NCBI GenBank assembly: GCA_025698865.1
Contig: JAILWQ010000001.1
Location: forward strand, 744,001 to 808,000
Reading direction: 5' to 3'
Length of the DNA: 64,000 nt
Source: Erythrobacter sp.
GTDB lineage: Bacteria; Pseudomonadota; Alphaproteobacteria; Sphingomonadales; Sphingomonadaceae
Positions 1-64,000 of the stretch are shown here, piece by piece (positions within the stretch are counted from its first letter, which is position 1; each line of letters opens with the position of its first letter). Made by a program: the position numbers and the translations under genes. The notes beneath the pieces are model-generated. The model was not told the origin of the DNA and made no database searches. It was given only the letters and a program-made list of their open reading frames with translations.

Positions 1-57
1 CGCCCGCAGCTCGAACAGCTCGGCCTGCCGGTCGAGGTGCGCGAGATGGGCCAGTAA
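1..57 (+). CDS. C-terminal end of an unidentified protein (partial)
   Basis: The window opens inside a plus-strand reading frame that gives 18 residues ending in VEVREMGQ and then a TAA stop. Too little is present to name a family. It is followed after 8 bases by a strong hairpin, as expected at the end of a gene. Confidence 0.55.
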   Translation, partial: RPQLEQLGLPVEVREMGQ

Positions 58-65
58 TGGGTTCG

Positions 66-101
66 ATCGGCCTTATTGACATCGCTGTCAGCAAGGCCGA
101 T
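66..101 (+). terminator. Two-tier hairpin after the first gene
   Basis: A perfect 9-bp stem (66-74 with 93-101) encloses a 2x2 internal loop, then a 5-bp stem (77-81 with 86-90) closed by the tetraloop TCGC. It lies 8 bases past the stop codon at 57. There is no T run after it, so it may be a non-canonical terminator, an mRNA-end stabiliser, or a structured leader for the gene at 152. Confidence 0.4.
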
Positions 102-151
102 TGACTGCCCAGCAAACGCTTACCGTCAGTTACCAATCAGGAGAGAATTCC

Positions 152-457
152 ATGTCCGTAGCCGGAACCTACGATACCGTCGTCAAGAGCCCGATGGGCG
201 ACCAGAAGGGCACCTTCACCGTCGTTCCGGGCGACGATGGCAACAGCTTCACCGGTTCGATGGCCGGCGGCATGGGCTCGATGGACGTCAAGGATGGCAC
301 CATTTCGGGCGACACGCTGAACTGGAAGATGGACATGACCGTCCCCATGCCGATGACGCTCAACTGCACTGCCACCGTCAATGGCGACCAGATGACCGGT
401 ACGGTCAACGCCGGCGCCTTCGGCGACATGCCGCTGACGGGCGAGCGCCAGGGCTGA
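152..457 (+). CDS. Small beta-rich hypothetical protein
   Basis: A 101-residue protein with no recognised family. The ATG at 152 was chosen because AGGAGAG lies just upstream; an in-frame start at 101 has no such site. The sequence is rich in Gly, Thr, Asp and Met and alternates hydrophobic residues with turns (GTYDTV, GTFTVV, GTISGDTLNWKMDM), as in a small antiparallel beta sheet or barrel. There is no signal peptide or membrane segment, so a soluble cytoplasmic protein is likely. It stands alone between a hairpin and a terminator. The function is unknown. Confidence 0.75.
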   Translation: MSVAGTYDTVVKSPMGDQKGTFTVVPGDDGNSFTGSMAGGMGSMDVKDGTISGDTLNWKMDMTVPMPMTLNCTATVNGDQMTGTVNAGAFGDMPLTGERQG

Positions 458-481
458 GCCTTCGCTCCAGCGAAAGAATGC

Positions 482-516
482 GAGGCCGTCGGAGCGTTCC
501 GGCGGCCTCTTTCGTT
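482..516 (+). terminator. Intrinsic terminator of the small beta-rich gene
   Basis: A 12-bp stem (482-493 with 498-509, one G-T pair) with loop GCGT is followed by TTTCGTTC, 25 bases after the stop codon at 457. Confidence 0.7.
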
Positions 517-596
517 CAGGGGACGTAATTCCGGTCAGCCTGGCGGAAGGGCGGAACAGCCGTTGCCTTCCCGGCTAGTCAGCCACGCGCATGCAA

Positions 597-630
597 AAAG
601 GCCGCCGGATCGCTCCGGCGGCCTTTGCTT
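597..630 (-). terminator. Intrinsic terminator of the S46 peptidase gene
   Basis: A 9-bp GC stem (601-609 with 614-622), loop TCGC, is flanked by A/T tracts on both sides. Read on the minus strand it ends in TTTTT, 20 bases after the peptidase stop. It could also work for plus-strand transcripts. Confidence 0.7.
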
Positions 631-649
631 TTCCGTATGGGAAACGTGC

Positions 650-2830
650 CTAGCGGACGATATCCATTTCCTTGATCAGCGCGTCGGCGCCGTCGACCTT
701 GTCCATCACCCACAGCATGTAGCGGGTGTCGACATGGATCGTGCGGGTCGTCTTGGGGTCGAAATCCCAGTCCGAATTGACGCTCTCGAACGTGCCGTCG
801 AACAGCAGGCCGACCAGTTCGGCGCGCGAGTTCAGCGTCGCCGAACCGCTGTTGCCGCCGGTCGAATCGAGGTCCGAGAGGAAGTTCACCGGCACCGTGC
901 CGATGCTGTCCAGCGCATAGCGGCCGTAATCCTTCTGGCGGATTTCCTCGAGCATCTTGGGCGGGGAGTTGAACGGCTCCTCGCCGGTATCCTTTTCCAG
1001 AATGCCCTCGACCGTGGTGAACGGCAGATAGGCCATCCCGTCGCGCGGGACGCCGCCCAGCACCGTGCCGTAGGTCACGCGCAGCGTGCTGTTGGCGTCG
1101 GGATAGGTGTTCACGCCCTGCGAGCGCTGCCAGGCGGTGATCGCCTCCATATAGGCGGGCCGCACCGCCAGCATACGGCCGGCCCGCTCCTCCTCCTGCT
1201 GTTCCAGCTGCCGCTCGTAATCGTAGAGCGCCACAGCCAGCTTCATGAACGGATCGCCGCTCGCTTCGAGCTGGGCGGGCGTCGCTTCCATCAGGGCCAG
1301 CCGGGTGGCGCTGTCGTCGAGATCGGTCGCGGCATAATAACCGTCGATCCGGCTCTCCAGCGCGGCGCGGTCGACATTGCCGGTGAGGCCCAGCGCCCGG
1401 TCGAGCGCCGGCACCCGCGCGGCGGCGGGCTGGTCGAGATACTTGCCGAGGAACAGCATCCACTCGGCCTTGTCGACCGCCGGATCGTAGCGCCGGTCGA
1501 GCGCCTGGAGACCCTGGCGGAAGAAGGTCATGTCGCGTTCCTGGAAGCCCGGATCACGCTCGGCATCGGGCTTCTGCCGTTCGCGCGAGAGGCGATAGAG
1601 CCGCTCCGCCGCCGACAGCATCTGCGAATTGGTGGCAAGACCATACCACAGGTTCTGGCGCGAAGCCGCCGCATCCTCGGCGCTCAGCGCCTGCAATTCG
1701 CGCGTGGCACGGGCGTAGGATGAACGCGAGCGATCGGCCGAGATCCAGTCCGCCAGCGAGGTTTCCCGCGCCCGCCGCCGGTCGACGAGGCCGACGCGGC
1801 GCGCGCCGTCGATCTGGCCGCGCAGGTTCTTCTCGGTATTGTTGAGCCCGGCGAGACGCGATTCGTACTTCACCCGCGCGTCCGAGCCTTCGGGCGCGGC
1901 CTCCTCGATCGTGTCGATCCAGTCGTTGTAGAGCCCGACCTGAAGCGGATAACGCCAGCCGAACGTGTCTTCGACCTCGGCCAGGGTCGCGTAGCGCGAG
2001 GTCGATCCGGGATAGCCGGCCGCCATCACGAAATCGCCATTGTCGAGACCAGCCGCGCTCACCTTGAGGTGATGTTCGGGGCGGTAGGGAACGTTGTTCT
2101 CGGCATAGTCCGCCGCCGATCCGTCCGGCGCGACATAGGCGCGGTAGAAGGAGAAGTCGCCGGTGTGGCGCGGCCACTGCCAGTTGTCGATATCGCCGCC
2201 ATACTTGCCGATCGAATCTGCCGGCGCATAGACCAGCCGCACGTCGCGGATCTCGAGCCGCTTGATCAGCTTGTACTGCGAGCCGCCATAGAAGCTCGCG
2301 ACCTGGCAGCGGAAACCGGCATCGCGCTCGCACTCGGCGGTGATGTCCTTCTGGCGCTGCTCGACCGTGTCGTAGCGCGCATTGGGCGCGAGCCGCTCGG
2401 TGCCCGACCGGATGCGATCGGTCACGTCGGTGACTTCGGTGGTGACGTAAATGCGCGATCCCGGCGCGGCGGGCAGTTCGCGGTTCTTCGTCTTGGCGAG
2501 GAAACCGTTCTCGAGGTAATTGTTCTCGGCGGTCGAATTGTACTGCACCGATCCGCGCGCGCAGTGATGGTTGGTGACCACCAGCCCCTCGGGCGAGACG
2601 AAGCTCGCCGAGCATCCGCCGAGCGAGACGATCGCGCCCATCGGGAAGGCGGTGAGATCGGTCAGGGTCTCGGGGTCGAGCTCGAGCCCGGTCTGCTTCA
2701 GATCGGTGGCGATGGCGGGCAGCTGGTCGGGCGTGAACATGCCCTCCTTGGCGACCGCCGGAGCGGCGAAGGGCAGGCTCGCCGCACAGGCGAGCAGGGC
2801 GGCTGAGAAGGCCGTTTTGCGCATTGTCAT
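650..2830 (-). CDS. S46 family serine peptidase (dipeptidyl-peptidase 7/11-like)
   Basis: A 726-residue secreted peptidase of the S46 family, which removes dipeptides from the N-terminus of peptides in the periplasm. Residues 1-27 form a signal peptide ending APAVA-KE. The chymotrypsin-like fold is marked by the catalytic His motif TNHHCARGS (His88/89) and the nucleophile motif GGNSGSA (Ser661). The length matches the DPP7/DPP11 group (about 700-730). Whether it prefers acidic or hydrophobic P1 residues cannot be judged by eye. ATG 2830 has GGGGA five bases upstream; a second ATG two codons in is possible. The gene is monocistronic with its own terminator. Confidence 0.93.
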   Translation of the reverse strand: MTMRKTAFSAALLACAASLPFAAPAVAKEGMFTPDQLPAIATDLKQTGLELDPETLTDLTAFPMGAIVSLGGCSASFVSPEGLVVTNHHCARGSVQYNSTAENNYLENGFLAKTKNRELPAAPGSRIYVTTEVTDVTDRIRSGTERLAPNARYDTVEQRQKDITAECERDAGFRCQVASFYGGSQYKLIKRLEIRDVRLVYAPADSIGKYGGDIDNWQWPRHTGDFSFYRAYVAPDGSAADYAENNVPYRPEHHLKVSAAGLDNGDFVMAAGYPGSTSRYATLAEVEDTFGWRYPLQVGLYNDWIDTIEEAAPEGSDARVKYESRLAGLNNTEKNLRGQIDGARRVGLVDRRRARETSLADWISADRSRSSYARATRELQALSAEDAAASRQNLWYGLATNSQMLSAAERLYRLSRERQKPDAERDPGFQERDMTFFRQGLQALDRRYDPAVDKAEWMLFLGKYLDQPAAARVPALDRALGLTGNVDRAALESRIDGYYAATDLDDSATRLALMEATPAQLEASGDPFMKLAVALYDYERQLEQQEEERAGRMLAVRPAYMEAITAWQRSQGVNTYPDANSTLRVTYGTVLGGVPRDGMAYLPFTTVEGILEKDTGEEPFNSPPKMLEEIRQKDYGRYALDSIGTVPVNFLSDLDSTGGNSGSATLNSRAELVGLLFDGTFESVNSDWDFDPKTTRTIHVDTRYMLWVMDKVDGADALIKEMDIVR

Positions 2831-2945
2831 GAGGTCCCCAATTGAGCGCGCGAGTCCCCGCGCGATGGCGAAACGCTACGCCTCGCCCCTGCGCGCGGCA
2901 AGCCCGCTTTCGCCCGGCGCATTGTGCGGGCGACGAACGGCTGTT

Positions 2946-3407
2946 CTAGGGCAGGAACCGCCCGCGCATTGCCTGATAGGCCGCGGCGCTGACCGTGTTC
3001 GCCAGATTGAGCGAACGCACCTTGTCCGACAGCATGGGCAGCGCCACGAGGCTCTCGCGATGATCGTCAACGATCGGCTCCGGCAGGCCCTTCGTCTCGC
3101 ACCCGAAGACGAGATAGGCATCGTCTGGATAATCGGGCTCGTAGAAACTGCGCGGCGCATATTCCTCGAACAGGAACATCTGGTCGGCGCGCGGGCGTCG
3201 CTCGTCCAGAAAGGCCTGCCAGCTGGCGAATTCGGCCAGCCGGATGTGCTGCCAGTAATCGAGCCCCGAACGCTTCAGCCGGGTGTCCGAGATCACGAAA
3301 CCGAGCGGATGGATCAGCACCAGCTCCATGCCCAGCGCCACACACGTCCGCCCCACCGCACCGGTGTTACCGGGTATCTCCGGCTGAACGAGGACGATGG
3401 TGGTCAT
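2946..3407 (-). CDS. trmL: tRNA (cytidine(34)-2'-O)-methyltransferase TrmL
   Basis: A 153-residue SPOUT-class methyltransferase that 2'-O-methylates the wobble base of leucine tRNAs using SAM. The start reads VLVQPEIPGNTGAVGRTC. The C-terminal knot has FGCETKGLPEPIV and VRSLNLANTVSAAAYQ, the characteristic SAM-binding trefoil loops. The length is typical. It is the last gene of the gatCAB run and starts 12 bases after the gatB stop, so it is probably co-transcribed with the glutamyl/aspartyl-tRNA amidotransferase genes. Confidence 0.95.
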   Translation of the reverse strand: MTTIVLVQPEIPGNTGAVGRTCVALGMELVLIHPLGFVISDTRLKRSGLDYWQHIRLAEFASWQAFLDERRPRADQMFLFEEYAPRSFYEPDYPDDAYLVFGCETKGLPEPIVDDHRESLVALPMLSDKVRSLNLANTVSAAAYQAMRGRFLP

Positions 3408-3419
3408 GGCCGACCGCCC

Positions 3420-4919
3420 TCAGCCGTCGAGCTTGTCCTTCAGGATCTGGTTGACCACCGCCGGGTTGGCCTTGCCCTGCATCGCCTTCATCGTCTGGCC
3501 GACGAAGAAGCCGAACAGCTTGTCCTTGCCGCCGCGATATTCGGCGACCTTGTCCTGATTCGCGGCGATGATGCCGTCGATCGCGGTCTCGATCGCGCCG
3601 GTGTCGCTGACCTGCTTCAAGCCCTTTTCATCGGCGATGGTTTCGGGATCGCCGCCATCGCGCAGGACGATCTCGTAGATCTCCTTGGCCTGGCCGCCGG
3701 AGATTTCGCCCTTGTCCTGCATGGCGAGGATGCGCGCCTGTGCCTTCGCCGTGGCGTTGGAGGGGTTGGCGTCCTCCCCCAGCGACTTCATCACCCCCGG
3801 TGCGACCGAGAGCGCCCAGTTGGCGACCGGAGTGGCGATGTCCTTCTCGCCCTTGCCCGTCGCCTGCGCGGTTTCGGCGAGCAGGGTCTCGAAGCGGGCG
3901 AAGGTCTCGACCTCGGCGGTCAGCTCGCGGGCGTTGTAGGGCGTAAGGCCGAGTTCGCCTTCGTAGCGCGCGCGCTTGGCATCGGGCAGTTCGGGCAGGC
4001 TGGCGCGGCATTCGGCGAGGAAATCCTCGTCGAGCTCGAGCGGCAGGAGGTCGGGATCGGGGAAGTAGCGGTAATCATGTGCGTCTTCCTTGCTGCGCAT
4101 GGTCCGCGTGGTGCCGCTCGCGACATCGAACAGGCGGGTTTCCTGATCGACGCTGCCGCCGTTCTCGATCACTTCGACCTGGCGGTTCGCCTCGTATTCG
4201 ATGACCTGCATCACGAAGCGCACGGAGTTGACGTTCTTGGTCTCGGTGCGGGTGCCGAGCTCCTCGCCCGGCTTGCGGACGGAGACGTTCACGTCCGCCC
4301 GCATCGAGCCTTCTTCCATATTGCCGTCGCACGATCCGACATAGCGCAGGATCGAGCGCAGCTTGCGCACGTAAGCCCCAGCCTCGGCAGGCGAGCGCAT
4401 GTCGGGGCGGCTGACGATTTCCATCAGCGCGACGCCGCTGCGGTTGAGATCGACATAGGACATGGTCGGATGCTGATCGTGCATCAGCTTGCCCGCATCC
4501 TGCTCGACATGGATGCGCTCGATCCCGATGATCTTGTCGTCCGGGATGCCAGCCTTCTCGTCAGCCTCGATGGTCAGCGAGCCCTCGCCCACCAGCGGAT
4601 GGTAGAGCTGGCTGATCTGGTAGCCCTGCGGCAGATCGGCGTAGAAATAGTTCTTTCGGTCGAAGCGGCTCCACGCGTTGATCTCGGCCTCGATCGCCAT
4701 GCCGGTGCGGACCGCCTGGCGGATGCATTCGCGGTTGGGCACGGGCAGCATTCCCGGCATCGCGGCATCGACCAAGCTGACCTGCGAATTCGGCTCCGCC
4801 CCGAAGGCGGTGGCAGCGCCCGAGAACAGCTTGGCGTTGGAGGTGACCTGAGCGTGGACTTCGAGGCCGATCACGACCTCCCATTCGCCGGTCGTGCCCT
4901 TGATGTGGTACTCACTCAT
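3420..4919 (-). CDS. gatB: Asp-tRNA(Asn)/Glu-tRNA(Gln) amidotransferase subunit B
   Basis: A 499-residue tRNA-binding and kinase subunit of GatCAB, which activates misacylated Glu-tRNA(Gln) or Asp-tRNA(Asn) and transfers ammonia to it. GatB signatures are present: [12 protein letters not shown] near the N-terminus, [15 protein letters not shown] in the cradle domain, and a C-terminal YqeY-like tail ending [15 protein letters not shown]. The ATG at 4919 overlaps the stop of the small upstream membrane ORF (ATGAGTGA), so the two are translationally coupled. Order on this strand is gatC, gatA, small ORF, gatB, trmL. Confidence 0.98.
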
Positions 4920-5052
4920 CTTCGATCACCTTGCCATCTGCATCGAACCGCGCCTCTCCCGCCGGGCCGCGCAAGGCCACGATCACGGGGACGACGAACA
5001 GCGCGATCGCCACCCCTATCGAGGCGATCCATTCGATCGGTCCGAAACTCAC
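4912..5052 (-). CDS. Small single-pass membrane protein between gatA and gatB
   Basis: A 46-residue ORF. It begins at GTG 5052, which overlaps the gatA stop codon, and ends by overlapping the gatB ATG. An alternative GTG lies one codon upstream at 5055. Residues 8-27 ([20 protein letters not shown]) form one hydrophobic helix, followed by a short charged tail ending KVIEDE. GGAGAAG lies just upstream of the GTG codons. The overlap at both ends makes coupled translation likely. No family is recognised; an accidental frame filling the 130-bp gap is the alternative, but the clean TM segment and both overlaps favour a real gene. Confidence 0.6.
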
Positions 5053-6530
5053 CACCACTTCTCCGGCGCTGCGTCGAACCCGGCGCGCTGCTGGATCGCG
5101 AGGCCGGCGTTGAGCACGCCCTGCTCGTCGAAGGGCTTGCCGACGATCTGGAGGCCCAACGGGAGGCCGTCCGGATTGAGCATGGCCGGAACGCTCATCG
5201 CCGGGAGACCCGCGAGGCTGGCGGGCACGGCGAAGACGTCGTTGAGGTACATCGCCAGCGGATCGTCCGAATTCTCGCCCAACGGGAAGCTCGCGGTCGG
5301 GGTGGTGGGCGCGAGGATCGCGTCGCAGCTTGCGAAGGCTTCCTCGAAATCCCTCGCCACCAACGCGCGGATCTTCTGCGCCTGCGTGTAATAGGCGTCG
5401 TAGAAGCCGGCGCTGAGCACGTAGGTGCCGATCAGGATGCGGCGCTTGACCTCGTCGCCAAAGCCTTCCTCGCGGGTGGCGGCGTACATGTCCTGCAAGC
5501 CGGAGCCGTCCGGCAGATCGCGCAACCCGTAACGCACGCCGTCATAGCGGGCGAGGTTGGACGAGGCTTCGGCAGGCGCGATGATGTAATAGGCGGGCAG
5601 CGCGTATTTCGTGTGCGGCAGCGAAACGTCGACGATCTCGGCCCCCGCGTCGCGCAGCCAGGCCTTGCCCTGCTCCCACGAATCGAGAATCGCCTGATCG
5701 GTGCCCTCCATCCGGTATTCGCGCGGGATGCCGATCCGCTTGCCCTTGAGGTTCGCATCGAGGCCGGCTTCCCATGCGGGCACGTCCCTTTCGAGGCTGG
5801 TCGCATCCTTGGGATCGAAGCCCGCCATGGCCTCGAGCATGATCGCGCAATCCTCGACGCTGCGCGCCATCGGCCCGGCCTGATCGAGGCTGGAGGCGAA
5901 GGCGACCACACCCCAGCGGCTGCACCGCCCATAGGTCGGCTTGATCCCGGCGATGCCGGTGAAGGCGGCAGGCTGGCGGATCGAGCCGCCGGTGTCGGTG
6001 CCAGTGGCGGCGGGCGCGATGCGCGCGGCGACGGCGGCGGAGGACCCGCCCGAGGAACCGCCGGGGCTCATCGCTGCGTTCGCGCCCTCCTTGCGCCAAG
6101 GCGAGGAGACGTTGCCGAAATAGCTGGTCTCGTTCGACGAGCCCATCGCGAACTGATCGAGGTTGAGCTTGCCCAGCATGCCCGCGCCCGCTTCCCACAG
6201 CTTGCGCGAAACGGTGCTTTCGTAGCGCGGCACGAAGCCTTCGAGGATGTGGCTGGCGGCGGTGGTCTGCACACCGTCAGTGCAGAACAGGTCCTTCATG
6301 CCGATCGGCACGCCGCCCATCTTGCCCAGATCCTCGCCCTTGGCGCGCCGCGCATCGACCGCATCGGCGGCGGAGAGCGCATGGTCGGGCGTCGCGACGA
6401 TGAAGGCGTTGAGCGCGCTCGCCCCGGCCACCGCCGCGTTGAAGCTCTCGGCCACTTCGCGGGCGGTGAAATCGCCGCCGGCCACGCCGTCGCGGATGGC
6501 CTTGACGCCGAGCTGTGTGAGGTCGGTCAT
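5049..6530 (-). CDS. gatA: Asp-tRNA(Asn)/Glu-tRNA(Gln) amidotransferase subunit A
   Basis: A 493-residue glutaminase subunit of GatCAB, which releases ammonia from glutamine through the amidase-signature fold. The Lys-cisSer-Ser triad is visible: [10 protein letters not shown] carries the Lys, and the Gly/Ser-rich segment [15 protein letters not shown] carries both serines. The C-terminus ends FDAAPEKWW. Its ATG overlaps the gatC stop (ATGA), and its stop overlaps the start of the small membrane ORF, so the run is tightly coupled. Confidence 0.98.
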
Positions 6531-6829
6531 TCGATCACCTTGGGCACGCCGAAGAAACCGTGTTCGGCAGCGGGCGCGTTGGCGAGAACGTCGTCGCGCC
6601 GGCCGCCCGCGGTTTCGGGGATGGCGTCGACCTCGTCCGCGCGCAGGCGCAGCGTGTTGGGGATGACCGCGGTCATCGGCTCGACGCCGGTCACGTCGAC
6701 CTCGCCCAGCTGTTCGACCCAGTCGAGGATCTTGTTGAGTTCGGGGACCATCCGGTCGAGCTCGCCATCCGTCATGCGGATGCGCGCGAGGTTCGAGATC
6801 TTGGCCACTTCTTCGCGGGTGACTGACAT
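6527..6829 (-). CDS. gatC: Asp-tRNA(Asn)/Glu-tRNA(Gln) amidotransferase subunit C
   Basis: A 100-residue subunit that wraps around GatA and GatB and stabilises the complex. The usual GatC start [17 protein letters not shown] sets the start at 6829, although the frame is open further upstream. Later motifs [21 protein letters not shown] and [19 protein letters not shown] are typical. It overlaps gatA by four bases. The FKBP gene lies 70 bases upstream on the same strand and may share the transcript. Confidence 0.96.
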
Positions 6830-6899
6830 GCCCCGCGCACTAGCCGCGCGCGTCGCCGCCATCAAGACGGCGATTCGCGCAGCTGCAAGGTACGAGCGG

Positions 6900-7511
6900 T
6901 TACTGTCCCGGCGCAGGCGGCGGGGGAACGGTCCCGTCCGGAGCACCCGGTGCGCCCGGCTGCGGCCCGCCGAGATTCTGCTGCATCTGCATCGCCTGCT
7001 GGAGGGTCTGCAGTCTCTGCTCGAATTCCTCGGCGCTCATGAACTCGATCATCTCGACCTCGAAGACGAGGTCGCTGTCGGGCGGGATCACCTGATTGCC
7101 CATCTGGTCCTGCCGCCCCTCGGCACCATAGCCCATCGCGGCAGGGATGGTCAGGCGGTACTTACCGCCCTGGCGCATCTGCGTGGCGCCTTCGGTAAAG
7201 CCGGGAACCATGCGGTCGAGCGGCAGCGGGTTGCCTTCGGGAAAGATGCCTTCGACCGGCAGGGGAATGTCCTGCGACTGGTCGAACACGGTCCCGTCGG
7301 GCAGCATCCCGGTGTAACGGACGAAGGCGACATCGGTCGCGGCAGGGGTCGGCCCCGTGCCCTCGACCAGAGTCTCGACCTCGACACCGCGCGGGATCGC
7401 GGCCCAGGCGAGCCCGGCGCCGATCAGGACCAGCACCGCGATGGCGAGCCACAGCTTGGTCAGCGAGCCCTTGGCGATGGGCTGGAGAGGCACGCGGGTA
7501 ATCTCGGTCAT
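6900..7511 (-). CDS. FKBP-type peptidyl-prolyl cis-trans isomerase, membrane-anchored
   Basis: A 203-residue protein started at ATG 7511 (AGGA seven bases upstream). A short cytoplasmic N-terminus is followed by one membrane segment (about residues 18-38, [19 protein letters not shown]), so the catalytic part probably faces the periplasm. The FKBP domain is clear: [45 protein letters not shown] and [11 protein letters not shown]. The tail is rich in Gln, Pro and Gly. The family catalyses prolyl isomerisation during folding. The leader contains the rpsU terminator, so expression needs readthrough or a local promoter. Confidence 0.92.
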
Positions 7512-7530
7512 GTGTTGGGTCCTGATACGC

Positions 7531-7558
7531 AAAAGGGCGCGGAAATCGTTCCGCGCCC
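7531..7558 (-). terminator. Intrinsic terminator after rpsU
   Basis: A perfect 10-bp GC stem (7535-7544 with 7549-7558), loop ATCG, ends in TTTT on the minus strand. It lies 33 bases after the rpsU stop and 20 bases before the FKBP start codon. Confidence 0.8.
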
Positions 7559-7590
7559 TCATGACTGTTCTCTACCGGGCAGGCAACGGC

Positions 7591-7797
7591 TTACTTGATG
7601 CCGTCACGCTCCATCCGCTTGCGCTCGAGCTTGCGGGCGCGGCGAACGGCGGCGGCCTTTTCGCGGGCGCGCTTCTCGCTCGGCTTTTCGTAGTGGCGGC
7701 GCAGCTTCATCTCGCGATAGACGCCCTCGCGCTGCAGCTTCTTCTTGAGCGCGCGCAGGGCCTGGTCGACATTGTTATCGCGAACCATGATTTGCAT
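7591..7797 (-). CDS. rpsU: 30S ribosomal protein S21
   Basis: A 68-residue basic small-subunit protein that takes part in initiation near the anti-Shine-Dalgarno end of 16S rRNA. The start reads [20 protein letters not shown], and the rest is the usual S21 helix with [19 protein letters not shown] and a Lys/Arg-rich tail. The length is typical. It is followed directly by an intrinsic terminator. The leader on the minus strand holds a hairpin-prone GCCGGGCTCTGGCCCG segment between 7818 and 7840, which could be regulatory, but this is not established. Confidence 0.98.
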
Positions 7798-8035
7798 AAA
7801 CTAAAACACCTCACTGAGCGGGCCAGAGCCCGGCCAAGCGGGTTTTGCCTCCTAATGGAATTTCCGTCGAATCAACGAAAGGCGTGCCGAATCCGTTCCG
7901 GACCGGCTCGAACGGCGGGCACTTACGGTGCGCGACCATAAAAGGCAAGCCTTTGCGGCAGAGCCATGACCGGACGGGCGGCGAGCGCAAGCCGCGGCTT
8001 CCAACCCGGCGCCGGGGCGGCTAAGGCCGGGCGCG

Positions 8036-8446
8036 ATGTCCTCCCTCTCTCCTCTTGCCGCGACCGTCAATGTCGCCATCGGCGGCGCGTTCGGCGCGGC
8101 GCTGCGCTATCAGGCCGGCCGCGCGATGACCGTCTGGCTCGGCGCCCCGGCGATGGGCGTGTTTCCCTGGGCCACTCTGGCGGTCAACGCGCTCGGCAGC
8201 GTGATGATGGGCCTGCTCGCCGGCTGGCTGGCGCGCCATGGCGGGGAAAGCGGCGACCAGCTGCGCCTGTTGCTCGGCGTCGGCCTGCTCGGCGGGTTCA
8301 CCACCTTTTCCGCTTTCAGCCTCGAACTCGTGCTGCTGATCGAGCGCGGGCAGTATGCGATCGCGGGGCTCTATGCCTTTCTCTCCTTCGCGCTCGGCGT
8401 CAGCGGGCTTTTCTTCGGTCTCGTGGCAATGAGGACGGTTTCGTGA
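8036..8446 (+). CDS. crcB: Fluoride exporter CrcB/Fluc
   Basis: A 136-residue inner-membrane fluoride channel with four hydrophobic helices. Family motifs are GGAFGAALRYQAGR near the N-terminus, FPWATLAVNALGS in the pore region, and LLGGFTTFSAFSLE, which contains the Phe-box and conserved Ser/Thr. It works as a dual-topology dimer. No fluoride riboswitch was recognised in the 238 bases upstream. It is the first gene of a tightly overlapped operon: its stop overlaps the GTG start of rluC. Confidence 0.95.
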   Translation: MSSLSPLAATVNVAIGGAFGAALRYQAGRAMTVWLGAPAMGVFPWATLAVNALGSVMMGLLAGWLARHGGESGDQLRLLLGVGLLGGFTTFSAFSLELVLLIERGQYAIAGLYAFLSFALGVSGLFFGLVAMRTVS

Positions 8447-9570
8447 AACCTTCGGACGAAGTGCGCCTGTTCACCATCGCCGCCGACGATGACGGCATCC
8501 GGCTCGATCGCTGGTTCAAGCGGCACCTTCCCCAGATCGGCTTCGGCACGGTGTCGAAATGGGCGCGGACCGGACAGATCCGGGTCGACGGCGCGCGCGC
8601 GAAACCCGACGACCGGCTGGTCGAGGGACAGCAGATCCGCGTGCCGCCGGGCGGTGCCTCGCCCGATCGCGCCGAACGCCAGCGGCGCGAGCTCTCGCCC
8701 GAGGATCGCTCGCTTGCCGAGGACATGCTGATCCAGCGCACGAAGTCCGCGCTGGTGCTGAACAAGCCGCCCGGCCTCGCCACGCAAGGGGGGACCAAGA
8801 CGACGCGCCATGTCGACGGGTTGCTCGATGCCTATGCGGAAGACGAGGAACCGCGCCCGCGTCTCGTCCACCGGCTCGACAAGGATACGTCCGGCATCCT
8901 GCTGGTGGCGCGCAGCCCGGGCAGCGCGGCGTCCTATTCCAAGCGGTTCGCCGGGCGCAGCGCGAAGAAGATCTACTGGGCGCTGGTGGTCGGCGTGCCC
9001 GACATCGCGCAAGGTGTGATCGAGGCGGCGCTGGCCAAGCAGCCCGGCACCGGCGGCGAGAAGATGCATGTCGACGACGAGAACGGCCAGCCCGCCAAGA
9101 CCCGTTATCGCGTGGTCGAACGTGCCGGCAACAGGGCCGCCTGGCTCGAGCTCGAACCGCTGACCGGGCGCACCCACCAGCTGCGCGTCCACTGCGCGGC
9201 GATGGGTCATCCGATCGTGGGCGACGGCAAATATGGCGGACAGGACGCTTTTCTCACCGGCAGCATCAGCCGCAAGATGCACCTGCACGCAAGGCGTCTG
9301 ATCATCAGCGGCCCGGACGGCGAGAAGATCGACGCGACCGCCGACCTGCCCGAGCATTTCGCAGGCAGCATGGAGCAGCTGGGCTTCGATCCCGGCCTTT
9401 CCGATGCGAGCCCCACGCCCGAGGAAGCGCCCGAGCGCTCCAAGGCGGAGAAGAAACAGGCCGCCCGCGCCCATGCCAAGCAGTATCGCAAGGCCCGTCG
9501 CGGCGAGCGGCGCAGTCGGGTGACCTCCAAGCCTGCGAAGTCCGGCGGAAAGCCCGGCAGGAAGCGTTGA
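8443..9570 (+). CDS. rluC: RluA-family 23S rRNA pseudouridine synthase (RluC-like)
   Basis: A 375-residue enzyme started at GTG 8443, which overlaps the crcB stop; the frame is open further upstream inside crcB. An N-terminal S4 RNA-binding domain (RLDRWFKRHLP, VSKWARTGQIRVDG) is followed by the RluA catalytic core, with the Asp in RLVHRLDKDTSGILLVAR and the motif GRTHQLRVHCAAMGHPIVGDGKYGG. The C-terminal tail is Lys/Arg-rich and probably binds rRNA. It most likely modifies 23S uridines. The length is typical of the alphaproteobacterial version. Confidence 0.93.
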   Translation: MKPSDEVRLFTIAADDDGIRLDRWFKRHLPQIGFGTVSKWARTGQIRVDGARAKPDDRLVEGQQIRVPPGGASPDRAERQRRELSPEDRSLAEDMLIQRTKSALVLNKPPGLATQGGTKTTRHVDGLLDAYAEDEEPRPRLVHRLDKDTSGILLVARSPGSAASYSKRFAGRSAKKIYWALVVGVPDIAQGVIEAALAKQPGTGGEKMHVDDENGQPAKTRYRVVERAGNRAAWLELEPLTGRTHQLRVHCAAMGHPIVGDGKYGGQDAFLTGSISRKMHLHARRLIISGPDGEKIDATADLPEHFAGSMEQLGFDPGLSDASPTPEEAPERSKAEKKQAARAHAKQYRKARRGERRSRVTSKPAKSGGKPGRKR

Positions 9571-10169
9571 TGCATCCCAACCCGGCCTTCCGCAGCGAAG
9601 ACCGCGAACTGCTCGAAGCGCTGATCGATCAGGTCGGCTTCGCGATGGTGTTCCTGACCACGCCGGACGGTCCGCGCGTGGCGCACACGCCGATCGTCTC
9701 GACCGGGGATGGCGCTGTGCAGTTCCATCTTTCGCGCGGCAACGCCCTTGCCCGCCATCTCGGCGGAGCGACCGCGCTGGCCGTGGTTAACGGCCCGGAC
9801 GCCTATGTCTCGCCGCGCTGGTACGAGCAGCGCGACACGGTTCCGACATGGGATTACGTCGCACTGGAGCTGGAAGGCCGGGTGCGGACAATGGAGCCGG
9901 AAGGGCTGGAGGCGCTGCTGCACCGGTTGATCGAGCGGCACGAGGCGCGCCTCGATGGGGACGCATGGCGGGCCGAGGAAGCCTCGGAGGAAACCTGGCG
10001 CAAGCTCGTTGCCGGGGTTGTCGGCTTCGAACTCGAAATCCTTGCGTGGCGGCCGACGCTGAAGCTCTCGCAGTCCAAATCCGAAGGGGTGCGCGAAACC
10101 ATCGCGGCAGGGCACGAGGCGAACGGTTCGCCCGCGCTCGCCCAGTTGATGCGGCTGGTGCGCGCGTGA
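9570..10169 (+). CDS. FMN-binding PaiB-like protein
   Basis: A 199-residue protein of the PaiB / FMN-binding split-barrel group, sometimes called negative transcriptional regulators although many members lack a DNA-binding domain. Family features are MHPNPAFR at the start, FLTTPDGPRVAHTPIV, HLSRGNALARHL, the flavin-site segment NGPDAYVSPRWYE and VPTWDYVALELEGRV. The start ATG overlaps the rluC stop (TGATG), and the stop overlaps the next GTG, so it is translationally locked into the operon. Its regulatory role is inferred from the family only. Confidence 0.88.
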   Translation: MHPNPAFRSEDRELLEALIDQVGFAMVFLTTPDGPRVAHTPIVSTGDGAVQFHLSRGNALARHLGGATALAVVNGPDAYVSPRWYEQRDTVPTWDYVALELEGRVRTMEPEGLEALLHRLIERHEARLDGDAWRAEEASEETWRKLVAGVVGFELEILAWRPTLKLSQSKSEGVRETIAAGHEANGSPALAQLMRLVRA

Positions 10170-10834
10170 CCCGGCCTGCGACCCGTCTGGCGATCTTCGA
10201 CTGCGACGGCACCCTCGTCGACGGGCAGGCCTCGATCTGCGAGGCGATGGAAGCCGGCTTCGCATCGGCCAGTCTCGCCCCGCCGGACCGCAACGCCATC
10301 CGCCGCATGGTCGGCCTCAGCCTGCCGCAGGCGCTGCGCCACCTTGCGCCCGATGCCAGCGAGGAAACGCGGGCGATCGCGGTGCAGGGCTACAAGGACA
10401 ACTTCTCGACCGCGCGCGCCGAAGGGCGGCTGCGCGAACCGCTCTACGAAGGCATGGCGGAGCTGCTGGGGCGCCTTCACCGCGACGGCTGGCTGCTGGC
10501 CGTGGCCACGGGCAAGAGCGATCGCGGCCTCTCGGCCTGCCTCGCCATGCACGGCATCGCCGATTTCTTCGTCAGCCTGCAAACCGCCGACCGCCACCCG
10601 TCGAAGCCCGATCCGGCGATGCTGCTCGCGGCCCTCGAGGAGGCAGAGGTTGCGCCGGAGGAGGCGGTGATGATCGGAGACACCAGTTTCGACATCGCCA
10701 TGGCCCGCGCGGCCGGCGTGCGGGCGGTCGGCGTTGCCTGGGGCTATCACGAGGCGGAGGAATTGCTGGCCGAGGGCGCCGATGCCGTGGCGCAGACGAT
10801 GGACGAGCTGGAGGCCCTGATCCGTGAGCGATGA
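10166..10834 (+). CDS. HAD-superfamily hydrolase (phosphoglycolate phosphatase-like)
   Basis: A 222-residue phosphatase started at GTG 10166, overlapping the PaiB stop. HAD motifs in order: I in LAIFDCDGTLVDG (nucleophile and acid Asp), II in LLAVATGKSDRG, III around HPSKPDPAMLL (Lys), and IV in VMIGDTSFDIAMARAAG. An inserted helical cap (HAD-IA) lies between motifs I and II. Gph-like members hydrolyse 2-phosphoglycolate or similar small phosphoesters; the exact substrate cannot be read from sequence. Adjacency to RluC and ATP12 genes is, to my knowledge, common in alphaproteobacteria. Confidence 0.9.
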   Translation: MTRPATRLAIFDCDGTLVDGQASICEAMEAGFASASLAPPDRNAIRRMVGLSLPQALRHLAPDASEETRAIAVQGYKDNFSTARAEGRLREPLYEGMAELLGRLHRDGWLLAVATGKSDRGLSACLAMHGIADFFVSLQTADRHPSKPDPAMLLAALEEAEVAPEEAVMIGDTSFDIAMARAAGVRAVGVAWGYHEAEELLAEGADAVAQTMDELEALIRER

Positions 10835-11066
10835 GGGCCCCCTTCCACAGGACAACGCAGCCGAACGTCTGGCGAAGCGCCGCTTCGCCCTGCTCCAACT
10901 CGTGCGTCTGTTCTGTCTCGGGATCGTTCTGGTTGGTGCCGCGCTCTATGCGCAGCGGATCGGCGAAAGCCCGGCCTCGGGCGCGATACTGCTGATGGCT
11001 GGAACCGCCGGGTTCTTCCTGCTTCCCCGGGGTTTGGCACGACGCTGGAAAGGCGAGCGCGGATGA
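10824..11066 (+). CDS. Small two-helix membrane protein
   Basis: An 80-residue protein from GTG 10824, overlapping the HAD gene by 11 bases, with its stop overlapping the ATP12 ATG. It has a charged N-terminus, then two hydrophobic helices (about residues 26-42 and 51-69), and a basic tail RRWKGERG. No enzyme motif is present. Its place between the HAD and ATP12 genes suggests co-expression; the function is unknown. Confidence 0.8.
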   Translation: MSDEGPLPQDNAAERLAKRRFALLQLVRLFCLGIVLVGAALYAQRIGESPASGAILLMAGTAGFFLLPRGLARRWKGERG

Positions 11067-11770
11067 AGAGGTTCTACGATCACGTATCGATCCGGCAGGT
11101 CGACGGGGGCTGGTCGGTCGTGCTTGACGACCGGGTGGTCAAGACGCCGGGGAAGAAGCCCCAGATCGTCCCGACCGCATCGCTCGCCGAACTGCTCGCG
11201 CAGGAATGGCGCGAGCAGGGCGAAGAGATCGATCCGCGCAGTTTCCGCCATCGCGAGCTTGCCGATTACGCCATCGATGTGGTTGCGACCGATCGCGGAG
11301 GCGTCATCGACAAGCTGCTCGCTTATGCCGGGACGGACACGCTCTGCTATCGCGCCGATCCCGAGGACGGCTTGTGGCGCCGGCAGCAGGAAATCTGGGA
11401 GCCGCTGGTGACCGCCCTCGAGGCGCGCGAGGGCATACGGATGGAGCGGGTGAGCGGCATCGTACCGCGCTCGCCATCGGCGGAAACGATAGAGGGGCTG
11501 CGCACGCGGCTGGAGACGCTGGACGTGTTCGCGCTTTCCGCGTTGCAGAGGCTTGCCTCGCTCGCAGCATCGCTGTGCGTTGGCCTTGCGGCGCTCGAGC
11601 CCGATGCCGACGGCGAGGCCTTGTGGGACGCGGCCAATCTCGAAGAGGACTGGCAGGCCGAGCGCTGGGGCGTCGACGCAGAGGCGGCCAAGCGGCGCGC
11701 GGAACGCAAATCCGCCTTTCTCAGCGCGCTGGAATTCGCGCACTGTCGTCAGGATCCCGAAAAAGGCTGA
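11063..11770 (+). CDS. ATP12 family F1-ATPase assembly chaperone
   Basis: A 235-residue alphaproteobacterial homologue of mitochondrial Atp12, which binds the free F1 alpha subunit during ATP synthase assembly. Family features are KRFYDHVSIRQVDGGWSVVLDDR and VKTPGKKPQIVPT at the N-terminus, LAQEWREQGEEIDP, and the conserved YRADPEDGLWRRQQEIWEPL. A C-terminal helical region contains DALWDAANLEEDWQ-like text. It is the last gene of the crcB-rluC operon. The ATG at 11063 overlaps the previous stop. Confidence 0.93.
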   Translation: MKRFYDHVSIRQVDGGWSVVLDDRVVKTPGKKPQIVPTASLAELLAQEWREQGEEIDPRSFRHRELADYAIDVVATDRGGVIDKLLAYAGTDTLCYRADPEDGLWRRQQEIWEPLVTALEAREGIRMERVSGIVPRSPSAETIEGLRTRLETLDVFALSALQRLASLAASLCVGLAALEPDADGEALWDAANLEEDWQAERWGVDAEAAKRRAERKSAFLSALEFAHCRQDPEKG

Positions 11771-11802
11771 AACAGACCCCGATCGGGGCGCTGTTCCAGC
11801 CG
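11771..11802. terminator. Possible bidirectional terminator between convergent genes
   Basis: AACAG, then the palindrome CCCCGATCGGGG, then CTGTT can fold into one interrupted stem in the 48-bp gap between the convergent ATP12 and lipoprotein genes. T runs are weak on both sides. Confidence 0.35.
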
Positions 11803-11818
11803 GGCTGTTCCGGCCTCT

Positions 11819-12409
11819 TCAGTTACCGCCCACCCACGCGGCGATTTCTCCGGCGACCTGATTGGCGGCCTGGTTCAGCGCCACGCCCACCGGGCCGGCT
11901 TCGGGCACCACGCCGGGCACCCGCGCCTCGAACCGGCGTGTCGTTACCTGCGAGCCCTCGCCGCTACGGGCCATGTCGATCGCCACCACGGCCTCGCCGC
12001 TCCGCGCATCGAAACCGAAATCGCGCAAGGTGCCGTGGAGGCGCGTCGCAGCCATCACGCCCGGATCGTCGCCATCGATAACCACCCGGCCCGACTGCGC
12101 GCGGATGGTCTCGGCGATCAGGCGGCGGAACAGGCGCGCGGGCTTTTCCACCCACACGGCGTCGGGGACGTAGGCGACCGAGCTGTCGGTGATCTGCACC
12201 GGCACGCGGGTCACGTCGAGCCGCTGCGGCGCTTCGAATTCGACCAGCGCGAGCGCGTTTTCCTGACTGCCGGTGGCACCCGATCCGGCATTCGCACTTG
12301 TCGCCGATGTCAGCGACAGCAGGCTTTCAGGCGGATCCTCGCCGAAGCTGATGCAACCGGACAGGAGCGCCGCGCCCGCGAGGACCGGCAGGAGACGGAT
12401 AGGCTTCAT
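11819..12409 (-). CDS. ABC-type transport auxiliary lipoprotein of the Mla operon
   Basis: A 196-residue outer-membrane-type lipoprotein. A short basic N-terminus and hydrophobic stretch end in the lipobox LLSGC (Cys about residue 18). The body has the ABC-transport auxiliary (PqiC/YmbA-like) pattern: ALVEFEAPQRLDVTRVPVQ, SVAYVPDAVWVEKPARLFRRLIAETI and RLHGTLRDFGFDARSGEAVVAID. ATG 12409 has GAGG six bases upstream; GTG 12421 is an alternative. It closes the mlaE-mlaF-mlaD run and probably receives lipid cargo at, or docks the complex to, the outer membrane. Confidence 0.85.
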   Translation of the reverse strand: MKPIRLLPVLAGAALLSGCISFGEDPPESLLSLTSATSANAGSGATGSQENALALVEFEAPQRLDVTRVPVQITDSSVAYVPDAVWVEKPARLFRRLIAETIRAQSGRVVIDGDDPGVMAATRLHGTLRDFGFDARSGEAVVAIDMARSGEGSQVTTRRFEARVPGVVPEAGPVGVALNQAANQVAGEIAAWVGGN

Positions 12410-12417
12410 CAAGGACC

Positions 12418-13365
12418 TCACGGTTCGTAATCAGGCAGCGCGGGTCCGCCGACGAGCGATCCCACACCCTGGTTTTCGATCTTCTCGGTAACCTGGCGCA
12501 GCGCCTTGCTGGTGGCGCTCAGATCCCTCAGCGTGGCTTCCGCCGCCGGCAGGGTGCTCTCGGTCAGCTGCTTCGTCGCGGGCCGCGCTTCTTCCAGCGT
12601 CTGCTCGAGCGCTTGCGCCGCGCCGCTCGCGGAGGTCAGCGTCGCGCGCAATTGCTCGGCCAACTGCGCGCCTTCCTGGTTCAGCAGGCGATCGGTCGAG
12701 GCGGAGACCTTTTCGAACTGGTCGAGCGTCTCGCCCGCCTCACGCAGGGTGACCTGCAGCTCGGCCATGGTGCGTTCGATCTGCGGCGTGGCGCTGGCGA
12801 GATCGGCGGTCATCTTGTCGGTGTTGGCGAGGATGCCGGCGATCGATCCCTGGTTCTCGTCCGAAAGCAGCAGGGTGAGCCGCTCGGTCAGCGTCGCCAG
12901 CCGCTCGAGCAGCAGAGGCGCGTTGGCGAGAATCTCGCCGAACCCACCGGCTTTGGGCGGAATGATCGGCACGCCTTCGGTGCAGGCCGTCGTCTCGCAG
13001 GTGATCGGCGGACGGCCACGGCGCGCGCCGTCGAGCAGGATGGTGGAAACGCCGGTGAAGCTCGACTGGATGGTCGCGGTGGTCCCGACGAGGATCGGCA
13101 CTTCCTCGCGCACCTTCAGGCGCACGCGGACGAATTCGGGGTCCTTCTCCCACAAGCGGATCTGGCTGACCTGGCCCACCGGAACGCCGGCGAAGGACAC
13201 CTGGCTGCCGGTCGCGAGGCCCGACACGGACTGCTTGAAGAAGACGTCGTATTCGTTCTGGGCGCCTTCGCCCAGCCGGGCGAGCCAGACGATGAAAGCC
13301 GCCAGCGCGGCGAGCAACACGAGCGAGACGACCCCCACCCAGACATGATTTGCGCGCGTTTCCAT
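12418..13365 (-). CDS. mlaD: MlaD-family MCE protein, lipid transport
   Basis: A 315-residue periplasmic lipid-binding subunit of the Mla transporter. One N-terminal membrane helix (residues 8-28, VWVGVVSLVLLAALAAFIVWL) is followed by a single MCE domain (about 37-115) with VSGLATGSQVSFAGVPVGQV and TTATIQSSFTGVSTILLDG. A long helical tail from about 150 to 300 is rich in Leu, Thr and Gln, which would extend the hexameric tube. The family moves phospholipids between inner and outer membranes. It lies between mlaF and the lipoprotein gene. Confidence 0.93.
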   Translation of the reverse strand: METRANHVWVGVVSLVLLAALAAFIVWLARLGEGAQNEYDVFFKQSVSGLATGSQVSFAGVPVGQVSQIRLWEKDPEFVRVRLKVREEVPILVGTTATIQSSFTGVSTILLDGARRGRPPITCETTACTEGVPIIPPKAGGFGEILANAPLLLERLATLTERLTLLLSDENQGSIAGILANTDKMTADLASATPQIERTMAELQVTLREAGETLDQFEKVSASTDRLLNQEGAQLAEQLRATLTSASGAAQALEQTLEEARPATKQLTESTLPAAEATLRDLSATSKALRQVTEKIENQGVGSLVGGPALPDYEP

Positions 13366-13375
13366 TCGCTTCTCT

Positions 13376-14278
13376 CTATGCCTTCGTATTCCGGCCGTTG
13401 TCCAACGCTTTGACGGTCTGCGCGGCCACGGGGAGTTCCATGTTCCTGCGCAGCTCGTCGAGCGCCTGTGCCGTCAGCGCCGCACGTCCGCGCGGGCCGT
13501 TGAAATATTCCTGGATCCAGGGATGGTCGAGCTTCATCAGGTTGGGCACGGTATCGACCGCGATCACCTTCTTGTCGGCCAGCACCGCCACCCGGTCGCA
13601 GATCTCGTGCAGCGTGTCGAGATCGTGGGTGATGAGGAACACGGTGAGGCCGAGCGTCTTCTTGAGCTCGCGGGTGAGCTGGTCGAACGCCGCCGCGCCG
13701 ATCGGGTCGAGGCCTGCGGTCGGCTCGTCGAGGAACAGCAGTTCCGGATCGAGCGCCAGCGCGCGGGCGAGGCCGGCGCGCTTCTTCATGCCGCCCGAAA
13801 GTTCGGACGGATATTTGTTCACCGCCTCTTCCGGAAGGCCCGACAGCGTCACCTTGTAGCGCGCGATCTGGTGGCGCAGGCTGTCCGACAGGTCGGGAAA
13901 GAACTGCTTGAGCGGCACCTCGACATTCTCGCCCACCGTCAGCGTCGAGAACAGCGCGCCGCCCTGGAACAGCACGCCCCAGCGGTCGCGGATACCGAGC
14001 ACTTGGTCGGGGTCCGCATCGGTGATCGAGCGGCCGAACACCTCGATATGGCCCTCGTCCGGGATTTGGAGCCCGATGATCGAGCGCATCAGCACCGATT
14101 TGCCGGTCCCTGATCCACCGACCACGCCGAGAATTTCGCCGCGCCGAACCTTGAGGTCGAGCCCGTCATGGATGGTCTGGTCGCCGAAGCGATTGACCAG
14201 CCCTTCCACCACCAGCGGATATTCGCCGCGGTAGCGCTCGTGCCGGCCGATCTCGCGCTTGTCCTCGTCGAGCGCCAT
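13376..14278 (-). CDS. mlaF: MlaF-like ABC transporter ATPase
   Basis: A 300-residue ATPase subunit driving lipid transport. Walker A GGSGTGKS (about residues 58-65), Q-loop near GVLFQGGALF, signature LSGGMKKRAGLARALA, Walker B ELLFLDEPTAGLDP and the switch His in LITHDLDTLHEI are all present. The ATG at 14278 shares one base with the mlaE stop (TGATG), so the two are coupled. A C-terminal extension follows the nucleotide-binding domain, as in Mla-type ATPases. Confidence 0.96.
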   Translation of the reverse strand: MALDEDKREIGRHERYRGEYPLVVEGLVNRFGDQTIHDGLDLKVRRGEILGVVGGSGTGKSVLMRSIIGLQIPDEGHIEVFGRSITDADPDQVLGIRDRWGVLFQGGALFSTLTVGENVEVPLKQFFPDLSDSLRHQIARYKVTLSGLPEEAVNKYPSELSGGMKKRAGLARALALDPELLFLDEPTAGLDPIGAAAFDQLTRELKKTLGLTVFLITHDLDTLHEICDRVAVLADKKVIAVDTVPNLMKLDHPWIQEYFNGPRGRAALTAQALDELRRNMELPVAAQTVKALDNGRNTKA

Positions 14279-15390
14279 CAGGCCCACCCCACTCTGGTGA
14301 AGAAGACCGCGAAGAACGCGTCGAGCACGATCACCGCAAAGATGCCGGTGACGACCGCCATGGTGGTCCGCAACCCGACCTCTTCGGAATTACCCTGCAC
14401 CTGCATCCCGTGATAGCAGCCCGCCAGCGCCACGATGAGGCCGAACACCGGCGCCTTCACCAGCCCGACCCACAGATCGTAGGTCGGCACCACTTCCTGG
14501 ATGCGCTGGAGGAAGTTCAGGAAGGGAATGCCCAGAAACGCGTCCGAGATCGCCGCGCCGCCGATGATCGCGACGGCTGAGGCATAGAAGCCCAGCAGCG
14601 GCATCATCAGGATCGAGGCGAGGATGCGCGGCACCACCAGCGCTTCCATCGGGTTGATCCCGATCGTGCGCATGGCATCGACCTCTTCGGTCAGACGCAT
14701 CGTGCCGATCTGCGCGGCGAAGGCCGAGCCCGAACGGCCCGCCACCATGATCGCCGTCATCAGCACGCCCAGTTCGCGCAGGGTGATCCGGCCGACGAGA
14801 TTGACGGTCAGCGTCTCGGCGCCGAACTGCTGAAGCTGGACCGCGCCCTGCTGCGCGATGACGACACCGATCAGGAAACTCATCAGGCCGACGATCGGCA
14901 GCGCCTTCACGCCGACCAGCTCCAGCTGGCGCACGACCGCCTTGCCGCGGAAGCGCGACGGGTGGCGGATGACAGTGCCGAACGCGACGATCAGCGCGCC
15001 GAGGAAACCCAGCACCCCGCGCGTGCCGGAGCGGGCATTGTAGACCTTCTCCCCCGCCTTTTCGGCGACGCGCGTGAAGACGCCGGGCCGCGGTGCGGCG
15101 ACCTCGCCCTCGATCTCCATTCCCTCGACCGATTCGACGAGGCGCGCGGCGCGCTCGTTCGCCCCGACGAGCTCCGCCTCGTAGCGCTGGCCCAGCAGGC
15201 AGGCCATCCACGCGCCGGCGGTGTCGATCTCGCTGACCTGCGACAGGTCGATCCGGTCGATCGCGACATCGATCGATTCGACATCCTTCTCGACCGCGCC
15301 GATCGTCGCGACGAGCCACGGCCCGGTGAGCGCGAGGCGCGCGGCCTCGCCCTCTTCCTGCTCGATCTCGAAGCCCGCCCTGCGATCCAT
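14278..15390 (-). CDS. mlaE: MlaE-like permease with N-terminal STAS domain
   Basis: A 370-residue inner-membrane subunit. Residues 1-110 look like a STAS domain (LSQVSEIDTAGAWMACLLGQRY), the part that is the separate protein MlaB in E. coli. The permease core follows with GLMSFLIGVVIAQQGAVQLQQFGAETL, VAGRSGSAFAAQIGTM, EEVDAMRTIGINPMEALVVPR and a C-terminal GCYHGMQVQGNSEEVG. This MlaB-MlaE fusion is common outside the enterics. It is the first gene of the minus-strand operon and is divergent from valS, with about 118 bases between. Confidence 0.95.
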   Translation of the reverse strand: MDRRAGFEIEQEEGEAARLALTGPWLVATIGAVEKDVESIDVAIDRIDLSQVSEIDTAGAWMACLLGQRYEAELVGANERAARLVESVEGMEIEGEVAAPRPGVFTRVAEKAGEKVYNARSGTRGVLGFLGALIVAFGTVIRHPSRFRGKAVVRQLELVGVKALPIVGLMSFLIGVVIAQQGAVQLQQFGAETLTVNLVGRITLRELGVLMTAIMVAGRSGSAFAAQIGTMRLTEEVDAMRTIGINPMEALVVPRILASILMMPLLGFYASAVAIIGGAAISDAFLGIPFLNFLQRIQEVVPTYDLWVGLVKAPVFGLIVALAGCYHGMQVQGNSEEVGLRTTMAVVTGIFAVIVLDAFFAVFFTRVGWA

Positions 15391-15508
15391 AGGTTGAGGC
15401 GTCTATGCGAGCATCGCCTTCGCGACAAGCGGCTTGCAACAATCGGGCGCGCGGCGCCCTGCGCTCAAATGTTGCGCGCGCGAATGGGCGCTGGCAAAGC
15501 GCGCTCCC

Positions 15509-18199
15509 ATGAGTTCCGAGCTTCCGACGACATTCGAGCCCCGCGAGATCGAGGCCCGCTGGTACCAGCACTGGGAAGAGAACGGCCTGTTCCGTCCCGA
15601 CCGCCCGGGGGCGGAGGCGTTCACGATCGTCAATCCGCCGCCCAACGTGACGGGCAGCCTGCATATCGGCCACGCGCTCGACAACACGCTTCAGGACATC
15701 GCGATCCGCTATGAACGGCTGCGCGGCAAGGATGCGCTGTGGGTGGTCGGCACCGACCATGCCGGGATCGCGACGCAGATGGTGGTCGAGCGCCAGCTCG
15801 AGCAAAACCAGGACAAGCGGACCAATTACAGCCGCGAGGATTTCGTCGGCAAGGTCTGGGAATGGAAGGAGGAGAGCGGCGGCACGATCACCCGCCAGCT
15901 GCGCCGCCTCGGCTGTTCGATGGACTGGAGCCGCGAGCAGTTCACCATGGACGAGCATTTCAGCCGGGCCGTGCTCGAGACCTTCGTGCGCCTTCACGAT
16001 GACGGGCTGATCTACCGCGACAAGCGGCTGGTGAACTGGGACCCCAAGCTGAAGACCGCGATCAGCGATCTGGAAGTCGAGACGCGCGATGTAAAGGGCA
16101 GCTTCTGGACCTTCGACTATCCGCTGGCCGACGGTTCCGGCTCGATCCGGGTGTCGACCACGCGGCCCGAGACGATGCTGGCCGACATGGCGGTTGCGGT
16201 CCATCCCGAGGACGAGCGTTATCGCGACCTCGTGGCGCGCGGGGCGAAAGTGCGCCTGCCGATCACCGGGCGCGAAATCCCGATCATCGCCGACGAGCAC
16301 GCCGATCCCGAACTCGGCAGCGGCGCGGTGAAGATCACGCCGGGCCACGATTTCAACGATTTCGAGGTCGGCAAGCGGGCAGGCATCGCGGCGGGCGAGA
16401 TGCTCAACATGTTCGATGCCGAAGCGCGCATCTGCCAGACGGCCGACGGGCTGGTGCCTGACGAGCTGATCGGCCTCGAACGCTTCGCGGCGCGGCGGCG
16501 CGTGGTCGAGATGATGAAGGAGGCGGGTCGCCTCGTCCCCCACATCGACAAGGACGGCGAGGAACACGATGCCGAGCCGCGCACCATCCCCACCCCCTTC
16601 GGCGATCGCGGCGGGGTCGAGATCGAGCCGTGGCTGACCGATCAATGGTACGTCAATGCCGCCGAACTGGCCAAGGCCCCGATCGAGGCGGTCCGCAGCG
16701 GCGAAGTGGAGATCGTCCCCAGGAGCTGGAAAAAGACCTTCTTCAACTGGATGGAAAACATCCAGCCCTGGTGCGTCAGCCGCCAGCTCTGGTGGGGCCA
16801 CCGGATTCCTGCGTGGTACGACGAGGAGGGCAATGTCCACGTCGCCGCGACCGAGGAAGAAGCGCAGGCGAAAGCGGGCGAAGGCGTCGCGCTGACCCGC
16901 GATGAGGACGTTCTCGACACCTGGTTCTCTTCCGCCCTGTGGCCCTTCGCCACGCTGGGCTGGCCGGAGAACACCGACCTCCTCGCCAAGCATTATCCCA
17001 ATTCGTTGCTCGTCTCGGGCTTCGACATCCTGTTCTTCTGGGATGCGCGGATGATGATGATGGGCCGCTATCTCACCGGCCAGAACCCGTGGCCGCGCCT
17101 GTATCTCCACGGTCTCGTCCGTGCGCCGGACGGGCAGAAGATGTCGAAGTCCAAGGGCAATGTCGTCGATCCGCTCGGCCTCATCGACCGCTACGGCGCG
17201 GATGCGCTGCGCTTCTTCATGGCGGCGATGGAAAGCCAGGGCCGCGACATCAAGATGGACGAGAACCGGGTCGAGGGTTACCGGAATTTCGCCACCAAGC
17301 TGTGGAACGCGACCCGTTTCTGCCAGTCGCACGGCATCGGCGCGAGCACGACGATCGCCGCCCCGCCCGCCCGGCTCGCCGCCAATCAGTGGATCATCGG
17401 CGAGGTCGCGCAGACGGTCGAGGCGCTGGAGGCGGCGATGGCCGACCTGCGCTTCGATGCGGCATCAAACACGATCTACCACTTCGTATGGGACCGGTTC
17501 TGCGACTGGTATCTGGAGCTGATCAAGCCGGTCTTCGCCGGCGATGCGGACAGTCCGGCAGCCGAGGAAACCCGCGCGGTCGCCGGGTGGGCGCTCGACC
17601 AGATCCTGGTCATGCTGCACCCCTTCATGCCCTTCGTCACCGAAGAGCTGTGGTCAAAGCAGGGCGAGCGGGCCGATCATCCGCTGATCACCGCCAGATG
17701 GCCGGAGCCGCAAGCGAAGGTGGACGCCGATGCCGTGGCCGCGATCGACTGGGTGATCGCGCTGACCACCGCGACCCGCGCGGCCAAGAACGAACTCGGC
17801 ATCGCGCCGGGGGCCAAGCTCGAAGCCTGGCTCGCGGCCCCCTCCCCGGTCGCCAAGGGCGTCCTCGAGCGCGCATCGGCCGCGGTCGAACGCCTCGCGC
17901 GTCTGACACCGGTCCATGTCGGGGAGGCGCCTGCCGGCCCCGCCATGCAGATCGCCGCGGGCGAGGATGCGGTGATCGTTCCGCTGGAAGGGATCGTCGA
18001 CATCGGCGCGGAAAAGGCCCGGCTCGAAAAGGCGCTCGCCGCATCGCGCAAGGAAGCGGGTTCGCTTCAGGGCCGGCTCGGCAATCCAAAATTCGTCGAG
18101 AAGGCCAAGCCCGAAGCGGTCGAGAAGGCACGCGCGGACCACGCGCATCACGCCGCCGAGGTGGAGCGGCTGGAAGCGGCGCTGGCGCGGCTGGGGTGA
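15509..18199 (+). CDS. valS: Valyl-tRNA synthetase
   Basis: An 896-residue class I aminoacyl-tRNA synthetase. The start [20 protein letters not shown] at ATG 15509 is typical, although the frame is open upstream. The HIGH motif is in [14 protein letters not shown] (about residue 50) and KMSKS in [14 protein letters not shown] (about 545). The editing domain with [15 protein letters not shown] and the tRNA-dependent [10 protein letters not shown] segment are present. The C-terminal coiled-coil arm (about 830-896) has the usual alternating Lys/Glu/Ala pattern with [19 protein letters not shown]. The length is normal, and the stop overlaps queE. Confidence 0.98.
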
Positions 18200-18936
18200 G
18201 CAGCCTGATCCTCGCCACCGAGGCGCCGGGGGGCGAGGCGGAAATCTTCGCCTCGCTTCAGGGCGAGGGGCCGAGCGCGGGCGTGCCGGTCGCCTTCCTC
18301 CGGCTCTCGCGCTGCAACCTCGCCTGCGTCTGGTGCGATACCGCCTATACCTGGCATTTCGAAGGCGACGAGCGACCGCATCGCGGCGGCGAGCATTACG
18401 TCCGCCGCGAAAACCAGCGCAAGCTCGACCCCGAGGAAACGGCGGCGCGCATAGCGGCGCTCGGGCAGAACAGGCTGGTCATCACGGGCGGCGAGCCGCT
18501 GCTTCAGGCCGCCGCTCTGGCCGATTTGCTCGAATTCCTGCCCGACATCGCGGTCGAGATCGAGACCAACGGGACCACGACCGCCCCGCCCCGGCTCGAT
18601 ATCCGCATCGATCAGTACAACGTCAGCCCCAAGCTCGCCCATTCGGGCAATCCGGCCGATCTGGCGCTGGTGCCCGAGCGGCTGGATTTCTACGCCGCCG
18701 ACCCGCGCGCCTTCTTCAAGTTCGTGATCGCCGAGCCCGCCGATCTGGACGAGGTGCTGGCCTTGCAGGCCCGTTATCGCTTCCCTGCCGCACGCACCTT
18801 CCTGATGGCCGAAGGCACCGACAGCGCGGCCCTGCGCGCACGGCAGGAATGGCTCGCGCCGCTATGCCTCGAGCATGGCTTTCGCATGAGCGACCGGCTG
18901 CACATTCACCTCTACGGCGATACGCGCGGAACCTAG
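18196..18936 (+). CDS. queE: 7-carboxy-7-deazaguanine synthase QueE
   Basis: A 246-residue radical-SAM enzyme that converts 6-carboxytetrahydropterin to 7-carboxy-7-deazaguanine in the preQ0/queuosine pathway. It starts at GTG 18196, overlapping the valS stop. The cluster motif is CNLACVWC (CX3CX2C), and the substrate-binding segment [23 protein letters not shown] precedes it. SAM-binding follows in [10 protein letters not shown] and VEIETNGTT. No other queuosine gene lies in the window. It is convergent with the HerA-like gene 20 bases away. Confidence 0.95.
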
Positions 18937-18956
18937 AACGCTGAAGCGCGGTGTGC

Positions 18957-20672
18957 TCAGCCCTGCGAGCGCCAGCGCTGCACGATGCGTTCGACCGCGT
19001 CCTCTTCCCGGCCCGAACTGTTCCACAGTTCCAGAAAGCTCGGATCGTCCGAAGCGGGCCGCTTCACTTCCTCCAGCGTGTCGAAATTGACGCGGAGCGG
19101 GATCGCCACGCCCTCGCCGCAGATGATGCATTCGCGGTTGCGCAGGGCGGGGATCGAATCGAGGAAGCCGCGCGCGCCTTCTGGCATGGCTGCACGCACG
19201 AATTCCTGATCGCGGTCGTTGTTGAGGCGCATCGAGATGATCGTGCCGCATTGCGACAGCACGCCTTCGGCAAGGTCGGACGGGCGCTGGGTGATGAGAC
19301 CGAGGCTGATCCCGTATTTGCGCCCTTCCTTGGCGATGCGGGAGAGGATCTTGCCGACCGAATTGCCGTCGGCATGTCTCTCGCTCGGCACGTAGCGGTG
19401 GGCTTCCTCGCAGACCAGCAGCACCGGCGCGGTCTTCTCCTCGCGGCCCCAGATGGCGAAATCGAACACCAGTCGGCTGAGCACGGCGACGACCGTGGCG
19501 GTGATGTCCGAAGGCACGCCGGAGACGTCGATGATCGAGATCGGCTTGCCGTTCGCCGGCATCCGGAACACCTTCGAGATGAAATCCGCCATGGTGTCGC
19601 CGACCAGCATGCCGGAGAACATGAACTGGTAGCGCGGGTCGCCCTTAATCTCGTCCAGCTTGTTCTTGATCCGCATGTAGGGCGCGGAGGTCGTCGCCTT
19701 GTCCAGCTTGCCCATCTGGTCCTGGATCTCGTTCGAGAGGTCCGAGAGGAGGTAGGGGATCGGCGAATCCACGGTCACCTTGCCCAATGTTCCGGCCAGG
19801 CGGCTCTTGGAGCGGGCCTTGAGCAGGCACTTGGCGAGAATGTCTTCGTCCACCTGCCGCTCGTTGCCAGACGAACTCAGCAGCACCTCGCAATGCTCCT
19901 CGAAATTCATCAGCCAGTACGGCATCTGGAGGTTGGAGACGTCGAGGATCATGCCGGTGCGCCGGAACGCCGCCGAGTATTCGCCGTGCGGGTCGATCAT
20001 CACGATGTGACCCTCCGGCGCCGCCTCGCAGATGCGGTGGAGGATGAGCGCGGCGGCGGTGGACTTGCCGGTGCCGGTCGAGCCGAGCAGCGCGAAGTGC
20101 TTGCCCAGCATCGCATCGATATAGAGCCCGGCGCGGATGTCGCGTGTCGGGTAAACGTTGCCGATCGTGACCGAATCGCGCCCGTCGCTGGCATAAACCT
20201 GCCGCAGATCACCCGTCGTCGCCGGGTAGACCAATGCGCCCGGCACCGGATAGCGCGTCACGCCGCGCCGGAAACCGTGGAGGCGCCCGGTCAGTTTCTC
20301 CTCCTGGCCCTCGCCCAAGAAGTCGATGTTGGCGATGATCGAACCGTCGGTCCGCCGGTCCTGCTTCTGGTTGCGGACGCTGGCGAGCAGCCAGCTGTTG
20401 TTGACGCGGATCTTGATCTGGCTGCCGACCTGTCCGGCCAGCGCGATCGAGGGGTCCTCGTCCTCCATGCATTCGTTGAGCCGCTGGATGTCGATCGCGA
20501 TCTGGGATCCCGACCCGGCGATTTCGAGAACCACGCCGATCGGCTGCGCGGCGTTGCTCTGCGCAGCGACAGGCTCGGCCCTTTCGGCGGCTTGCGGGCG
20601 CGCCGGCGGGCAAGCCCCCTCCTCGCCGGCCGGATCGAAGGTGCGAAAGCTATCCTGGTTCATCGTGTTCAT
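18957..20672 (-). CDS. HerA-like ATPase (DUF87)
   Basis: A 571-residue FtsK/HerA-class hexameric ATPase. A low-complexity N-terminus (about 1-45) leads to a beta-rich HAS-barrel region (45-175), then the RecA-like core with Walker A LLGSTGTGKSTAAAL (near residue 200), Walker B PVLLVCEEAHRYVP and a sensor stretch GLITQRPSDLAEGVLSQC. The DUF87 central block and the C-terminal arm are present. Family members pump or unwind DNA in repair and sometimes in defence, often with NurA-type nucleases, but no NurA partner is seen beside it. Confidence 0.85.
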   Translation of the reverse strand: MNTMNQDSFRTFDPAGEEGACPPARPQAAERAEPVAAQSNAAQPIGVVLEIAGSGSQIAIDIQRLNECMEDEDPSIALAGQVGSQIKIRVNNSWLLASVRNQKQDRRTDGSIIANIDFLGEGQEEKLTGRLHGFRRGVTRYPVPGALVYPATTGDLRQVYASDGRDSVTIGNVYPTRDIRAGLYIDAMLGKHFALLGSTGTGKSTAAALILHRICEAAPEGHIVMIDPHGEYSAAFRRTGMILDVSNLQMPYWLMNFEEHCEVLLSSSGNERQVDEDILAKCLLKARSKSRLAGTLGKVTVDSPIPYLLSDLSNEIQDQMGKLDKATTSAPYMRIKNKLDEIKGDPRYQFMFSGMLVGDTMADFISKVFRMPANGKPISIIDVSGVPSDITATVVAVLSRLVFDFAIWGREEKTAPVLLVCEEAHRYVPSERHADGNSVGKILSRIAKEGRKYGISLGLITQRPSDLAEGVLSQCGTIISMRLNNDRDQEFVRAAMPEGARGFLDSIPALRNRECIICGEGVAIPLRVNFDTLEEVKRPASDDPSFLELWNSSGREEDAVERIVQRWRSQG

Positions 20673-20788
20673 GCGATTGCGAAACCCCTGAAACGCCGCC
20701 AGCGAAGCCGAGCGTACAGGGCCTTGGATAGGCCGAAGGGGGTTAAGATCGGATCAACGCCGGCGCCGCCCGCCGCGAGCCGGAGGGG

Positions 20789-21541
20789 TCAGATCATCGC
20801 GTAGAAGCGGCCCGCGGCCCAGCCCATGCCGATCGAGAGCAGAACCGCGGCGAGGCCGTAGAACAGCGAGTTTTCCTGCGCATTGTATTCCACCGCCCGC
20901 TCGAACCCGACCTTGCGCACCTCCACTTCCGACACCGCGGAGGCGATCACCCGCCCTCCGGTCACGGCGAAAGTCTCCGCCGTGTAGGTCCCGGTCACGA
21001 CATTGGAGGGCAGAGCAATCCGGGCCTGGTAGAGAATGTCCTCGCGCAGCTGCGCGCTGCCGATCTCTTCCTTGTAGAGCCCCTGCCGTGTCCGCAGATC
21101 GACCAGTCCGGCGGCGAACCGCGCCTGTTCCTCGGGATCGATGGCGCCGCTCGGGCTCAGCTGGATATAGCGCGTACCGAATTCGTAGATCGCGGCGGTC
21201 TTCTCGTCGACGATCCGGTCGATCGGGCGTGTGCTGGCAATGGCGAAAAAGGACGGGGCCGAGCGGAAATCGGTGCTGTCGGCGTTGATCCAGATGCCGC
21301 CGATGCGCTCCTTCTCGCGCATCCGGATCGGTTCGGACGGCCCCTTGAGCACGACCACGATATCGTATTGCTGCTCGCCCCGGCGCTGGACCGGATCGAG
21401 GACCGCGCCGAACAGCAGCAGCTCGGTCCCGGTGAAGCCCTGACGCACCTGGACCTCGTGCTGGCTGACCTCGGGCACGAGAATGGGGTCGCGCTGCCCC
21501 ATCAGGGTGACGGCGCAGAGAAGGGCGAGGAGGATCCTCAC
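20789..21541 (-). CDS. TIGR02186-type membrane protein paired with a TauE/SafE transporter
   Basis: A 250-residue exported protein starting at GTG 21541, overlapping the upstream TauE stop (GTGA). The N-terminal hydrophobic segment (residues 1-15) is a signal peptide or anchor. A beta-rich body contains VSQHEVQVRQGFTGTELLLFGA, YDIVVVLKGP and GIWINADSTDF. The C-terminus has a helix (about 227-247, LFYGLAAVLLSIGMGWAAGRF). This gene type usually accompanies a TauE/SafE permease in alphaproteobacteria. Its biochemical role is not known; sulfur-compound or one-carbon links are guesses. Confidence 0.8.
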   Translation of the reverse strand: MRILLALLCAVTLMGQRDPILVPEVSQHEVQVRQGFTGTELLLFGAVLDPVQRRGEQQYDIVVVLKGPSEPIRMREKERIGGIWINADSTDFRSAPSFFAIASTRPIDRIVDEKTAAIYEFGTRYIQLSPSGAIDPEEQARFAAGLVDLRTRQGLYKEEIGSAQLREDILYQARIALPSNVVTGTYTAETFAVTGGRVIASAVSEVEVRKVGFERAVEYNAQENSLFYGLAAVLLSIGMGWAAGRFYAMI

Positions 21542-22446
21542 AGCGGAAACACCGTGTAGATCTCGTCAGGCCGGATCGAGAAGCCGATGAATATCCGGAT
21601 AGCGATCACGAGCACGATCGCCGCGAGCGCGAAACGCAGCCATTCGGGCTTGAGCTTCGCCGCCCATTGCGTGCCGAGCTGCGCCCCGGTGACCGATCCG
21701 ATCAGCAGCAGCCCGACCAGCACGATGTCCACCGCCTTGGTCGTCAGCGAGTGCATCATGGTGGTGACGATGGTGACGAAGAGGATGTTGAAGAGGCTGG
21801 TGCCGACCACCACATTCGCGCTCATGCCGAGAATGTAGAGCATGGCGGGTACGAGGATAAAGCCGCCGCCCACGCCCATCAGCATGGTCAGTATCCCCAC
21901 GAGCACGCCGAGGATCAGCGGGGCCAGCGGGGAGATGTACAGGCCCGAACGGTAGAACCGCCAGCGCCACGGCAGCGCGGCAACCAGTGGGTGATGCTTG
22001 CGGCGGCGCACCTGCGTGACAGCCGTTCCCCGGATCGTCTGGACCGCCTCGCGCATCATCAGCGCTCCGATCGACCCCAGCAGGATCACGTAGAGCGCGT
22101 TGATGACCACGTCGATCTGGCCGACGCTGCGCAGGAAGCGGAACAGCAGAGCGCCGATACCGGCGCCGATCAATCCACCCACCACCGTCACCGCGCCGAG
22201 GCGATAGTCGACCCCGCCGCGCTTGGCATGGGCAAGCACGCCCGAGACGCTGGCGCCGGTCACCTGGGTCGAGGCGCTGGCAGCGGCGACCGTCGGTGGA
22301 ATGCCGTAGAAAATGATCAGCAGCGGCGTGGTGAGAAACCCTCCGCCTACTCCGAACAGTCCCGAGAGGACGCCCGTCAGCGCGCCGAGCGCGATGATCC
22401 ACAACCCGTTGACCGCCAGATTCGCGATGGGGAGGTAGACGTCCAT
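21538..22446 (-). CDS. TauE/SafE family (TSUP) anion exporter
   Basis: A 302-residue inner-membrane transporter with about eight or nine helices. The two TSUP repeats are visible: GVLSGLFGVGGGFLTTPLLIIFYGIPPTVAAASA near the N-terminus and GILTMLMGVGGGFILVPAMLYILGMSANVVVGTSL in the second half. The family exports sulfite, sulfoacetate or related organosulfur anions. It overlaps the TIGR02186-type gene by four bases. The start ATG is at 22446. Confidence 0.9.
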   Translation of the reverse strand: MDVYLPIANLAVNGLWIIALGALTGVLSGLFGVGGGFLTTPLLIIFYGIPPTVAAASASTQVTGASVSGVLAHAKRGGVDYRLGAVTVVGGLIGAGIGALLFRFLRSVGQIDVVINALYVILLGSIGALMMREAVQTIRGTAVTQVRRRKHHPLVAALPWRWRFYRSGLYISPLAPLILGVLVGILTMLMGVGGGFILVPAMLYILGMSANVVVGTSLFNILFVTIVTTMMHSLTTKAVDIVLVGLLLIGSVTGAQLGTQWAAKLKPEWLRFALAAIVLVIAIRIFIGFSIRPDEIYTVFPL

Positions 22447-22492
22447 CGCCCGCCCCTATCCCACCGACGGTCGGGTTTAAAGGTGGCGCGCT

Positions 22493-23647
22493 TCAGAAGG
22501 CGCGGGAGAGTGTCAGCGCCGCACCACTGCCGGGCGCGGCATCGCCCGCCACGCGCATCCGGTAATCGAACGACAGGCGCACAGGCGCATCTCCCAGCCG
22601 GAGGGTCACAGCGGCGCTGGGACCGATGTCGAGCCGCTCCGCGCCGCGCTGCGCCCCGCCCCATACTCCAGCGCCCGCGCGGACAGTGCCGAGATCGAAA
22701 CTAGCGAGCTCTCGCGTCGCGACCGCCTGCCCGTCGGCGAAACCGCTTTCGAACCGCCCTCCGACATAGCCCGCCTGCCCGTAAGAGCGCAGGGCGAACC
22801 CGGCTGGCAGAGTCAAGGCATCGGTGCCCCCCGCGACGAATGCTGCGGGCCGCAATTGCGTTCGCCCGTCCTGATGCGTCACCCGCGCCTCGACATGGGC
22901 GACCAGCGGGACCTCGGCGACCGGACGCGCGCCGAGGCCGAGAGCGATCTGCCGCTCTCCGTTCGAGACCAGCGCTGCGTCGGCGCGGGCATAGGCGAAG
23001 GGATCCCACAACACCGATGGCCGAAGGCGGTAACGCAGGATAGCGCCCACCTGACTGCGACCATAAGCGGCGGGTCCCACTCCCCCCGCAAGCACGCTGC
23101 GAGAGCCGCCCGGCCGCAGGAACAGCCAGGCATCGAGGCTTAGCCGGTCGGCAAGGCTCGGGGTGGGCGGGGTGGTTGGCGTGGGTACCCGGTCTCCGGG
23201 AAAAGCATCGTTCGGGGAAGCGACTTCGCGCGCCGGTGCGAAGGGAGCCGGGAGTTTCGATCCGGGGGAAAGGTCTATTGTTGGGCCGGCGTGTGTGTTG
23301 GCTACTCGGGTACCGGGTTCGGCCAGACCCGCCGATTGGGCACGCGCCAGCGCCAAGGGCGTGCGTGCTCGCCCGTTCATGGAGCGGACGGAACTGTCGT
23401 TCAAAACTGGCCTGGGCAGAGCTTCGCCGCGATGTTCGCCGGACAATCCAGCAGATTTCGTGTCCGGAGCGATCGGGTTCGCCAGCATCTCCGCCTCCAT
23501 TCCCGACACCGCGACCGGAAACGACCCGGCGGGGGCGAAGGGCAGCGAGCCCACGGCAAACCTCATGGCACTCCATCCTCCGATGATCGCCAGCATGAAG
23601 AGGAGCGGCCGCCCGGATCGCCCGGCGGGTTGAACGCCGCGCCTCAC
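22493..23647 (-). CDS. NfrA C-terminal-domain-like surface protein
   Basis: A 384-residue protein. The GTG at 23647 overlaps the nfrB-like stop. It gives a basic N-terminus and one hydrophobic helix (about 15-34, PLLFMLAIIGGWSAMRFAVG), then a Pro/Ala/Thr-rich linker (to about 170) and a beta-rich domain to the end. The last part (YGQAGYVGGRFESGFADG, GAGVWGGAQRGAERLDIGPSA, RVAGDAAPGSGAALTL) resembles the C-terminal domain of NfrA, the phage N4 receptor partner of NfrB. The TPR-rich body of full-size NfrA is absent, so this is a short variant. The match is from memory and needs a profile search. Confidence 0.65.
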   Translation of the reverse strand: MRRGVQPAGRSGRPLLFMLAIIGGWSAMRFAVGSLPFAPAGSFPVAVSGMEAEMLANPIAPDTKSAGLSGEHRGEALPRPVLNDSSVRSMNGRARTPLALARAQSAGLAEPGTRVANTHAGPTIDLSPGSKLPAPFAPAREVASPNDAFPGDRVPTPTTPPTPSLADRLSLDAWLFLRPGGSRSVLAGGVGPAAYGRSQVGAILRYRLRPSVLWDPFAYARADAALVSNGERQIALGLGARPVAEVPLVAHVEARVTHQDGRTQLRPAAFVAGGTDALTLPAGFALRSYGQAGYVGGRFESGFADGQAVATRELASFDLGTVRAGAGVWGGAQRGAERLDIGPSAAVTLRLGDAPVRLSFDYRMRVAGDAAPGSGAALTLSRAF

Positions 23648-25044
23648 GTAGCGTGCGAACCGAGGTCGGCGAGGACCGGGTGATCGCGATGCTCGGTCTT
23701 CTCCCAGCGAACCGGCTGACCGGCCAGTGTCCGGATATAGGAGACCATCGCACGGCGGCCGGCCATGATCGCGATCACGTTGGAGACGAGGATCCGGGGA
23801 ATGGCCAGAAGACCCTCCCGCCAGCCGAATTCGCGCGTGGTGAACGCCATGCGCATCACCGCCCGCCAGACCAGCGCGAGCAGATTGCCCAGCAGCAGCG
23901 CTTCGAGCAGAGGTGAGAGGTTCATTGGCCGCGCCACGCCGAACGTCGAAAGAGCGATCTGGAGCCCCGAAAGCACCACCAGCACATAGCCGAGCGCGAG
24001 GAGCAGCGCGGCGAAGGGGCCGCGCCGGTCGCGCATCTGCATCCACAGATCGCTCACACCGCCGCGCCAGCCGAGCCGGTCCCAGCTCTGCAGAGCGATC
24101 CCGTGAACCCAGCGGGTCTTCTGCCGCACCGCGTCGCGCAGATGCGCAGGAAAGAAAGCGCGCGTTGCGATCAGCCGCCCGTCATCCGCCCGCGTCCGAA
24201 CGAAACGCGAGCGGCGACCCAGCGCGGCGACCTCGAGACCCAGTTCGTAATCCTCGGTCAGCGATCCGGAGGAAAACGCCTCGCCTCCGCTCCGTTCGGC
24301 GAGAATGGCGAGAACGTCGCGATCGATCGCACAGCCCACGCCTGCCCCCGGCAGCCCTGCCCCGAGCGCGTCGCGGACCACCATGGTTTTCCCATGAACC
24401 TCGGCGAATTCGTCGATGTAGTGCCCGGCGATGAAGGGCGATCCCCTCTGCGGGAGCGCAAGCACCGGCAGCTGGACGAAAGCCGCGTCCTCAAGCGCAC
24501 GGTCCATCAGGGCCAGTGCGGCCGGATCGACCATGTCCTCCGCATCGTGGAGCACCACCATGCGGAACCGCTCGCCCGAACGGCGTTCGTCCTCTTCCAG
24601 CGCGGCGTAGAGCTGGTTGAGACAGTCCGCCTTGCTGGTCGGTCCGTTCCGGTCGTGCACGATGATGCGGGCGCGCCGATCGCCGCTCGCGCCGATCGCC
24701 GCTGCCAGCGGGGTGTCCGGATCGTTGCGATAGCATCCGACGTAGAACCGCACCTCGGCCTGCGGCCAGACCCGCATCGCATATTGCAGGGTCGTCCCGA
24801 TCACCTCCGCCTCGCGCCAAGCAGGAATGAAGACCGCCGCCGGTGCGGACAGGCGGGCGGGATGGTCGCTCACGGCCCATCCCCCGACATGCCGAAGCCG
24901 TCCTGTCAGGCGCAGGCCGACATACATCGCGTCGACGAGGATCTCGTCGAGCGCGCCGATAAGGAAGAACACTGCCGCGAAAAGGAACAGTTCGTGCTGG
25001 ACCAGCAGAAACCATTCCGCGGCCGTAAAACCCGCTGAATTCAA
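23644..25044 (-). CDS. NfrB-like membrane glycosyltransferase (GT2)
   Basis: About 466 residues from TTG 25044 (AGGGGGG upstream); the start is uncertain because the frame stays open into nhaA. One N-terminal helix is followed by a GT2 domain: VFIPAWREAEVIGTTL, DRNGPTSKADCLNQLY, the acidic motif VLHDAEDMV, and SLTEDYELGLEVAALG with QKTRWVHGIALQSW (the QxxRW-type motif). Two or three C-terminal membrane helices end the protein. It resembles the phage N4 adsorption protein NfrB, which makes a secreted polymer in E. coli. It is coupled to the NfrA-like gene downstream. Confidence 0.82.
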   Translation of the reverse strand: MNSAGFTAAEWFLLVQHELFLFAAVFFLIGALDEILVDAMYVGLRLTGRLRHVGGWAVSDHPARLSAPAAVFIPAWREAEVIGTTLQYAMRVWPQAEVRFYVGCYRNDPDTPLAAAIGASGDRRARIIVHDRNGPTSKADCLNQLYAALEEDERRSGERFRMVVLHDAEDMVDPAALALMDRALEDAAFVQLPVLALPQRGSPFIAGHYIDEFAEVHGKTMVVRDALGAGLPGAGVGCAIDRDVLAILAERSGGEAFSSGSLTEDYELGLEVAALGRRSRFVRTRADDGRLIATRAFFPAHLRDAVRQKTRWVHGIALQSWDRLGWRGGVSDLWMQMRDRRGPFAALLLALGYVLVVLSGLQIALSTFGVARPMNLSPLLEALLLGNLLALVWRAVMRMAFTTREFGWREGLLAIPRILVSNVIAIMAGRRAMVSYIRTLAGQPVRWEKTEHRDHPVLADLGSHAT

Positions 25045-25127
25045 GATTGCCCCCCTGAACACCGTCTTGCCTATCCGGTCATCCGCCCTCTTGCAACGCG
25101 CGGCCAATTGCTCGAAAGCGCCGCCCC

Positions 25128-26348
25128 GTGACGAACGCAAGACCAAGCCCTATTTCGAGACTCTTCGCGCCCGTGCGCGCGCTCTTCGTCGGCGACGCTT
25201 CGGCCGGCATCCTGCTGATCCTGGTGGCGATCGCTGCGATGGTCGCGGCGAATTCGGTGCTGCACGAAGAATATCACACGCTCTTCCACGGATATCTGTT
25301 CGACCGCGACGTGTTCAAGCTCAACACGCTGCACCTGTGGATCAACGACGGATTGATGGCGATCTTCTTCTTCGTCGTCGGGCTGGAGGTGAAACGCGAG
25401 CTGATCGCCGGACAGCTCGCCACCGCCGAGCAGCGCCGTCTTCCGGTCCTCGCCGCAGGTGCGGGCATGGTCGCGCCCGCGCTGGTCTATATGTTCTTCG
25501 TGCGCGAGGCGGACCCGATGCTGACGCGCGGCTGGGCCATCCCGGCGGCGACCGACATTGCCTTCGCGATGGGCGTTCTTGGCCTTCTTGGCAGTCGCGT
25601 GCCTTCTTCGCTGCGACTGTTCCTGCTGACCGTAGCGATCGTCGACGATATCGGCGCGGTGCTGGTCATCGCGATGTTCTATACCGCATCGATCGATCTG
25701 GCCTGGCTGATCGCCAGCATCGTCGTGCTGGGCATCATGGTCGGGCTCAACCGCAAAGGCGTCCGCTGGGCCCCGGCCTATATCGCGATGGCCCTGGTGC
25801 TGTGGTTCTGCGTTCTCAATTCGGGTGTCCATGCCACGATCGCCGGGGTGGTCGCCGCCTTCACGGTTCCGATGGGGCGTGACGACGGCAATTCCCTGCT
25901 CGAGCGACTGGAGCATAGCCTTGCCCCGTGGAGCGCCTATCTGATCGTGCCGATCTTCGGTTTCGCCAATGCCGGGGTCGATCTTTCGGGCATGGGCATG
26001 GAAGGCGTGTTCGCGCCTCTGCCGATCGCCATCGCGGCAGGGCTGTTCCTGGGCAAGCAGATCGGCATTTTCAGCGCGATATTCGCCGCTCATCGAACCG
26101 GCTTCGCCCCTCGCCCCGCAAATGCGAACTGGCCGGAAATCTGGGGCATTTCCATTCTCTGCGGGATCGGCTTCACCATGTCGCTGTTCATCGGCGAACT
26201 CGCCTTCCCGGGGATGCGCGAATTCATCGACGAGGCGAAGATCGGCATCCTGCTGGGCTCGCTGGTGTCCGCAGTGGTGGGCTACGGCATCCTGCGCATG
26301 ACGACCGAGCATCCGGGGGACACACAGGGCCTGGCCCAGCGAGACTGA
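25128..26348 (+). CDS. nhaA: Na+/H+ antiporter NhaA
   Basis: A 406-residue inner-membrane antiporter that expels Na+ in exchange for protons. It starts at GTG 25128 with a poor ribosome site. About twelve helices are expected. Hallmarks are FFFVVGLEVKREL, WAIPAATDIAFAMGVLGLLG and the ion-binding Asp pair in LTVAIVDDIGAVLVIA (the equivalents of Asp163/Asp164 in E. coli). NSGVHATIAGVV and the C-terminal IGFTMSLFIGELAF also fit. The length is slightly above E. coli NhaA. It is divergent from the NfrB-like gene. Confidence 0.97.
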   Translation: MTNARPSPISRLFAPVRALFVGDASAGILLILVAIAAMVAANSVLHEEYHTLFHGYLFDRDVFKLNTLHLWINDGLMAIFFFVVGLEVKRELIAGQLATAEQRRLPVLAAGAGMVAPALVYMFFVREADPMLTRGWAIPAATDIAFAMGVLGLLGSRVPSSLRLFLLTVAIVDDIGAVLVIAMFYTASIDLAWLIASIVVLGIMVGLNRKGVRWAPAYIAMALVLWFCVLNSGVHATIAGVVAAFTVPMGRDDGNSLLERLEHSLAPWSAYLIVPIFGFANAGVDLSGMGMEGVFAPLPIAIAAGLFLGKQIGIFSAIFAAHRTGFAPRPANANWPEIWGISILCGIGFTMSLFIGELAFPGMREFIDEAKIGILLGSLVSAVVGYGILRMTTEHPGDTQGLAQRD

Positions 26349-26426
26349 ACAGGCGGACGGCGTGCGTGACGCGAAAAGGGCATCGACCGCGCCGATCCCC
26401 TTTCCGCCAACCGAGCCCATGACGGA

Positions 26427-27215
26427 TCAGAAACTGAACGCCAGGGTGCCGATAACCGCATCGTCCGTGAACCCGTCGACCACCGGCCCGTCCACTCCGA
26501 CATAGGATATGCCGAGCGACAGGCCGCCGAGCACGGTTGCGCTGGCCCCGATCGAATAGTCGAACCCGGTATCATCGGTGCTGAGCCCGGTCTGAAAAGG
26601 CGGCGCATAAACACCGTCGGTATATCCCAGATGGGCCGCGAGCGTGATCGGCGTGTCGGGAATGCCCGCCTCGAAATCGGTGTAGAGGTACAGATTGTCC
26701 TGCCCGCCGATCGCATCCTGTTCCCATGCATAGGCGAGGCCGACCGAAGTGCTGACCGGTCCGATTGCGAAGCCGACCGAGGCGTAAGGCTCGAAATAAT
26801 TGACATTCGCCCCGACATCCTCAGTCGGATAAATGTAGTACAGCAGGCCGACATCCATCGTCAGTCCGTTATCGAATTCGCGTCCGTATCCGGCGTAGAC
26901 ATCGACCTCGAGCTCACCATAGGCAGGCCCGACATCGAGCGAGGACGCCCAGGTTCCGACATAGAAGCCGCTTTCGTGGTTGAGATCGATGCCCCCCTGC
27001 ACCGCCGGATCGCCACCGGAATAGGAAACACCGCGGAAGCGGTAATCGGTCACGAGGGCGACATTGCCGGAAACCGAAATGCCCGAATCCGGAGTGGCAT
27101 CGGGTTCGGGAAGCCCGGTATTCGTCTGAACGGTGTCCTGCGCGAATGCAGGAGAGGCAACGAGAACCAGGGCGAGCGAAGACGCGGCGGACAGGCCGCG
27201 GATGGACGTGAGCAT
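26427..27215 (-). CDS. TorF-family putative porin
   Basis: A 262-residue outer-membrane protein started at ATG 27215 (AAGGAAG upstream). A signal peptide ends SPAFA-QD. The mature protein contains many amphipathic beta strands with aromatic girdles (VALVTDYRFRGVSYSGGDPAVQGGIDL, GFYVGTWAS, LEVDVYAGYGREF) and ends in a terminal Phe (LAFSF), the usual outer-membrane assembly signal. This is the TIGR02001/TorF pattern common in proteobacteria. The cargo is unknown. It is divergent from the phosphatase-ugd pair across a 269-bp promoter region. Confidence 0.88.
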   Translation of the reverse strand: MLTSIRGLSAASSLALVLVASPAFAQDTVQTNTGLPEPDATPDSGISVSGNVALVTDYRFRGVSYSGGDPAVQGGIDLNHESGFYVGTWASSLDVGPAYGELEVDVYAGYGREFDNGLTMDVGLLYYIYPTEDVGANVNYFEPYASVGFAIGPVSTSVGLAYAWEQDAIGGQDNLYLYTDFEAGIPDTPITLAAHLGYTDGVYAPPFQTGLSTDDTGFDYSIGASATVLGGLSLGISYVGVDGPVVDGFTDDAVIGTLAFSF

Positions 27216-27484
27216 GACAAACTTCCTTGTCTGGTGACTGCTTCGTCCCACCTGCGCACTGGCCGGGCCCGCATTGAAATGCGCGCTTCTCAAACCAGAA
27301 CGTCATTATCTTTCACTTGCATCAGATTTTCCGCAAGTAACTTTCTTACCTTTTCGCATTCGCAGCATTCGGCGTCGCAATTTTGCAACTGCGAACGGCG
27401 TTCATCGCCGTTTCACGTGTTGCCCCCCATATGGCGCTCACCTAAGAGCGGAACCGCTCGCCCCCGACGCGCGTCACCTTCCTC

Positions 27485-28291
27485 ATGCTTGCATCGATCA
27501 AACAGATTTTCCGGCCACAGGCCCCGGCTTCCCGCCTCCCGTCCGTTCCGGAAGGGGAGCGCTTCTATCTCATCGGCGACGTTCATGGCCGGCGCGACCT
27601 GTTCGATTCGCTGGTGGAGGCGATCGAGGCCGACGATGCGCAGCGCGGCGGCGCAGCGAAGACGACCGTCGTACTGCTCGGCGACTTGATCGACCGCGGG
27701 GCGGACAGCGCCGGGGTTATCCGCTCGGCACGGGAGTGGGGCGCTCGTCGAAAGGTCCGCTACCTCGCCGGAAATCACGAGGAAATGTTCCTCCAGAGTT
27801 TCGACGATACCGAAATGCTGCGCCATTTCCTCAAGCATGGCGGGCGCGAAACGGTGCTGAGTTACGATATCGATCGCGACACCTACAATTCGCTGACGCT
27901 GAAGGAATTGCAGGACGAGATCCGCCGCATCGTTCCGCTGGAGGATCGCGAATTCCTCAGCGGTTTCGAGGAGCTGATCGTCGCCGGGGATTACCTGTTC
28001 GTTCATGCCGGCATCGACCCCTCGCGACCGATCGAGGAGCAGCGTCGCAGCGATCTCCTGTGGATTCGCGAACGCTTTCTGCGGCACGCGCAACCCTTCG
28101 CGCATGTGGTGGTGCACGGGCACACGATCTTCGACGAGGTCGAGGATCGCGGGCATCGCATCGGCATCGATACGGGGGCTTTTCGCTCCGGCCGGTTGAC
28201 CGCACTGATGCTCGAAGGGCACGAGCGCGCCTACATCCAGGCCATCGACAATGACGGCACGATCCAGATCGAGCATACCGGGGGACAGTAA
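27485..28291 (+). CDS. PP2A-like metallophosphoesterase
   Basis: A 268-residue cytoplasmic phosphatase of the calcineurin-like superfamily. Metal-binding motifs in order: GDVHGR (about residue 31), GDLIDRG (about 66), GNHEE (about 97), VHAGID (about 176) and VHGHTIFD (about 208). This is the arrangement of bacterial Ser/Thr phosphatases and symmetrical diadenosine phosphatases. The ORF ends by sharing one base with the ugd start (TAATG). Tight coupling to a sugar-nucleotide enzyme suggests a role in polysaccharide control, which is inference. Confidence 0.9.
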   Translation: MLASIKQIFRPQAPASRLPSVPEGERFYLIGDVHGRRDLFDSLVEAIEADDAQRGGAAKTTVVLLGDLIDRGADSAGVIRSAREWGARRKVRYLAGNHEEMFLQSFDDTEMLRHFLKHGGRETVLSYDIDRDTYNSLTLKELQDEIRRIVPLEDREFLSGFEELIVAGDYLFVHAGIDPSRPIEEQRRSDLLWIRERFLRHAQPFAHVVVHGHTIFDEVEDRGHRIGIDTGAFRSGRLTALMLEGHERAYIQAIDNDGTIQIEHTGGQ

Positions 28292-29610
28292 TGAAGATCG
28301 CGATGGTGGGATCGGGCTATGTCGGCCTGGTTTCGGGGGCGTGTTTCGCCGATTTCGGTCACGACGTCGTCTGTATCGACAAGGATCAGAGCAAGATCGA
28401 TCGCCTGCATGACGGGATCATGCCGATCTACGAGCCGGGGCTCGACAAGCTGGTCGAGAGCAATGTCGCCGCCGGGCGCCTGACCTTTTCCACCGACCTC
28501 GCCGACGCGATCGCGGGCGCCCATGCGATTTTCATCGCCGTGGGCACGCCCAGCCGCCGGGGCGACGGCCATGCCGATCTCAGCTTCGTCTATGCCGTGG
28601 CCGAGGAAATCGGCGCAGCCTTGCGCAATGATTGCGTGGTGGTGACCAAATCCACCGTCCCGGTCGGCACCGGCGACGAGGTCGAGCGGATCATCGCCGC
28701 CGGGGGTTGCCCGCACAAGGTTGCGGTCGTGTCCAATCCCGAGTTCCTGCGCGAGGGGGCCGCGATCGGGGACTTTAAGCGCCCGGACCGCATCGTGATC
28801 GGAGCCGAGGACGATTTCGGGCGCGAAGTGATGAGCGAGGTCTATCGCCCGCTCTTCCTCAACGAATCGCCGATCCTGTTCACCAATCGCCGCACCAGCG
28901 AACTGATCAAATACGCCGCCAACGCTTTCCTCGCGACCAAGATCACCTTCATCAACGAGATGGCGGATCTGTGCGAAAAAGTCGGGGCCGACGTGCAGGA
29001 TGTTAGTCGCGGTATCGGCATGGACAATCGCATCGGCTCCAAGTTCCTTCATGCCGGGCCCGGCTACGGCGGTTCGTGCTTCCCCAAGGATACGCTCGCC
29101 CTGCTCAAGACGGCCGAGGATTACGACAGCCCGACGCGAATCGTCGAAGCGGTGGTCAAGGTGAACGAAAGCCGCAAGCGTGCCATGGGCCGCAAGGTTC
29201 TGGACGCGATCGGCGGGCAGGACGGACAGGGCGACGCGCGCGGCAGGAAGGTCGCGCTGCTCGGCCTGACCTTCAAGCCCAACACCGACGACATGCGCGA
29301 TTCGCCCGCCATCGCGGTGGCGCAGGCCCTGACCGATGCAGGGGTGGAAGTCGCGGCCTACGATCCGGAGGGCATGGAGCTTGCCGCACCGTTGATGCCG
29401 GACGTGACCATGTGCAGCGATCCCTATGCGGCGATCAAGGGCGCCGATGCGGTGGCGATCGTGACCGAATGGGACGCCTTCCGCGCGCTCGATCTCGACC
29501 GGGTCAAGGCGCTTGCAAAAGCACCGGTGCTGGTCGATCTCCGAAACATTTACCGTCCGGACGACATGCGCGCGCGCGGCTTCGAATACCATTCCATCGG
29601 ACGGGCCTAG
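28291..29610 (+). CDS. ugd: UDP-glucose 6-dehydrogenase
   Basis: A 439-residue enzyme that oxidises UDP-glucose to UDP-glucuronate with two NAD+. The N-terminal Rossmann motif is GSGYVGLVSGACFADFGHDV. The active site holds VVTKSTVPVGTGDEV, NPEFLREGAAI and the catalytic Cys in GPGYGGSCFPKDTLAL. The UDP-binding C-terminal domain has GLTFKPNTDDMRDSPAI. It is coupled to the phosphatase gene by TAATG. UDP-glucuronate feeds acidic exopolysaccharides; the polysaccharide genes at 55-60 kb may be among its users. Confidence 0.97.
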   Translation: MKIAMVGSGYVGLVSGACFADFGHDVVCIDKDQSKIDRLHDGIMPIYEPGLDKLVESNVAAGRLTFSTDLADAIAGAHAIFIAVGTPSRRGDGHADLSFVYAVAEEIGAALRNDCVVVTKSTVPVGTGDEVERIIAAGGCPHKVAVVSNPEFLREGAAIGDFKRPDRIVIGAEDDFGREVMSEVYRPLFLNESPILFTNRRTSELIKYAANAFLATKITFINEMADLCEKVGADVQDVSRGIGMDNRIGSKFLHAGPGYGGSCFPKDTLALLKTAEDYDSPTRIVEAVVKVNESRKRAMGRKVLDAIGGQDGQGDARGRKVALLGLTFKPNTDDMRDSPAIAVAQALTDAGVEVAAYDPEGMELAAPLMPDVTMCSDPYAAIKGADAVAIVTEWDAFRALDLDRVKALAKAPVLVDLRNIYRPDDMRARGFEYHSIGRA

Positions 29611-29664
29611 GCCTTCTCATGTCCCGGGGAGTGGCACGGGCGCCACTCGTTGCAGAAAGGACAC

Positions 29665-29699
29665 GGTTCCCGCTTCCGCTGCACTGGCCAGCGGGAACC
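29665..29699 (+). repeat. Perfect 10-bp inverted repeat downstream of ugd
   Basis: GGTTCCCGCT (29665-29674) pairs exactly with AGCGGGAACC (29690-29699), leaving a 15-base loop. It sits 55 bases after the ugd stop and about 67 bases before the small ORF at 29766. There is no T run, so it may be an RNA hairpin or an operator rather than a classical terminator. Confidence 0.5.
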
Positions 29700-29765
29700 G
29701 CGGAGGAATCTCGCGGATTGTAAGTCCCGAACCCGATCATTCGATCAGTTGATGGGAGAAGTTCC

Positions 29766-29915
29766 ATGTCGAGCCCCACCTTCCGCAGCAGTCGCCCCGA
29801 CCGCTGGACCGACCCGAAAGGCTTTAGCGATGCGGGCCTGCGCCGCATGACCCACGGCAAGATCCAGCCGATGTATCAGCCGACCTTTCTGGAGCGTCTG
29901 TTCGGCGCACGCTGA
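29766..29915 (+). CDS. Small 49-residue protein
   Basis: A 49-residue ORF beginning MSSPTFRSSRPDRWTDPKGF and ending FLERLFGAR. GGGAGAAG sits six bases before the ATG, and a strong terminator follows 25 bases after the stop. The protein is basic and hydrophilic with a possible short amphipathic helix at the C-terminus (FLERLF); it has no membrane segment. The ribosome site and terminator make it a likely real small gene. No family is recognised. Confidence 0.65.
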   Translation: MSSPTFRSSRPDRWTDPKGFSDAGLRRMTHGKIQPMYQPTFLERLFGAR

Positions 29916-29940
29916 ACAAGAGAGACGAGCTGAAATACAA

Positions 29941-29974
29941 GGGGGTCCGGTGGCAAAACGCCGCCGGACCCCTT
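29941..29974. terminator. Bidirectional intrinsic terminator
   Basis: A perfect 9-bp stem (29941-29949 with 29963-29971) is followed by TTTA on plus and CTTGTATTT on minus. It lies between the convergent 49-residue ORF and the AGCS symporter gene and can serve both. Confidence 0.75.
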
Positions 29975-29997
29975 TATCGTTCGGCCTGTAAGGGCCT

Positions 29998-31536
29998 TCA
30001 GTACTCTTCCGGCTCCTCCGGCGTGTCCTCGATATAGGTGCGGCCCGCCGTGCGATTTCCGCGAGCCAGCGCGAAGACCACGCCCGACAGCAACGCCAAC
30101 CCGAGAACGTTCGGCAAGAGCATCGCGGCGTTCGAGATGTCGCCCAGCCGCCAGACGAGCTGTGATGGCTGGGTCGCGCCGACGAAGATGGCGATGCACC
30201 ACACCACCCGCCAGACGATGTGCAGCAACCGCTCGCCCCCGCGCGTGGAGCCCGGCACCCGGTCGTAGATGAAGGTGATCGCCCGCTCCCCGTAATACGA
30301 CCAGGTGAGGAGCGTAGTGAAGACGAACAGGATCAGCGCGATGCTGGCCACTAGCGTTCCCAACGGAACACCTGCGATGAGCAACGGGAAGGCCGCGGCG
30401 AAGGCGCCCGACGTCGTCACGAAACCGCTCTGCGCGGTCGTGCCGAGGTCCGACTGCCAGACATGCATCACCGCCTGCCCCTGATATGTGAAGTCGCCCT
30501 CCACGGTCAGGATCACCAGCGCGGTCATGGTGCAGATCACGATGGTGTCGATGAAGGTGCCGAGCATCGCCATGCGGCCCTGCTGTTCCGGATCGTCGGT
30601 CTGGGCGACGGCGTGGGCGATGGGGGTCGAGCCTTGCCCCGCCTCGTTCGAGAACAGGCCGCGCGCGACACCGGCCCGGATCGCCAGGATCAGGGCGGCA
30701 CCGGCGAACCCGCCACTGGCGCTCTGGAAGTTGAACGCGCCGGCGAAGATCCGCCCGAACGTCTCGCCCAGATCGCCGAAATTCAGGATCAGCGCGATCA
30801 CCGCCATGACGATGTAGGTCGCGGCCATGAACGGCACGATCTTCTCCGCCACATTGCCGATCGACTTGATGCCGCCGATGATCACCACGAACACCGCAAT
30901 GGCGACCACGAGCCCGCCGAACCAGCGTTCCCACCCGAACAGTTCGTTGAGGCCGCTGGCGACCTCGTTCGACTGGATGGAATTGCCGGTCACCAGCGCG
31001 CTGAACAGCGTGCCGAGGCAGAAGAGGATCGCCAGCCAGGTGTATTTCGGCCCCAGCCCCATCATGATGTAGGTCATCGGTCCGCCGCGCTTCACGCCGT
31101 CGCTGGTGGTTTCGCGGAAACGAATCGCGAGCGACCCTTCCGCAAAGGCCAGCGCCATGCCGAACAGCGCGGTGATCCACATCCAGAAGATCGCCCCGGG
31201 TCCGCCGAGCGCGATGGCGGTGGCAACGCCTGCCAGATTGCCGGTGCCGACCTGCCCCGAAAGCGCGGTGGAGAGCGCCGCGAAGGGCGAAATCTCGCCC
31301 GCGCCGGAGCCTTTGCGCCCGGCGAACAGCGCCTTGATCGCCGCTCCGAACTTGGTGATCGGATAGAAACGCAGACCGATCATGAACCAGGCGCCGACCC
31401 CCAGCAGGATGATCGCCAGCGGCGGGAAGGGAATCACGACCTCCCCGTTCCACGTTCCGCCCCAGATGAAATCGGAAATATTGGTGACCGGCGCCACCAG
31501 CCGTTCGCCCAAGCCTTGCGGCCCCTCGGTGTTCAT
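29998..31536 (-). CDS. Alanine/glycine:cation symporter (AGCS family)
   Basis: A 512-residue inner-membrane symporter with about eleven helices that takes up alanine or glycine with Na+ or H+. The start was set at ATG 31536 (MNTEGPQGLGERL). Family motifs are FAALSTALSGQVGTGNLAGVATAI near the N-terminus, MALAFAEGSLAIRFRE, GGPMTYIMMGLG and GLFSNEAGQGSTPIAHAVAQ. The C-terminal tail is acidic (TPEEPEEY). It is transcribed away from secE. Confidence 0.94.
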   Translation of the reverse strand: MNTEGPQGLGERLVAPVTNISDFIWGGTWNGEVVIPFPPLAIILLGVGAWFMIGLRFYPITKFGAAIKALFAGRKGSGAGEISPFAALSTALSGQVGTGNLAGVATAIALGGPGAIFWMWITALFGMALAFAEGSLAIRFRETTSDGVKRGGPMTYIMMGLGPKYTWLAILFCLGTLFSALVTGNSIQSNEVASGLNELFGWERWFGGLVVAIAVFVVIIGGIKSIGNVAEKIVPFMAATYIVMAVIALILNFGDLGETFGRIFAGAFNFQSASGGFAGAALILAIRAGVARGLFSNEAGQGSTPIAHAVAQTDDPEQQGRMAMLGTFIDTIVICTMTALVILTVEGDFTYQGQAVMHVWQSDLGTTAQSGFVTTSGAFAAAFPLLIAGVPLGTLVASIALILFVFTTLLTWSYYGERAITFIYDRVPGSTRGGERLLHIVWRVVWCIAIFVGATQPSQLVWRLGDISNAAMLLPNVLGLALLSGVVFALARGNRTAGRTYIEDTPEEPEEY

Positions 31537-31807
31537 TCGTACTTCCCCCGCGTCCCTCGATCCGGTTGTCGCCGGGCAAGCTAGAGGCGGTGCGTCGGGA
31601 TTTCCAGACCCGGGCGGAGGAACGCGGGCCGGGCTGTGGACGACTTGCTTTTGCCGGGACGAGAGCCTAAACGCCGGCCCGTCTTTTCCGGACATCACAG
31701 GTAAAAGCGCCCTCCCGGTCTTGAATCGGGGCGGCGCGAAACCCTACCTGAGAGACGTTTCCGAGGAAGGCGCCACGCCGTACTGCCAAGAAGAGTGAGC
31801 ATCGATC

Positions 31808-32014
31808 ATGGCCGAAAAGACCCGCAAGACATCGCCGGCCGAGTTCATCAACCAGGTCCGCGCCGAGACGCGCAAGGTCGTCTGGCCGACGCGCGAGGAG
31901 ACGGTCCGCACCGCGATCTTCGTGTTCATCATGATGACGATCCTTTCGGTCTTCTTCCTCGGGGTCGATTCGCTCTTCGGCGCGGTCGTCCAGTGGCTGC
32001 TCACCCTCGCTTAA
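31808..32014 (+). CDS. secE: Preprotein translocase subunit SecE
   Basis: A 68-residue single-helix SecE that clamps SecY. The conserved cytoplasmic motif FINQVRAETRKVVWPTREET is followed by one membrane helix (residues 36-55). The alphaproteobacterial short form is expected at this length. nusG follows 37 bases downstream, as is normal. The tRNA-Trp often found just upstream of secE was looked for and is not present in the 270-base gap. Confidence 0.96.
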   Translation: MAEKTRKTSPAEFINQVRAETRKVVWPTREETVRTAIFVFIMMTILSVFFLGVDSLFGAVVQWLLTLA

Positions 32015-32051
32015 GTTCGTAACGCAAGATCAACGGGACAACACCGACACC

Positions 32052-32588
32052 ATGGCACGCTGGTACATCATCCACGCCTATTCCGGATTCGAGAACAAGG
32101 TGCGCGACGCGATCATCGCCGAGGCGGAGCGGCTGGGCCTTTCCGAAGGCGTCGAAGAGGTCGAGGTTCCGACCGAGACCGTGACCGAGATCAAGCGCGG
32201 CAAGAAGGTCCAGACGGAGCGCAAGTTCATGCCTGGTTACGTGCTGGCCAAGCTCAACATGACCGACGATGTCTACCACCTCGTCAAGAACACCCCCAAG
32301 GTCACCGGATTCCTCGGCACCAACAACAAGCCGCAGGCGATTTCCGAGAAGGAAGCCGCGCGCTATTTCGGCGGCGTCGAGGAAGCCAAGGCTGCGCCCA
32401 AGAAAGACATCAGCGTCGATTACGAGATCGGCGATCAGGTCAAGGTGCTCGGCGGTCCGTTCGCGAGCTTCAACGGCCTTGTCGAGGAGCTCGATTTCGA
32501 CAAGCAGAAGGTCAAGGTGTCGGTCAGCATCTTCGGCCGCGCGACGCCGGTGGAACTCGACTTCGAGGAAGTCGAACTGGTCAAGTAG
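32052..32588 (+). CDS. nusG: Transcription termination/antitermination factor NusG
   Basis: A 178-residue NusG. The N-terminal NGN domain starts ARWYIIHAYSGFENKVRDAI and contains KFMPGYVLAKLNMTDDVYHLVKNTPKVTGFLG. The C-terminal KOW domain has GDQVKVLGGPFASFNGLVEELD. It binds RNA polymerase and couples transcription to Rho or to ribosomes. It pairs with secE, but rplK does not follow directly: a sensor kinase and response regulator intervene. Confidence 0.97.
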   Translation: MARWYIIHAYSGFENKVRDAIIAEAERLGLSEGVEEVEVPTETVTEIKRGKKVQTERKFMPGYVLAKLNMTDDVYHLVKNTPKVTGFLGTNNKPQAISEKEAARYFGGVEEAKAAPKKDISVDYEIGDQVKVLGGPFASFNGLVEELDFDKQKVKVSVSIFGRATPVELDFEEVELVK

Positions 32589-32749
32589 GCGCCCGGCCCT
32601 TCCGTTGCCCCCCGGATCGCGGCCGGTTTCTCTCTTCCATCGGTGCCGACTGGTGCTATGGTCCGCCTATCGTCCTGCGCGACGAGCCCGGTGGGCGGGC
32701 GTTTTCCGGACGGACAACAATCCGGACCGCATAATGGAATGTCGTCGCG

Positions 32750-34636
32750 ATGAGCCTTCCTCCTGAGATGTTCCCGCGGGCCGGCGACGGCAAACCGCTG
32801 TTCGGCGACCATTACTGGCGCCAGGGCGAGGCGCGGGCGCCGGTCGGGATCGCAGCCAACCCCGACCGGATCGACGAGGACGACTACAAGCTCCTCGCCG
32901 ACAATCTCCCGACCTTGTGCTGGATCGCCAATCCGGACGGCTACATCACCTGGTACAACCGCCGCTGGCATGAATATTGCGGCACCACCCCCGTCGAAAT
33001 GGAAGGCTGGGGCTGGCAATCGGTCCACGATCCCGCTGTCCTCCCCTCGGTGATCGACCGGTGGACCGCATCGATCGCGACCGGCCAGCCGTTCGAGATG
33101 GTGTTCCCCCTTCGCGGGGCCGACGGGACTTTCCGCCCCTTCCTGACCCGCATCCTGCCGGTGCACGACCGGGACGGCCAGCTGCGTCGCTGGATCGGAA
33201 ACAATGTCGATATCAGCCAGCAGGTCGCCGTCGAGCAGGAGCTTCGCCTTTCGCAGCAGAAGCTGGAAGAGGCGAACCGCGCCCTCGCCGAGCGGGAGGC
33301 GTTTCTCTCGCGCGTCTTCGCCAGCTCCACGGACTGCATCAAGGTGCTCGACCTCGAAGGCAATCTTACTTTCATGAGCGACGGCGGGCAGACCGTGATG
33401 GAAGTCGAGGATTTCGACGCCATCGCGGGCTGCCCGTGGCCGGCCTTCTGGGAAGGAGACGGGAACGAGCAGGCGCGTGAGGCGGTGGAGGCCGCGCGCC
33501 AGGGAGAGGCCCGCAGTTTCGTCGGCCAGGCCGACACGATGAAGGGCACGCGCAAGTGGTGGCATGTCGCGGTCAGCCCGATCAACGGCCCCGACGGCAA
33601 GCCTGATCGCATCCTGTCCGTGTCCCGCGACATCACGGATCTTCGCCAGAGCGAGGCGGAGCGCGACCGCTTCGTCCGGCTGGCCGAGAACAGCCGCGAT
33701 TTCGTCGCCATGGGCGATGTGGACGGCCGCGCCTTCTATCTGAATGACGCCGGTCGCGCTCTAGTGGGCCTCGGCGATGCGGACATCGCGGAGCATCATC
33801 TGGCCGATTTTTTCGCCCCCGAAGAGGTGGCGCGGATCGAGGAAGAGATCATTCCCGCGGTCGACCGGGATGGCTTCTGGTCGGGCGAGACCAATTTCCG
33901 CAATTTCGCCACGGACGAGCTGATCCCCGTGCTCTATTCGGTGTTTCCGATCACCGATGCGAATGGAGACCCGATCGGATACGGCACCGTCACCCGCGAT
34001 TTCCGCGATGTGAAGCGCGCCGAAGAAGACCTTCACTTCCTCAACGAAGAGCTGGCCCATCGGCTCAAGAACGTGCTCGCAGTGGTGCAATCGGTCGCTC
34101 AGCAGACCCTGCGCAACGCCGCCGATACGCAGACTGCCGGACAGAAGCTGGGCGCGCGCCTCGTGGCCCTCGGCGCTGCGACCGACGTTCTCACCGGGGG
34201 GTCATGGCGGTCGGCGAATCTTCATGAACTGGCCCGCCGCGCCCTCGCTCCGCATGGCGATATCGGTGAACGCATCAAGATCGAAGGTCCGGAAGTCACG
34301 ATCAAGCCGCAGGTGGCGCTGGCCCTGTCGCTCGCGTTCCACGAACTCGCGACCAACGCGGCGAAGTACGGCGCGCTTTCCGGAGACGAGGGATCGGTGC
34401 GCCTCTACTGGGAAATGGTCATGGACGGCGAGGAAGACCGTTTCGAGCTCGTCTGGCGCGAAACCGGCGGTCCGCCGGTGACCGTCCCCGAACGCCGGGG
34501 CTTCGGCTCCGCTCTCATCGAACGCTCGCTCAGCGCCTATTTCAGGGGCAAGGCCGAAACCGATTACCGACCCGACGGTTTGGTATTTACGCTAAGGTCG
34601 ACAGCCTCGGCAGCGCTGGCGGAAAACAGGAACTGA
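32750..34636 (+). CDS. PAS-domain HWE-family sensor histidine kinase
   Basis: A 628-residue soluble sensor with no membrane segment. Three PAS modules are visible (about residues 45-165, 180-300 and 300-425): one with WIANPDGYITWYNRRWHEYCG and a PAC-like IGNNVDISQQ, one with VLDLEGNLTFMSDGG and VSRDITDLRQ, and one with AMGDVDGRAFYLNDAGR. The dimerisation/phosphoacceptor motif is ELAHRLKNVLAVVQS with His437. The HWE-type ATPase follows with LAFHELATNAAKYGALS (N box) and GFGSALIERSLS. Substrates and ligands are unknown. The response regulator begins 14 bases after the stop. Confidence 0.93.
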   Translation: MSLPPEMFPRAGDGKPLFGDHYWRQGEARAPVGIAANPDRIDEDDYKLLADNLPTLCWIANPDGYITWYNRRWHEYCGTTPVEMEGWGWQSVHDPAVLPSVIDRWTASIATGQPFEMVFPLRGADGTFRPFLTRILPVHDRDGQLRRWIGNNVDISQQVAVEQELRLSQQKLEEANRALAEREAFLSRVFASSTDCIKVLDLEGNLTFMSDGGQTVMEVEDFDAIAGCPWPAFWEGDGNEQAREAVEAARQGEARSFVGQADTMKGTRKWWHVAVSPINGPDGKPDRILSVSRDITDLRQSEAERDRFVRLAENSRDFVAMGDVDGRAFYLNDAGRALVGLGDADIAEHHLADFFAPEEVARIEEEIIPAVDRDGFWSGETNFRNFATDELIPVLYSVFPITDANGDPIGYGTVTRDFRDVKRAEEDLHFLNEELAHRLKNVLAVVQSVAQQTLRNAADTQTAGQKLGARLVALGAATDVLTGGSWRSANLHELARRALAPHGDIGERIKIEGPEVTIKPQVALALSLAFHELATNAAKYGALSGDEGSVRLYWEMVMDGEEDRFELVWRETGGPPVTVPERRGFGSALIERSLSAYFRGKAETDYRPDGLVFTLRSTASAALAENRN

Positions 34637-34650
34637 TCGCGGGTCCGAGA

Positions 34651-35016
34651 ATGGAAGTGGTGACAAAAACGATCCTGATCGTCGAGGACGAGGCGTTCGT
34701 GCGTTTCGATCTGGTCGATCTCTTCGAACAGTCCGGATGGCGGGTGTTCGATGCCGACAATGCCGATCATGCCATCGCGATCCTCGATCGTCACAAGGAT
34801 ATCCGGGTGGTGCTGACCGATGTGCAGATGCCCGGCTCGATGGACGGGCTCAAGCTGGCGCACTACATCCGCAACCGGTTTCCGCCGACAGCGCTCTTCA
34901 TCACCTCCGGCAACAAGCGGCTGCGCTCGGACGATCTGCCCGAGCGGGCGACTTTCCTGCCCAAGCCGTTCGACCACTACCGCCTGCTCAACCGGATCGA
35001 GGCGACGGTCAACTGA
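34651..35016 (+). CDS. Single-domain response regulator
   Basis: A 121-residue CheY-like receiver with no output domain. The acidic pocket is in ILIVEDEAFVRFDLVDL, the phosphoacceptor is Asp57 in VVLTDVQMPGSMDG, and the switch Ser and Lys are in ITSGNKRL and FLPKPFD. It lies 14 bases after the HWE kinase gene and is almost surely its partner. Such stand-alone receivers pass signals by protein contact, for example in phosphorelays; the output partner is not in this window. Confidence 0.93.
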   Translation: MEVVTKTILIVEDEAFVRFDLVDLFEQSGWRVFDADNADHAIAILDRHKDIRVVLTDVQMPGSMDGLKLAHYIRNRFPPTALFITSGNKRLRSDDLPERATFLPKPFDHYRLLNRIEATVN

Positions 35017-35052
35017 CCGGCTTGCCCGGCTGAACCGGGCACCACGTGGTCC

Positions 35053-35080
35053 TTGCATTTCGTCGTGAAATCGCTATCTG
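35053..35080 (+). promoter_or_regulatory. Candidate sigma-70 promoter for rplK-rplA
   Basis: TTGCAT (35053-35058) and TATCTG (35075-35080) are spaced by 16 bases, about 135 bases before rplK. The position and spacing fit a housekeeping promoter, which the operon would need because it no longer follows nusG directly. Confidence 0.4.
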
Positions 35081-35214
35081 GCCCGCTTCCCAATCCATCG
35101 GGAAATCCATGCGGGAGTTTTCGCCCTTCGCGCGAACGCCTGACCGCTAACCATGACCCCGGCCCGTCGTTTTCGATCGGGGCGCTTGGGGGACAGTGAG
35201 AAAGGAGGCCTATA

Positions 35215-35646
35215 ATGGCCAAGAAGATCGAAGGTTACATCAACCTTCAGGTGCCCGCCGGCACCGCCAACCCCTCCCCGCCGATCGGCCCTGCGCTGGG
35301 TCAGCGCGGCGTCAACATCATGGAATTCTGCAAGGCGTTCAACGCCGCGACCGACAGCCTTGAAAAGGGCATGCCGATCCCGACGAAGATCACCGTCTAT
35401 GCCGACCGTTCCTTCACCTTCATCACCAAGAGCCCGCCCGCGAGCTTCCTCATCAAGAAGGCAATGAAGATCAAGTCGGGCTCGAAGGAGCCGGGCAAGA
35501 ACATCATCGGCTCGATCAAGACCAGCCAGCTGGAAGAGATCGCGCAGACCAAGATGGAAGACCTCAACGCCAACGATCTCGGCCAGGCGGTCAGGATCAT
35601 CGCCGGCAGCGCCCGCTCGATGGGCATCGAAGTGGTGGAGGGCTGA
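35215..35646 (+). CDS. rplK: 50S ribosomal protein L11
   Basis: A 143-residue protein at the GTPase-associated centre of the large subunit. The start reads [47 protein letters not shown], with the Pro-rich hinge typical of L11. The C-terminal RNA-binding part has [19 protein letters not shown] and [22 protein letters not shown] lies about six bases before the ATG. rplA starts two bases after its stop. Confidence 0.98.
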
Positions 35647-35648
35647 AC

Positions 35649-36341
35649 ATGGCCAAGGTTAGCAAGAAGCAGCAGAAGGCCGCCGAACTCGACGGCGAGA
35701 AGCTCTACTCGGTGGACGAGGCGCTCGCCACGCTGCGCGAGCACAAGGCGAAGTTCGACGAGACCGTCGAAGTCGCGATGAATCTCGGCGTCGATCCGCG
35801 CCACGCCGACCAGATGGTCCGCGGCATGGTCTCGCTCCCCTCGGGCACCGGCAAGGACGTTCGCGTCGCCGTGTTCGCCAAGGGCGACAATGCCGAGAAG
35901 GCCAAGGCCGCCGGTGCCGACAAGGTCGGTGCCGAGGACCTGATGGAAGACATGCAGAACGGCAATCTCGACTATGATCGCGTGATCGCGACGCCCGACA
36001 TGATGGGTGTGGTCGGCCGGCTCGGCAAAGTGCTGGGCCCCAAGGGCCTGATGCCGAACCCGAAGCTCGGCACCGTGACGCCGAACGTGGAACAGGCCGT
36101 GAAGGACGCCAAGGGCGGCCAGGTCGAATTCCGCGTCGAGAAGAAGGGCATCATTCACTCCGGCATCGGCAAGCTGAGCTTCGACGATGCCGCTCTGAAG
36201 CAGAACTTCAAGGCGCTGACCGAGGCGGTGGTGAAAGCCAAGCCCGCCGGCGCCAAGGGCAAGTATGTCCGCAAGATCTCGCTGACCTCGTCGATGGGTC
36301 CCGGCCTCAAGGTCGATCTCGCCGAGGTCGAGGGCGCGTAA
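35649..36341 (+). CDS. rplA: 50S ribosomal protein L1
   Basis: A 230-residue L1-stalk protein and, in many bacteria, translational repressor of its own operon. Typical motifs are [62 protein letters not shown] and [14 protein letters not shown]. The length is normal. A strong terminator follows, so rplJ-rplL-rpoB are not in the same transcript here; an unrelated minus-strand gene comes next. Confidence 0.98.
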
Positions 36342-36370
36342 GACCGCCTTTCTCACCAAGCGAACAATGA

Positions 36371-36402
36371 AAAGGGCCGGGGTCGATCCCCGGCCCTTTT
36401 TC
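36371..36402. terminator. Bidirectional terminator after rplA
   Basis: A perfect 9-bp stem (36374-36382 with 36388-36396) has a T run on both strands (TTTTT on plus, TTTT on minus). It separates rplA from the convergent polysaccharide deacetylase gene. Confidence 0.85.
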
Positions 36403-36425
36403 GTATCGCTACCGCAGCTTTTGGG

Positions 36426-37451
36426 TCAGCAGACCATGAATATCCCCATGGTCGCCGTCTCCCGCACCCGGCGAGTCCATTCCCTGGCGTAAAACGCGTT
36501 GGCGACGGCCTGCTCCGCCACGCGCAACCCGCTGCGAACGCCGTTGAGCGGCAGGACCGGTTGCGGCATTTCGCGGTCGATCGCTGCGGGCGGGTTTGCG
36601 GCGTAGGTCGCGCTGTGAATGCCCGGCATGGTGGCGATCGTCTCGCACAAGGCCTCGAAACGGTGGCGCACGATCCGATTGATCCGGCGCCGGTTGCGGC
36701 AAAGCAGCTCGAAACTGTGCGAAACCAGAGTAAAGCTGGCGAAGTCCTCGTCCCTTGCATGTAGCAACGCCGCCCGCATTTCGGGGGCCGAGAGAGCCGT
36801 CAGCTGCGCATGGCGCAGACCTTCGCCGAAATTGTCGATGCAGCCGACGGGCACCTCGATCACGCCGTGGCGTGCTAGGGGATGCCGATCCTCGGCGCCC
36901 AGCGCGATCCCGCATTCGCTGGCCGCGATACCGGGACAATGGCTCGTCTCGTGCGTGAAGCCCAGCTCGGCGAGCGCCCGCAGCGTATCGTCGTTCGCAC
37001 CGTAATTGCCCGCACGGAAGGCGACCGGGCGCGGCGCGCCGGCGGCCATCAGCAGAGCGCGGGCATGGTCGATCAGCCGGCACTGGTCCTCGAAGGCGAA
37101 ATCGCGCATGTTGCGGCCGGTCCTGTCGCCCAGCGGATTGGCGCTGCCCGCCAGCGCGAGCCATTCGGCGTGGAGGTGCAGCTGAACATCGTGGCTGCGC
37201 GCCACGATCGGCCCGACGATATCGGCGATCGCCTCGACCCCGTAGACGAGCGCGGGCATCGGATCGACGAAGAACACGCCCTTGATCCCGTGCCGCTCGA
37301 GCACGTCCATCTGGTAGCCGATGCCGACCGCGCCATCGGGTGTCTCGCAGGAAATGGAGCGCGCGAAGTTCTCCGCGCGGCTCACCGCGCGTTTGCGCGC
37401 GGCCAGGCCGTAGGAATATTCGGTGTCGATCGTGATGAAGACGCCGGTCAT
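36426..37451 (-). CDS. Polysaccharide deacetylase-family protein
   Basis: A 341-residue protein with a NodB-like fold. The N-terminus FITIDTEYSYG holds the catalytic/metal Asp region, HLHAEWLAL provides metal His residues, and FRAGNYGANDDTLRALAELGF is the usual MT3-like Arg motif. TLVSHSFELL is a late His motif. There is no signal peptide, so it is cytoplasmic or acts on lipid-linked or small substrates. The nearest neighbours give no pathway. The exact substrate is unknown. Confidence 0.8.
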   Translation of the reverse strand: MTGVFITIDTEYSYGLAARKRAVSRAENFARSISCETPDGAVGIGYQMDVLERHGIKGVFFVDPMPALVYGVEAIADIVGPIVARSHDVQLHLHAEWLALAGSANPLGDRTGRNMRDFAFEDQCRLIDHARALLMAAGAPRPVAFRAGNYGANDDTLRALAELGFTHETSHCPGIAASECGIALGAEDRHPLARHGVIEVPVGCIDNFGEGLRHAQLTALSAPEMRAALLHARDEDFASFTLVSHSFELLCRNRRRINRIVRHRFEALCETIATMPGIHSATYAANPPAAIDREMPQPVLPLNGVRSGLRVAEQAVANAFYAREWTRRVRETATMGIFMVC

Positions 37452-37505
37452 GCCGCTGTGCCTTAGCAGGGCCGGGTTAAGGCCGGGTTTGCAGGCGCAC
37501 GCGCA

Positions 37506-38270
37506 TCAGATTCCGCCCGGTGTGAAGTCGAACCCGGCCGTGGCAAGTCCGTCGCACAGGCTGTCGACGCAGCTCCTGAGCTGATCCGCGTCAGTCGAGC
37601 GGATGACGAAATTGGCCCCCACCCGCCCCTCACGGAAGAAGGGATAGCTGCCGATCTGACAATTCTCATGCGCCTTTTCGACCTGGCGCAGAATGTCCGA
37701 CACCTCGCTTTCGGGTGTCCAGCAGCCGATCGTCTCGGACAGGAGCGGCGCGCCGCCCTCCAGCGTACCGGTCAGCGCATCGAGCATTCCGGCGGTGATG
37801 TGCGGCACCCCGGCCATGAGGTGGATGTTGCCGATCCTGATTCCCGGCGCACCCGACATGCGGTTGGGGATCAAGTCCGCGCCCTCGGGCACGCGCGCCA
37901 TGCGCAGCCGCGCCTCGGTCAGTTCCTTGCCGATGCCGGTGTAATGGCGTTCGAGCATCGCCCGTGCTTCGGAATGGATCACCACCGGAACGCCCAGCGC
38001 CTCGGCCACGGCATCGACCGTGATGTCGTCATGCGTCGGGCCGATCCCGCCCGTGGTGAAGAGATAGTCGTAGCCTTCGCGAAGGGCGTTCACCGCCTCG
38101 ACGATGCGTGCGGTGACGTCCGGCACCACCCGGACTTCGGACAGTCGGATGCCCTGCACCTGCAGCCAGCTCGCGATCTGGGCGATGTTCCTGTCATGGG
38201 TCCGGCCCGACAGGATCTCGTCACCGATCACGACCAGCCCGGCGGTGTAGATGCGCTCGCTCATGGTCAT
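37506..38270 (-). CDS. CinA/MoCF molybdopterin-binding-domain protein
   Basis: A 254-residue protein made of one MoCF_biosynth (CinA N-terminal) domain: TAGLVVIGDEILSGRTHDRN, LFTTGGIGPTHDDITVDAVAEAL and ADLIPNRMSGAPGIRI. The nicotinamide-nucleotide amidase domain found at the C-terminus of full CinA is missing, so it is the short form. Related stand-alone proteins are linked to ADP-ribose or FAD pyrophosphatase activity; the function here is not certain. Two ATGs (38270 and 38264) are possible starts. Confidence 0.88.
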   Translation of the reverse strand: MTMSERIYTAGLVVIGDEILSGRTHDRNIAQIASWLQVQGIRLSEVRVVPDVTARIVEAVNALREGYDYLFTTGGIGPTHDDITVDAVAEALGVPVVIHSEARAMLERHYTGIGKELTEARLRMARVPEGADLIPNRMSGAPGIRIGNIHLMAGVPHITAGMLDALTGTLEGGAPLLSETIGCWTPESEVSDILRQVEKAHENCQIGSYPFFREGRVGANFVIRSTDADQLRSCVDSLCDGLATAGFDFTPGGI

Positions 38271-38297
38271 GCGATTACCGCGCCTTTGCAGGCTTGG

Positions 38298-39797
38298 CTA
38301 CTCGGCCGCGGCCATTTCCCTTGCCGCCCCCCGATCCTGTCGTGCGCGGGAGAATTCGAGGATGCCGTCGGTGATCGGCTCGCTCGCCATCCGCTTACGG
38401 TCGACGAGATATTCCTGATTGAGCCGCCAGGGATATGCGACCGCGTTCTTCGGCATCAGATGCTTCGAGCGCTGGATATATCCGCTGGAAAAGTCGAAGA
38501 TATCGTCCTCCTCCAGATCGTGACCCTCGGGCAGGACGGGCACCGCCATGTCCGCCCCGATCCGGTCCATGTGATTGAGGACGCGGCAGACATAATCGGA
38601 GTTCAGATCCGCACGCAGCGTCCAGCTCGCATTGAGATAGCCGAAGACCACCGCAAGGTTGGGCAGGTTCGAGAACATGCAGCCCTTGTAATAGAAGCGC
38701 TGCGCGAAATCGACCGGCTCGCCGTCCACCGAGACCGCGATCTTCCCCGCCACGCACAGCTTCAGTCCGGTCGCGGTCACGATGATGTCGGCGGGCAGGA
38801 AACGGCCGTTTGAAAGGAGCACACCGTCTTTCTCGAACGCCTCGATCCGAGCCGTGACGATTTCCGCGCGCCCTTCGTTGATCGCCTCGAACAGGTCGTT
38901 GTCGGGCACGAGGCACAGCCGCTGGTCCCACGGATCGTAAGGCGGTGTGAAAGCCTCACGCTCGAAATTCTCGCCAAGCACCTTCTCGATCCGCTTGTGA
39001 AGCAGTTCGCCCATCTTGTCCGGTTTGGTCCGGGCGCGCTTGAAGCCGAGGCTCTGGAGCTTGACGTTCTTCCACCGCGTGATGCGATATGCGGTCTCCT
39101 CGGGCAGGACCTTGCGCAGGAAATTGGCAATCGAATCCCTTGCCGGTCGCGCGAACATCCAGGTCGGCGTTCGCTGGAGCATGGTCACCTTTCCGGCGTC
39201 GGCCGCCATGGCCGGAACGATGGTGACCGCAGTCGCGCCCGAACCGATCACCACCACCCGCTTGCCGGCATGGTCGAGATCATCGGGCCAGAATTGCGGA
39301 TGGACGATCCGCCCCTCGAAGCGCTCCGTCGCGAAGCCGGGGTCGTAGGGCTCGTCGTAATCGTAATAGCCCGAGCCGAGATAGAGCCAGTTGGCGGTCA
39401 GCCGCTTCTTCTCGCCGTCCTGCGTTTCGGCGACGATATGCCAGCGCGCCTGCGCCATGTCGAAATCGGCGGACAGGACCTTGTGGCCGAAGCGGATGTT
39501 CGGCTCGATGCCCCGCTCGGCAACGATGCGGTGGAGATAATCCAGAATGGCGGGCGCATCGGCGATGCTCTTCTCGTGCCGCCAGGGTTCGAAATCGAAG
39601 CCCAGCGTGTGCATGTCGCTGTCGGACCGGATGCCGGGATAGCGGAACAGGTCCCAGGTGCCGCCCAGATTCTCGCGCCGTTCGAGAATGGCAAAGCTGC
39701 GGTCCGGACATTTCTCGGTCAGATGCGCGGCCATGCCGATACCGGAAAGGCCCGCCCCCACGATCAGGACATCGAAATCCGTCTGCTGTTCGGTCAT
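38298..39797 (-). CDS. Flavin-containing monooxygenase, Baeyer-Villiger type
   Basis: A 499-residue FAD/NADPH monooxygenase. The FAD Rossmann motif is VLIVGAGLSGIGMAAHL, and the NADPH motif is VVIGSGATAVTIVPAMA. Between them FEGRIVHPQFWP matches the Baeyer-Villiger fingerprint FxGxxxHxxxWP. A C-terminal TATGLK segment is also typical. The family converts ketones to esters or oxygenates heteroatoms with O2 and NADPH; the substrate cannot be inferred. It is divergent from the TonB receptor gene, 96 bases apart. Confidence 0.92.
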   Translation of the reverse strand: MTEQQTDFDVLIVGAGLSGIGMAAHLTEKCPDRSFAILERRENLGGTWDLFRYPGIRSDSDMHTLGFDFEPWRHEKSIADAPAILDYLHRIVAERGIEPNIRFGHKVLSADFDMAQARWHIVAETQDGEKKRLTANWLYLGSGYYDYDEPYDPGFATERFEGRIVHPQFWPDDLDHAGKRVVVIGSGATAVTIVPAMAADAGKVTMLQRTPTWMFARPARDSIANFLRKVLPEETAYRITRWKNVKLQSLGFKRARTKPDKMGELLHKRIEKVLGENFEREAFTPPYDPWDQRLCLVPDNDLFEAINEGRAEIVTARIEAFEKDGVLLSNGRFLPADIIVTATGLKLCVAGKIAVSVDGEPVDFAQRFYYKGCMFSNLPNLAVVFGYLNASWTLRADLNSDYVCRVLNHMDRIGADMAVPVLPEGHDLEEDDIFDFSSGYIQRSKHLMPKNAVAYPWRLNQEYLVDRKRMASEPITDGILEFSRARQDRGAAREMAAAE

Positions 39798-39893
39798 GTT
39801 CGCCCTCTCTCCTCTTTACGTGAACGTAACCCAAGGCGGACGGGTGCACCAGCCCCGTTGCATTGCGCAACGCAAAGCGGCTAGCGGCCGGCG

Positions 39894-41915
39894 ATGCGGT
39901 CGCTTCTTTCCTTCGGTTTCGTTTTTTTCGCTGTTCCATGCTGGGCGCAGCTGCCGGGCGAGGATCAGGAGCAGGCGGATGCTGGTCCGATCATCGTCGT
40001 GACCGGCGAGGGCCTCGAGGAAACACCGGCCAGCCCCGCCTATTCCAGCCGCGAGATCGGGCGCGAGCAGATCGTCACCACGCCATCGGGCACAGTGGAG
40101 GAAGCGCTGAGCGCAGTGGCCGGTTTCCAGCAGTTCCGCCGCTCCGACAGCCGCTCCGCCAATCCGAGCGCGCAGGGCGTGACGCTGCGCGCGCTCGGCG
40201 GAAACGCCACCAGCCGCGCGCTGGTCCTGCTCGACGGCGTGCCGATCGCCGATCCCTTCTTCGGCTATATCCCCTTCGGCGCGCTGGCGACCGAACGGCT
40301 GGCCAGCATCCGCGTGACGCGGGGCGGCGGATCGGGACCCTTCGGCGCGGGCGCGCTCGCCGGGACGATCGAGTTGGAGAGTGCCGGACTCGACACGCTC
40401 GCTCCGCTGGGGGCAAGCCTGCTCGCCAACCAGCGCGGGGGGACCGAGGCGAGCGCGATGCTGGCCCGGCCGCTCGGCGCCGGTTTTGCAGTCGCGAGCG
40501 CGCGCTGGGACCGCTCGCAAGGCTTCTTCACCACGCCGGAGGACCAGCGTGTCCCGGCAACGGCGCGCGCCCGTTACGACAGCTGGTCGGGCAGCCTGCG
40601 CGGCGTCGCCCCGATCGGCGCGAGCATGGAGCTGCAGGCGAATGCGCTGGTGTTCGACGACCGGCGCACCCTGCGCTTCGAAGGCGCGGACAGCTCGGCC
40701 AGCGGCGCGGATGCGAGCCTGCGCCTCGTCGGGCGCGGCGAGTGGCAGTTCGACGCCCTCGCCTATCTCCAGACCCGCGATTTCACCAATGTGGTGATCA
40801 GCTCGACCCGGTTCGTGCCCGTGCTCGACCAGCGCGACACGCCCTCCACCGGTCTCGGCGGCAAGCTGGAAGTGCGCCCACCCGTCGGAGGCGGCCACAC
40901 GCTGCGGCTCGGTGCCGATTTCCGGCGGGCCGAGGGCGAGTTGCAGGAAGATGCCTTCAGCGCCTTTACCGGCAATCTCACCGAACGGCGCCGCGCAGGA
41001 GGATCGACCTCGGATCTCGGCCTGTTTGCGGAGGACGACTGGTCGCTCGGCAATCTGGTCCTTACCGGCGGCGTGCGCGCGGACCGGACAGTGATCGGCG
41101 ACGGGTTCTACGTGGCCCGCAATCCGGCCGGCGCGATCGTCGAGGAGGACCTTTCGCCCCGGCGGTCCGACTGGAGCTTTACCTGGCGCGCGGGCGCGGC
41201 TTGGCAGGCGAGCGATGCCCTGCGGTTGCGCGGCGCCGCCTATCGCGGGCTGCGCCTGCCCACGCTGAACGAGCTGCTGCGGCCATTCGTAGTGTTCCCG
41301 GTGGTGACCGAGGCCAACGCCGCGCTCCGCAACGAGGAGCTCGAAGGTTACGAGGCGGGGATCGATTTCGCGCCCGTGCCGGAGGTGGAACTGACCGCGA
41401 CCGTCTTCGACAACCGGGTCGAAGGCGCCATCGCCAATGTGACGCTCGCCCCCAATCTGCGGCAGCGGCAGAACCTGCCGGCGATCGAGGCGCGGGGGAT
41501 CGAGCTGGGGGCGAGAGCGGCGCTCGGCGCGCTCTCCTTCGACGGGACGCTGGCCTATACCGATGCCGAGACCGTGGGCCGAGGACCTTCGGCCGCGCTC
41601 GACGGAAACCGCCCGTCGCAGACACCCCGCTGGGCGGCTGCGGCAACGGCCAGCTGGCGGACCGATGCCGGATGGCTCGCCGCGCTTACCGTGCGCCATG
41701 TCGGCGAACAGTTCGAAAGCGATCTGGAAACCGACCGGCTAGCACCGGCGACGACGCTCGGCGCCTTCGTCCAGCTTTCGCTCGCCCGACCTCTCTCGCT
41801 GGTCGTGCGGGGAGAGAACCTGACCGGCGAGACGATCGTCACCCGCAATGCCGACGGCACGCTCGATCTCGGCGCGCCGCGGACCATCTGGGCCGGGGTC
41901 CGCTACGGGTTCTAG
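39894..41915 (+). CDS. TonB-dependent outer-membrane receptor
   Basis: A 673-residue receptor with a signal peptide (residues 1-18, ending PCWA-QL). A TonB box-like PIIVVTGEG is followed by a plug domain with SGTVEEALSAVAGFQQFRR, RALGGNATSRALVLLDGVPIADPFFG and a conserved GGGSGPFGAGALAG segment. A 22-strand barrel ends in the terminal aromatic IWAGVRYGF. At 673 residues it is in the BtuB/copper-receptor size class rather than the siderophore class. The ligand is unknown. It marks the left edge of the backbone before the integrase. Confidence 0.93.
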   Translation: MRSLLSFGFVFFAVPCWAQLPGEDQEQADAGPIIVVTGEGLEETPASPAYSSREIGREQIVTTPSGTVEEALSAVAGFQQFRRSDSRSANPSAQGVTLRALGGNATSRALVLLDGVPIADPFFGYIPFGALATERLASIRVTRGGGSGPFGAGALAGTIELESAGLDTLAPLGASLLANQRGGTEASAMLARPLGAGFAVASARWDRSQGFFTTPEDQRVPATARARYDSWSGSLRGVAPIGASMELQANALVFDDRRTLRFEGADSSASGADASLRLVGRGEWQFDALAYLQTRDFTNVVISSTRFVPVLDQRDTPSTGLGGKLEVRPPVGGGHTLRLGADFRRAEGELQEDAFSAFTGNLTERRRAGGSTSDLGLFAEDDWSLGNLVLTGGVRADRTVIGDGFYVARNPAGAIVEEDLSPRRSDWSFTWRAGAAWQASDALRLRGAAYRGLRLPTLNELLRPFVVFPVVTEANAALRNEELEGYEAGIDFAPVPEVELTATVFDNRVEGAIANVTLAPNLRQRQNLPAIEARGIELGARAALGALSFDGTLAYTDAETVGRGPSAALDGNRPSQTPRWAAAATASWRTDAGWLAALTVRHVGEQFESDLETDRLAPATTLGAFVQLSLARPLSLVVRGENLTGETIVTRNADGTLDLGAPRTIWAGVRYGF

Positions 41916-42103
41916 GCGGTCGTGGCGGCGCCAGCTGCGACTCGATTCGCCGGCCTGCCTGCTCGCTGGCGGCGATCGAGGGAATGGCAGGGGTGACAGG
42001 AACCCCAGCCACAAATCGTCCAAGTGTCTGAAAGCTCACGTTTCCCACTCCAGCCTTGCCCTGATTCGCCACGGCAGGGTGCCACGGAAGGGGACCACGA
42101 CAG

Positions 42104-44128
42104 ATGTGCGGCATTCAGAACGTCACCCGCAAGCAGGGCACGTATTATTACCGCAGACTCATACGTTTAGGCGCTGATAAGCCTTTTCGAATACGCTTCT
42201 CGCTCAAGACAACCAGCCGCAAGCGCGCAGGGCTGCTCGCGCCGGCCCTGACCTTGATCTGCGAAAGGGTCGCGATGAACATGATGAGCAATATGGCGCG
42301 CGACGGGCTGGACAGTGCGCAAAGAGCCGAGATTTTCCGGCGCCAGATTCTGATCGAACGCGACCGGCTGGAGGCGATGCATGCCAGCCTTCACGTGCTT
42401 CCGCCCGAAGACCACGACGATATCGGCAAGGCGCTCACGCTTCGCCTGGGCGCAAGCGAGATGGCCGCGCAGGATGGCGCGATGCAGGGCAAGGTCGAAG
42501 ATTTCCTCGTTGCCCGGATCGATCCCGACAATGACGACGAGGACATCGTGGTCCTCGCCTGGTCGGATCTCGCTGCCTCGATCGAGCACGAAGGGGCCGA
42601 ACAGGCCGCGGTCGCCCGGTTGTCCGAGCTTGGCATGGAGCAATCCGCATTGCGCGAGGCAATGGCGCGCAAGGTCGTTAACGAGGCGCGCATCGTCGCC
42701 ATCCGCGAATTTAGGGAGGTGCTGGCTAATCCTGGCTCGATCTACGAGCCCGTCCCGCGGAGCGAACGCGAGGTGCCTCCGCAGTGTGCCGCCGCACCCC
42801 TGGTCCCTTCCGCGCCTTCCCCCGCCCAGCCCGCGGTGACAGGTCCTTATGCGACCATGACGGCGACCGAAGCGCTGGAGAAATTTTTCGAGCACAACCC
42901 CAAGACCGGCGGCAAGGACGGGAACTCAAGACGGAAGAACGGGCAGGCTTGGCAAGCGAACACGCGCAAGCAGGCGCGGGCCTCCGCGCGCCTCTTAGAG
43001 CAGGTTATGGAAGGCCGGCCGCTTGCGCAGATTACGCACGATGATCTGGTTACCCTCAATAATTGCTTCGAAAACGTGCAAGGTGCGACCTTCCTGCGAT
43101 CGCCGAAGCAGCAGGGGATGACCATTTTCGAGATCGTTGATGAATATGCGGCTCTCATTGCCGAGAACGAGAAGCCTGCAGAGAAGGGGGAGAAGAAACC
43201 GGAGGGTGGCAGTGAAGGAGTGAATGCAGCGACGCGATTGACCCGAAAAGACCTTGGCCTGGCCTTATCGACAACCAATCGCCACTTTATCCTCCTTCGT
43301 CAGCTGACAAACTGGTTCTCTCGACACCAACCGATTGCCGATCTGGATTACAGCGCCTTTATCATGAAAAAGCGCGGCAACGCTCGGAAGGATCGGCCAC
43401 GCTATACGGAAGAGCAAGGGCGGATGATCTTCGGCCTCCCACCTTGGACGGGCACGGCATCTCCCAAGCGCCGAATGCAGCGTGGCACGAGCATCGTGCA
43501 TGATTCCTGGTATTGGGTCCCGATGATCGCCTGGTATACCGGCATGCGTCTCGACGAGATCAGCAGTCTCGAGCTCGACGAGATCGAGTTAGAAGGCGGG
43601 CATTGGCAGATTCAGGTGAAGCCGAATTCGCTTCGCGGTTTGAAGACGGATAGCTCCGAGCGCGTTTTGCCGGTGGCGAGCCAGCTGCTGAAGCTGGGTT
43701 TCGACAAATACATCGAGGCTCTCCGTGCCGAAGGCGAATGGCTTCTCTTCCCCGAACTGCTGCCCGAAAGCGGCATAGGGACCTTGGGCCGCGCATTCTA
43801 CAAGACGCGGTGGACTCACCTCGCCAAGCAGCTGCCGTTTCTCGTAGAGGGCCAAGCCAACCACTCGTTTCGGCACACGGCAATCGACGCGATGAAAGCA
43901 GCTGGCATCCCGAGCGAGATACGCGCGGACTTTGCCGGGCATAAGCTTCTGTCGGAAACCGAAGGCCGCTACTCTGACGCGCATATGAATTTGCTGCGCG
44001 AGGCCGCAGAAACCATTCCACAGGTCACGGACGACCTCACGCCCCACCCTATCAATCTGTTACCCAAACGACTTCGACAACCGAGGAAGGCGCGCCCAAA
44101 AAAGGCCAATTCATCTGAAAAATGTTAG
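42104..44128 (+). CDS. Tyrosine site-specific integrase with long N-terminal region
   Basis: A 674-residue recombinase. The N-terminus (VTRKQGTYYYRRLIR) is like the DUF6538 arm-binding domain of island integrases, and a helical/charged region runs to about 240. A SAM-like core-binding domain lies about 250-420. The catalytic domain has WYTGMRLDEISSLELDEI (first Arg), HSFRHTAIDAMKAAG (His-x-x-Arg), AGHKLLSETEGRY (second His and the nucleophile Tyr). It faces the minus-strand restriction operon and is the likely mobilising enzyme of the 42-54 kb island. No att repeat or tRNA was found at its end. Confidence 0.9.
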   Translation: MCGIQNVTRKQGTYYYRRLIRLGADKPFRIRFSLKTTSRKRAGLLAPALTLICERVAMNMMSNMARDGLDSAQRAEIFRRQILIERDRLEAMHASLHVLPPEDHDDIGKALTLRLGASEMAAQDGAMQGKVEDFLVARIDPDNDDEDIVVLAWSDLAASIEHEGAEQAAVARLSELGMEQSALREAMARKVVNEARIVAIREFREVLANPGSIYEPVPRSEREVPPQCAAAPLVPSAPSPAQPAVTGPYATMTATEALEKFFEHNPKTGGKDGNSRRKNGQAWQANTRKQARASARLLEQVMEGRPLAQITHDDLVTLNNCFENVQGATFLRSPKQQGMTIFEIVDEYAALIAENEKPAEKGEKKPEGGSEGVNAATRLTRKDLGLALSTTNRHFILLRQLTNWFSRHQPIADLDYSAFIMKKRGNARKDRPRYTEEQGRMIFGLPPWTGTASPKRRMQRGTSIVHDSWYWVPMIAWYTGMRLDEISSLELDEIELEGGHWQIQVKPNSLRGLKTDSSERVLPVASQLLKLGFDKYIEALRAEGEWLLFPELLPESGIGTLGRAFYKTRWTHLAKQLPFLVEGQANHSFRHTAIDAMKAAGIPSEIRADFAGHKLLSETEGRYSDAHMNLLREAAETIPQVTDDLTPHPINLLPKRLRQPRKARPKKANSSEKC

Positions 44129-44162
44129 ATGATGAACGCGAAGATTCGCTCGTGCGAAGTGA

Positions 44163-47100
44163 CTACCACGCCGCGGCGAGAAGTTCGGCCTGCTGGATGA
44201 CGGTCTGCACTGCAGCATCCTGAAGGTCTGGTGGGTAGCCGTATTTGCGCAGGATGCGCTTCACCAGAACGCGCATCCTCGCACGAGCAGATTCGCGGTG
44301 CGCCCAATCGACGCTGGCGTTCGCCTTGAGGTTCTCGACCAGTTCAGCAGCGATGATCTTGAGGCTGTCGTTGCCCATGATATCGACAGCGCTCTCGTTG
44401 TCCGCCAGCGCTTCGTAGAAGGCAATCTCCTCGTCGGACAACCCTTCCTCTTCACCGCGCGCCAGCTTCTCGCGTATTTCCTTGGCGAGCTCGATCAGCG
44501 TCTGCAGCACCTCGACGGTGCTGACCGCATTGGTGTGATAGCGCGCGATCGCGGCCGTCAGCCGTTCGGAGTATTTCCGGCTTTCGACAGCGTGCGTCTG
44601 CGATCTTGACCGGATCTTGTCGGCCAGCAGTTTCTTGAGGGCTTCAAGCGCCAGGTTGGGCCGCTCGCTATTGCGCATTTCGGCCAAAAACTCATCGGAC
44701 AGTATAGAGATGTCCGGCGACGCCATGCCTGCCGCCTGGAGGATATCGACGATCTCCGTCGAGACGACTGACCGGTCGATCAGCTGCTGAACCGCCAGTT
44801 CCCGGTCCTTTTTGGATTTCGTCGCGCCGCTGCTCTTCACCAGCGCGGCCCGCACGGTCTGGTAGAAAGCGACCTCGTCGCGGATGGCCTTTGCCTCGTC
44901 GCTTGCGGATGCGAGGGCAAAGGCCTTGCTCAGGGCCAGGACCAAATCCTGGAAGCGACGATGTGCGGCCTTTTTCGCGTCGTCGGTCGTTTCCTTTTGC
45001 GCAGCCTCATGCTGTCGCGCCAGTATCCACTCCAGCGCCGCGGCGAGACACTTCAACCGCTGGCTCGGTGTTCCGTGCATTCCCGGCCCGCAATCGAAGC
45101 CATGGAACATGGCGCTGACGACTTCGAACCGCTCGAGCATGACGCGGATCGCCAGCTTCTCGTCGATACCGGTCTTTTCACGATCGGATGGCGAATAGAT
45201 GCCGAGTGCCGCCTTCAGGTTCTGGGCGATGCCGATGTAGTCGACGACGAGCCCCGCTTCCTTGTCGCGGAAAACGCGGTTCACACGGGCGATCGCCTGC
45301 ATCAGGCCGTGGCCGCGCATAGGCTTGTCGATATACATCGTGTGCATCGATGGCGCGTCGAATCCCGTCAGCCACATATCGCGCACCAGCACGAGCTTGA
45401 GCGGATCGTCCGGATCCTTGGCGCGCTTGGCCAGTTCATCCCGCCGGGCCTTGCCGCCGATATGCGGCTGCCATTCCTGCGGGTCCGAAGCGCTCCCAGT
45501 CATGACGATTTTCACCACACCCTGCGCCACGTCGTCCGAGTGCCAGTCCGGGCGCAGGGCAACGATTTCGTCATAGAGCGCCACGCAGATACGGCGGCTC
45601 ATGCACACGGCCATCGCCTTACCGTCCAGCGCCTCCAGACGCCGTTCGAGATGTTCGACCAGATCGGCGGCGACGAGCTTCAACCGGGCTTTCGAGCCTA
45701 CCAACCGTTCGACAGCGGCCCAGCGCGCCTTCAGCTTTTCTTGGTCCGAGACAGCCTCGTCCTCGGTCAGTTCCTCCACCTCGGCATCAATGAGCGGCAC
45801 CTGATCTTCCGGCAGTTCGATGCGTGCCAATCGGCTTTCGTAGTAGATCGGCACGGTGGCACCGTCTTCCACCGCGCGGCTGATATCGTAGATATCGACA
45901 TAGTCGCCGAACACTGCGGGCGTGTTGACATCGTCCTTTTCGATCGGCGTTCCGGTAAAGCCGATGAAGGAAGCGTTGGGCAGCGCGTCACGCAGATATT
46001 TCGCATGGCCGTAAGCCCGCTTGCCGGTTCGGGGATCGATACGCGCGCGGAAGCCGTATTGCGATCGATGCGCCTCGTCCGCCATCACGATGATGTTCTG
46101 CCGTTGGCTGACAGGCGGGAGTTCATCCTCGCCCTCGGCCGCAGCGAATTTCTGGATCGTGGTGAAGATGACGCCGCCCGCCGCCCGGTCGAGCTGCGTG
46201 CGCAGATCGTCGCGGCTATCGGCCTGCACCGGTTTCTGCCGAATGAGATCGCTGCACATGGCGAAAGTGCCGAACAGCTGATCATCGAGATCGTTGCGAT
46301 CGGTGATCACGACGATGGTGGGATTTTCGAGAGCCGGATCGCGGACGAGCAGGCCGGCATAGAACGCCATGAGCAGGCTCTTGCCCGAACCCTGGGTGTG
46401 CCAGATCACCCCGATCTTCTTGTCGCCCGGTTCCTGTTCCGCCTGGCTCGGCAAACCGTATCTGAGCGGACTTTCACGCAGCGAACCACCGCGACGGTCA
46501 GTCGCGTAGGGCAGCGCGCGCAAGGTTGCCGACAGCGCGTTCCGGGCAGCGAAGAACTGGTGATAGGCCGCAACGATCTTGACGATGCCGTTGCCGGTAT
46601 CACCGAACACCGTGAAATCGCGCAGCAGCCGGAGCAGGTTGCCGCGGTCGAACACGCCCTTCACCAGCGTTTCGAGCTGAGGGTCGGTGGTCGGCGCGAT
46701 GGTTTCACCATCGACCGAGCGCCACGGCATGAACCGCTCTTCATCCGCGGTGAGCGAGCCGACGCGCGCCTTGATACCGTCAGACGTGACCAGCACGGCA
46801 TTGGTTCGAAACAGCGAGGGTATCTGCGCCTTGTAGGTCTGGAGCTGGTTGAACGCGCCGGACAAGGTGGCGTTCTCGTCGCCGGGGTTCTTCAGTTCCA
46901 GCACACCGAGGGGCAGGCCGTTTACAAACAGGACCACGTCCGGGCGTCGGTTGTATCCCTGCTCAATGACGGTAAACTGGTTTACGGCCAGCCAGTCATT
47001 CTGATCGAACCCGCCGCTGCCGCCGAAATCGATCAGGCGAACCCGATCGCCGCGCATATTGCCGTCGTCGTAGAATTCGACTGGCACGCCTTCGACCAGA

Positions 47101-47375
47101 TACTGGTGAAGCCGCCGGTTCTCCTCGACCAGCGAAGGCGTCTCGCTGGCCAGGAGCCGCCGGATGGCCTCCTCGCGCGTGGTAGCCGGGATCGACGGAT
47201 TGAGGCGTGCCACCGCGTCGCACAGCCGTTCGAGCAGCAAGACGTCGCGATACGCATCGCGCAATGGCTGCGCGCTGTCCGGCGACACGTCAGGCCCGTG
47301 CGCAATTGTCCACCCCAGCTCACCGAGCCATTCGAGCGCCGCCTCCTCGACATGGTCCTCGGCGAACTTGCCCAT
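44163..47375 (-). CDS. hsdR: Type I restriction enzyme R subunit
   Basis: A 1070-residue motor/nuclease subunit. ATG 47375 was chosen because it overlaps the upstream NYN stop (TGATG). The nuclease has RPDVVLF (Asp146) and GVLELKNP (Glu160, Lys162), a PD-ExK site. The SF2 translocase has Walker [14 protein letters not shown] (about 327-333), the DEAH-type box [11 protein letters not shown] and later motifs [28 protein letters not shown] and [10 protein letters not shown]. The C-terminal helical domain docks on the methylase. It is the last gene of the hsdM-hsdS-NYN-hsdR run. Confidence 0.97.
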
Positions 47376-48001
47376 CACCAACGCGCCGGCTTCTGGAACT
47401 GCCCGACCGCGTCCGTCAGTCCGTTGGGGAATTGGGCATTCGCGAGTGCGCCCGGGCGGATCGGCTTTATGAAATGCGCCAGCGGCCTCAGCGCCTGGCT
47501 TACATTCTTCTGAGGGTTCAGGAGGCCGATGGTCTTTTTGAATCTGTTGCGGACCTGTTCGATCGGCCCTTTCAGATCGCTATCGTTGCTGATGATGACC
47601 GCGCAATCAAAAAGATCATCGAAGGCATCGACGAGCAGCATGGTGGCCAGGTTGACGTCCGATCCCTTCTCTTCCGTCTTGATGACCCTGCGCGCAAGAT
47701 ACTTGCCAACCTGCCACGCGGCGGCATCCGGCATGTTTACCTCGTGCGTCAGGAAGTGGCCGAGATGGATGCTGATTTGCGGGACCGTCGCAAGGGCCCG
47801 AAAATAGGTCTGCTGGCGTGTCGCCTGATCCGGATCGTTGGGCCTCGAACTGACCTGAGCGGTAAAGTAGCGGGTCCGATCAATCCGGTTTCTCGGCAGC
47901 AAGTTGCAGCACAACGCATGGACGTTGAGCCATTTATTCGGTCGCCCCTTCAGGCATCCGTAATAGAGATTGAAGCCATCGATATAGACCCGTGTCCGCA
48001 T
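47375..48001 (-). CDS. NYN-domain (PIN-like) ribonuclease inside the type I operon
   Basis: A 208-residue protein from ATG 48001. NYN/DUF88 acidic motifs are all present: [10 protein letters not shown] (Asp8), [17 protein letters not shown] (Asp115, Asp125) and [16 protein letters not shown] (Asp140, Asp142). These residues bind metal in related single-strand RNases such as the PIN/NYN group. Its stop shares bases with the hsdR start, and it follows hsdS after about 207 bases without a gene. The coupling suggests a job connected to the restriction complex; RNA cleavage is predicted from the fold only. Confidence 0.88.
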
Positions 48002-48208
48002 GGTGACGGTATTAGGGGGCTGCGCCCTGACACGAAAGGATTTATCGGGATTCAAGGCGTGGGCGAAAATTCGGACCCCAGATAAAGCAGCGGCGACCCC
48101 GAAGGATCGCCGCGCACCTTGGCCCCGAAGCGCCAAGGGAGATATCTGCCGCCATATAATCGCCAATCGTTGCCGGTCAATGAATTTGCGATAATCGGAA
48201 GGCAGGTG

Positions 48209-49510
48209 TCACAGCGTCTCCTCCATCTTTCGTTCAGCTTCCGCGACGCGGATTTCGCCGGACATCAGCCTGGGGAGCAGCAGGTCGCGGGTGTGCGCAA
48301 GGGTTTGATTTTCCGCGCGGTTTGCCAGAACTTTCTGCATCAGGCTCATGACGATCTCGCCAAACGCCGCGAAGGCTTGCTCATGACCAATCAAGACCTC
48401 TAGCGATCGCAAGGCGGGTGGGCTTACTCTCTGGTGGCTCTTCGAGGTGCCGGTCACCATGCCTTCGAGGCGCTGCCGGAAAGTCTGGTTGCTGAATAGC
48501 GAATGGAGAAGCGCAGGAGAAATGTCGCCCTTCGCCGTGAAGGCAAGGAATTCTGTAGAGGCTATCTGGCGAACCGCACCCTTGTCTTGCGGCCACCACA
48601 CCCGAGATATCTCAGGATTCAGTTTGGACAACAGGATCGCACCTTCAGGCACAATCGTCTTGCTGCTCTTGATGGAATCCCCCATCTCCAGGGCTGGTTG
48701 TTGGCCGCTGTCGTAGGCTGGCAGGCTGAAATGCTCGAATACTTCGGACGCGGCATCCATCGGCTTCAACGATTTCGTATGGTGATTGGCGATCTCGTCA
48801 ACACGATAGGCTCGCCACCCTTTCGGCACGCCGTTGTCGTCGAGGCGGTTGGGGAAGAGGGACCAGAGGTCCGGCGCGAGATAGGGGCCTGCTCCTGCAT
48901 CCGGGCCGGCCATCTTGGCCTTCACCGGGCCGAAGTCGACGAACCAGTCGCGGAACAGCGCCTGCGCCTGCGCTTCCAGCGTTTCGTTCATCCGCCGATT
49001 CAGTTCGATCTTGTCGTCAATTGACGACACAAGTTCGACTATCCCATGTTGATCGCGAATTGGCGGTAATCGAAATTTGAACTGCCGGAGCGCCGATACG
49101 TAGAGATTTTTTTGCACGCTACCTTCAGCAAGTGTTTCCACCTGCGCGCGCCCAGCCCTCAGCGCATACATCGCAATCAATGGAAGCAGGCGCGCTCTAT
49201 CAGGTCGGACGTTTATAACAGCCCGATTGCCAGCAGCATCAATCCTGAGATACCCCACTCGCCCGATGGTCCCTGATTTACTTATCGCAAGAGTTTCAGC
49301 GGGGAAAAGAAAAGCAGATTTCCCTGCGCTCTTTAAACCCTCATGAGATAACGTTCGTGAGGTTTCGCTCACGTATCCATCGTTCAAGTCAACAGCTCTG
49401 AGCCAGTTGATCGGCCCATCGAAAAATGCCCGATTTCCCTGCGGCGGATTGACATAGCCCTCTTGGAACTCAGCGTAATCGCCCATCTCCACGATAGGCC
49501 AATCAAGCAT
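48209..49510 (-). CDS. hsdS: Type I restriction enzyme specificity subunit
   Basis: A 433-residue DNA-recognition subunit. Two target-recognition domains (about residues 1-160 and 215-380) are each followed by a helical spacer. The central repeat reads [42 protein letters not shown], and its C-terminal counterpart reads [36 protein letters not shown]. Start ATG 49510 overlaps the hsdM stop by eight bases. The target sequence cannot be deduced. Confidence 0.95.
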
Positions 49511-51056
49511 CAGTTGCGACCTTCGACATATTAGTGCGGATCGATTCTGTCAGCCGCTCGCCCTCATCGAATTGCTCTTCAAGCGTCGCCTGTAAGGCCG
49601 CAAACCGGTCGGCAAACGGCACGCCGTCGTCCTCGACATCTTCCGCGCCGACATAGCGCCCCGGAGTTAGCACATAGCCGTGCTTCGCCACGTCCTGATG
49701 GCTCGCTGAATAGGCAAAGCCCGGCACGTCCTCGTAATCCTTGCCTTCGCGCCAAGCGTGGTAGGTATCGGTGATCCGCGCGATATCCTCGTCCGAGAAC
49801 TCGCGCCGCGTGCGGTCGACCATATGACCGAGCTTGCGCGCATCGATGAACAGGATTTCGCCGCACCGATCGCGCAGCTTGGCATCACCCACCAGTCCGT
49901 TCGACTTGTCCCTCGCCAGAAACCACAGGCACACCGGGATCTGCGTCGAATAGAACAGCTGGCCGGGCATGGCGATCATGCAGTCGATCACGTCGCCTTC
50001 GACCATCGCCTGCCGGATCTCGCCCTCGCCGCTCTGCGTGGAGGACATGGACCCGTTGGCCAGCACCACGCCGGCCGTGCCCGCCGGGGCCAGATGGTGC
50101 AGGATATGCTGCAACCAAGCGAAATTCGCATTGCCCGCGGGCGGAATACCGAATTTCCAGCGCGCATCCTCGCGCAGCCGGTTGCCGCCCCAGTCCGACA
50201 CGTTGAAGGGCGGGTTGGCAAGCACGTAATCGGCGCGCAGGTCCGGCAATTCGTCGCGGTGGAAGCTGCCGTCGCTGTTCCAGCGAACGTCGGCATCGAT
50301 CCCGCGCACCGCCAGGTTCATCATGCAGAGCCGCCAGGTGGTGTGGTTCGATTCCTGGCCATAGACGGCGATGTCACCGATGCGTCCGCCGTGGTTCTCG
50401 ACGAACTTTTCGGATTGCACAAACATGCCGCCCGATCCGCAGCACGGATCGTAGACGCGGCCATCATGCGGTTGCAGCATCTCGACCATGGTGCGCACGA
50501 CCGAACGCGGGGTGTAGAACTCGCCGCCGCGCTTGCCCTCGGCCCCGGCGAACTGGCCAAGGAAGTATTCATAGACGCGGCCGAGCACATCGCGGCTCTG
50601 CCCCTCGTCGGACTTGAAGCCGATGCCGGAGATAAGGTCGATCAATTCGCCCAGCATCACCGGGTTGAGCGCAGGGCGGGCGTAATCCTTCGGCAGCACT
50701 CCCTTCAGTGAAGGGTTCACCTTCTCGATCTCGAGCATCGCCTCGTCGATCAGCTTGCCGATGCCGTGCTGCTTGGCGCTGGCTTGCAGGTGGGCCCAGC
50801 GGGCGGGCTTCGGCACCCAGAAAACGTTGTCGGCGCGGTATTCGTCCTCGTCCTCGACGCCGTCCGGATATTCCTTTTCCAGTTCGGCGCGCTTGGCCAT
50901 GAAGCCATCGGAAATGTGTTTGAGGAAGATCAGGCCGAGAACGACGTGCTTGTAATCCGACGGCTCCATATTGGCGCGGATCTTGTCCGCTGCCTTGAAC
51001 AGCTCGGCCTCGAAACCGAGGTCACCCCCTTTGGAACTGTTTGTTTTCTTTGCCAT
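49503..51056 (-). CDS. hsdM: Type I restriction enzyme methylase subunit
   Basis: A 517-residue N6-adenine methyltransferase. An N-terminal helical domain ([35 protein letters not shown]) is followed by the catalytic domain with motif [14 protein letters not shown], the amino-methylase motif [11 protein letters not shown] (NPPF) and [18 protein letters not shown] upstream of it. It modifies adenine in the HsdS target and is needed for both protection and cleavage. It is the first gene of the Hsd transcript. The exonuclease genes lie upstream on the same strand. Confidence 0.97.
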
Positions 51057-51219
51057 CCTTACCCCTAAATCCGTCCGGCCAAGGGCAGCGATAGCAAGGT
51101 GGAGTGGGTGTCGCCATCGGGAACTTGGGGTTGCCCGCTGTCATGAGGTGCGGACCGCGTGCCGTATCTGTTTCTCGCATGGGTTTGTTGAGATGTAATC
51201 GCCTTTCAAAGTGAACGGG

Positions 51220-51245
51220 ACCCCGGCGTTGTCGCCGGGGTCCTG
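51220..51245 (-). terminator. Hairpin after the third exonuclease-like gene
   Basis: GGACCCCGGCG and a near-perfect complement CGCCGGGGTCC with a three-base loop lie just after the stop of the gene at 51250. The T run is poor. It separates the exonuclease-like trio from hsdM. Confidence 0.5.
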
Positions 51246-51249
51246 ACAC

Positions 51250-52077
51250 TCAGGCCGCGAGCGCTTGCGGATCGACTATTTTCGACAGCCAGGTGTTGTC
51301 CGGAAACCGCTCAGCAAGAGCATCGATGATCGCTGCATCGCCTGCGCCGGGAGAGCCGGACGCCGAGCCGGTCGCGAGGAAGTAGCGCCAGGCAACCTGC
51401 CCGATCGTGCAGATGTCCGCCGTCACCTGTGTCTCGACATGATCCCATACCTCGTGCCGCACCGCGAGCGAGATGTCCTTCGAGGGCAGCGGCTTCGATG
51501 CCACGCCGATCACCTCGCAGAACTCCGGCAGGTGAACGTAAGGAGCAAGGGAGCGCACTGCACTCGCCAGATCCAGTCGCGAACGTGCGAAGGGGGCCGG
51601 ATCGCGCAATTGCGGAGGCAGGATCATGCCTTGCTCGATTGCCGCGCGCTTGAGGCAGGAGAAGTCCTTGCTCTCCCCTCCCCAGCTCACCAACCTCGCA
51701 TCCGGGAACGTCGAGCACATGGCGAAGAAGGCATCCACGATGTCCGCTTCGGAGCAGTTCGTCATGGCCTCGATATTGCTGACGACGGGCCGGTCCATGT
51801 CGGACGAGACGGTGAGCATGCACCAGGCACCGGCGACGATCCGGTGAAAGGGCCAGCGCACGAAGCCCTGCGTGGGATCGCCCTCGGCGACCTGGTACCG
51901 CTTGAAGGCATCGGTGTCATAGAGGAATTCGAAATCGCAGACGATCACGCGCTGCCACGGGCTGCTGGCGGATCGATCGGCGAGGAAAAGCGCGGCTTCT
52001 TCGCCGAGGGTGTTGGCGTGATGGCGGAGATCCGCGCTCAGGTCGGCGGATTGAACGTGAGAAGATTCGTTGGTCAT
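51250..52077 (-). CDS. DEDD exonuclease-like protein, divergent
   Basis: A 275-residue protein from ATG 52077 (AAGGAAA upstream). The region around VIVCDFEFLYD supplies a DxE motif I, LVSWGGESKDFSCL corresponds to motif II with its Asp, and TQVTADICTIG provides an Asp like motif III. However, the Tyr or His expected four or five residues before that last Asp is missing, so activity is doubtful. It resembles the active exonuclease at 52801-53613 in layout and probably arose by duplication. The function is unknown. Confidence 0.7.
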   Translation of the reverse strand: MTNESSHVQSADLSADLRHHANTLGEEAALFLADRSASSPWQRVIVCDFEFLYDTDAFKRYQVAEGDPTQGFVRWPFHRIVAGAWCMLTVSSDMDRPVVSNIEAMTNCSEADIVDAFFAMCSTFPDARLVSWGGESKDFSCLKRAAIEQGMILPPQLRDPAPFARSRLDLASAVRSLAPYVHLPEFCEVIGVASKPLPSKDISLAVRHEVWDHVETQVTADICTIGQVAWRYFLATGSASGSPGAGDAAIIDALAERFPDNTWLSKIVDPQALAA

Positions 52078-52095
52078 GATAATTTCCTTGGGCAA

Positions 52096-52118
52096 CAAAA
52101 AGCCCGCAAGAAGCGGGC
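52096..52118 (-). terminator. Intrinsic terminator or attenuator before the 51250 gene
   Basis: GCCCGC (52102-52107) pairs with GCGGGC (52113-52118) around AAGAA and on the minus strand is followed by TTTTTG. It ends only about 20 bases before the start codon of the next gene, so it can terminate the middle gene's message or attenuate the one downstream. Confidence 0.65.
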
Positions 52119-52186
52119 GGGAAGATCTCGGTTAGGTGAAGCGGTCGCGCGTTAAGGCGGAGCGCGTGGGTGGCGGGACATCTCGA

Positions 52187-52744
52187 TCAATTCGAGACCA
52201 GTTCCGCACCGCGCCCGACCGCCTGGATCGCGAGGCGTCCGACCAGCTGCGTTTCGGCGATGATGGCGCTGTGCATGGAGAGCCGATCGCGGAACGCGCC
52301 GCAGTGCATTGCGACGACCAACTCGGCAGTCTCCATGTCGCCGCCCAGAGCATCCTCGATGCCGTCGGCATCGCGCAGGTGAACTTCGACCGACGGGATA
52401 GCGCTTCGACGAACAGCGTCCCGAATGACCCCGAGCAGGTCCACCACGTCCACCGGGCCTGGCATGTCCGCTTGCAGGGCCAGCCTTCTTGCCTGTTCAA
52501 CGAACTCGCGCATGGACCAGGTCACGAGCGGCTGCGTCTCGAGTTGCTCGGCGATCCACTTCAGCGCATCGGCATCCGGGTCGCAGTCGCCCCCGCCGAT
52601 CCAGCTGGAGCTGTAAGAGGTCCAGCGTCCATTCTCGAAGGTGAACCGGGTGGCGCCAGCAGCGAAGACGTGCAGGTCGCTGTCTTCGTTGCTCGCGTCG
52701 ATGGGACGCGTGCGCAGCGCGCACACGGTAAACGTATCTGTCAT
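52187..52744 (-). CDS. Degenerate DEDD-exonuclease-like protein
   Basis: A 185-residue protein from ATG 52744 (AAAGGAAAA upstream). No known family is claimed. By eye it aligns with the neighbouring exonuclease: LVTWSMREFVEQARRLALQ sits where the active enzyme has IVTWNGRGFDIPVLQLAAA, but the Asp is replaced by Val, and the first DxE motif is not evident. It may be a non-catalytic partner. The gene lies between two related genes and is bracketed by hairpins. Confidence 0.6.
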   Translation of the reverse strand: MTDTFTVCALRTRPIDASNEDSDLHVFAAGATRFTFENGRWTSYSSSWIGGGDCDPDADALKWIAEQLETQPLVTWSMREFVEQARRLALQADMPGPVDVVDLLGVIRDAVRRSAIPSVEVHLRDADGIEDALGGDMETAELVVAMHCGAFRDRLSMHSAIIAETQLVGRLAIQAVGRGAELVSN

Positions 52745-52766
52745 TTCAATTTTCCTTTCTTGCTCG

Positions 52767-52788
52767 ACCCCCGCAATCCTGCCGGGGT
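52767..52788 (-). terminator. Hairpin between exonuclease and middle gene
   Basis: ACCCCCG and CCGGGGT (one mismatch) face each other across about eight bases, directly after the stop of the active exonuclease gene. It is a weak terminator candidate and is followed 23 bases later by the ATG of the middle gene. Confidence 0.4.
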
Positions 52789-52800
52789 GAGAAGCTCTCT

Positions 52801-53613
52801 TCACATCTTGGACGGGACCATGGAGGCTCTGACAGCGCGCTGCTCTGCGCGCTCCACGATGCGATCGAAGTTCAGTGCTGCCTCGAGTTTATGGGCGCTG
52901 CGGAAGAGATCGAGGTCACGCAGGTGCTCGAGGTGCCCGAAGCGGCCTTGCCGGTCTGCTCCGAGCCAGCGGTCGAAGGCTGCCAGCGGGTACGCCAGTC
53001 TACCGGGATCGCCATAGCGCGAGGCCGAGTAGTGCAGCCATGCCAGCCAGGTGATGGCGACGTCTTCCTCGCAGTATCGGAACACCTGCTCCTCGCGTCC
53101 GTCGGCGATCATGGCCGCAACGCTGTCGCCGCTCCCCTGGGTCTTGGCACTGATGCCAAGCGCCTTGCATACGTTGGCCAGGCTCGGACGTCCCGCCCCT
53201 CCGAAACGGCCGTAGAGTTCGGCGAGGTCGGCATGGGTTATCGCCCAGCGTGGTGCTATCCACGCGGTGCGCAGGGCATTGTCCTCGAACAGCATCTGCC
53301 GCGCAGCGGCAAGCTGCAGGACGGGAATGTCGAAGCCGCGCCCGTTCCACGTGACGATGGTGGCGTTGGGATCGAGCAGTTCGAAAAGCCGGCGAAGGCC
53401 GTTCCGCTCGTTGGAGAAATCCACGGTCTCGATGTCGAACTCGTAATGATCTTTGACCTCCTTCTGGCTCAGCACACTGGCGCAAATCGGTTCGTGCAAG
53501 GGCCAAGGCGGGAATGAGCCGTCCTCGTTCTCGGGCGCCAAGGTCTCGATATCGAGCACTTGGACGTGTCCGGTCTGGTAGCATTCGGGAAAATCGTATC
53601 GTTGGTATTTCAT
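52801..53613 (-). CDS. Predicted DEDDy 3'-5' exonuclease (PolB-exo-like)
   Basis: A 270-residue nuclease from ATG 53613 (GGAGG eight bases upstream). Motif I is VLDIETL (Asp21, Glu23), motif II is VTWNGRGFDIPVL with its Asp, and motif III is YCEEDVAIT, a YX3D arrangement that marks DEDDy enzymes. The layout fits the predicted 3'-5' exonuclease family related to the proofreading domain of B-family polymerases. It degrades single-strand DNA or RNA ends by two-metal catalysis. It heads the minus-strand cluster that runs into the type I restriction operon. Confidence 0.86.
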   Translation of the reverse strand: MKYQRYDFPECYQTGHVQVLDIETLAPENEDGSFPPWPLHEPICASVLSQKEVKDHYEFDIETVDFSNERNGLRRLFELLDPNATIVTWNGRGFDIPVLQLAAARQMLFEDNALRTAWIAPRWAITHADLAELYGRFGGAGRPSLANVCKALGISAKTQGSGDSVAAMIADGREEQVFRYCEEDVAITWLAWLHYSASRYGDPGRLAYPLAAFDRWLGADRQGRFGHLEHLRDLDLFRSAHKLEAALNFDRIVERAEQRAVRASMVPSKM

Positions 53614-54013
53614 GGGTTCGGCCTCCGGCCCGAACCCGGCGAAGCACAAGCGAGCGTCCTGCTCCCTTTTCCATTCTTCCTCCCGGGTTCACCCGGTCTC
53701 TTCCCACCTTACGTTTTCTGCTTCCGTCGCTCCGGACAGGCTCGCGAAATCGCTGCCGTGCGAGACCGGCCGTTTTCTCTTTAGCTCGCGGGTCTCGATA
53801 GGCTTCAACCGCCACTTCACTCTTGCGCTTCGAACCGGAAGTGGGTGAACGGAATGTTTGATCTTCCGGTTGGCGCGCTGCGATGAGGTCCGCGATGCGG
53901 TCGCGTTCAATCCCACCGGCTAGCCCGCGGCCTTCCTACCGCCTTGGCTAGCTAATTATATAGGTGCCTAGATCTTTTGGGCGTAAGCTTAGGCTTCGGA
54001 AAGGGGTGTATAA
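53614..54013. other. Non-coding gap upstream of the exonuclease cluster
   Basis: About 400 bases with no gene I can support. The right third becomes AT-rich (GCTAATTATATAGG near 53950), and AGGGG sits just before the ATG at 54014. The left part should carry the promoter of the exonuclease cluster. No direct repeat matching the integrase end was seen. Confidence 0.4.
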
Positions 54014-54655
54014 ATGAAAATTGCAATAACCTCAGAACTTTTAGATGATAGCGCCAACGAATCATTCCAATTTGAGCGAATTGCATCATTCGCGAGAGGT
54101 CTAATTAGTAGAGGATATTCTGTAGAACTAGTTATTATTAATGAGAAGAAGTTAACTTTATGGGAAAGGCTTAAATCCAGATTTAAGGCGAACGCTTTTC
54201 TTGTTTGCTCATATGAGGGATTAAACTTTGTTCGGCTTAGATCTGGTAGTGCTGGGATTTCTGAATTTGTTCGGATTTATCAGCCAAAAATTGCAATATG
54301 CCTTGCGCCCAATTCGGTGTTTTCAGCGCGTAGCTTCGAGGAATCAGATGTTCCATCGATTCTATATTGTCAGACTGCGGAACTTCATGATTTAGGAGGG
54401 CTTCCTAATGGGGCGGCAAGTATAAACATAGCTTCGTCAGACGTCGTCGCTACTGAACTCAAAGATAAATTCGGAATTCTTTCTGAGGTAATCATACCTC
54501 ATGATGCCATATCGGAGCCCGATAAAGATTTATCAAAAGGCGCCTTCCCTTCAAACGAGGAAAATTTCTTCTCTCATTGGACTAATGTCATTGAGCGTGC
54601 TCAGCGTTATGAAACGACGGCTCAACGAAGATTTCTGAGAGCTATGCGCGCCTAA
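54014..54655 (+). CDS. AT-rich glycosyltransferase-like fragment
   Basis: A 213-residue ORF whose codons are far more AT-rich than anything nearby, a clear sign of recent transfer. The N-terminus KIAITSELLDDSANESFQFERIASFARGLISRGYSVELV is like the start of a GT4 (GT-B) enzyme, and VIIPHDAIS is like the end of a first Rossmann domain. The second domain with its sugar-nucleotide Glu motifs is absent; the tail jumps to FFSHWTNVIERAQRY, which looks like a normal C-terminal helix. Either it is an internally deleted gene or a stand-alone domain. It has a plausible ribosome site (AGGGG). Confidence 0.55.
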   Translation: MKIAITSELLDDSANESFQFERIASFARGLISRGYSVELVIINEKKLTLWERLKSRFKANAFLVCSYEGLNFVRLRSGSAGISEFVRIYQPKIAICLAPNSVFSARSFEESDVPSILYCQTAELHDLGGLPNGAASINIASSDVVATELKDKFGILSEVIIPHDAISEPDKDLSKGAFPSNEENFFSHWTNVIERAQRYETTAQRRFLRAMRA

Positions 54656-55212
54656 TTTGGGTAAATCCGTTGCTCAGCCTACCGTTTTTCTGCTCAAGCG
54701 CGTCACAGTTTGACTTCCATTTGGAGAACATGGCGGATACGATCGGATGACGGCAGTATACCTCTATCCTCGCCATCTCAGCTCTTGTTCTGTTAGAACC
54801 GCGATGTTCCACTCTTCGCTGAACCTGCTGCGTTAATCTCCGCTCGACCCTCTTGCATCGCGTGACGTAACCCCCAGTTTGGAATAGAGCCGGGCGGTTG
54901 TCTTGCGCATGAGCGCGGTTGTAGCAATGGGCTGCGTAAGCAACACTGCCTTCTCAACTATACCGCCCTCACCTCGTCGCGTACGCGACGTACATGAATC
55001 TCACACTCGGTGAGGCCGGAGGGCAGTTCCACATCGGTTCCGATGAACACCTGGGACAGGTGCGCCACCTCGTCCAGCGCACAGCGCCATGCAAGGCCCT
55101 CCTCATCAAGCCCCGGAACAATGACCGTTCAACTGATTGCTATGCGATCGATTGCCGATAGTCTAAATGGCAACGCGGGTATGGTCGCCACGCAGTGCAA
55201 TGAGCAAGGACG
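54656..55212. other. Decayed accessory DNA without an intact gene
   Basis: About 557 bases with no complete gene. On the minus strand 54958-55128 is open and reads like coding sequence (VIVPGLDEEGLAW, HLSQVFIGTDVELPSGL) but lacks a good start, so it looks like a gene remnant. The exact 16-base palindrome CGTCGCGTACGCGACG lies at 54975-54990. The AT content is intermediate. It is probably scar DNA at the edge of an island. Confidence 0.45.
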
Positions 55213-56703
55213 ATGGACAATATATCGACGAGGCTCGTTCGCGGAAGCATGTGGATCACGATTGCTCGGTTGTTAACCAACGGCTTAGCGACGTTGAGCA
55301 TGTTCGTGCTTGCGTGGAATCTTGCACCGGCCGACTTCGGGCTGGTCGCGATCGCGACGACATTCATCCTCATTCTCACCAGCGTCACCGACATCTCGTT
55401 GTCAGCGGCGCTGGTTCGTCACGAGGCGCCCGATGAGTCGCATCTGAGCGCAGCATGGACGTTGAACGCGATCCGTGGCCTAGCGTTGTGCCTGCTGACC
55501 TGGGCGTTCGCCTATCCGATGGCGGCGTTCTTCACCGATGATCGCCTTGTTCCGATCCTGCTGGCGCTGGGCGTCAGCCTGCTGATCTCGAGTTTCGCCA
55601 ATCCCCGATTGGCGATGGCGCAGCGCGAGTTGCAGTTCCGGCCGGAATTCCTCGTGACGACGGGACAGAAGCTGATCGGCTTCGTCGTGGCGGTGTCGGT
55701 CGCGATCGCGTTCAAGAGCTATTGGGCATTGGTCCTCGGAACGCTCGCCACCCAGGCCGCGAACGTGCTGTTGTCCTATCTCGTGATGCCGTTCAGGCCT
55801 CGCATCCTGTTGCGTTACTGGCGCGAGTTCTTTGCGTTTTCCGGGTGGCTGACGGCAAGCCAGATCGTCAACACGCTGAATTGGCGTTTCGACGAACTGC
55901 TGATTGGGAAACTGCTGAACAGCACCGTGCTCGGCTATTACACGGTGGGCGGAAACCTGGCATCGATCCCGACGCGCGAAACCACCGCACCGCTGATGGC
56001 GACGATCTATCCGGCCTTCGCCGCCATCCGCAGCGATACGCGTCGATTGCGGGATGCGTATCAACGGTCGCAGGCGTTGGTGACGGCGATCGCATTGCCC
56101 GCCGGTGTCGGCACGGCGCTGCTGGCGGAGCCTATCATCCGCCTGACCATGGGCGACAAGTGGTTGCCGGCGGTGAGTGTCGTGCAGATACTCGGTGTCG
56201 TGTTCGCCTTTCAGACGCTTGGCTCGCTGATCCAGCCCATCGCCCTGTCGCTCGGCGAGACCCGCGCATTGTTCAGCCGGGACTGGAAGCTGCTCGTCCT
56301 GCGCGTCGCGCTCGTCAGCGCCGCGATCGTGCCCTTCGGCCTGATCGGCGTGCTTTTGGCTCGTGCGGTGTCGAGCTTCGTTGGGTCGTTGGTCAATATG
56401 TTGCTGGTGCGCCGACTGCTGAATGTTTCACTCCGGTCCCAACTTAGGGCCAATCTTCGGGCGATCGCCAGTGTCAGCGCGATGGCTATCGGTGTGCTGG
56501 TACTAAGCTGGCTCACCCAGGGCGGAGCCATGATGCCGATGGTGCGACTGCTGTTACTGATGGCGGCGGGCGGCGCGATCTATTGCGTAACGTCGCTGAT
56601 CCTGTGGCACTCGGGCGGGCGACCAACCGGGCCGGAAACCGATATCCTGACCTTCGCAAACAAAATGATCGCCAAGGCCCGTATTCACCCGGTCGCATGG
56701 TAG
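55213..56703 (+). CDS. Polysaccharide flippase (Wzx/MOP superfamily)
   Basis: A 496-residue inner-membrane protein with about twelve to fourteen hydrophobic helices, which flips lipid-linked oligosaccharide units across the membrane. Its start RLVRGSMWITIARLLTNGL and segments WNLAPADFGLVAIATTF, FRPEFLVTTGQKL and NSTVLGYYTVGGNLASIP are typical of the WzxC-like group. It heads a plus-strand cluster of surface-sugar genes, which supports the role. Start ATG 55213 follows GAGCAAGGACG. Confidence 0.9.
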   Translation: MDNISTRLVRGSMWITIARLLTNGLATLSMFVLAWNLAPADFGLVAIATTFILILTSVTDISLSAALVRHEAPDESHLSAAWTLNAIRGLALCLLTWAFAYPMAAFFTDDRLVPILLALGVSLLISSFANPRLAMAQRELQFRPEFLVTTGQKLIGFVVAVSVAIAFKSYWALVLGTLATQAANVLLSYLVMPFRPRILLRYWREFFAFSGWLTASQIVNTLNWRFDELLIGKLLNSTVLGYYTVGGNLASIPTRETTAPLMATIYPAFAAIRSDTRRLRDAYQRSQALVTAIALPAGVGTALLAEPIIRLTMGDKWLPAVSVVQILGVVFAFQTLGSLIQPIALSLGETRALFSRDWKLLVLRVALVSAAIVPFGLIGVLLARAVSSFVGSLVNMLLVRRLLNVSLRSQLRANLRAIASVSAMAIGVLVLSWLTQGGAMMPMVRLLLLMAAGGAIYCVTSLILWHSGGRPTGPETDILTFANKMIAKARIHPVAW

Positions 56704-56753
56704 ATCAGCCTTAGGCCGCATCGCCAAGATCCACGATCCACGAAGGGACGAGC

Positions 56754-57473
56754 ATGATACCCAAGGTATTCCATCTGACCGCGAAATCGAAGACGCTTCC
56801 GCCGCATTTCCAGAAGAACGTCGATCGCATCCGGGAATTGTATCCCGACCATGATATCGTCATCCATGACGATGCGGACATCATGCGGTTCCTGAAATCC
56901 GCTGACCCGGCCTATTTCGAGCAGACGATCGTAAAGATGCCGAAATTCATCATGGTGATCGATACCGTTCGATACCTGTGGATGCGCGAACTGGGCGGTA
57001 TCTATTGCGACATGGACATTTTCTTCCAGCGCCGCCTCGACTTTGGCGACGCGCCCTTCTTCATCGCGCGCGAATGGACTTGGCCGACCGATCACCGCAT
57101 CGCGGACAGTGTGCATAACTGCATCTTCGCCAGTCCGCCGGGCCATCCGATCTGGACCGACATCCTGGATGGCATCGCGCAAAACATCGCGATACCGCCA
57201 CGCGAAACCACCACGTTTCGTCGGAAGGTCAAAGGTGCGTTGGCGAACATCGGTCTGGCGAAACGCCCGGAATCGTTGTTTTCACCAGTGTTCAACACGA
57301 CCGGGCCAAATGCGATCTCGAAGATCATTACCGATCGCCAGTTGCGCGATCGCTATCCCGACGTAATAGTCGCCTCGCCTTCGATGATCTTCCAGCAGAA
57401 CCTGAGCCGTGGATCACGCGACGGCGCGGCCGTCGTGCACGAAACGGCTGGAAGCTGGTCGTCGATCGGCTGA
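56754..57473 (+). CDS. GT32-like glycosyltransferase
   Basis: A 239-residue cytoplasmic enzyme. IPKVFHLTAKSKTLPPHF, DTVRYLWMRELGGIYCDMDIFF (the DxD sugar-nucleotide site) and NCIFASPPGHPIW match the GT32/capsular polysaccharide-synthesis (Och1-like) pattern. It probably adds a hexose to the repeat unit flipped by the upstream protein. Donor and linkage are unknown. GAAGGGACG precedes the ATG. Confidence 0.88.
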   Translation: MIPKVFHLTAKSKTLPPHFQKNVDRIRELYPDHDIVIHDDADIMRFLKSADPAYFEQTIVKMPKFIMVIDTVRYLWMRELGGIYCDMDIFFQRRLDFGDAPFFIAREWTWPTDHRIADSVHNCIFASPPGHPIWTDILDGIAQNIAIPPRETTTFRRKVKGALANIGLAKRPESLFSPVFNTTGPNAISKIITDRQLRDRYPDVIVASPSMIFQQNLSRGSRDGAAVVHETAGSWSSIG

Positions 57474-57534
57474 CGTTGAATGTTCCAGCTCTGTGGCGAC
57501 CCGCACGGCGCCCAGCTTGAAAGACGGACACGAT

Positions 57535-58554
57535 ATGGCCACTGAGGTTCGCAACGCATTGCAGCAACAGATTTCGAATACGCTACTTCCAATGATCGGA
57601 CCGCATGCCGATCGCATTCATCTACTAGATCCGCCGGATCATCCCAATGTGGGCGATTGCGCCATCCTGCTCGGCGAGCTCGACTTTTTCGATCGCGAGC
57701 TTCCCAAAGGCCATGTAGCATTCACAGACTGGACCCAGCAATCGAGATCACGTCGCGCGATCGAGGATTCGTCGATCCTGCTGATCCATGGTGGCGGAAA
57801 CTTCGGCGATATCTGGGCGCACCATCACGAATTCCGCCTGCACGTTCTACGCGACTTCAAGCATCGCAAAGTCGTGCAGCTTCCGCAGAGCATTCATTTC
57901 GATTCCCCCGCCGTGCTGAGGGAGACGCAGGACGCCATCGGGGCACACCCCGACTTCACGCTTTTGACACGGGACGAACGAAGCGAGGCATTCGCCCGCG
58001 AGCATTTCGATTGCCGCGTCGAGCTCTGTCCCGACATGGCCTTTGCTATGAATCCGATCCATCGGCGACCGCCTTCGGCCGACATCTTATGCCTGTTGCG
58101 CACCGATAAGGAGGTGGCGGTGCAGCCGGATGAAGTCATGCGCGCGCTCGAAACGACGGGGCTCAGCCTCAAGTCGGGCGATTGGCTCGACGATCCTAGG
58201 ACGCCGTTCTGGTTTCGCGACCGGCTCTTCCGCAGCTTGGCGACGCGGGCTCCCCGGTTGCGCGACCGGTTGTCCAGCCAGACCCTAGCCGCGCGACGAG
58301 CCTATGCACGCTCTAGGCTCAACCGCGGCATTGAGTTGTTAAGCCAAGGCCGGATTGTAGTGACCGACCGCCTGCACGGGCATATCATCAGCTTGTTGCT
58401 CGGCATCCCCAACCTGGTATTCAATTCCTACGACGCGAAAGCCACCGCGCTGTATGAAAGCTGGACCCACGCCGATCCTTCGTGCCGGCTCGTGCGATCA
58501 CCCGCGGAGTTGCCCGACGCGATCCGCGCTATAACCGGGCGCTCGACCTCGTGA
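57535..58554 (+). CDS. Polysaccharide pyruvyl transferase
   Basis: A 339-residue enzyme from ATG 57535 (the frame is open upstream). Motifs NVGDCAILLGELDFF, LIHGGGNFGDIW, VQLPQSIHF and VTDRLHGHIISLLLGIPNLVF match the pyruvyl-transferase family that ketal-links pyruvate from PEP to sugars of exopolysaccharides, giving them negative charge. The stop overlaps the GTG of the next glycosyltransferase gene, so they are co-translated. Confidence 0.9.
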   Translation: MATEVRNALQQQISNTLLPMIGPHADRIHLLDPPDHPNVGDCAILLGELDFFDRELPKGHVAFTDWTQQSRSRRAIEDSSILLIHGGGNFGDIWAHHHEFRLHVLRDFKHRKVVQLPQSIHFDSPAVLRETQDAIGAHPDFTLLTRDERSEAFAREHFDCRVELCPDMAFAMNPIHRRPPSADILCLLRTDKEVAVQPDEVMRALETTGLSLKSGDWLDDPRTPFWFRDRLFRSLATRAPRLRDRLSSQTLAARRAYARSRLNRGIELLSQGRIVVTDRLHGHIISLLLGIPNLVFNSYDAKATALYESWTHADPSCRLVRSPAELPDAIRAITGRSTS

Positions 58555-59369
58555 ATCGTGCCTATACGGCAGTCATTCGCGCGCACACCCGCAACGATCT
58601 CTTGCACCGGCTGATCGTCGCGCTGCGCGCTCAAACTCTTCCACCGAGCAAGATAATAATCGTCGATTCCTCGCCGGACCGTGCGGCGTTTATCGGCCTT
58701 GACGACGCAACGCTCGAAATCGTCACCTATCCTGACACTGAGTTCAATTTCTCTAAAGCGATCAATATTGGTTTGGCGCGCAGCGAAACGGACAATACGC
58801 TCATTATCAGCAGTCATATCGAGCTGTCCGACGCTGGCGTGATCGAACGCGGGCTCCAGCTTGCCAGGCAGCACGGGGTAGAGATGTTTTACTGGGCCCC
58901 TGCCGTGCCGCCCTCCGTGCCGGAGGTAGCGGTCGCTATCGACCGGCGCACATTCAATGGCACCAACGGTCTTTGCAACTCGATATCGATGGTCAAGACG
59001 GAGCTGTGTATCGAGCGACCGTTCCGCGAAGAAGTCTTCTCGGCCGAGGACCAGGAATGGGCGGCACATTATTTCCGAGAGCGAGGTGGCCGCATCCTGC
59101 GCATCTCGAGCCCTCAAGTCGGATACGCTAATCCAAATCACGGCAGCGCGACATGGAGCGAGTTGAAGGTCTTTAACGAGCAATTGGCGCTGGGCCATTT
59201 CGTCCACCGCCGCTTCATCTATCCCGACCGTATTCTCGCCCGCGCTCTGCGTGGCGCGCTGGCGCTGTCCCGCGGACGGCGTGATCGAGCGAGAATGCAT
59301 TTTCGCTTTGCGTGGGCAATGACCAAGGCCAACTTCGTTCGACCGGTTGTTCAGTCCAGATATTTTTAA
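58551..59369 (+). CDS. GT2-like glycosyltransferase
   Basis: A 272-residue enzyme from GTG 58551, overlapping the pyruvyl transferase stop. RLIVALRAQTLPPSKIIIVDSSP is the GT-A nucleotide-binding start, NFSKAINIGLARSETDNTLIISSHIEL is a variant of the acidic DxD region (an His-Ile-Glu in place of DxD), and SAEDQEWAAHYFRERG holds the ED catalytic-base motif. It is expected to be a cytoplasmic transferase of the surface polysaccharide pathway. Donor and acceptor are unknown. Confidence 0.82.
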   Translation: MNRAYTAVIRAHTRNDLLHRLIVALRAQTLPPSKIIIVDSSPDRAAFIGLDDATLEIVTYPDTEFNFSKAINIGLARSETDNTLIISSHIELSDAGVIERGLQLARQHGVEMFYWAPAVPPSVPEVAVAIDRRTFNGTNGLCNSISMVKTELCIERPFREEVFSAEDQEWAAHYFRERGGRILRISSPQVGYANPNHGSATWSELKVFNEQLALGHFVHRRFIYPDRILARALRGALALSRGRRDRARMHFRFAWAMTKANFVRPVVQSRYF

Positions 59370-59378
59370 TTTGTCAAT

Positions 59379-60314
59379 TCAAGCCCTTCGCCTCAACGTT
59401 CCGCGCATTAACTTTACCCTCAGGAGATAGCGAAGCAGTGCTTTGACATAGGTTCGCGGACCAATCCCGCCCTTGGCTTCAATTTCGGCGCGAAACACGG
59501 ACTTTCTGAGCTGTTTGAGGTAAAGCCAGGCATAAGGATGCCATTCGTCTCGGGTCCATGGCTTCTGCGAACCTGTGAAATGGACGATTGCGGGGACGAC
59601 ATCGCGGCGAAGGCGGGCATCGCCCTGTATGTCGGTATCGGCGTAAAGTAGGCTACGCTGAAAGTTCCATTTCGCTGGCAGCGTCTTCCACCTCTGCCAG
59701 AATACTACGTTGAGCGCATCTTGGTCCGCCAGCGCATAGCGGTCGCGATCCGCGGTAAGGAGATCGAGCGCCTGCTTGAATTCACCGACCTCGCGAATCC
59801 TACCCAAGTCGAGCAGCAGCACTCCGGCGTTGAAGTAGAGCGCATCCCCCGACAGATTATACATGCGCTTGAATGTGGCCAGGTCCTCATTGGAAATCCC
59901 CTGGTCCAGGGTCGCCGCAAGCGAATAACCATCCAGATCAATTTGCCATAGGGGAAGAACATCCTGTGCGATGGACATGTCCACGTCGAGATAGAGCAAT
60001 CGATCTACGCTCACATCCACGATCACGTCGGTCAGTAAGCGTAAATAGGTCGCCGATGAAATGTGGATCAATGGCGCCAGTCGCAACGCGGGATGATCAC
60101 GATCGACGCTGTACCAGTTGATTTCGATGTCGGGGAAATGGCGATCCACTGCATTGCGCCGGCTCGCTGGGATAGCGGTGTGCAGCGCATGCATGACGAG
60201 TTGATGCCGGCCTGAATATTGGCGAAGCGCCTCCAAAAGAACGCAAAAATGAGGGAGGTAATTTTCGTCGAAGCCGGATGTCAGCTCAATCCTGATCCGC
60301 TGATCAACTGGCAT
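59379..60314 (-). CDS. GT8-family glycosyltransferase
   Basis: A 311-residue enzyme of the LPS galactosyl/glucosyltransferase type. The N-terminus ELTSGFDENYLPHFCVLLEAL, the DxD motif RLLYLDVDMSIAQDV, DALYFNAGVLLLDL and HFTGSQKPWTRD are classic GT8 elements. It uses a UDP-sugar and is retaining. The C-terminus has basic residues (RYLLRVKLMRGTLRRRA) that may sit on the membrane. It is encoded convergently, nine bases from the plus-strand GT2-like gene, so it belongs to the same locus but a different transcript. Confidence 0.93.
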   Translation of the reverse strand: MPVDQRIRIELTSGFDENYLPHFCVLLEALRQYSGRHQLVMHALHTAIPASRRNAVDRHFPDIEINWYSVDRDHPALRLAPLIHISSATYLRLLTDVIVDVSVDRLLYLDVDMSIAQDVLPLWQIDLDGYSLAATLDQGISNEDLATFKRMYNLSGDALYFNAGVLLLDLGRIREVGEFKQALDLLTADRDRYALADQDALNVVFWQRWKTLPAKWNFQRSLLYADTDIQGDARLRRDVVPAIVHFTGSQKPWTRDEWHPYAWLYLKQLRKSVFRAEIEAKGGIGPRTYVKALLRYLLRVKLMRGTLRRRA

Positions 60315-60528
60315 TTAGCCAGACCCAGACGAGCGCGTCGCTCGCGGCTTGAGTGCGCGTTTCGCCACGGGCTCGCATCGTTAGTGCGATTGATGTTCGG
60401 TCCTTTTCGCGCATGTGGTTACCCGCCTTCCTTCCGGCTTAACTCTAGCGCCCCGCCTGCCGACGGTCGAGAGCAATATGAAAGCCGCCGATCAGCAGTG
60501 AGCCCCATTCGAGACTTAGGTCAACGAC

Positions 60529-61137
60529 TCACAGCAAAGACGCCTGATCGATCTTCGGTTTGTCGGATGTAGTAATTATGCGCGCGTCATCAAACGGTCG
60601 CGCCAAGGCGGTAGCAGCCTTATTGTCTCCGGATAACCAGGTCTCGTGACCGTCAGCATCAAGCAGCACAGGCATCGCCTTGGGATGGATGGCCCCGACG
60701 GTTTGGTTCACTTCCGTGGTCAGGAAGGCGAACCGCGGTCCTTGGTCCGTCTCGCGCCATAACCCCGCGAAAGCGGATACCGGCGTATCCGCTCGTTCGA
60801 ACCAGACCTTGCTTTTCGAACCCTTCTGCCCGGTCCATTCGCAGAACTGGGTCCATGGAACGAGACAGCGCTGCGCCGGGCTCGAAAGCATCGGTCGCCA
60901 GAATGGGCTCGACAAATTGCGGACGTTAGTGACCGGACGCGTGGCGGCAGCGGGGGGCGGCACTCCCCACACGATCTCGTCCAATGTCAGCGTGTCATTC
61001 ACTATCCGTAAGACCGGCGCCATCTGACCGGGATAGATCTCTTCACGTCGTTCGAGATTGCTGCGGTCGCCTTCGAACGGGCCAAAGTACCGGCGCAATT
61101 CGTCGACGTTCGACCGCATGCGGTAAAGATTACAGAT
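60529..61137 (-). CDS. yedK: YedK/HMCES-type SOS response-associated protein with ATC at the start position
   Basis: A 202-residue protein that should crosslink abasic sites in single-strand DNA through an N-terminal Cys2 and so protect them. Active-site elements are NVRNLSSPFWR (Asn), RCLVPWTQFCEW (Glu) and GAIHPKAMPVLL (His). The expected start M-C-N-L-Y reads ATC-TGT-AAT, so the codon before the catalytic Cys is ATC. AGGGGGG lies seven bases before it, exactly where a ribosome site should be. Upstream GTG/TTG starts would bury the Cys and spoil the chemistry. It may use ATC, or be inactivated, or the base may be a sequencing error. Confidence 0.72.
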   Translation of the reverse strand: MCNLYRMRSNVDELRRYFGPFEGDRSNLERREEIYPGQMAPVLRIVNDTLTLDEIVWGVPPPAAATRPVTNVRNLSSPFWRPMLSSPAQRCLVPWTQFCEWTGQKGSKSKVWFERADTPVSAFAGLWRETDQGPRFAFLTTEVNQTVGAIHPKAMPVLLDADGHETWLSGDNKAATALARPFDDARIITTSDKPKIDQASLL

Positions 61138-61141
61138 GTGG

Positions 61142-61165
61142 ACGCCCCCCCTCTTGCTGGGGCGT
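61142..61165 (-). promoter_or_regulatory. Hairpin over the yedK ribosome site
   Basis: ACGCCCC (61142-61148 on the plus strand) pairs exactly with GGGGCGT (61159-61165), ten-base loop. On the minus strand the G-rich ribosome-binding region of yedK forms one arm, so the hairpin could limit translation. Confidence 0.4.
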
Positions 61166-61172
61166 AGCAGAT

Positions 61173-61199
61173 ATCTGATCCGATCGTTTGCTATCAGAT
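61173..61199 (-). promoter_or_regulatory. Inverted repeat upstream of yedK, possible operator
   Basis: ATCTGAT (61173-61179) and ATCAGAT (61193-61199) are exact inverted copies separated by 13 bases, 36-62 bases before the yedK start. The position fits a repressor site. It does not match the alphaproteobacterial LexA pattern GTTCN7GTTC. Confidence 0.3.
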
Positions 61200-61402
61200 G
61201 TCCGGCCTGTTTGCGCGGGGAATGATCCCGCTGGCCAAGATGGTGTTCGCTACGCCCGCTCCAAGCACATTGGCGGCATCGGGGATGCCAGTGTAATCTT
61301 CGGAATGTCGCGCGTATCGACCGATCGGTCAAGCCATCTCCTTCGCCTCTGCAAGTTCGGTGGCCTCCCGTCAGGCTAAGCGCCTGTCGTTGCCAATCCG
61401 CG

Positions 61403-62430
61403 TCACGCCGGCTGACCCGCCAGCGGTTTCTGGTAAATGCCTCCCGATACCATCAACCGCCAGGCAATGCGGGCAAACTCGTTCGCAAGCGCCACCGCGA
61501 CCAGCTTGGGCGGCTTACGCTCGATCAACGAGGCGAGCCATGGCGACGGAACGTGCCGACCCGATCTGATATGGCGAAGAAGCGCGGTTGCTCCTACGAT
61601 CAGTGTAGATCGCAGGGCCGCATCGCCGGCCTTGGTGATGCCCCCGTGTCTGATCCGGCCACCGGTCGAGTGATCACGGGGAGTGAGACCGATCCATGCC
61701 GCGAAGTCGCGGCCCGAGCGGAATGTCTCGGCAGGCGGCGCCTTCATGCTGAGCATCGTCGAGCCGATCGGACCAATGCCGGGGATAGTGGCGAGGCGTT
61801 GGCTGATATCATCCGCCCGGTGCCATTCCATGAGCTTGGCGTCGATCGACTCCAGACGACGTTCTACGCTCGCGTATTCCTGAGCCTGAAAGAGGAATAG
61901 ATCGCGGGCCAGTTCGGGGTCTCGTCTTCCAGCACGCGCTCGATCAGCGCGCCGACGTTCTGCCGCCCCGTGGCACCGATTGATGCCGAACTCGGCCGCG
62001 TAGCTGCGGAAGGCGTTCGACAGCTGGGTCTTCACGACGACCAGACGCTCGCGCACTGATATCAACATGCAGGCAGCCTGCTGGTCGCGTGACTTGATCG
62101 GCACGAACCGCATTACCGGACGGGTGACCGCCTCGCAGGGGCTTCGGCATCGGCGGCATCGTTCTTGCCGCGCTTCACGTAGGCCTTCACATACTGAGGC
62201 GGGATCAGCTTCACCTCGTGGCCGAACGAGACCAAAAGGCGAGCCCAATGGTGGGAGCTGGCGCATGCCTCGATCGCCACCAACGCCGGCGGCAGCTTCT
62301 AGAAATAGCGGATCATCTCCGCGCGGCGCAACTGCCGCCGCAGAACAACTTCCTCGTTCTCATCGACCCCGTGAAGCTGAAAAACGGACTTCGCGGTATC
62401 CATGCCGATCCGCACTGGCGTGGTTTTCAT
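61403..62430 (-). pseudogene. Broken IS110-family transposase
   Basis: An IS110-type recombinase spread over several frames. The natural start KTTPVRIGMDTAKSVFQLHG (from ATG 62430, the DEDD Asp of the first domain) is followed by an in-frame TAG near 62300. PPALVAIEACASSHHWARLL continues after it, and a frameshift near 62135 precedes the VTRPVMRFVPIKSRDQQA part. Another shift pair lies near 61900-61980 around EFGIN and ELARDLF. The C-terminal Tnp_IS110 domain (TIPGIGPIGSTML, RDFAAWIGLTPRDHSTGGRIRHGGITKAGDAALRS) is intact. It cannot make a working enzyme. Confidence 0.88.
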
Positions 62431-62600
62431 CGCACTCTCCTTCCTTCGAGAAGCCCGACGCTACTCGCGTGCGACCTGGAATGAGAAACCGTCCACACCA
62501 GCACATGCCGAAACAATGGCATTGGTGGGTTGGTCTGCCAAGCGTGCCTAACGCATGCAGACGGCTTGTCAGCCTAATCTCGTTCTCATAATGTTCCGGG

Positions 62601-62840
62601 ATGCTTACCGAATCATCGTCATCCGCCAACGCGACTCAGGAACGGCGTCTCGCTCTCGTCCGAAAGGTTCGATCGGCGTTCGATCGGTGCAGTTTTCCGG
62701 AGAGGGAAAAGGACGGGTTCATCCGACTGCTCGAATTACGCAACGCAACGTCGGAGCTTCTGACGGTTCTGGAGCAAGAGCATTCCGGTCACGATGATGG
62801 GGTCGCTCGATACCAGAAGGTGTTTAGTTTCGAGCGCTAG
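62601..62840 (+). CDS. Small hypothetical protein
   Basis: A 79-residue ORF from ATG 62601, rich in Glu, Arg, Ser and Leu, with a helical middle (FPEREKDGFIRLLELRNATSELLTVLEQEH). It has no signal or membrane segment. It lies between the IS110 remnant and the Hsp70-like gene. A real gene is possible; the evidence is only composition and an open frame. Confidence 0.4.
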   Translation: MLTESSSSANATQERRLALVRKVRSAFDRCSFPEREKDGFIRLLELRNATSELLTVLEQEHSGHDDGVARYQKVFSFER

Positions 62841-62965
62841 GTTTTGCACTTTCCCTTGGTCAGCGGCACTGAAAGGCAGGCAACCGGACAACGCTCTGGT
62901 TGTGGCCGGAGATAGCCGTCCCGCCCTTCTGGACGCCGCCCGCGAGCAGGCCTAACGGGCCGCGC

Positions 62966-63172
62966 ATGAGCATTCTTGCGACGATCATGAACACCGCCAC
63001 CGGCCGCCCCATCCAGAAAATGTCCTTCGGCCGGATGCCCAAGCCATGGGCCAGCTTCAATCTGGAGACTGGCGAACTGGTCACCGCCGAGCGGATCGAT
63101 GTCGGTAAGCCCGCGCCGGGCAAGTTCGTTGCCCCGGTAGAGGTGTGGGTGACGGTGAAGCCGAAGGGTTAG
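62966..63172 (+). CDS. Small hypothetical protein before the Hsp70 gene
   Basis: A 68-residue ORF from ATG 62966 (MSILATIMNTATGRPIQKM) that ends four bases before the Hsp70-like ATG, so the two are probably co-translated. It has a short hydrophobic start and a beta-rich C-terminus (GKFVAPVEVWVTVKPKG). No family is recognised. The tight spacing to a chaperone gene is the best argument that it is real. Confidence 0.5.
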   Translation: MSILATIMNTATGRPIQKMSFGRMPKPWASFNLETGELVTAERIDVGKPAPGKFVAPVEVWVTVKPKG

Positions 63173-63176
63173 TCCG

Positions 63177-64000
63177 ATGCCGGTAACCCACCTTCAGCAA
63201 ACCGCTCGCGCCATCGGGATCGATTTCGGAACGACCAACTCGGTTATCGCGACCGCTCATGCGGACGGGAGTACGGCGCTGGTGAGTTTCGCCGCGCCGG
63301 GCGGTCCCTCCGACGTCTTTCGGTCGGCGCTCTGTTTCTGGCAGGACGATGCGATACGCGGCGGTCTGGGACACGAGGCGGGCCCATGGGCGATCGCCGA
63401 GTTTCTCGACTTTCCCGAAGGCAGCCGCTTTATCCAGTCGTTCAAGTCGCTCGCTGCGGATTCCTTGTTCGAGACCGCGAGCCTGTTCGACAAGCGGTTG
63501 CGGTTCGAGGAACTGGGCAAGATATTCCTGTCGCATCTTGTCGCCCATGCAGGCGATGCGCTGACCGATCCGCCGGACAGGGTCGTGGTGGGGCGCCCGG
63601 TGCGCTATGCCGGCGCGCGTCCCGATCCGAAACTGGCCCGCGCACGTTACGATGCGATGTTCGCCGCACTCGGCACCGACATCCGCTATGTCTACGAGCC
63701 GATGGGCGCAGCCTATGGCTTTGCCGCGAGCCTCGATGAACCAGCCACGTTGTTGGTGGCCGATTTCGGCGGCGGGACCAGCGACTTCTCGGTCGTGCGT
63801 GTGGCCGAGCGCGACGCGCCGCGGCGCTGCATACCGCTGGGATCGGCCGGTATCAGTATCGCTGGCGACACGTTCGACTACCGCATTATGGACCACCTCG
63901 TATTGCCGTTGCTGGGCAAGGGCGGAACCTACCGCTCCTTCGACAAAGTGCTCGAGATTCCGGCTGGACATTACGCAGATTTCGGCGACTGGTCGCGCCT
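63177..64000 (+). CDS. Hsp70-family (YegD-like) protein, 5' part
   Basis: The window ends inside this gene; about 274 residues are visible from ATG 63177. ATPase hallmarks of the actin/Hsp70 fold are RAIGIDFGTTNSVIA (phosphate 1), VVVGRPVRYAGARP, VYEPMGAAYGFAAS (connect) and LLVADFGGGTSDFSVV (phosphate 2). The segment SAGISIAGDTFDYRIMDHLV is also typical. The spacing is that of the short YegD-like group rather than DnaK. The role is unknown; the rest of the gene lies outside. Confidence 0.9.
   Translation, partial: MPVTHLQQTARAIGIDFGTTNSVIATAHADGSTALVSFAAPGGPSDVFRSALCFWQDDAIRGGLGHEAGPWAIAEFLDFPEGSRFIQSFKSLAADSLFETASLFDKRLRFEELGKIFLSHLVAHAGDALTDPPDRVVVGRPVRYAGARPDPKLARARYDAMFAALGTDIRYVYEPMGAAYGFAASLDEPATLLVADFGGGTSDFSVVRVAERDAPRRCIPLGSAGISIAGDTFDYRIMDHLVLPLLGKGGTYRSFDKVLEIPAGHYADFGDWSR

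What the first reader, a model, noticed from the sequence alone, without database searches (positions are those of the whole stretch)
47375..48001. A NYN ribonuclease gene is nested between hsdS and hsdR and coupled to hsdR
Sequence: the order on the minus strand is hsdM, hsdS, NYN, hsdR, and the NYN stop shares bases with the hsdR start (TGATG). The NYN acidic residues Asp8, Asp115, Asp125, Asp140 and Asp142 are all in place. Known: in E. coli the anticodon nuclease PrrC is nested in a type I system and acts when phage disarm it. Inference: this predicted RNase may be a similar back-up killer or guard that senses inhibition of the restriction complex. A plain RNA-processing or unrelated passenger role remains possible.
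Basis: partly seen in the sequence, partly recalled or inferred. Interest (0 to 1): 0.75.

Follow-up and report, generated by a model that had tools for sequence, protein, structure and literature searches.

The report
RNA-partnered nuclease inside restriction operon
A predicted RNA-cutting enzyme sits inside a DNA-restriction operon together with its own small folded RNA, and this RNA-plus-enzyme pair recurs across many bacterial phyla and looks like a toxin held in check by an RNA, which would be an undescribed kind of bacterial defence module.

Summary
In detail: minus-strand order hsdM-hsdS-NYN-hsdR, TGATG overlap, acidic residues intact. The NYN protein matches PADLOC's HEC-09 defence candidate. 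Only copies at least 73% identical (six genomes with the window, plus one near-copy record) sit beside recognisable hsd genes. In relatives of this operon the hsdS-hsdR gap is a cargo slot for other defence genes.

Between hsdS and NYN lies a 63-nt two-hairpin RNA gene (48081-48143, minus) ending in a terminator-like stem. A covariance model finds it within 250 nt of NYN in 82 of 95 loci (25 bits or more), with strong covariation (160 double-changed cells against 40 in shuffles). It lies upstream co-directional, upstream divergent or downstream convergent, so it is a separate RNA gene and not a leader. Rfam searches found no such family, and no protein neighbour recurs in more than 5 of 75 loci. 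Copies without NYN occur in three viral contigs and one genome.

Best reading: a type III-like RNA-NYN ribonuclease toxin-antitoxin module captured by a type I restriction operon. Inhibition by the RNA is inferred, not shown.

The parts
49503..51056 (-). hsdM, type I methyltransferase subunit
   Evidence: Pfam N6_Mtase E=2.7e-107, HsdM_N
48209..49510 (-). hsdS, specificity subunit
   Evidence: Pfam Methylase_S E=1.6e-15; PADLOC Specificity_I
48153..48180 (-). putative promoter of the small RNA: TTGACC (48180-48175), 16 nt, TATATG (48158-48153)
   Evidence: read from the sequence printed; not reported by the scans in the window (best 7 of 12), but such sites are enriched before the RNA in relatives
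48081..48143 (-). conserved small structured RNA (two hairpins, second terminator-like)
   Evidence: R1 64.5 bits, E=1.1e-20, next best in window 13 bits (this copy was in the model's training set); covariation
48117..48138 (-). hairpin 1 of the RNA, cUUCGg-type loop
   Evidence: alignment A2
48090..48113 (-). hairpin 2, terminator-like, followed by TGCTTTATCT (weaker T-run than in the Rhodobacteraceae copies)
47375..48001 (-). NYN ribonuclease gene (HEC-09 type), 208 aa
   Evidence: Pfam NYN E=4.9e-12, PADLOC HEC-09 E=2.2e-44; AF2 pLDDT 96.3
44163..47375 (-). hsdR, start ATG overlaps NYN stop
   Evidence: Pfam HSDR_N, SWI2_SNF2, T1RH-like_C; NCBIfam hsdR

Best explanation
The NYN gene and the 63-nt RNA in front of it form one mobile module: a predicted metal-dependent endoribonuclease and a small structured RNA that is its dedicated partner. 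Most likely the RNA binds the NYN protein and holds its nuclease activity down, as RNA antitoxins do in type III and AbiF-like systems. The RNA has its own promoter and terminator, so it would be made in excess, and NYN (here also hsdR) would be expressed by read-through or from the hsdM promoter. When a phage stops host transcription, or the island is lost, the RNA would decay first and the freed NYN would cut RNA and stop growth. In the window the module was captured in the hsdS-hsdR cargo slot of a type I restriction operon, so a DNA-cutting layer and an RNA-cutting layer are inherited together and the NYN stop overlaps the hsdR start. Shown here: the genes, the RNA with covariation, its linkage to NYN, the slot, purifying selection. 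Inferred: transcription of the RNA, binding, inhibition, toxicity, trigger, phage defence, translational coupling.
For: RNA: 18 of 20 pairs have changes on both sides, 160 such cells against 40.0 (sd 4.9) in shuffles, 0 of 500 as high, at most 33 in slid controls. Linkage: R1 hit of 25 bits or more within 250 nt of NYN in 82 of 95 loci, 5 more below 25 bits (E up to 0.09), 8 without; among loci not named in the model 51 of 64, or 47 of 60 after also removing four whose sequence entered it under another locus id; near-copies remain. Second set: 25 of 46 viral-contig NYN loci, all 25 adjacent, some of them near-copies of modelled loci. Three arrangements among the 82: 60 upstream co-directional, 6 upstream divergent, 16 downstream convergent, the last all outside the model. 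Promoter-like site of 9 of 12 or better before the RNA in 40 of 75 (5% in shuffles), including 9 of 20 RNAs on the strand opposite to NYN (about 0.4 expected); in 30 of 40 the -10 box ends 6-10 nt before the RNA. No protein neighbour cluster in more than 5 of 75 loci, that one an integrase. Four-hairpin array, terminator, NYN in E. coli plasmids; two whole RNAs in tandem before NYN in L144, L151 and L386. RNA present in all six hsd-linked genomes and the near-copy record. HEC-09. NYN fold. Precedents, from passages only: AbiF/RCd22 (PMC12373285), AvcID (PMC10511110), DarTG2 between hsdS and hsdR (PMC12255303).
Against: No experiment. Toxicity of NYN and inhibition by the RNA are unproven. Tandem units, usual in type III antitoxins, are the exception here; the window has one. 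In 22 of 82 loci the RNA is not upstream of NYN on the same strand, so the operon-and-terminator dosage logic of ToxIN cannot hold there. Divergent NYNs have weak or other upstream hairpins. NYN may process the RNA rather than be inhibited by it; the CRISPR-associated NYN was proposed to trim crRNA (PMC11346440). Strong RNA copies without NYN exist, and R1 also gives many weak hits: 25 of 119 family genomes at E 0.01, all but two under 35 bits. HEC-09 correlated with phage susceptibility in one Pseudomonas survey (PMC12447246, one passage).
Confidence: 0.6

Rival explanations
1. The RNA is a substrate, cofactor or guide of NYN: the enzyme matures it, or uses it to choose targets, and the RNA, not free NYN, is the effector.
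For: Tight linkage in any orientation fits any RNA-protein partnership. The CRISPR-associated NYN is proposed to trim crRNA (PMC11346440). The base of hairpin 2 (the G-C and C-G pairs) is nearly invariant.
Against: Most copies have a single RNA unit and no obvious variable guide part: the variable bases are mostly in paired stems and covary. The repeat array in E. coli plasmids resembles an antitoxin precursor.
Confidence: 0.2
2. PrrC-like guard: HsdMSR holds NYN inactive and phage anti-restriction proteins release it.
For: Nested, with the stop overlapping the hsdR start; all copies found at 73% identity or more are beside hsdR; the NYN copies beside hsdR group together on the tree; neighbours in the slot are defence effectors.
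Against: Most loci of the family have no recognisable hsd genes near, and the module keeps its own RNA even inside the operon. I did not search for residues special to hsd-linked NYN.
Confidence: 0.1
3. The RNA is a cis-acting leader or attenuator that controls NYN (and hsdR) transcription.
For: Terminator-like second hairpin just before NYN in co-directional loci.
Against: In 22 of 82 loci the RNA lies on the other strand, divergent or convergent, and promoter-like sites go with it.
Confidence: 0.05
4. Passenger: NYN-RNA is a plasmid or phage maintenance cassette that happened to land in the operon, with no bearing on defence.
For: 441 PLSDB plasmid records and 3 phage records match the protein; integrases near 5 of 75 loci; integrase next to hsdR in the window.
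Against: The unit has stayed between hsdS and hsdR over about 25-30% protein divergence under purifying selection, while other slot cargo came and went.
Confidence: 0.15

Closest known systems
HEC-09 (PADLOC-DB PDLC04163), a Hma-embedded candidate
   Same: The window protein matches the model over its whole length, E=2.2e-44; HECs are predicted defence genes embedded in another system (PMC12988326, passages)
   Different: Here embedded in a type I restriction operon; no RNA partner is mentioned in any passage I saw; the source preprint (10.1101/2024.01.29.577857) was not available to me
Type III toxin-antitoxin systems ToxIN/CptIN/TenpIN
   Same: Small structured RNA, terminator and endoribonuclease gene in that order in most loci; hairpin array in E. 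coli plasmids
   Different: Toxin is NYN/PIN-like, not the ToxN/MazF-like fold; usually one RNA unit; RNA can be divergent or convergent; inhibition untested
AbiF-RCd22 of C. difficile (Rfam RF03085 motif)
   Same: A conserved RNA motif that marks an RNase-type abi gene and sits before it with a terminator; RNA neutralises the protein there (PMC12373285, passages)
   Different: HEPN RNase, different RNA; Rfam finds no known family for our RNA
PrrC in the EcoprrI type IC locus
   Same: Predicted RNase gene nested in an hsd operon
   Different: No ABC ATPase or anticodon-nuclease domain; family mostly solo; has its own RNA
DarTG2 between hsdS and hsdR in EPEC; rlo genes of Campylobacter
   Same: Same slot, or inserts in type I loci; toxin-antitoxin or RNase cargo (PMC12255303; PMC2610378, passages)
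   Different: Unrelated proteins; protein rather than RNA antitoxin in DarTG (recalled)
CRISPR-associated NYN of Bacteroides fragilis
   Same: NYN fold, catalytic aspartates, nearest solved structures 2QIP and 6FDL as here (PMC11346440, abstract and passages)
   Different: CRISPR context, proposed crRNA trimming, non-specific Mn-dependent activity shown there

Membership tests
NYN/PIN-like ribonucleases | NYN domain with catalytic Asp cluster | tested here: met
   Pfam PF01936 E=4.9e-12 over cut-off; D8, D115, D140 conserved; Foldseek 2QIP, 5YAA, 6FDL
NYN/PIN-like ribonucleases | RNase activity | not testable with these tools
   no biochemistry
HEC-09 | match to PADLOC profile over its length | tested here: met
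   E=2.2e-44, residues 2-208, profile 3-202 of 203
Type III toxin-antitoxin (criteria of PMC8860590 and PMC5086642) | promoter before the RNA | tested here: inconclusive
   class level: 40 of 75 RNAs, 5% expected; in the window only a TTGACC-16-TATATG read by eye, missed by the scans
Type III toxin-antitoxin (criteria of PMC8860590 and PMC5086642) | tandem repeat array as antitoxin | tested here: not met
   one unit in the window and in most loci; hairpin array in L018-type E. coli plasmids; two whole units in L144, L151, L386
Type III toxin-antitoxin (criteria of PMC8860590 and PMC5086642) | terminator between RNA and toxin gene | tested here: met
   window stem at 48113-48090 with a T-rich tail, though 1.1 such sites are expected in the stretch by chance; co-directional in 60 of 82 loci, not in the other 22
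Type III toxin-antitoxin (criteria of PMC8860590 and PMC5086642) | ToxN/MazF-like toxin fold | tested here: not met
   NYN fold
Type III toxin-antitoxin (criteria of PMC8860590 and PMC5086642) | RNA directly inhibits a toxic RNase | not testable with these tools
   needs expression and binding assays
PrrC-type guards of type I systems | ABC ATPase plus anticodon nuclease domain | tested here: not met
   only an NYN domain
PrrC-type guards of type I systems | gene embedded in hsd locus | tested here: met
PrrC-type guards of type I systems | kept latent by the restriction enzyme and released by an anti-restriction factor | not testable with these tools
   experiment needed

The most novel reading that the evidence does not exclude
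A previously undescribed, phylum-wide class of RNA-protein immune or addiction module: a roughly 60-nt two-hairpin RNA that restrains an NYN ribonuclease, present on plasmids, prophages and chromosomes, captured here into a type I restriction operon so that HsdR output and an RNA-cutting second layer are coupled; copies of the RNA without NYN in phages act as stolen antidotes, as pseudo-ToxI does against ToxIN.
Probability: 0.4. Interest if true: 0.9.

Novelty: new variant of a known kind. Interest (0 to 1): 0.8.

Why it matters
If the RNA controls the NYN enzyme, PIN-like nucleases join the protein folds used by RNA-controlled toxins, with one RNA family marking the modules in many phyla. It would give the defence candidate HEC-09 a missing half: tests that clone the NYN gene without its RNA may fail or kill. 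It shows a restriction operon carrying an RNA-RNase module between its specificity and cutting subunits, and makes testable whether phage-borne copies of the RNA are counter-defence. The covariance model allows a survey at once.

Tried and rejected
Tried: (1) Obligate hsdR guard: rejected as the family's general function, since most NYN loci examined have no recognisable hsd genes near (found with the window's own hsd proteins by tblastn, so distant type I systems could be missed). (2) Cis leader or attenuator: rejected from the divergent and convergent RNAs. (3) Known Rfam RNA: no match to the RNA at gathering cut-offs in 24 loci (the only hits were RNAI in L017 and L018 and a tRNA in L086) nor above cut-off in two short stretches; in L018 RNAI (344-445) lies before the hairpin array (577 on). 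(4) Protein antitoxin: no recurrent neighbour within 3 kb in 75 loci, contig ends permitting. (5) Sequence relatives in PDB: none at E 0.1. (6) Type III-style tandem repeats as a general rule: TRF found such an array upstream only in L018; R1 later showed doubled RNAs in L144, L151 and L386 and spaced copies in L142, L150 and L169. (7) Literature: searches listed no paper that, by title and start of abstract, treats an RNA beside this NYN family or NYN between hsdS and hsdR; two searches returned 0 papers, the others only the best-ranked part of longer lists (one paper); the library lacks bioRxiv preprints as such and most subscription papers. (8) A pattern scan of viral contigs mostly caught unrelated hairpins: of 80 loci given to R1 (of 120 stretches, scan stopped at its limit) 4 scored 50 bits or more. 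(9) Tree support for leaving the solo Erythrobacter dokdonensis copy outside the hsd-linked clade is weak (94/26), and the bootstrap had not settled.

Dropped rows: 7 of the 20 other class genomes with an hsdR match were not fetched at length (one search took 13); L029 had no NYN at the cut-off used and was left out of the 95; the two weakest of the 98 hits (L059, L108 second) were not entered; 13 of the 87 hits at 25 bits or more (near-copies, second copies, four of the lowest scores, one at a contig end, L028) were left out of the promoter count; L082 and L092 were dropped from A3 because of an in-frame stop in the matched stretch; L028, L089, L136, L140, L148 and L007 were left out of A2; Pfam and PADLOC were run on a chosen part of the slot ORFs (20 proteins each). 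Corrected on checking: L370, first counted as a seventh locus, is 97.7% identical to L030 over 3596 nt and is now called a near-copy.

Full report
Observation. On the minus strand the window reads hsdM (49503-51056), hsdS (48209-49510), NYN (47375-48001), hsdR (44163-47375). The NYN stop and the hsdR ATG share a base (TGATG). Pfam gives NYN (E=4.9e-12) and PADLOC gives HEC-09 (E=2.2e-44 over almost the whole length); NCBIfam gives nothing for it. HEC stands for Hma-embedded candidate, from a preprint I could not read (passage of PMC12988326). The AlphaFold2 model is confident (pLDDT 96.3), and its best solved matches are VPA0982 (2QIP) and the mouse and human MARF1 NYN domains (5YAA, 6FDL). 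2QIP and 6FDL are also the matches Chi and White report for a CRISPR-associated NYN whose D13A change abolished cleavage (PMC11346440).

Is it tied to hsdR? In the family as a whole, no. In the window's taxonomic family 10 of 249 genomes, the window's included, have a relative, and none of the 9 others lies near recognisable hsd genes within the fetched regions. Of the 80 best genome-contig loci 4 have hsdM, hsdS and hsdR around NYN, and one more (L109) a 30% hsdM match. The four are exactly the four closest (75% identity), all Rhodobacteraceae/Paracoccaceae. A sample of 345 genomes of that family gave 10 with NYN, of which the 3 at 74-75% are next to hsdR and the others are not within the flank held. 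None of 20 class loci (1.5-kb flanks) and none of 14 plasmid or phage loci have hsd genes near; of 46 viral-contig loci 3 do, two of them copies of L030 and L031 and the third (L370) 97.7% identical to L030. So six genomes, window included, and one near-copy record share the arrangement. From the hsdR side, 21 of 385 class genomes have a close hsdR, and only the window's own has NYN in the stretch held. In Rhodobacteraceae it is 3 of 27. Within the clade the unit is kept: NYN, hsdM and hsdR diverge roughly in step and NYN is under purifying selection (dN/dS 0.02-0.13). The NYN tree groups the six hsd-linked copies, although the branch that leaves out the solo Erythrobacter copy is weak (94/26).

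The slot. I oriented 32 loci of this hsdR family. Between hsdS and hsdR there is nothing in L164 (9 nt) and L217 (15 nt), no convincing gene in a few others, and cargo in most. Cargo examined with profiles includes Abi_C, PIN_12, DUF4411, an IrrE-like HTH peptidase, SIR2-like, FRG (PDC-S15), RloAB-like HEC-01, DUF1828/1829 (PDC-M24B), PDC-M04AB, PDC-M23AB, PDC-S11, PDC-S67 and DUF6615. The same slot holds DarTG2 in enteropathogenic E. coli (PMC12255303), and type I loci are where rlo genes and prrC were found (PMC2610378). NYN is therefore one of several alternative effectors in a known kind of accessory slot, and in three loci it shares the slot with further cargo.

The RNA. While aligning the 207-nt gap before NYN I saw that it is conserved even next to solo NYN genes. 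It folds into two hairpins joined by a short linker, the second followed by a T-rich tail. Forty-five sequences from many phyla gave alignment A2. RNAalifold, unaided, returns 19 of the 20 pairs I drew. In a direct count 18 of 20 pairs show changes on both sides, with 160 double-changed cells against 40.0 in shuffles and at most 33 in slid controls. Model R1 finds in the window one strong hit, 48143-48081, at 64.5 bits; the next best is 13 bits. The window copy was in the training set.

Linkage. Over L014-L109 R1 gave 98 hits at E 1. Of 95 loci with NYN, 82 have a hit of 25 bits or more within 250 nt: 60 upstream on the same strand, 6 upstream divergent, 16 downstream convergent; 5 more have weaker hits. 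Taking out loci used in the model leaves 51 of 64, and 47 of 60 after four whose sequence entered under another id. The 8 without a hit include the plasmid with a hairpin array (L018), a locus cut at the contig end (L059), and some where a two-hairpin element can be seen but was not scored. In a second set from viral contigs 25 of 46 loci have a hit of 25 bits or more, all adjacent; the rest are mostly distant NYNs, and some of the 25 are near-copies of modelled loci. Promoter-like sites of 9 of 12 or better precede 40 of 75 RNAs against 5% in shuffles; in 30 of the 40 the -10 box ends 6-10 nt before the RNA, and 9 of 20 RNAs on the opposite strand have one. The same kind of search for protein partners finds no cluster in more than 5 of 75 loci, and that is an integrase. 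These results speak against a simple leader and make the RNA the only conserved partner of NYN that I found.

Variants. In 4.6-kb E. coli plasmids the first hairpin is repeated four times by my reading (TRF: 33-nt unit, 2.6 copies at 96%, plus a diverged copy) before a terminator and NYN. This is the layout used to recognise type III systems (promoter, tandem array, terminator, toxin gene; PMC8860590; PMC5086642). Near-identical copies are in 10 of 5426 E. coli genomes, all on plasmids. Two whole RNAs in tandem precede NYN in L144, L151 and L386. More distant NYNs, such as those of Klebsiella plasmids, have a different short element with GCGATTNAGTT and a terminator (by eye).

RNA without NYN. 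In 119 genomes of the window's family R1 gives matches at E 0.01 in 25, but only two above 40 bits: the window and G113 (59.8 bits). G113 has no NYN relative, and its RNA lies a few kilobases from a prophage-like S49 protease gene (label from my reading). Of 80 viral loci drawn by a hairpin pattern, four score above 50 bits; one has NYN, three have none anywhere in the record, although such records may be fragments. A phage is known to use a ToxI-like RNA as an antidote to ToxIN (PMC3475682, passages), so these copies may be counter-defence; that is a guess.

Mechanism. The pairing of an RNase gene with a separate structured RNA, in any orientation and on mobile elements, is best explained by an RNA that restrains the RNase. 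AbiF-RCd22 is a shown case with a different RNase (PMC12373285), and AvcID shows the trigger by transcription shut-off (PMC10511110). Inside the hsd operon the RNA's terminator-like stem stands between hsdMS and NYN-hsdR, so hsdR should be expressed less, or later, than hsdMS; in the window the T-run is weaker than in the Rhodobacteraceae copies. This coupling is inferred. I put 0.6 on the restraint reading, 0.2 on a substrate, cofactor or guide role, 0.1 on a PrrC-like guard, 0.15 on a passenger cassette without defence role (not exclusive of the first), 0.05 on a leader.

Novelty. The protein family is already a named candidate, embedding in restriction loci is known, and RNA-restrained RNases are known. 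What I found no trace of, in Rfam 15 or in the paper listings, is the RNA and its pairing with an NYN enzyme. I file it as a new variant of a known kind; it is not a member of ToxIN/CptIN/TenpIN, because the toxin fold was tested and not met.

Noticed in passing
L161 7941-9224: A slot-cargo FRG protein (PDC-S15) carries at its C-terminus a stretch like the HsdR C-terminal domain (T1RH-like_C, E=1.9e-7), which may let it dock where HsdR docks.
   Followed up: no
L284 769-831, L302 7135-7195, L315 10261-10324; G113:C23:16052-16110: Strong copies of the RNA without any NYN in the record; three in viral contigs, one in a genome near a prophage-like gene.
   Followed up: partly
L044 1629-1696, L060 9253-9323, L064 6669-6728, L066 3976-4036, L142 89-149 and 1201-1261, L144 2183-2247, L151 1286-1352, L169 2983-3042, L386 1362-1414: Second or third RNA copies close to an NYN-RNA locus, some in tandem.
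   Followed up: partly
L414-L419, upstream of NYN: Distant NYN genes on Klebsiella and other plasmids have a different short motif (GCGATTNAGTT) before a terminator, repeated in L414; perhaps a second RNA class (by eye).
   Followed up: no
window 42104-44128: A 674-aa phage-type integrase next to the 3' end of hsdR suggests that the operon sits on an integrated island.
   Followed up: no
window 51250-53649: Two genes with PolB-type 3'-5' exonuclease domains (DNA_pol_B_exo2) and one without a Pfam match lie upstream of hsdM on the same strand.
   Followed up: no
G000:C20:64466-64870: The genome has a second NYN gene (E=2.5e-35); R1 reports only one RNA in this genome at E 0.01, at the window's NYN.
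   Followed up: no
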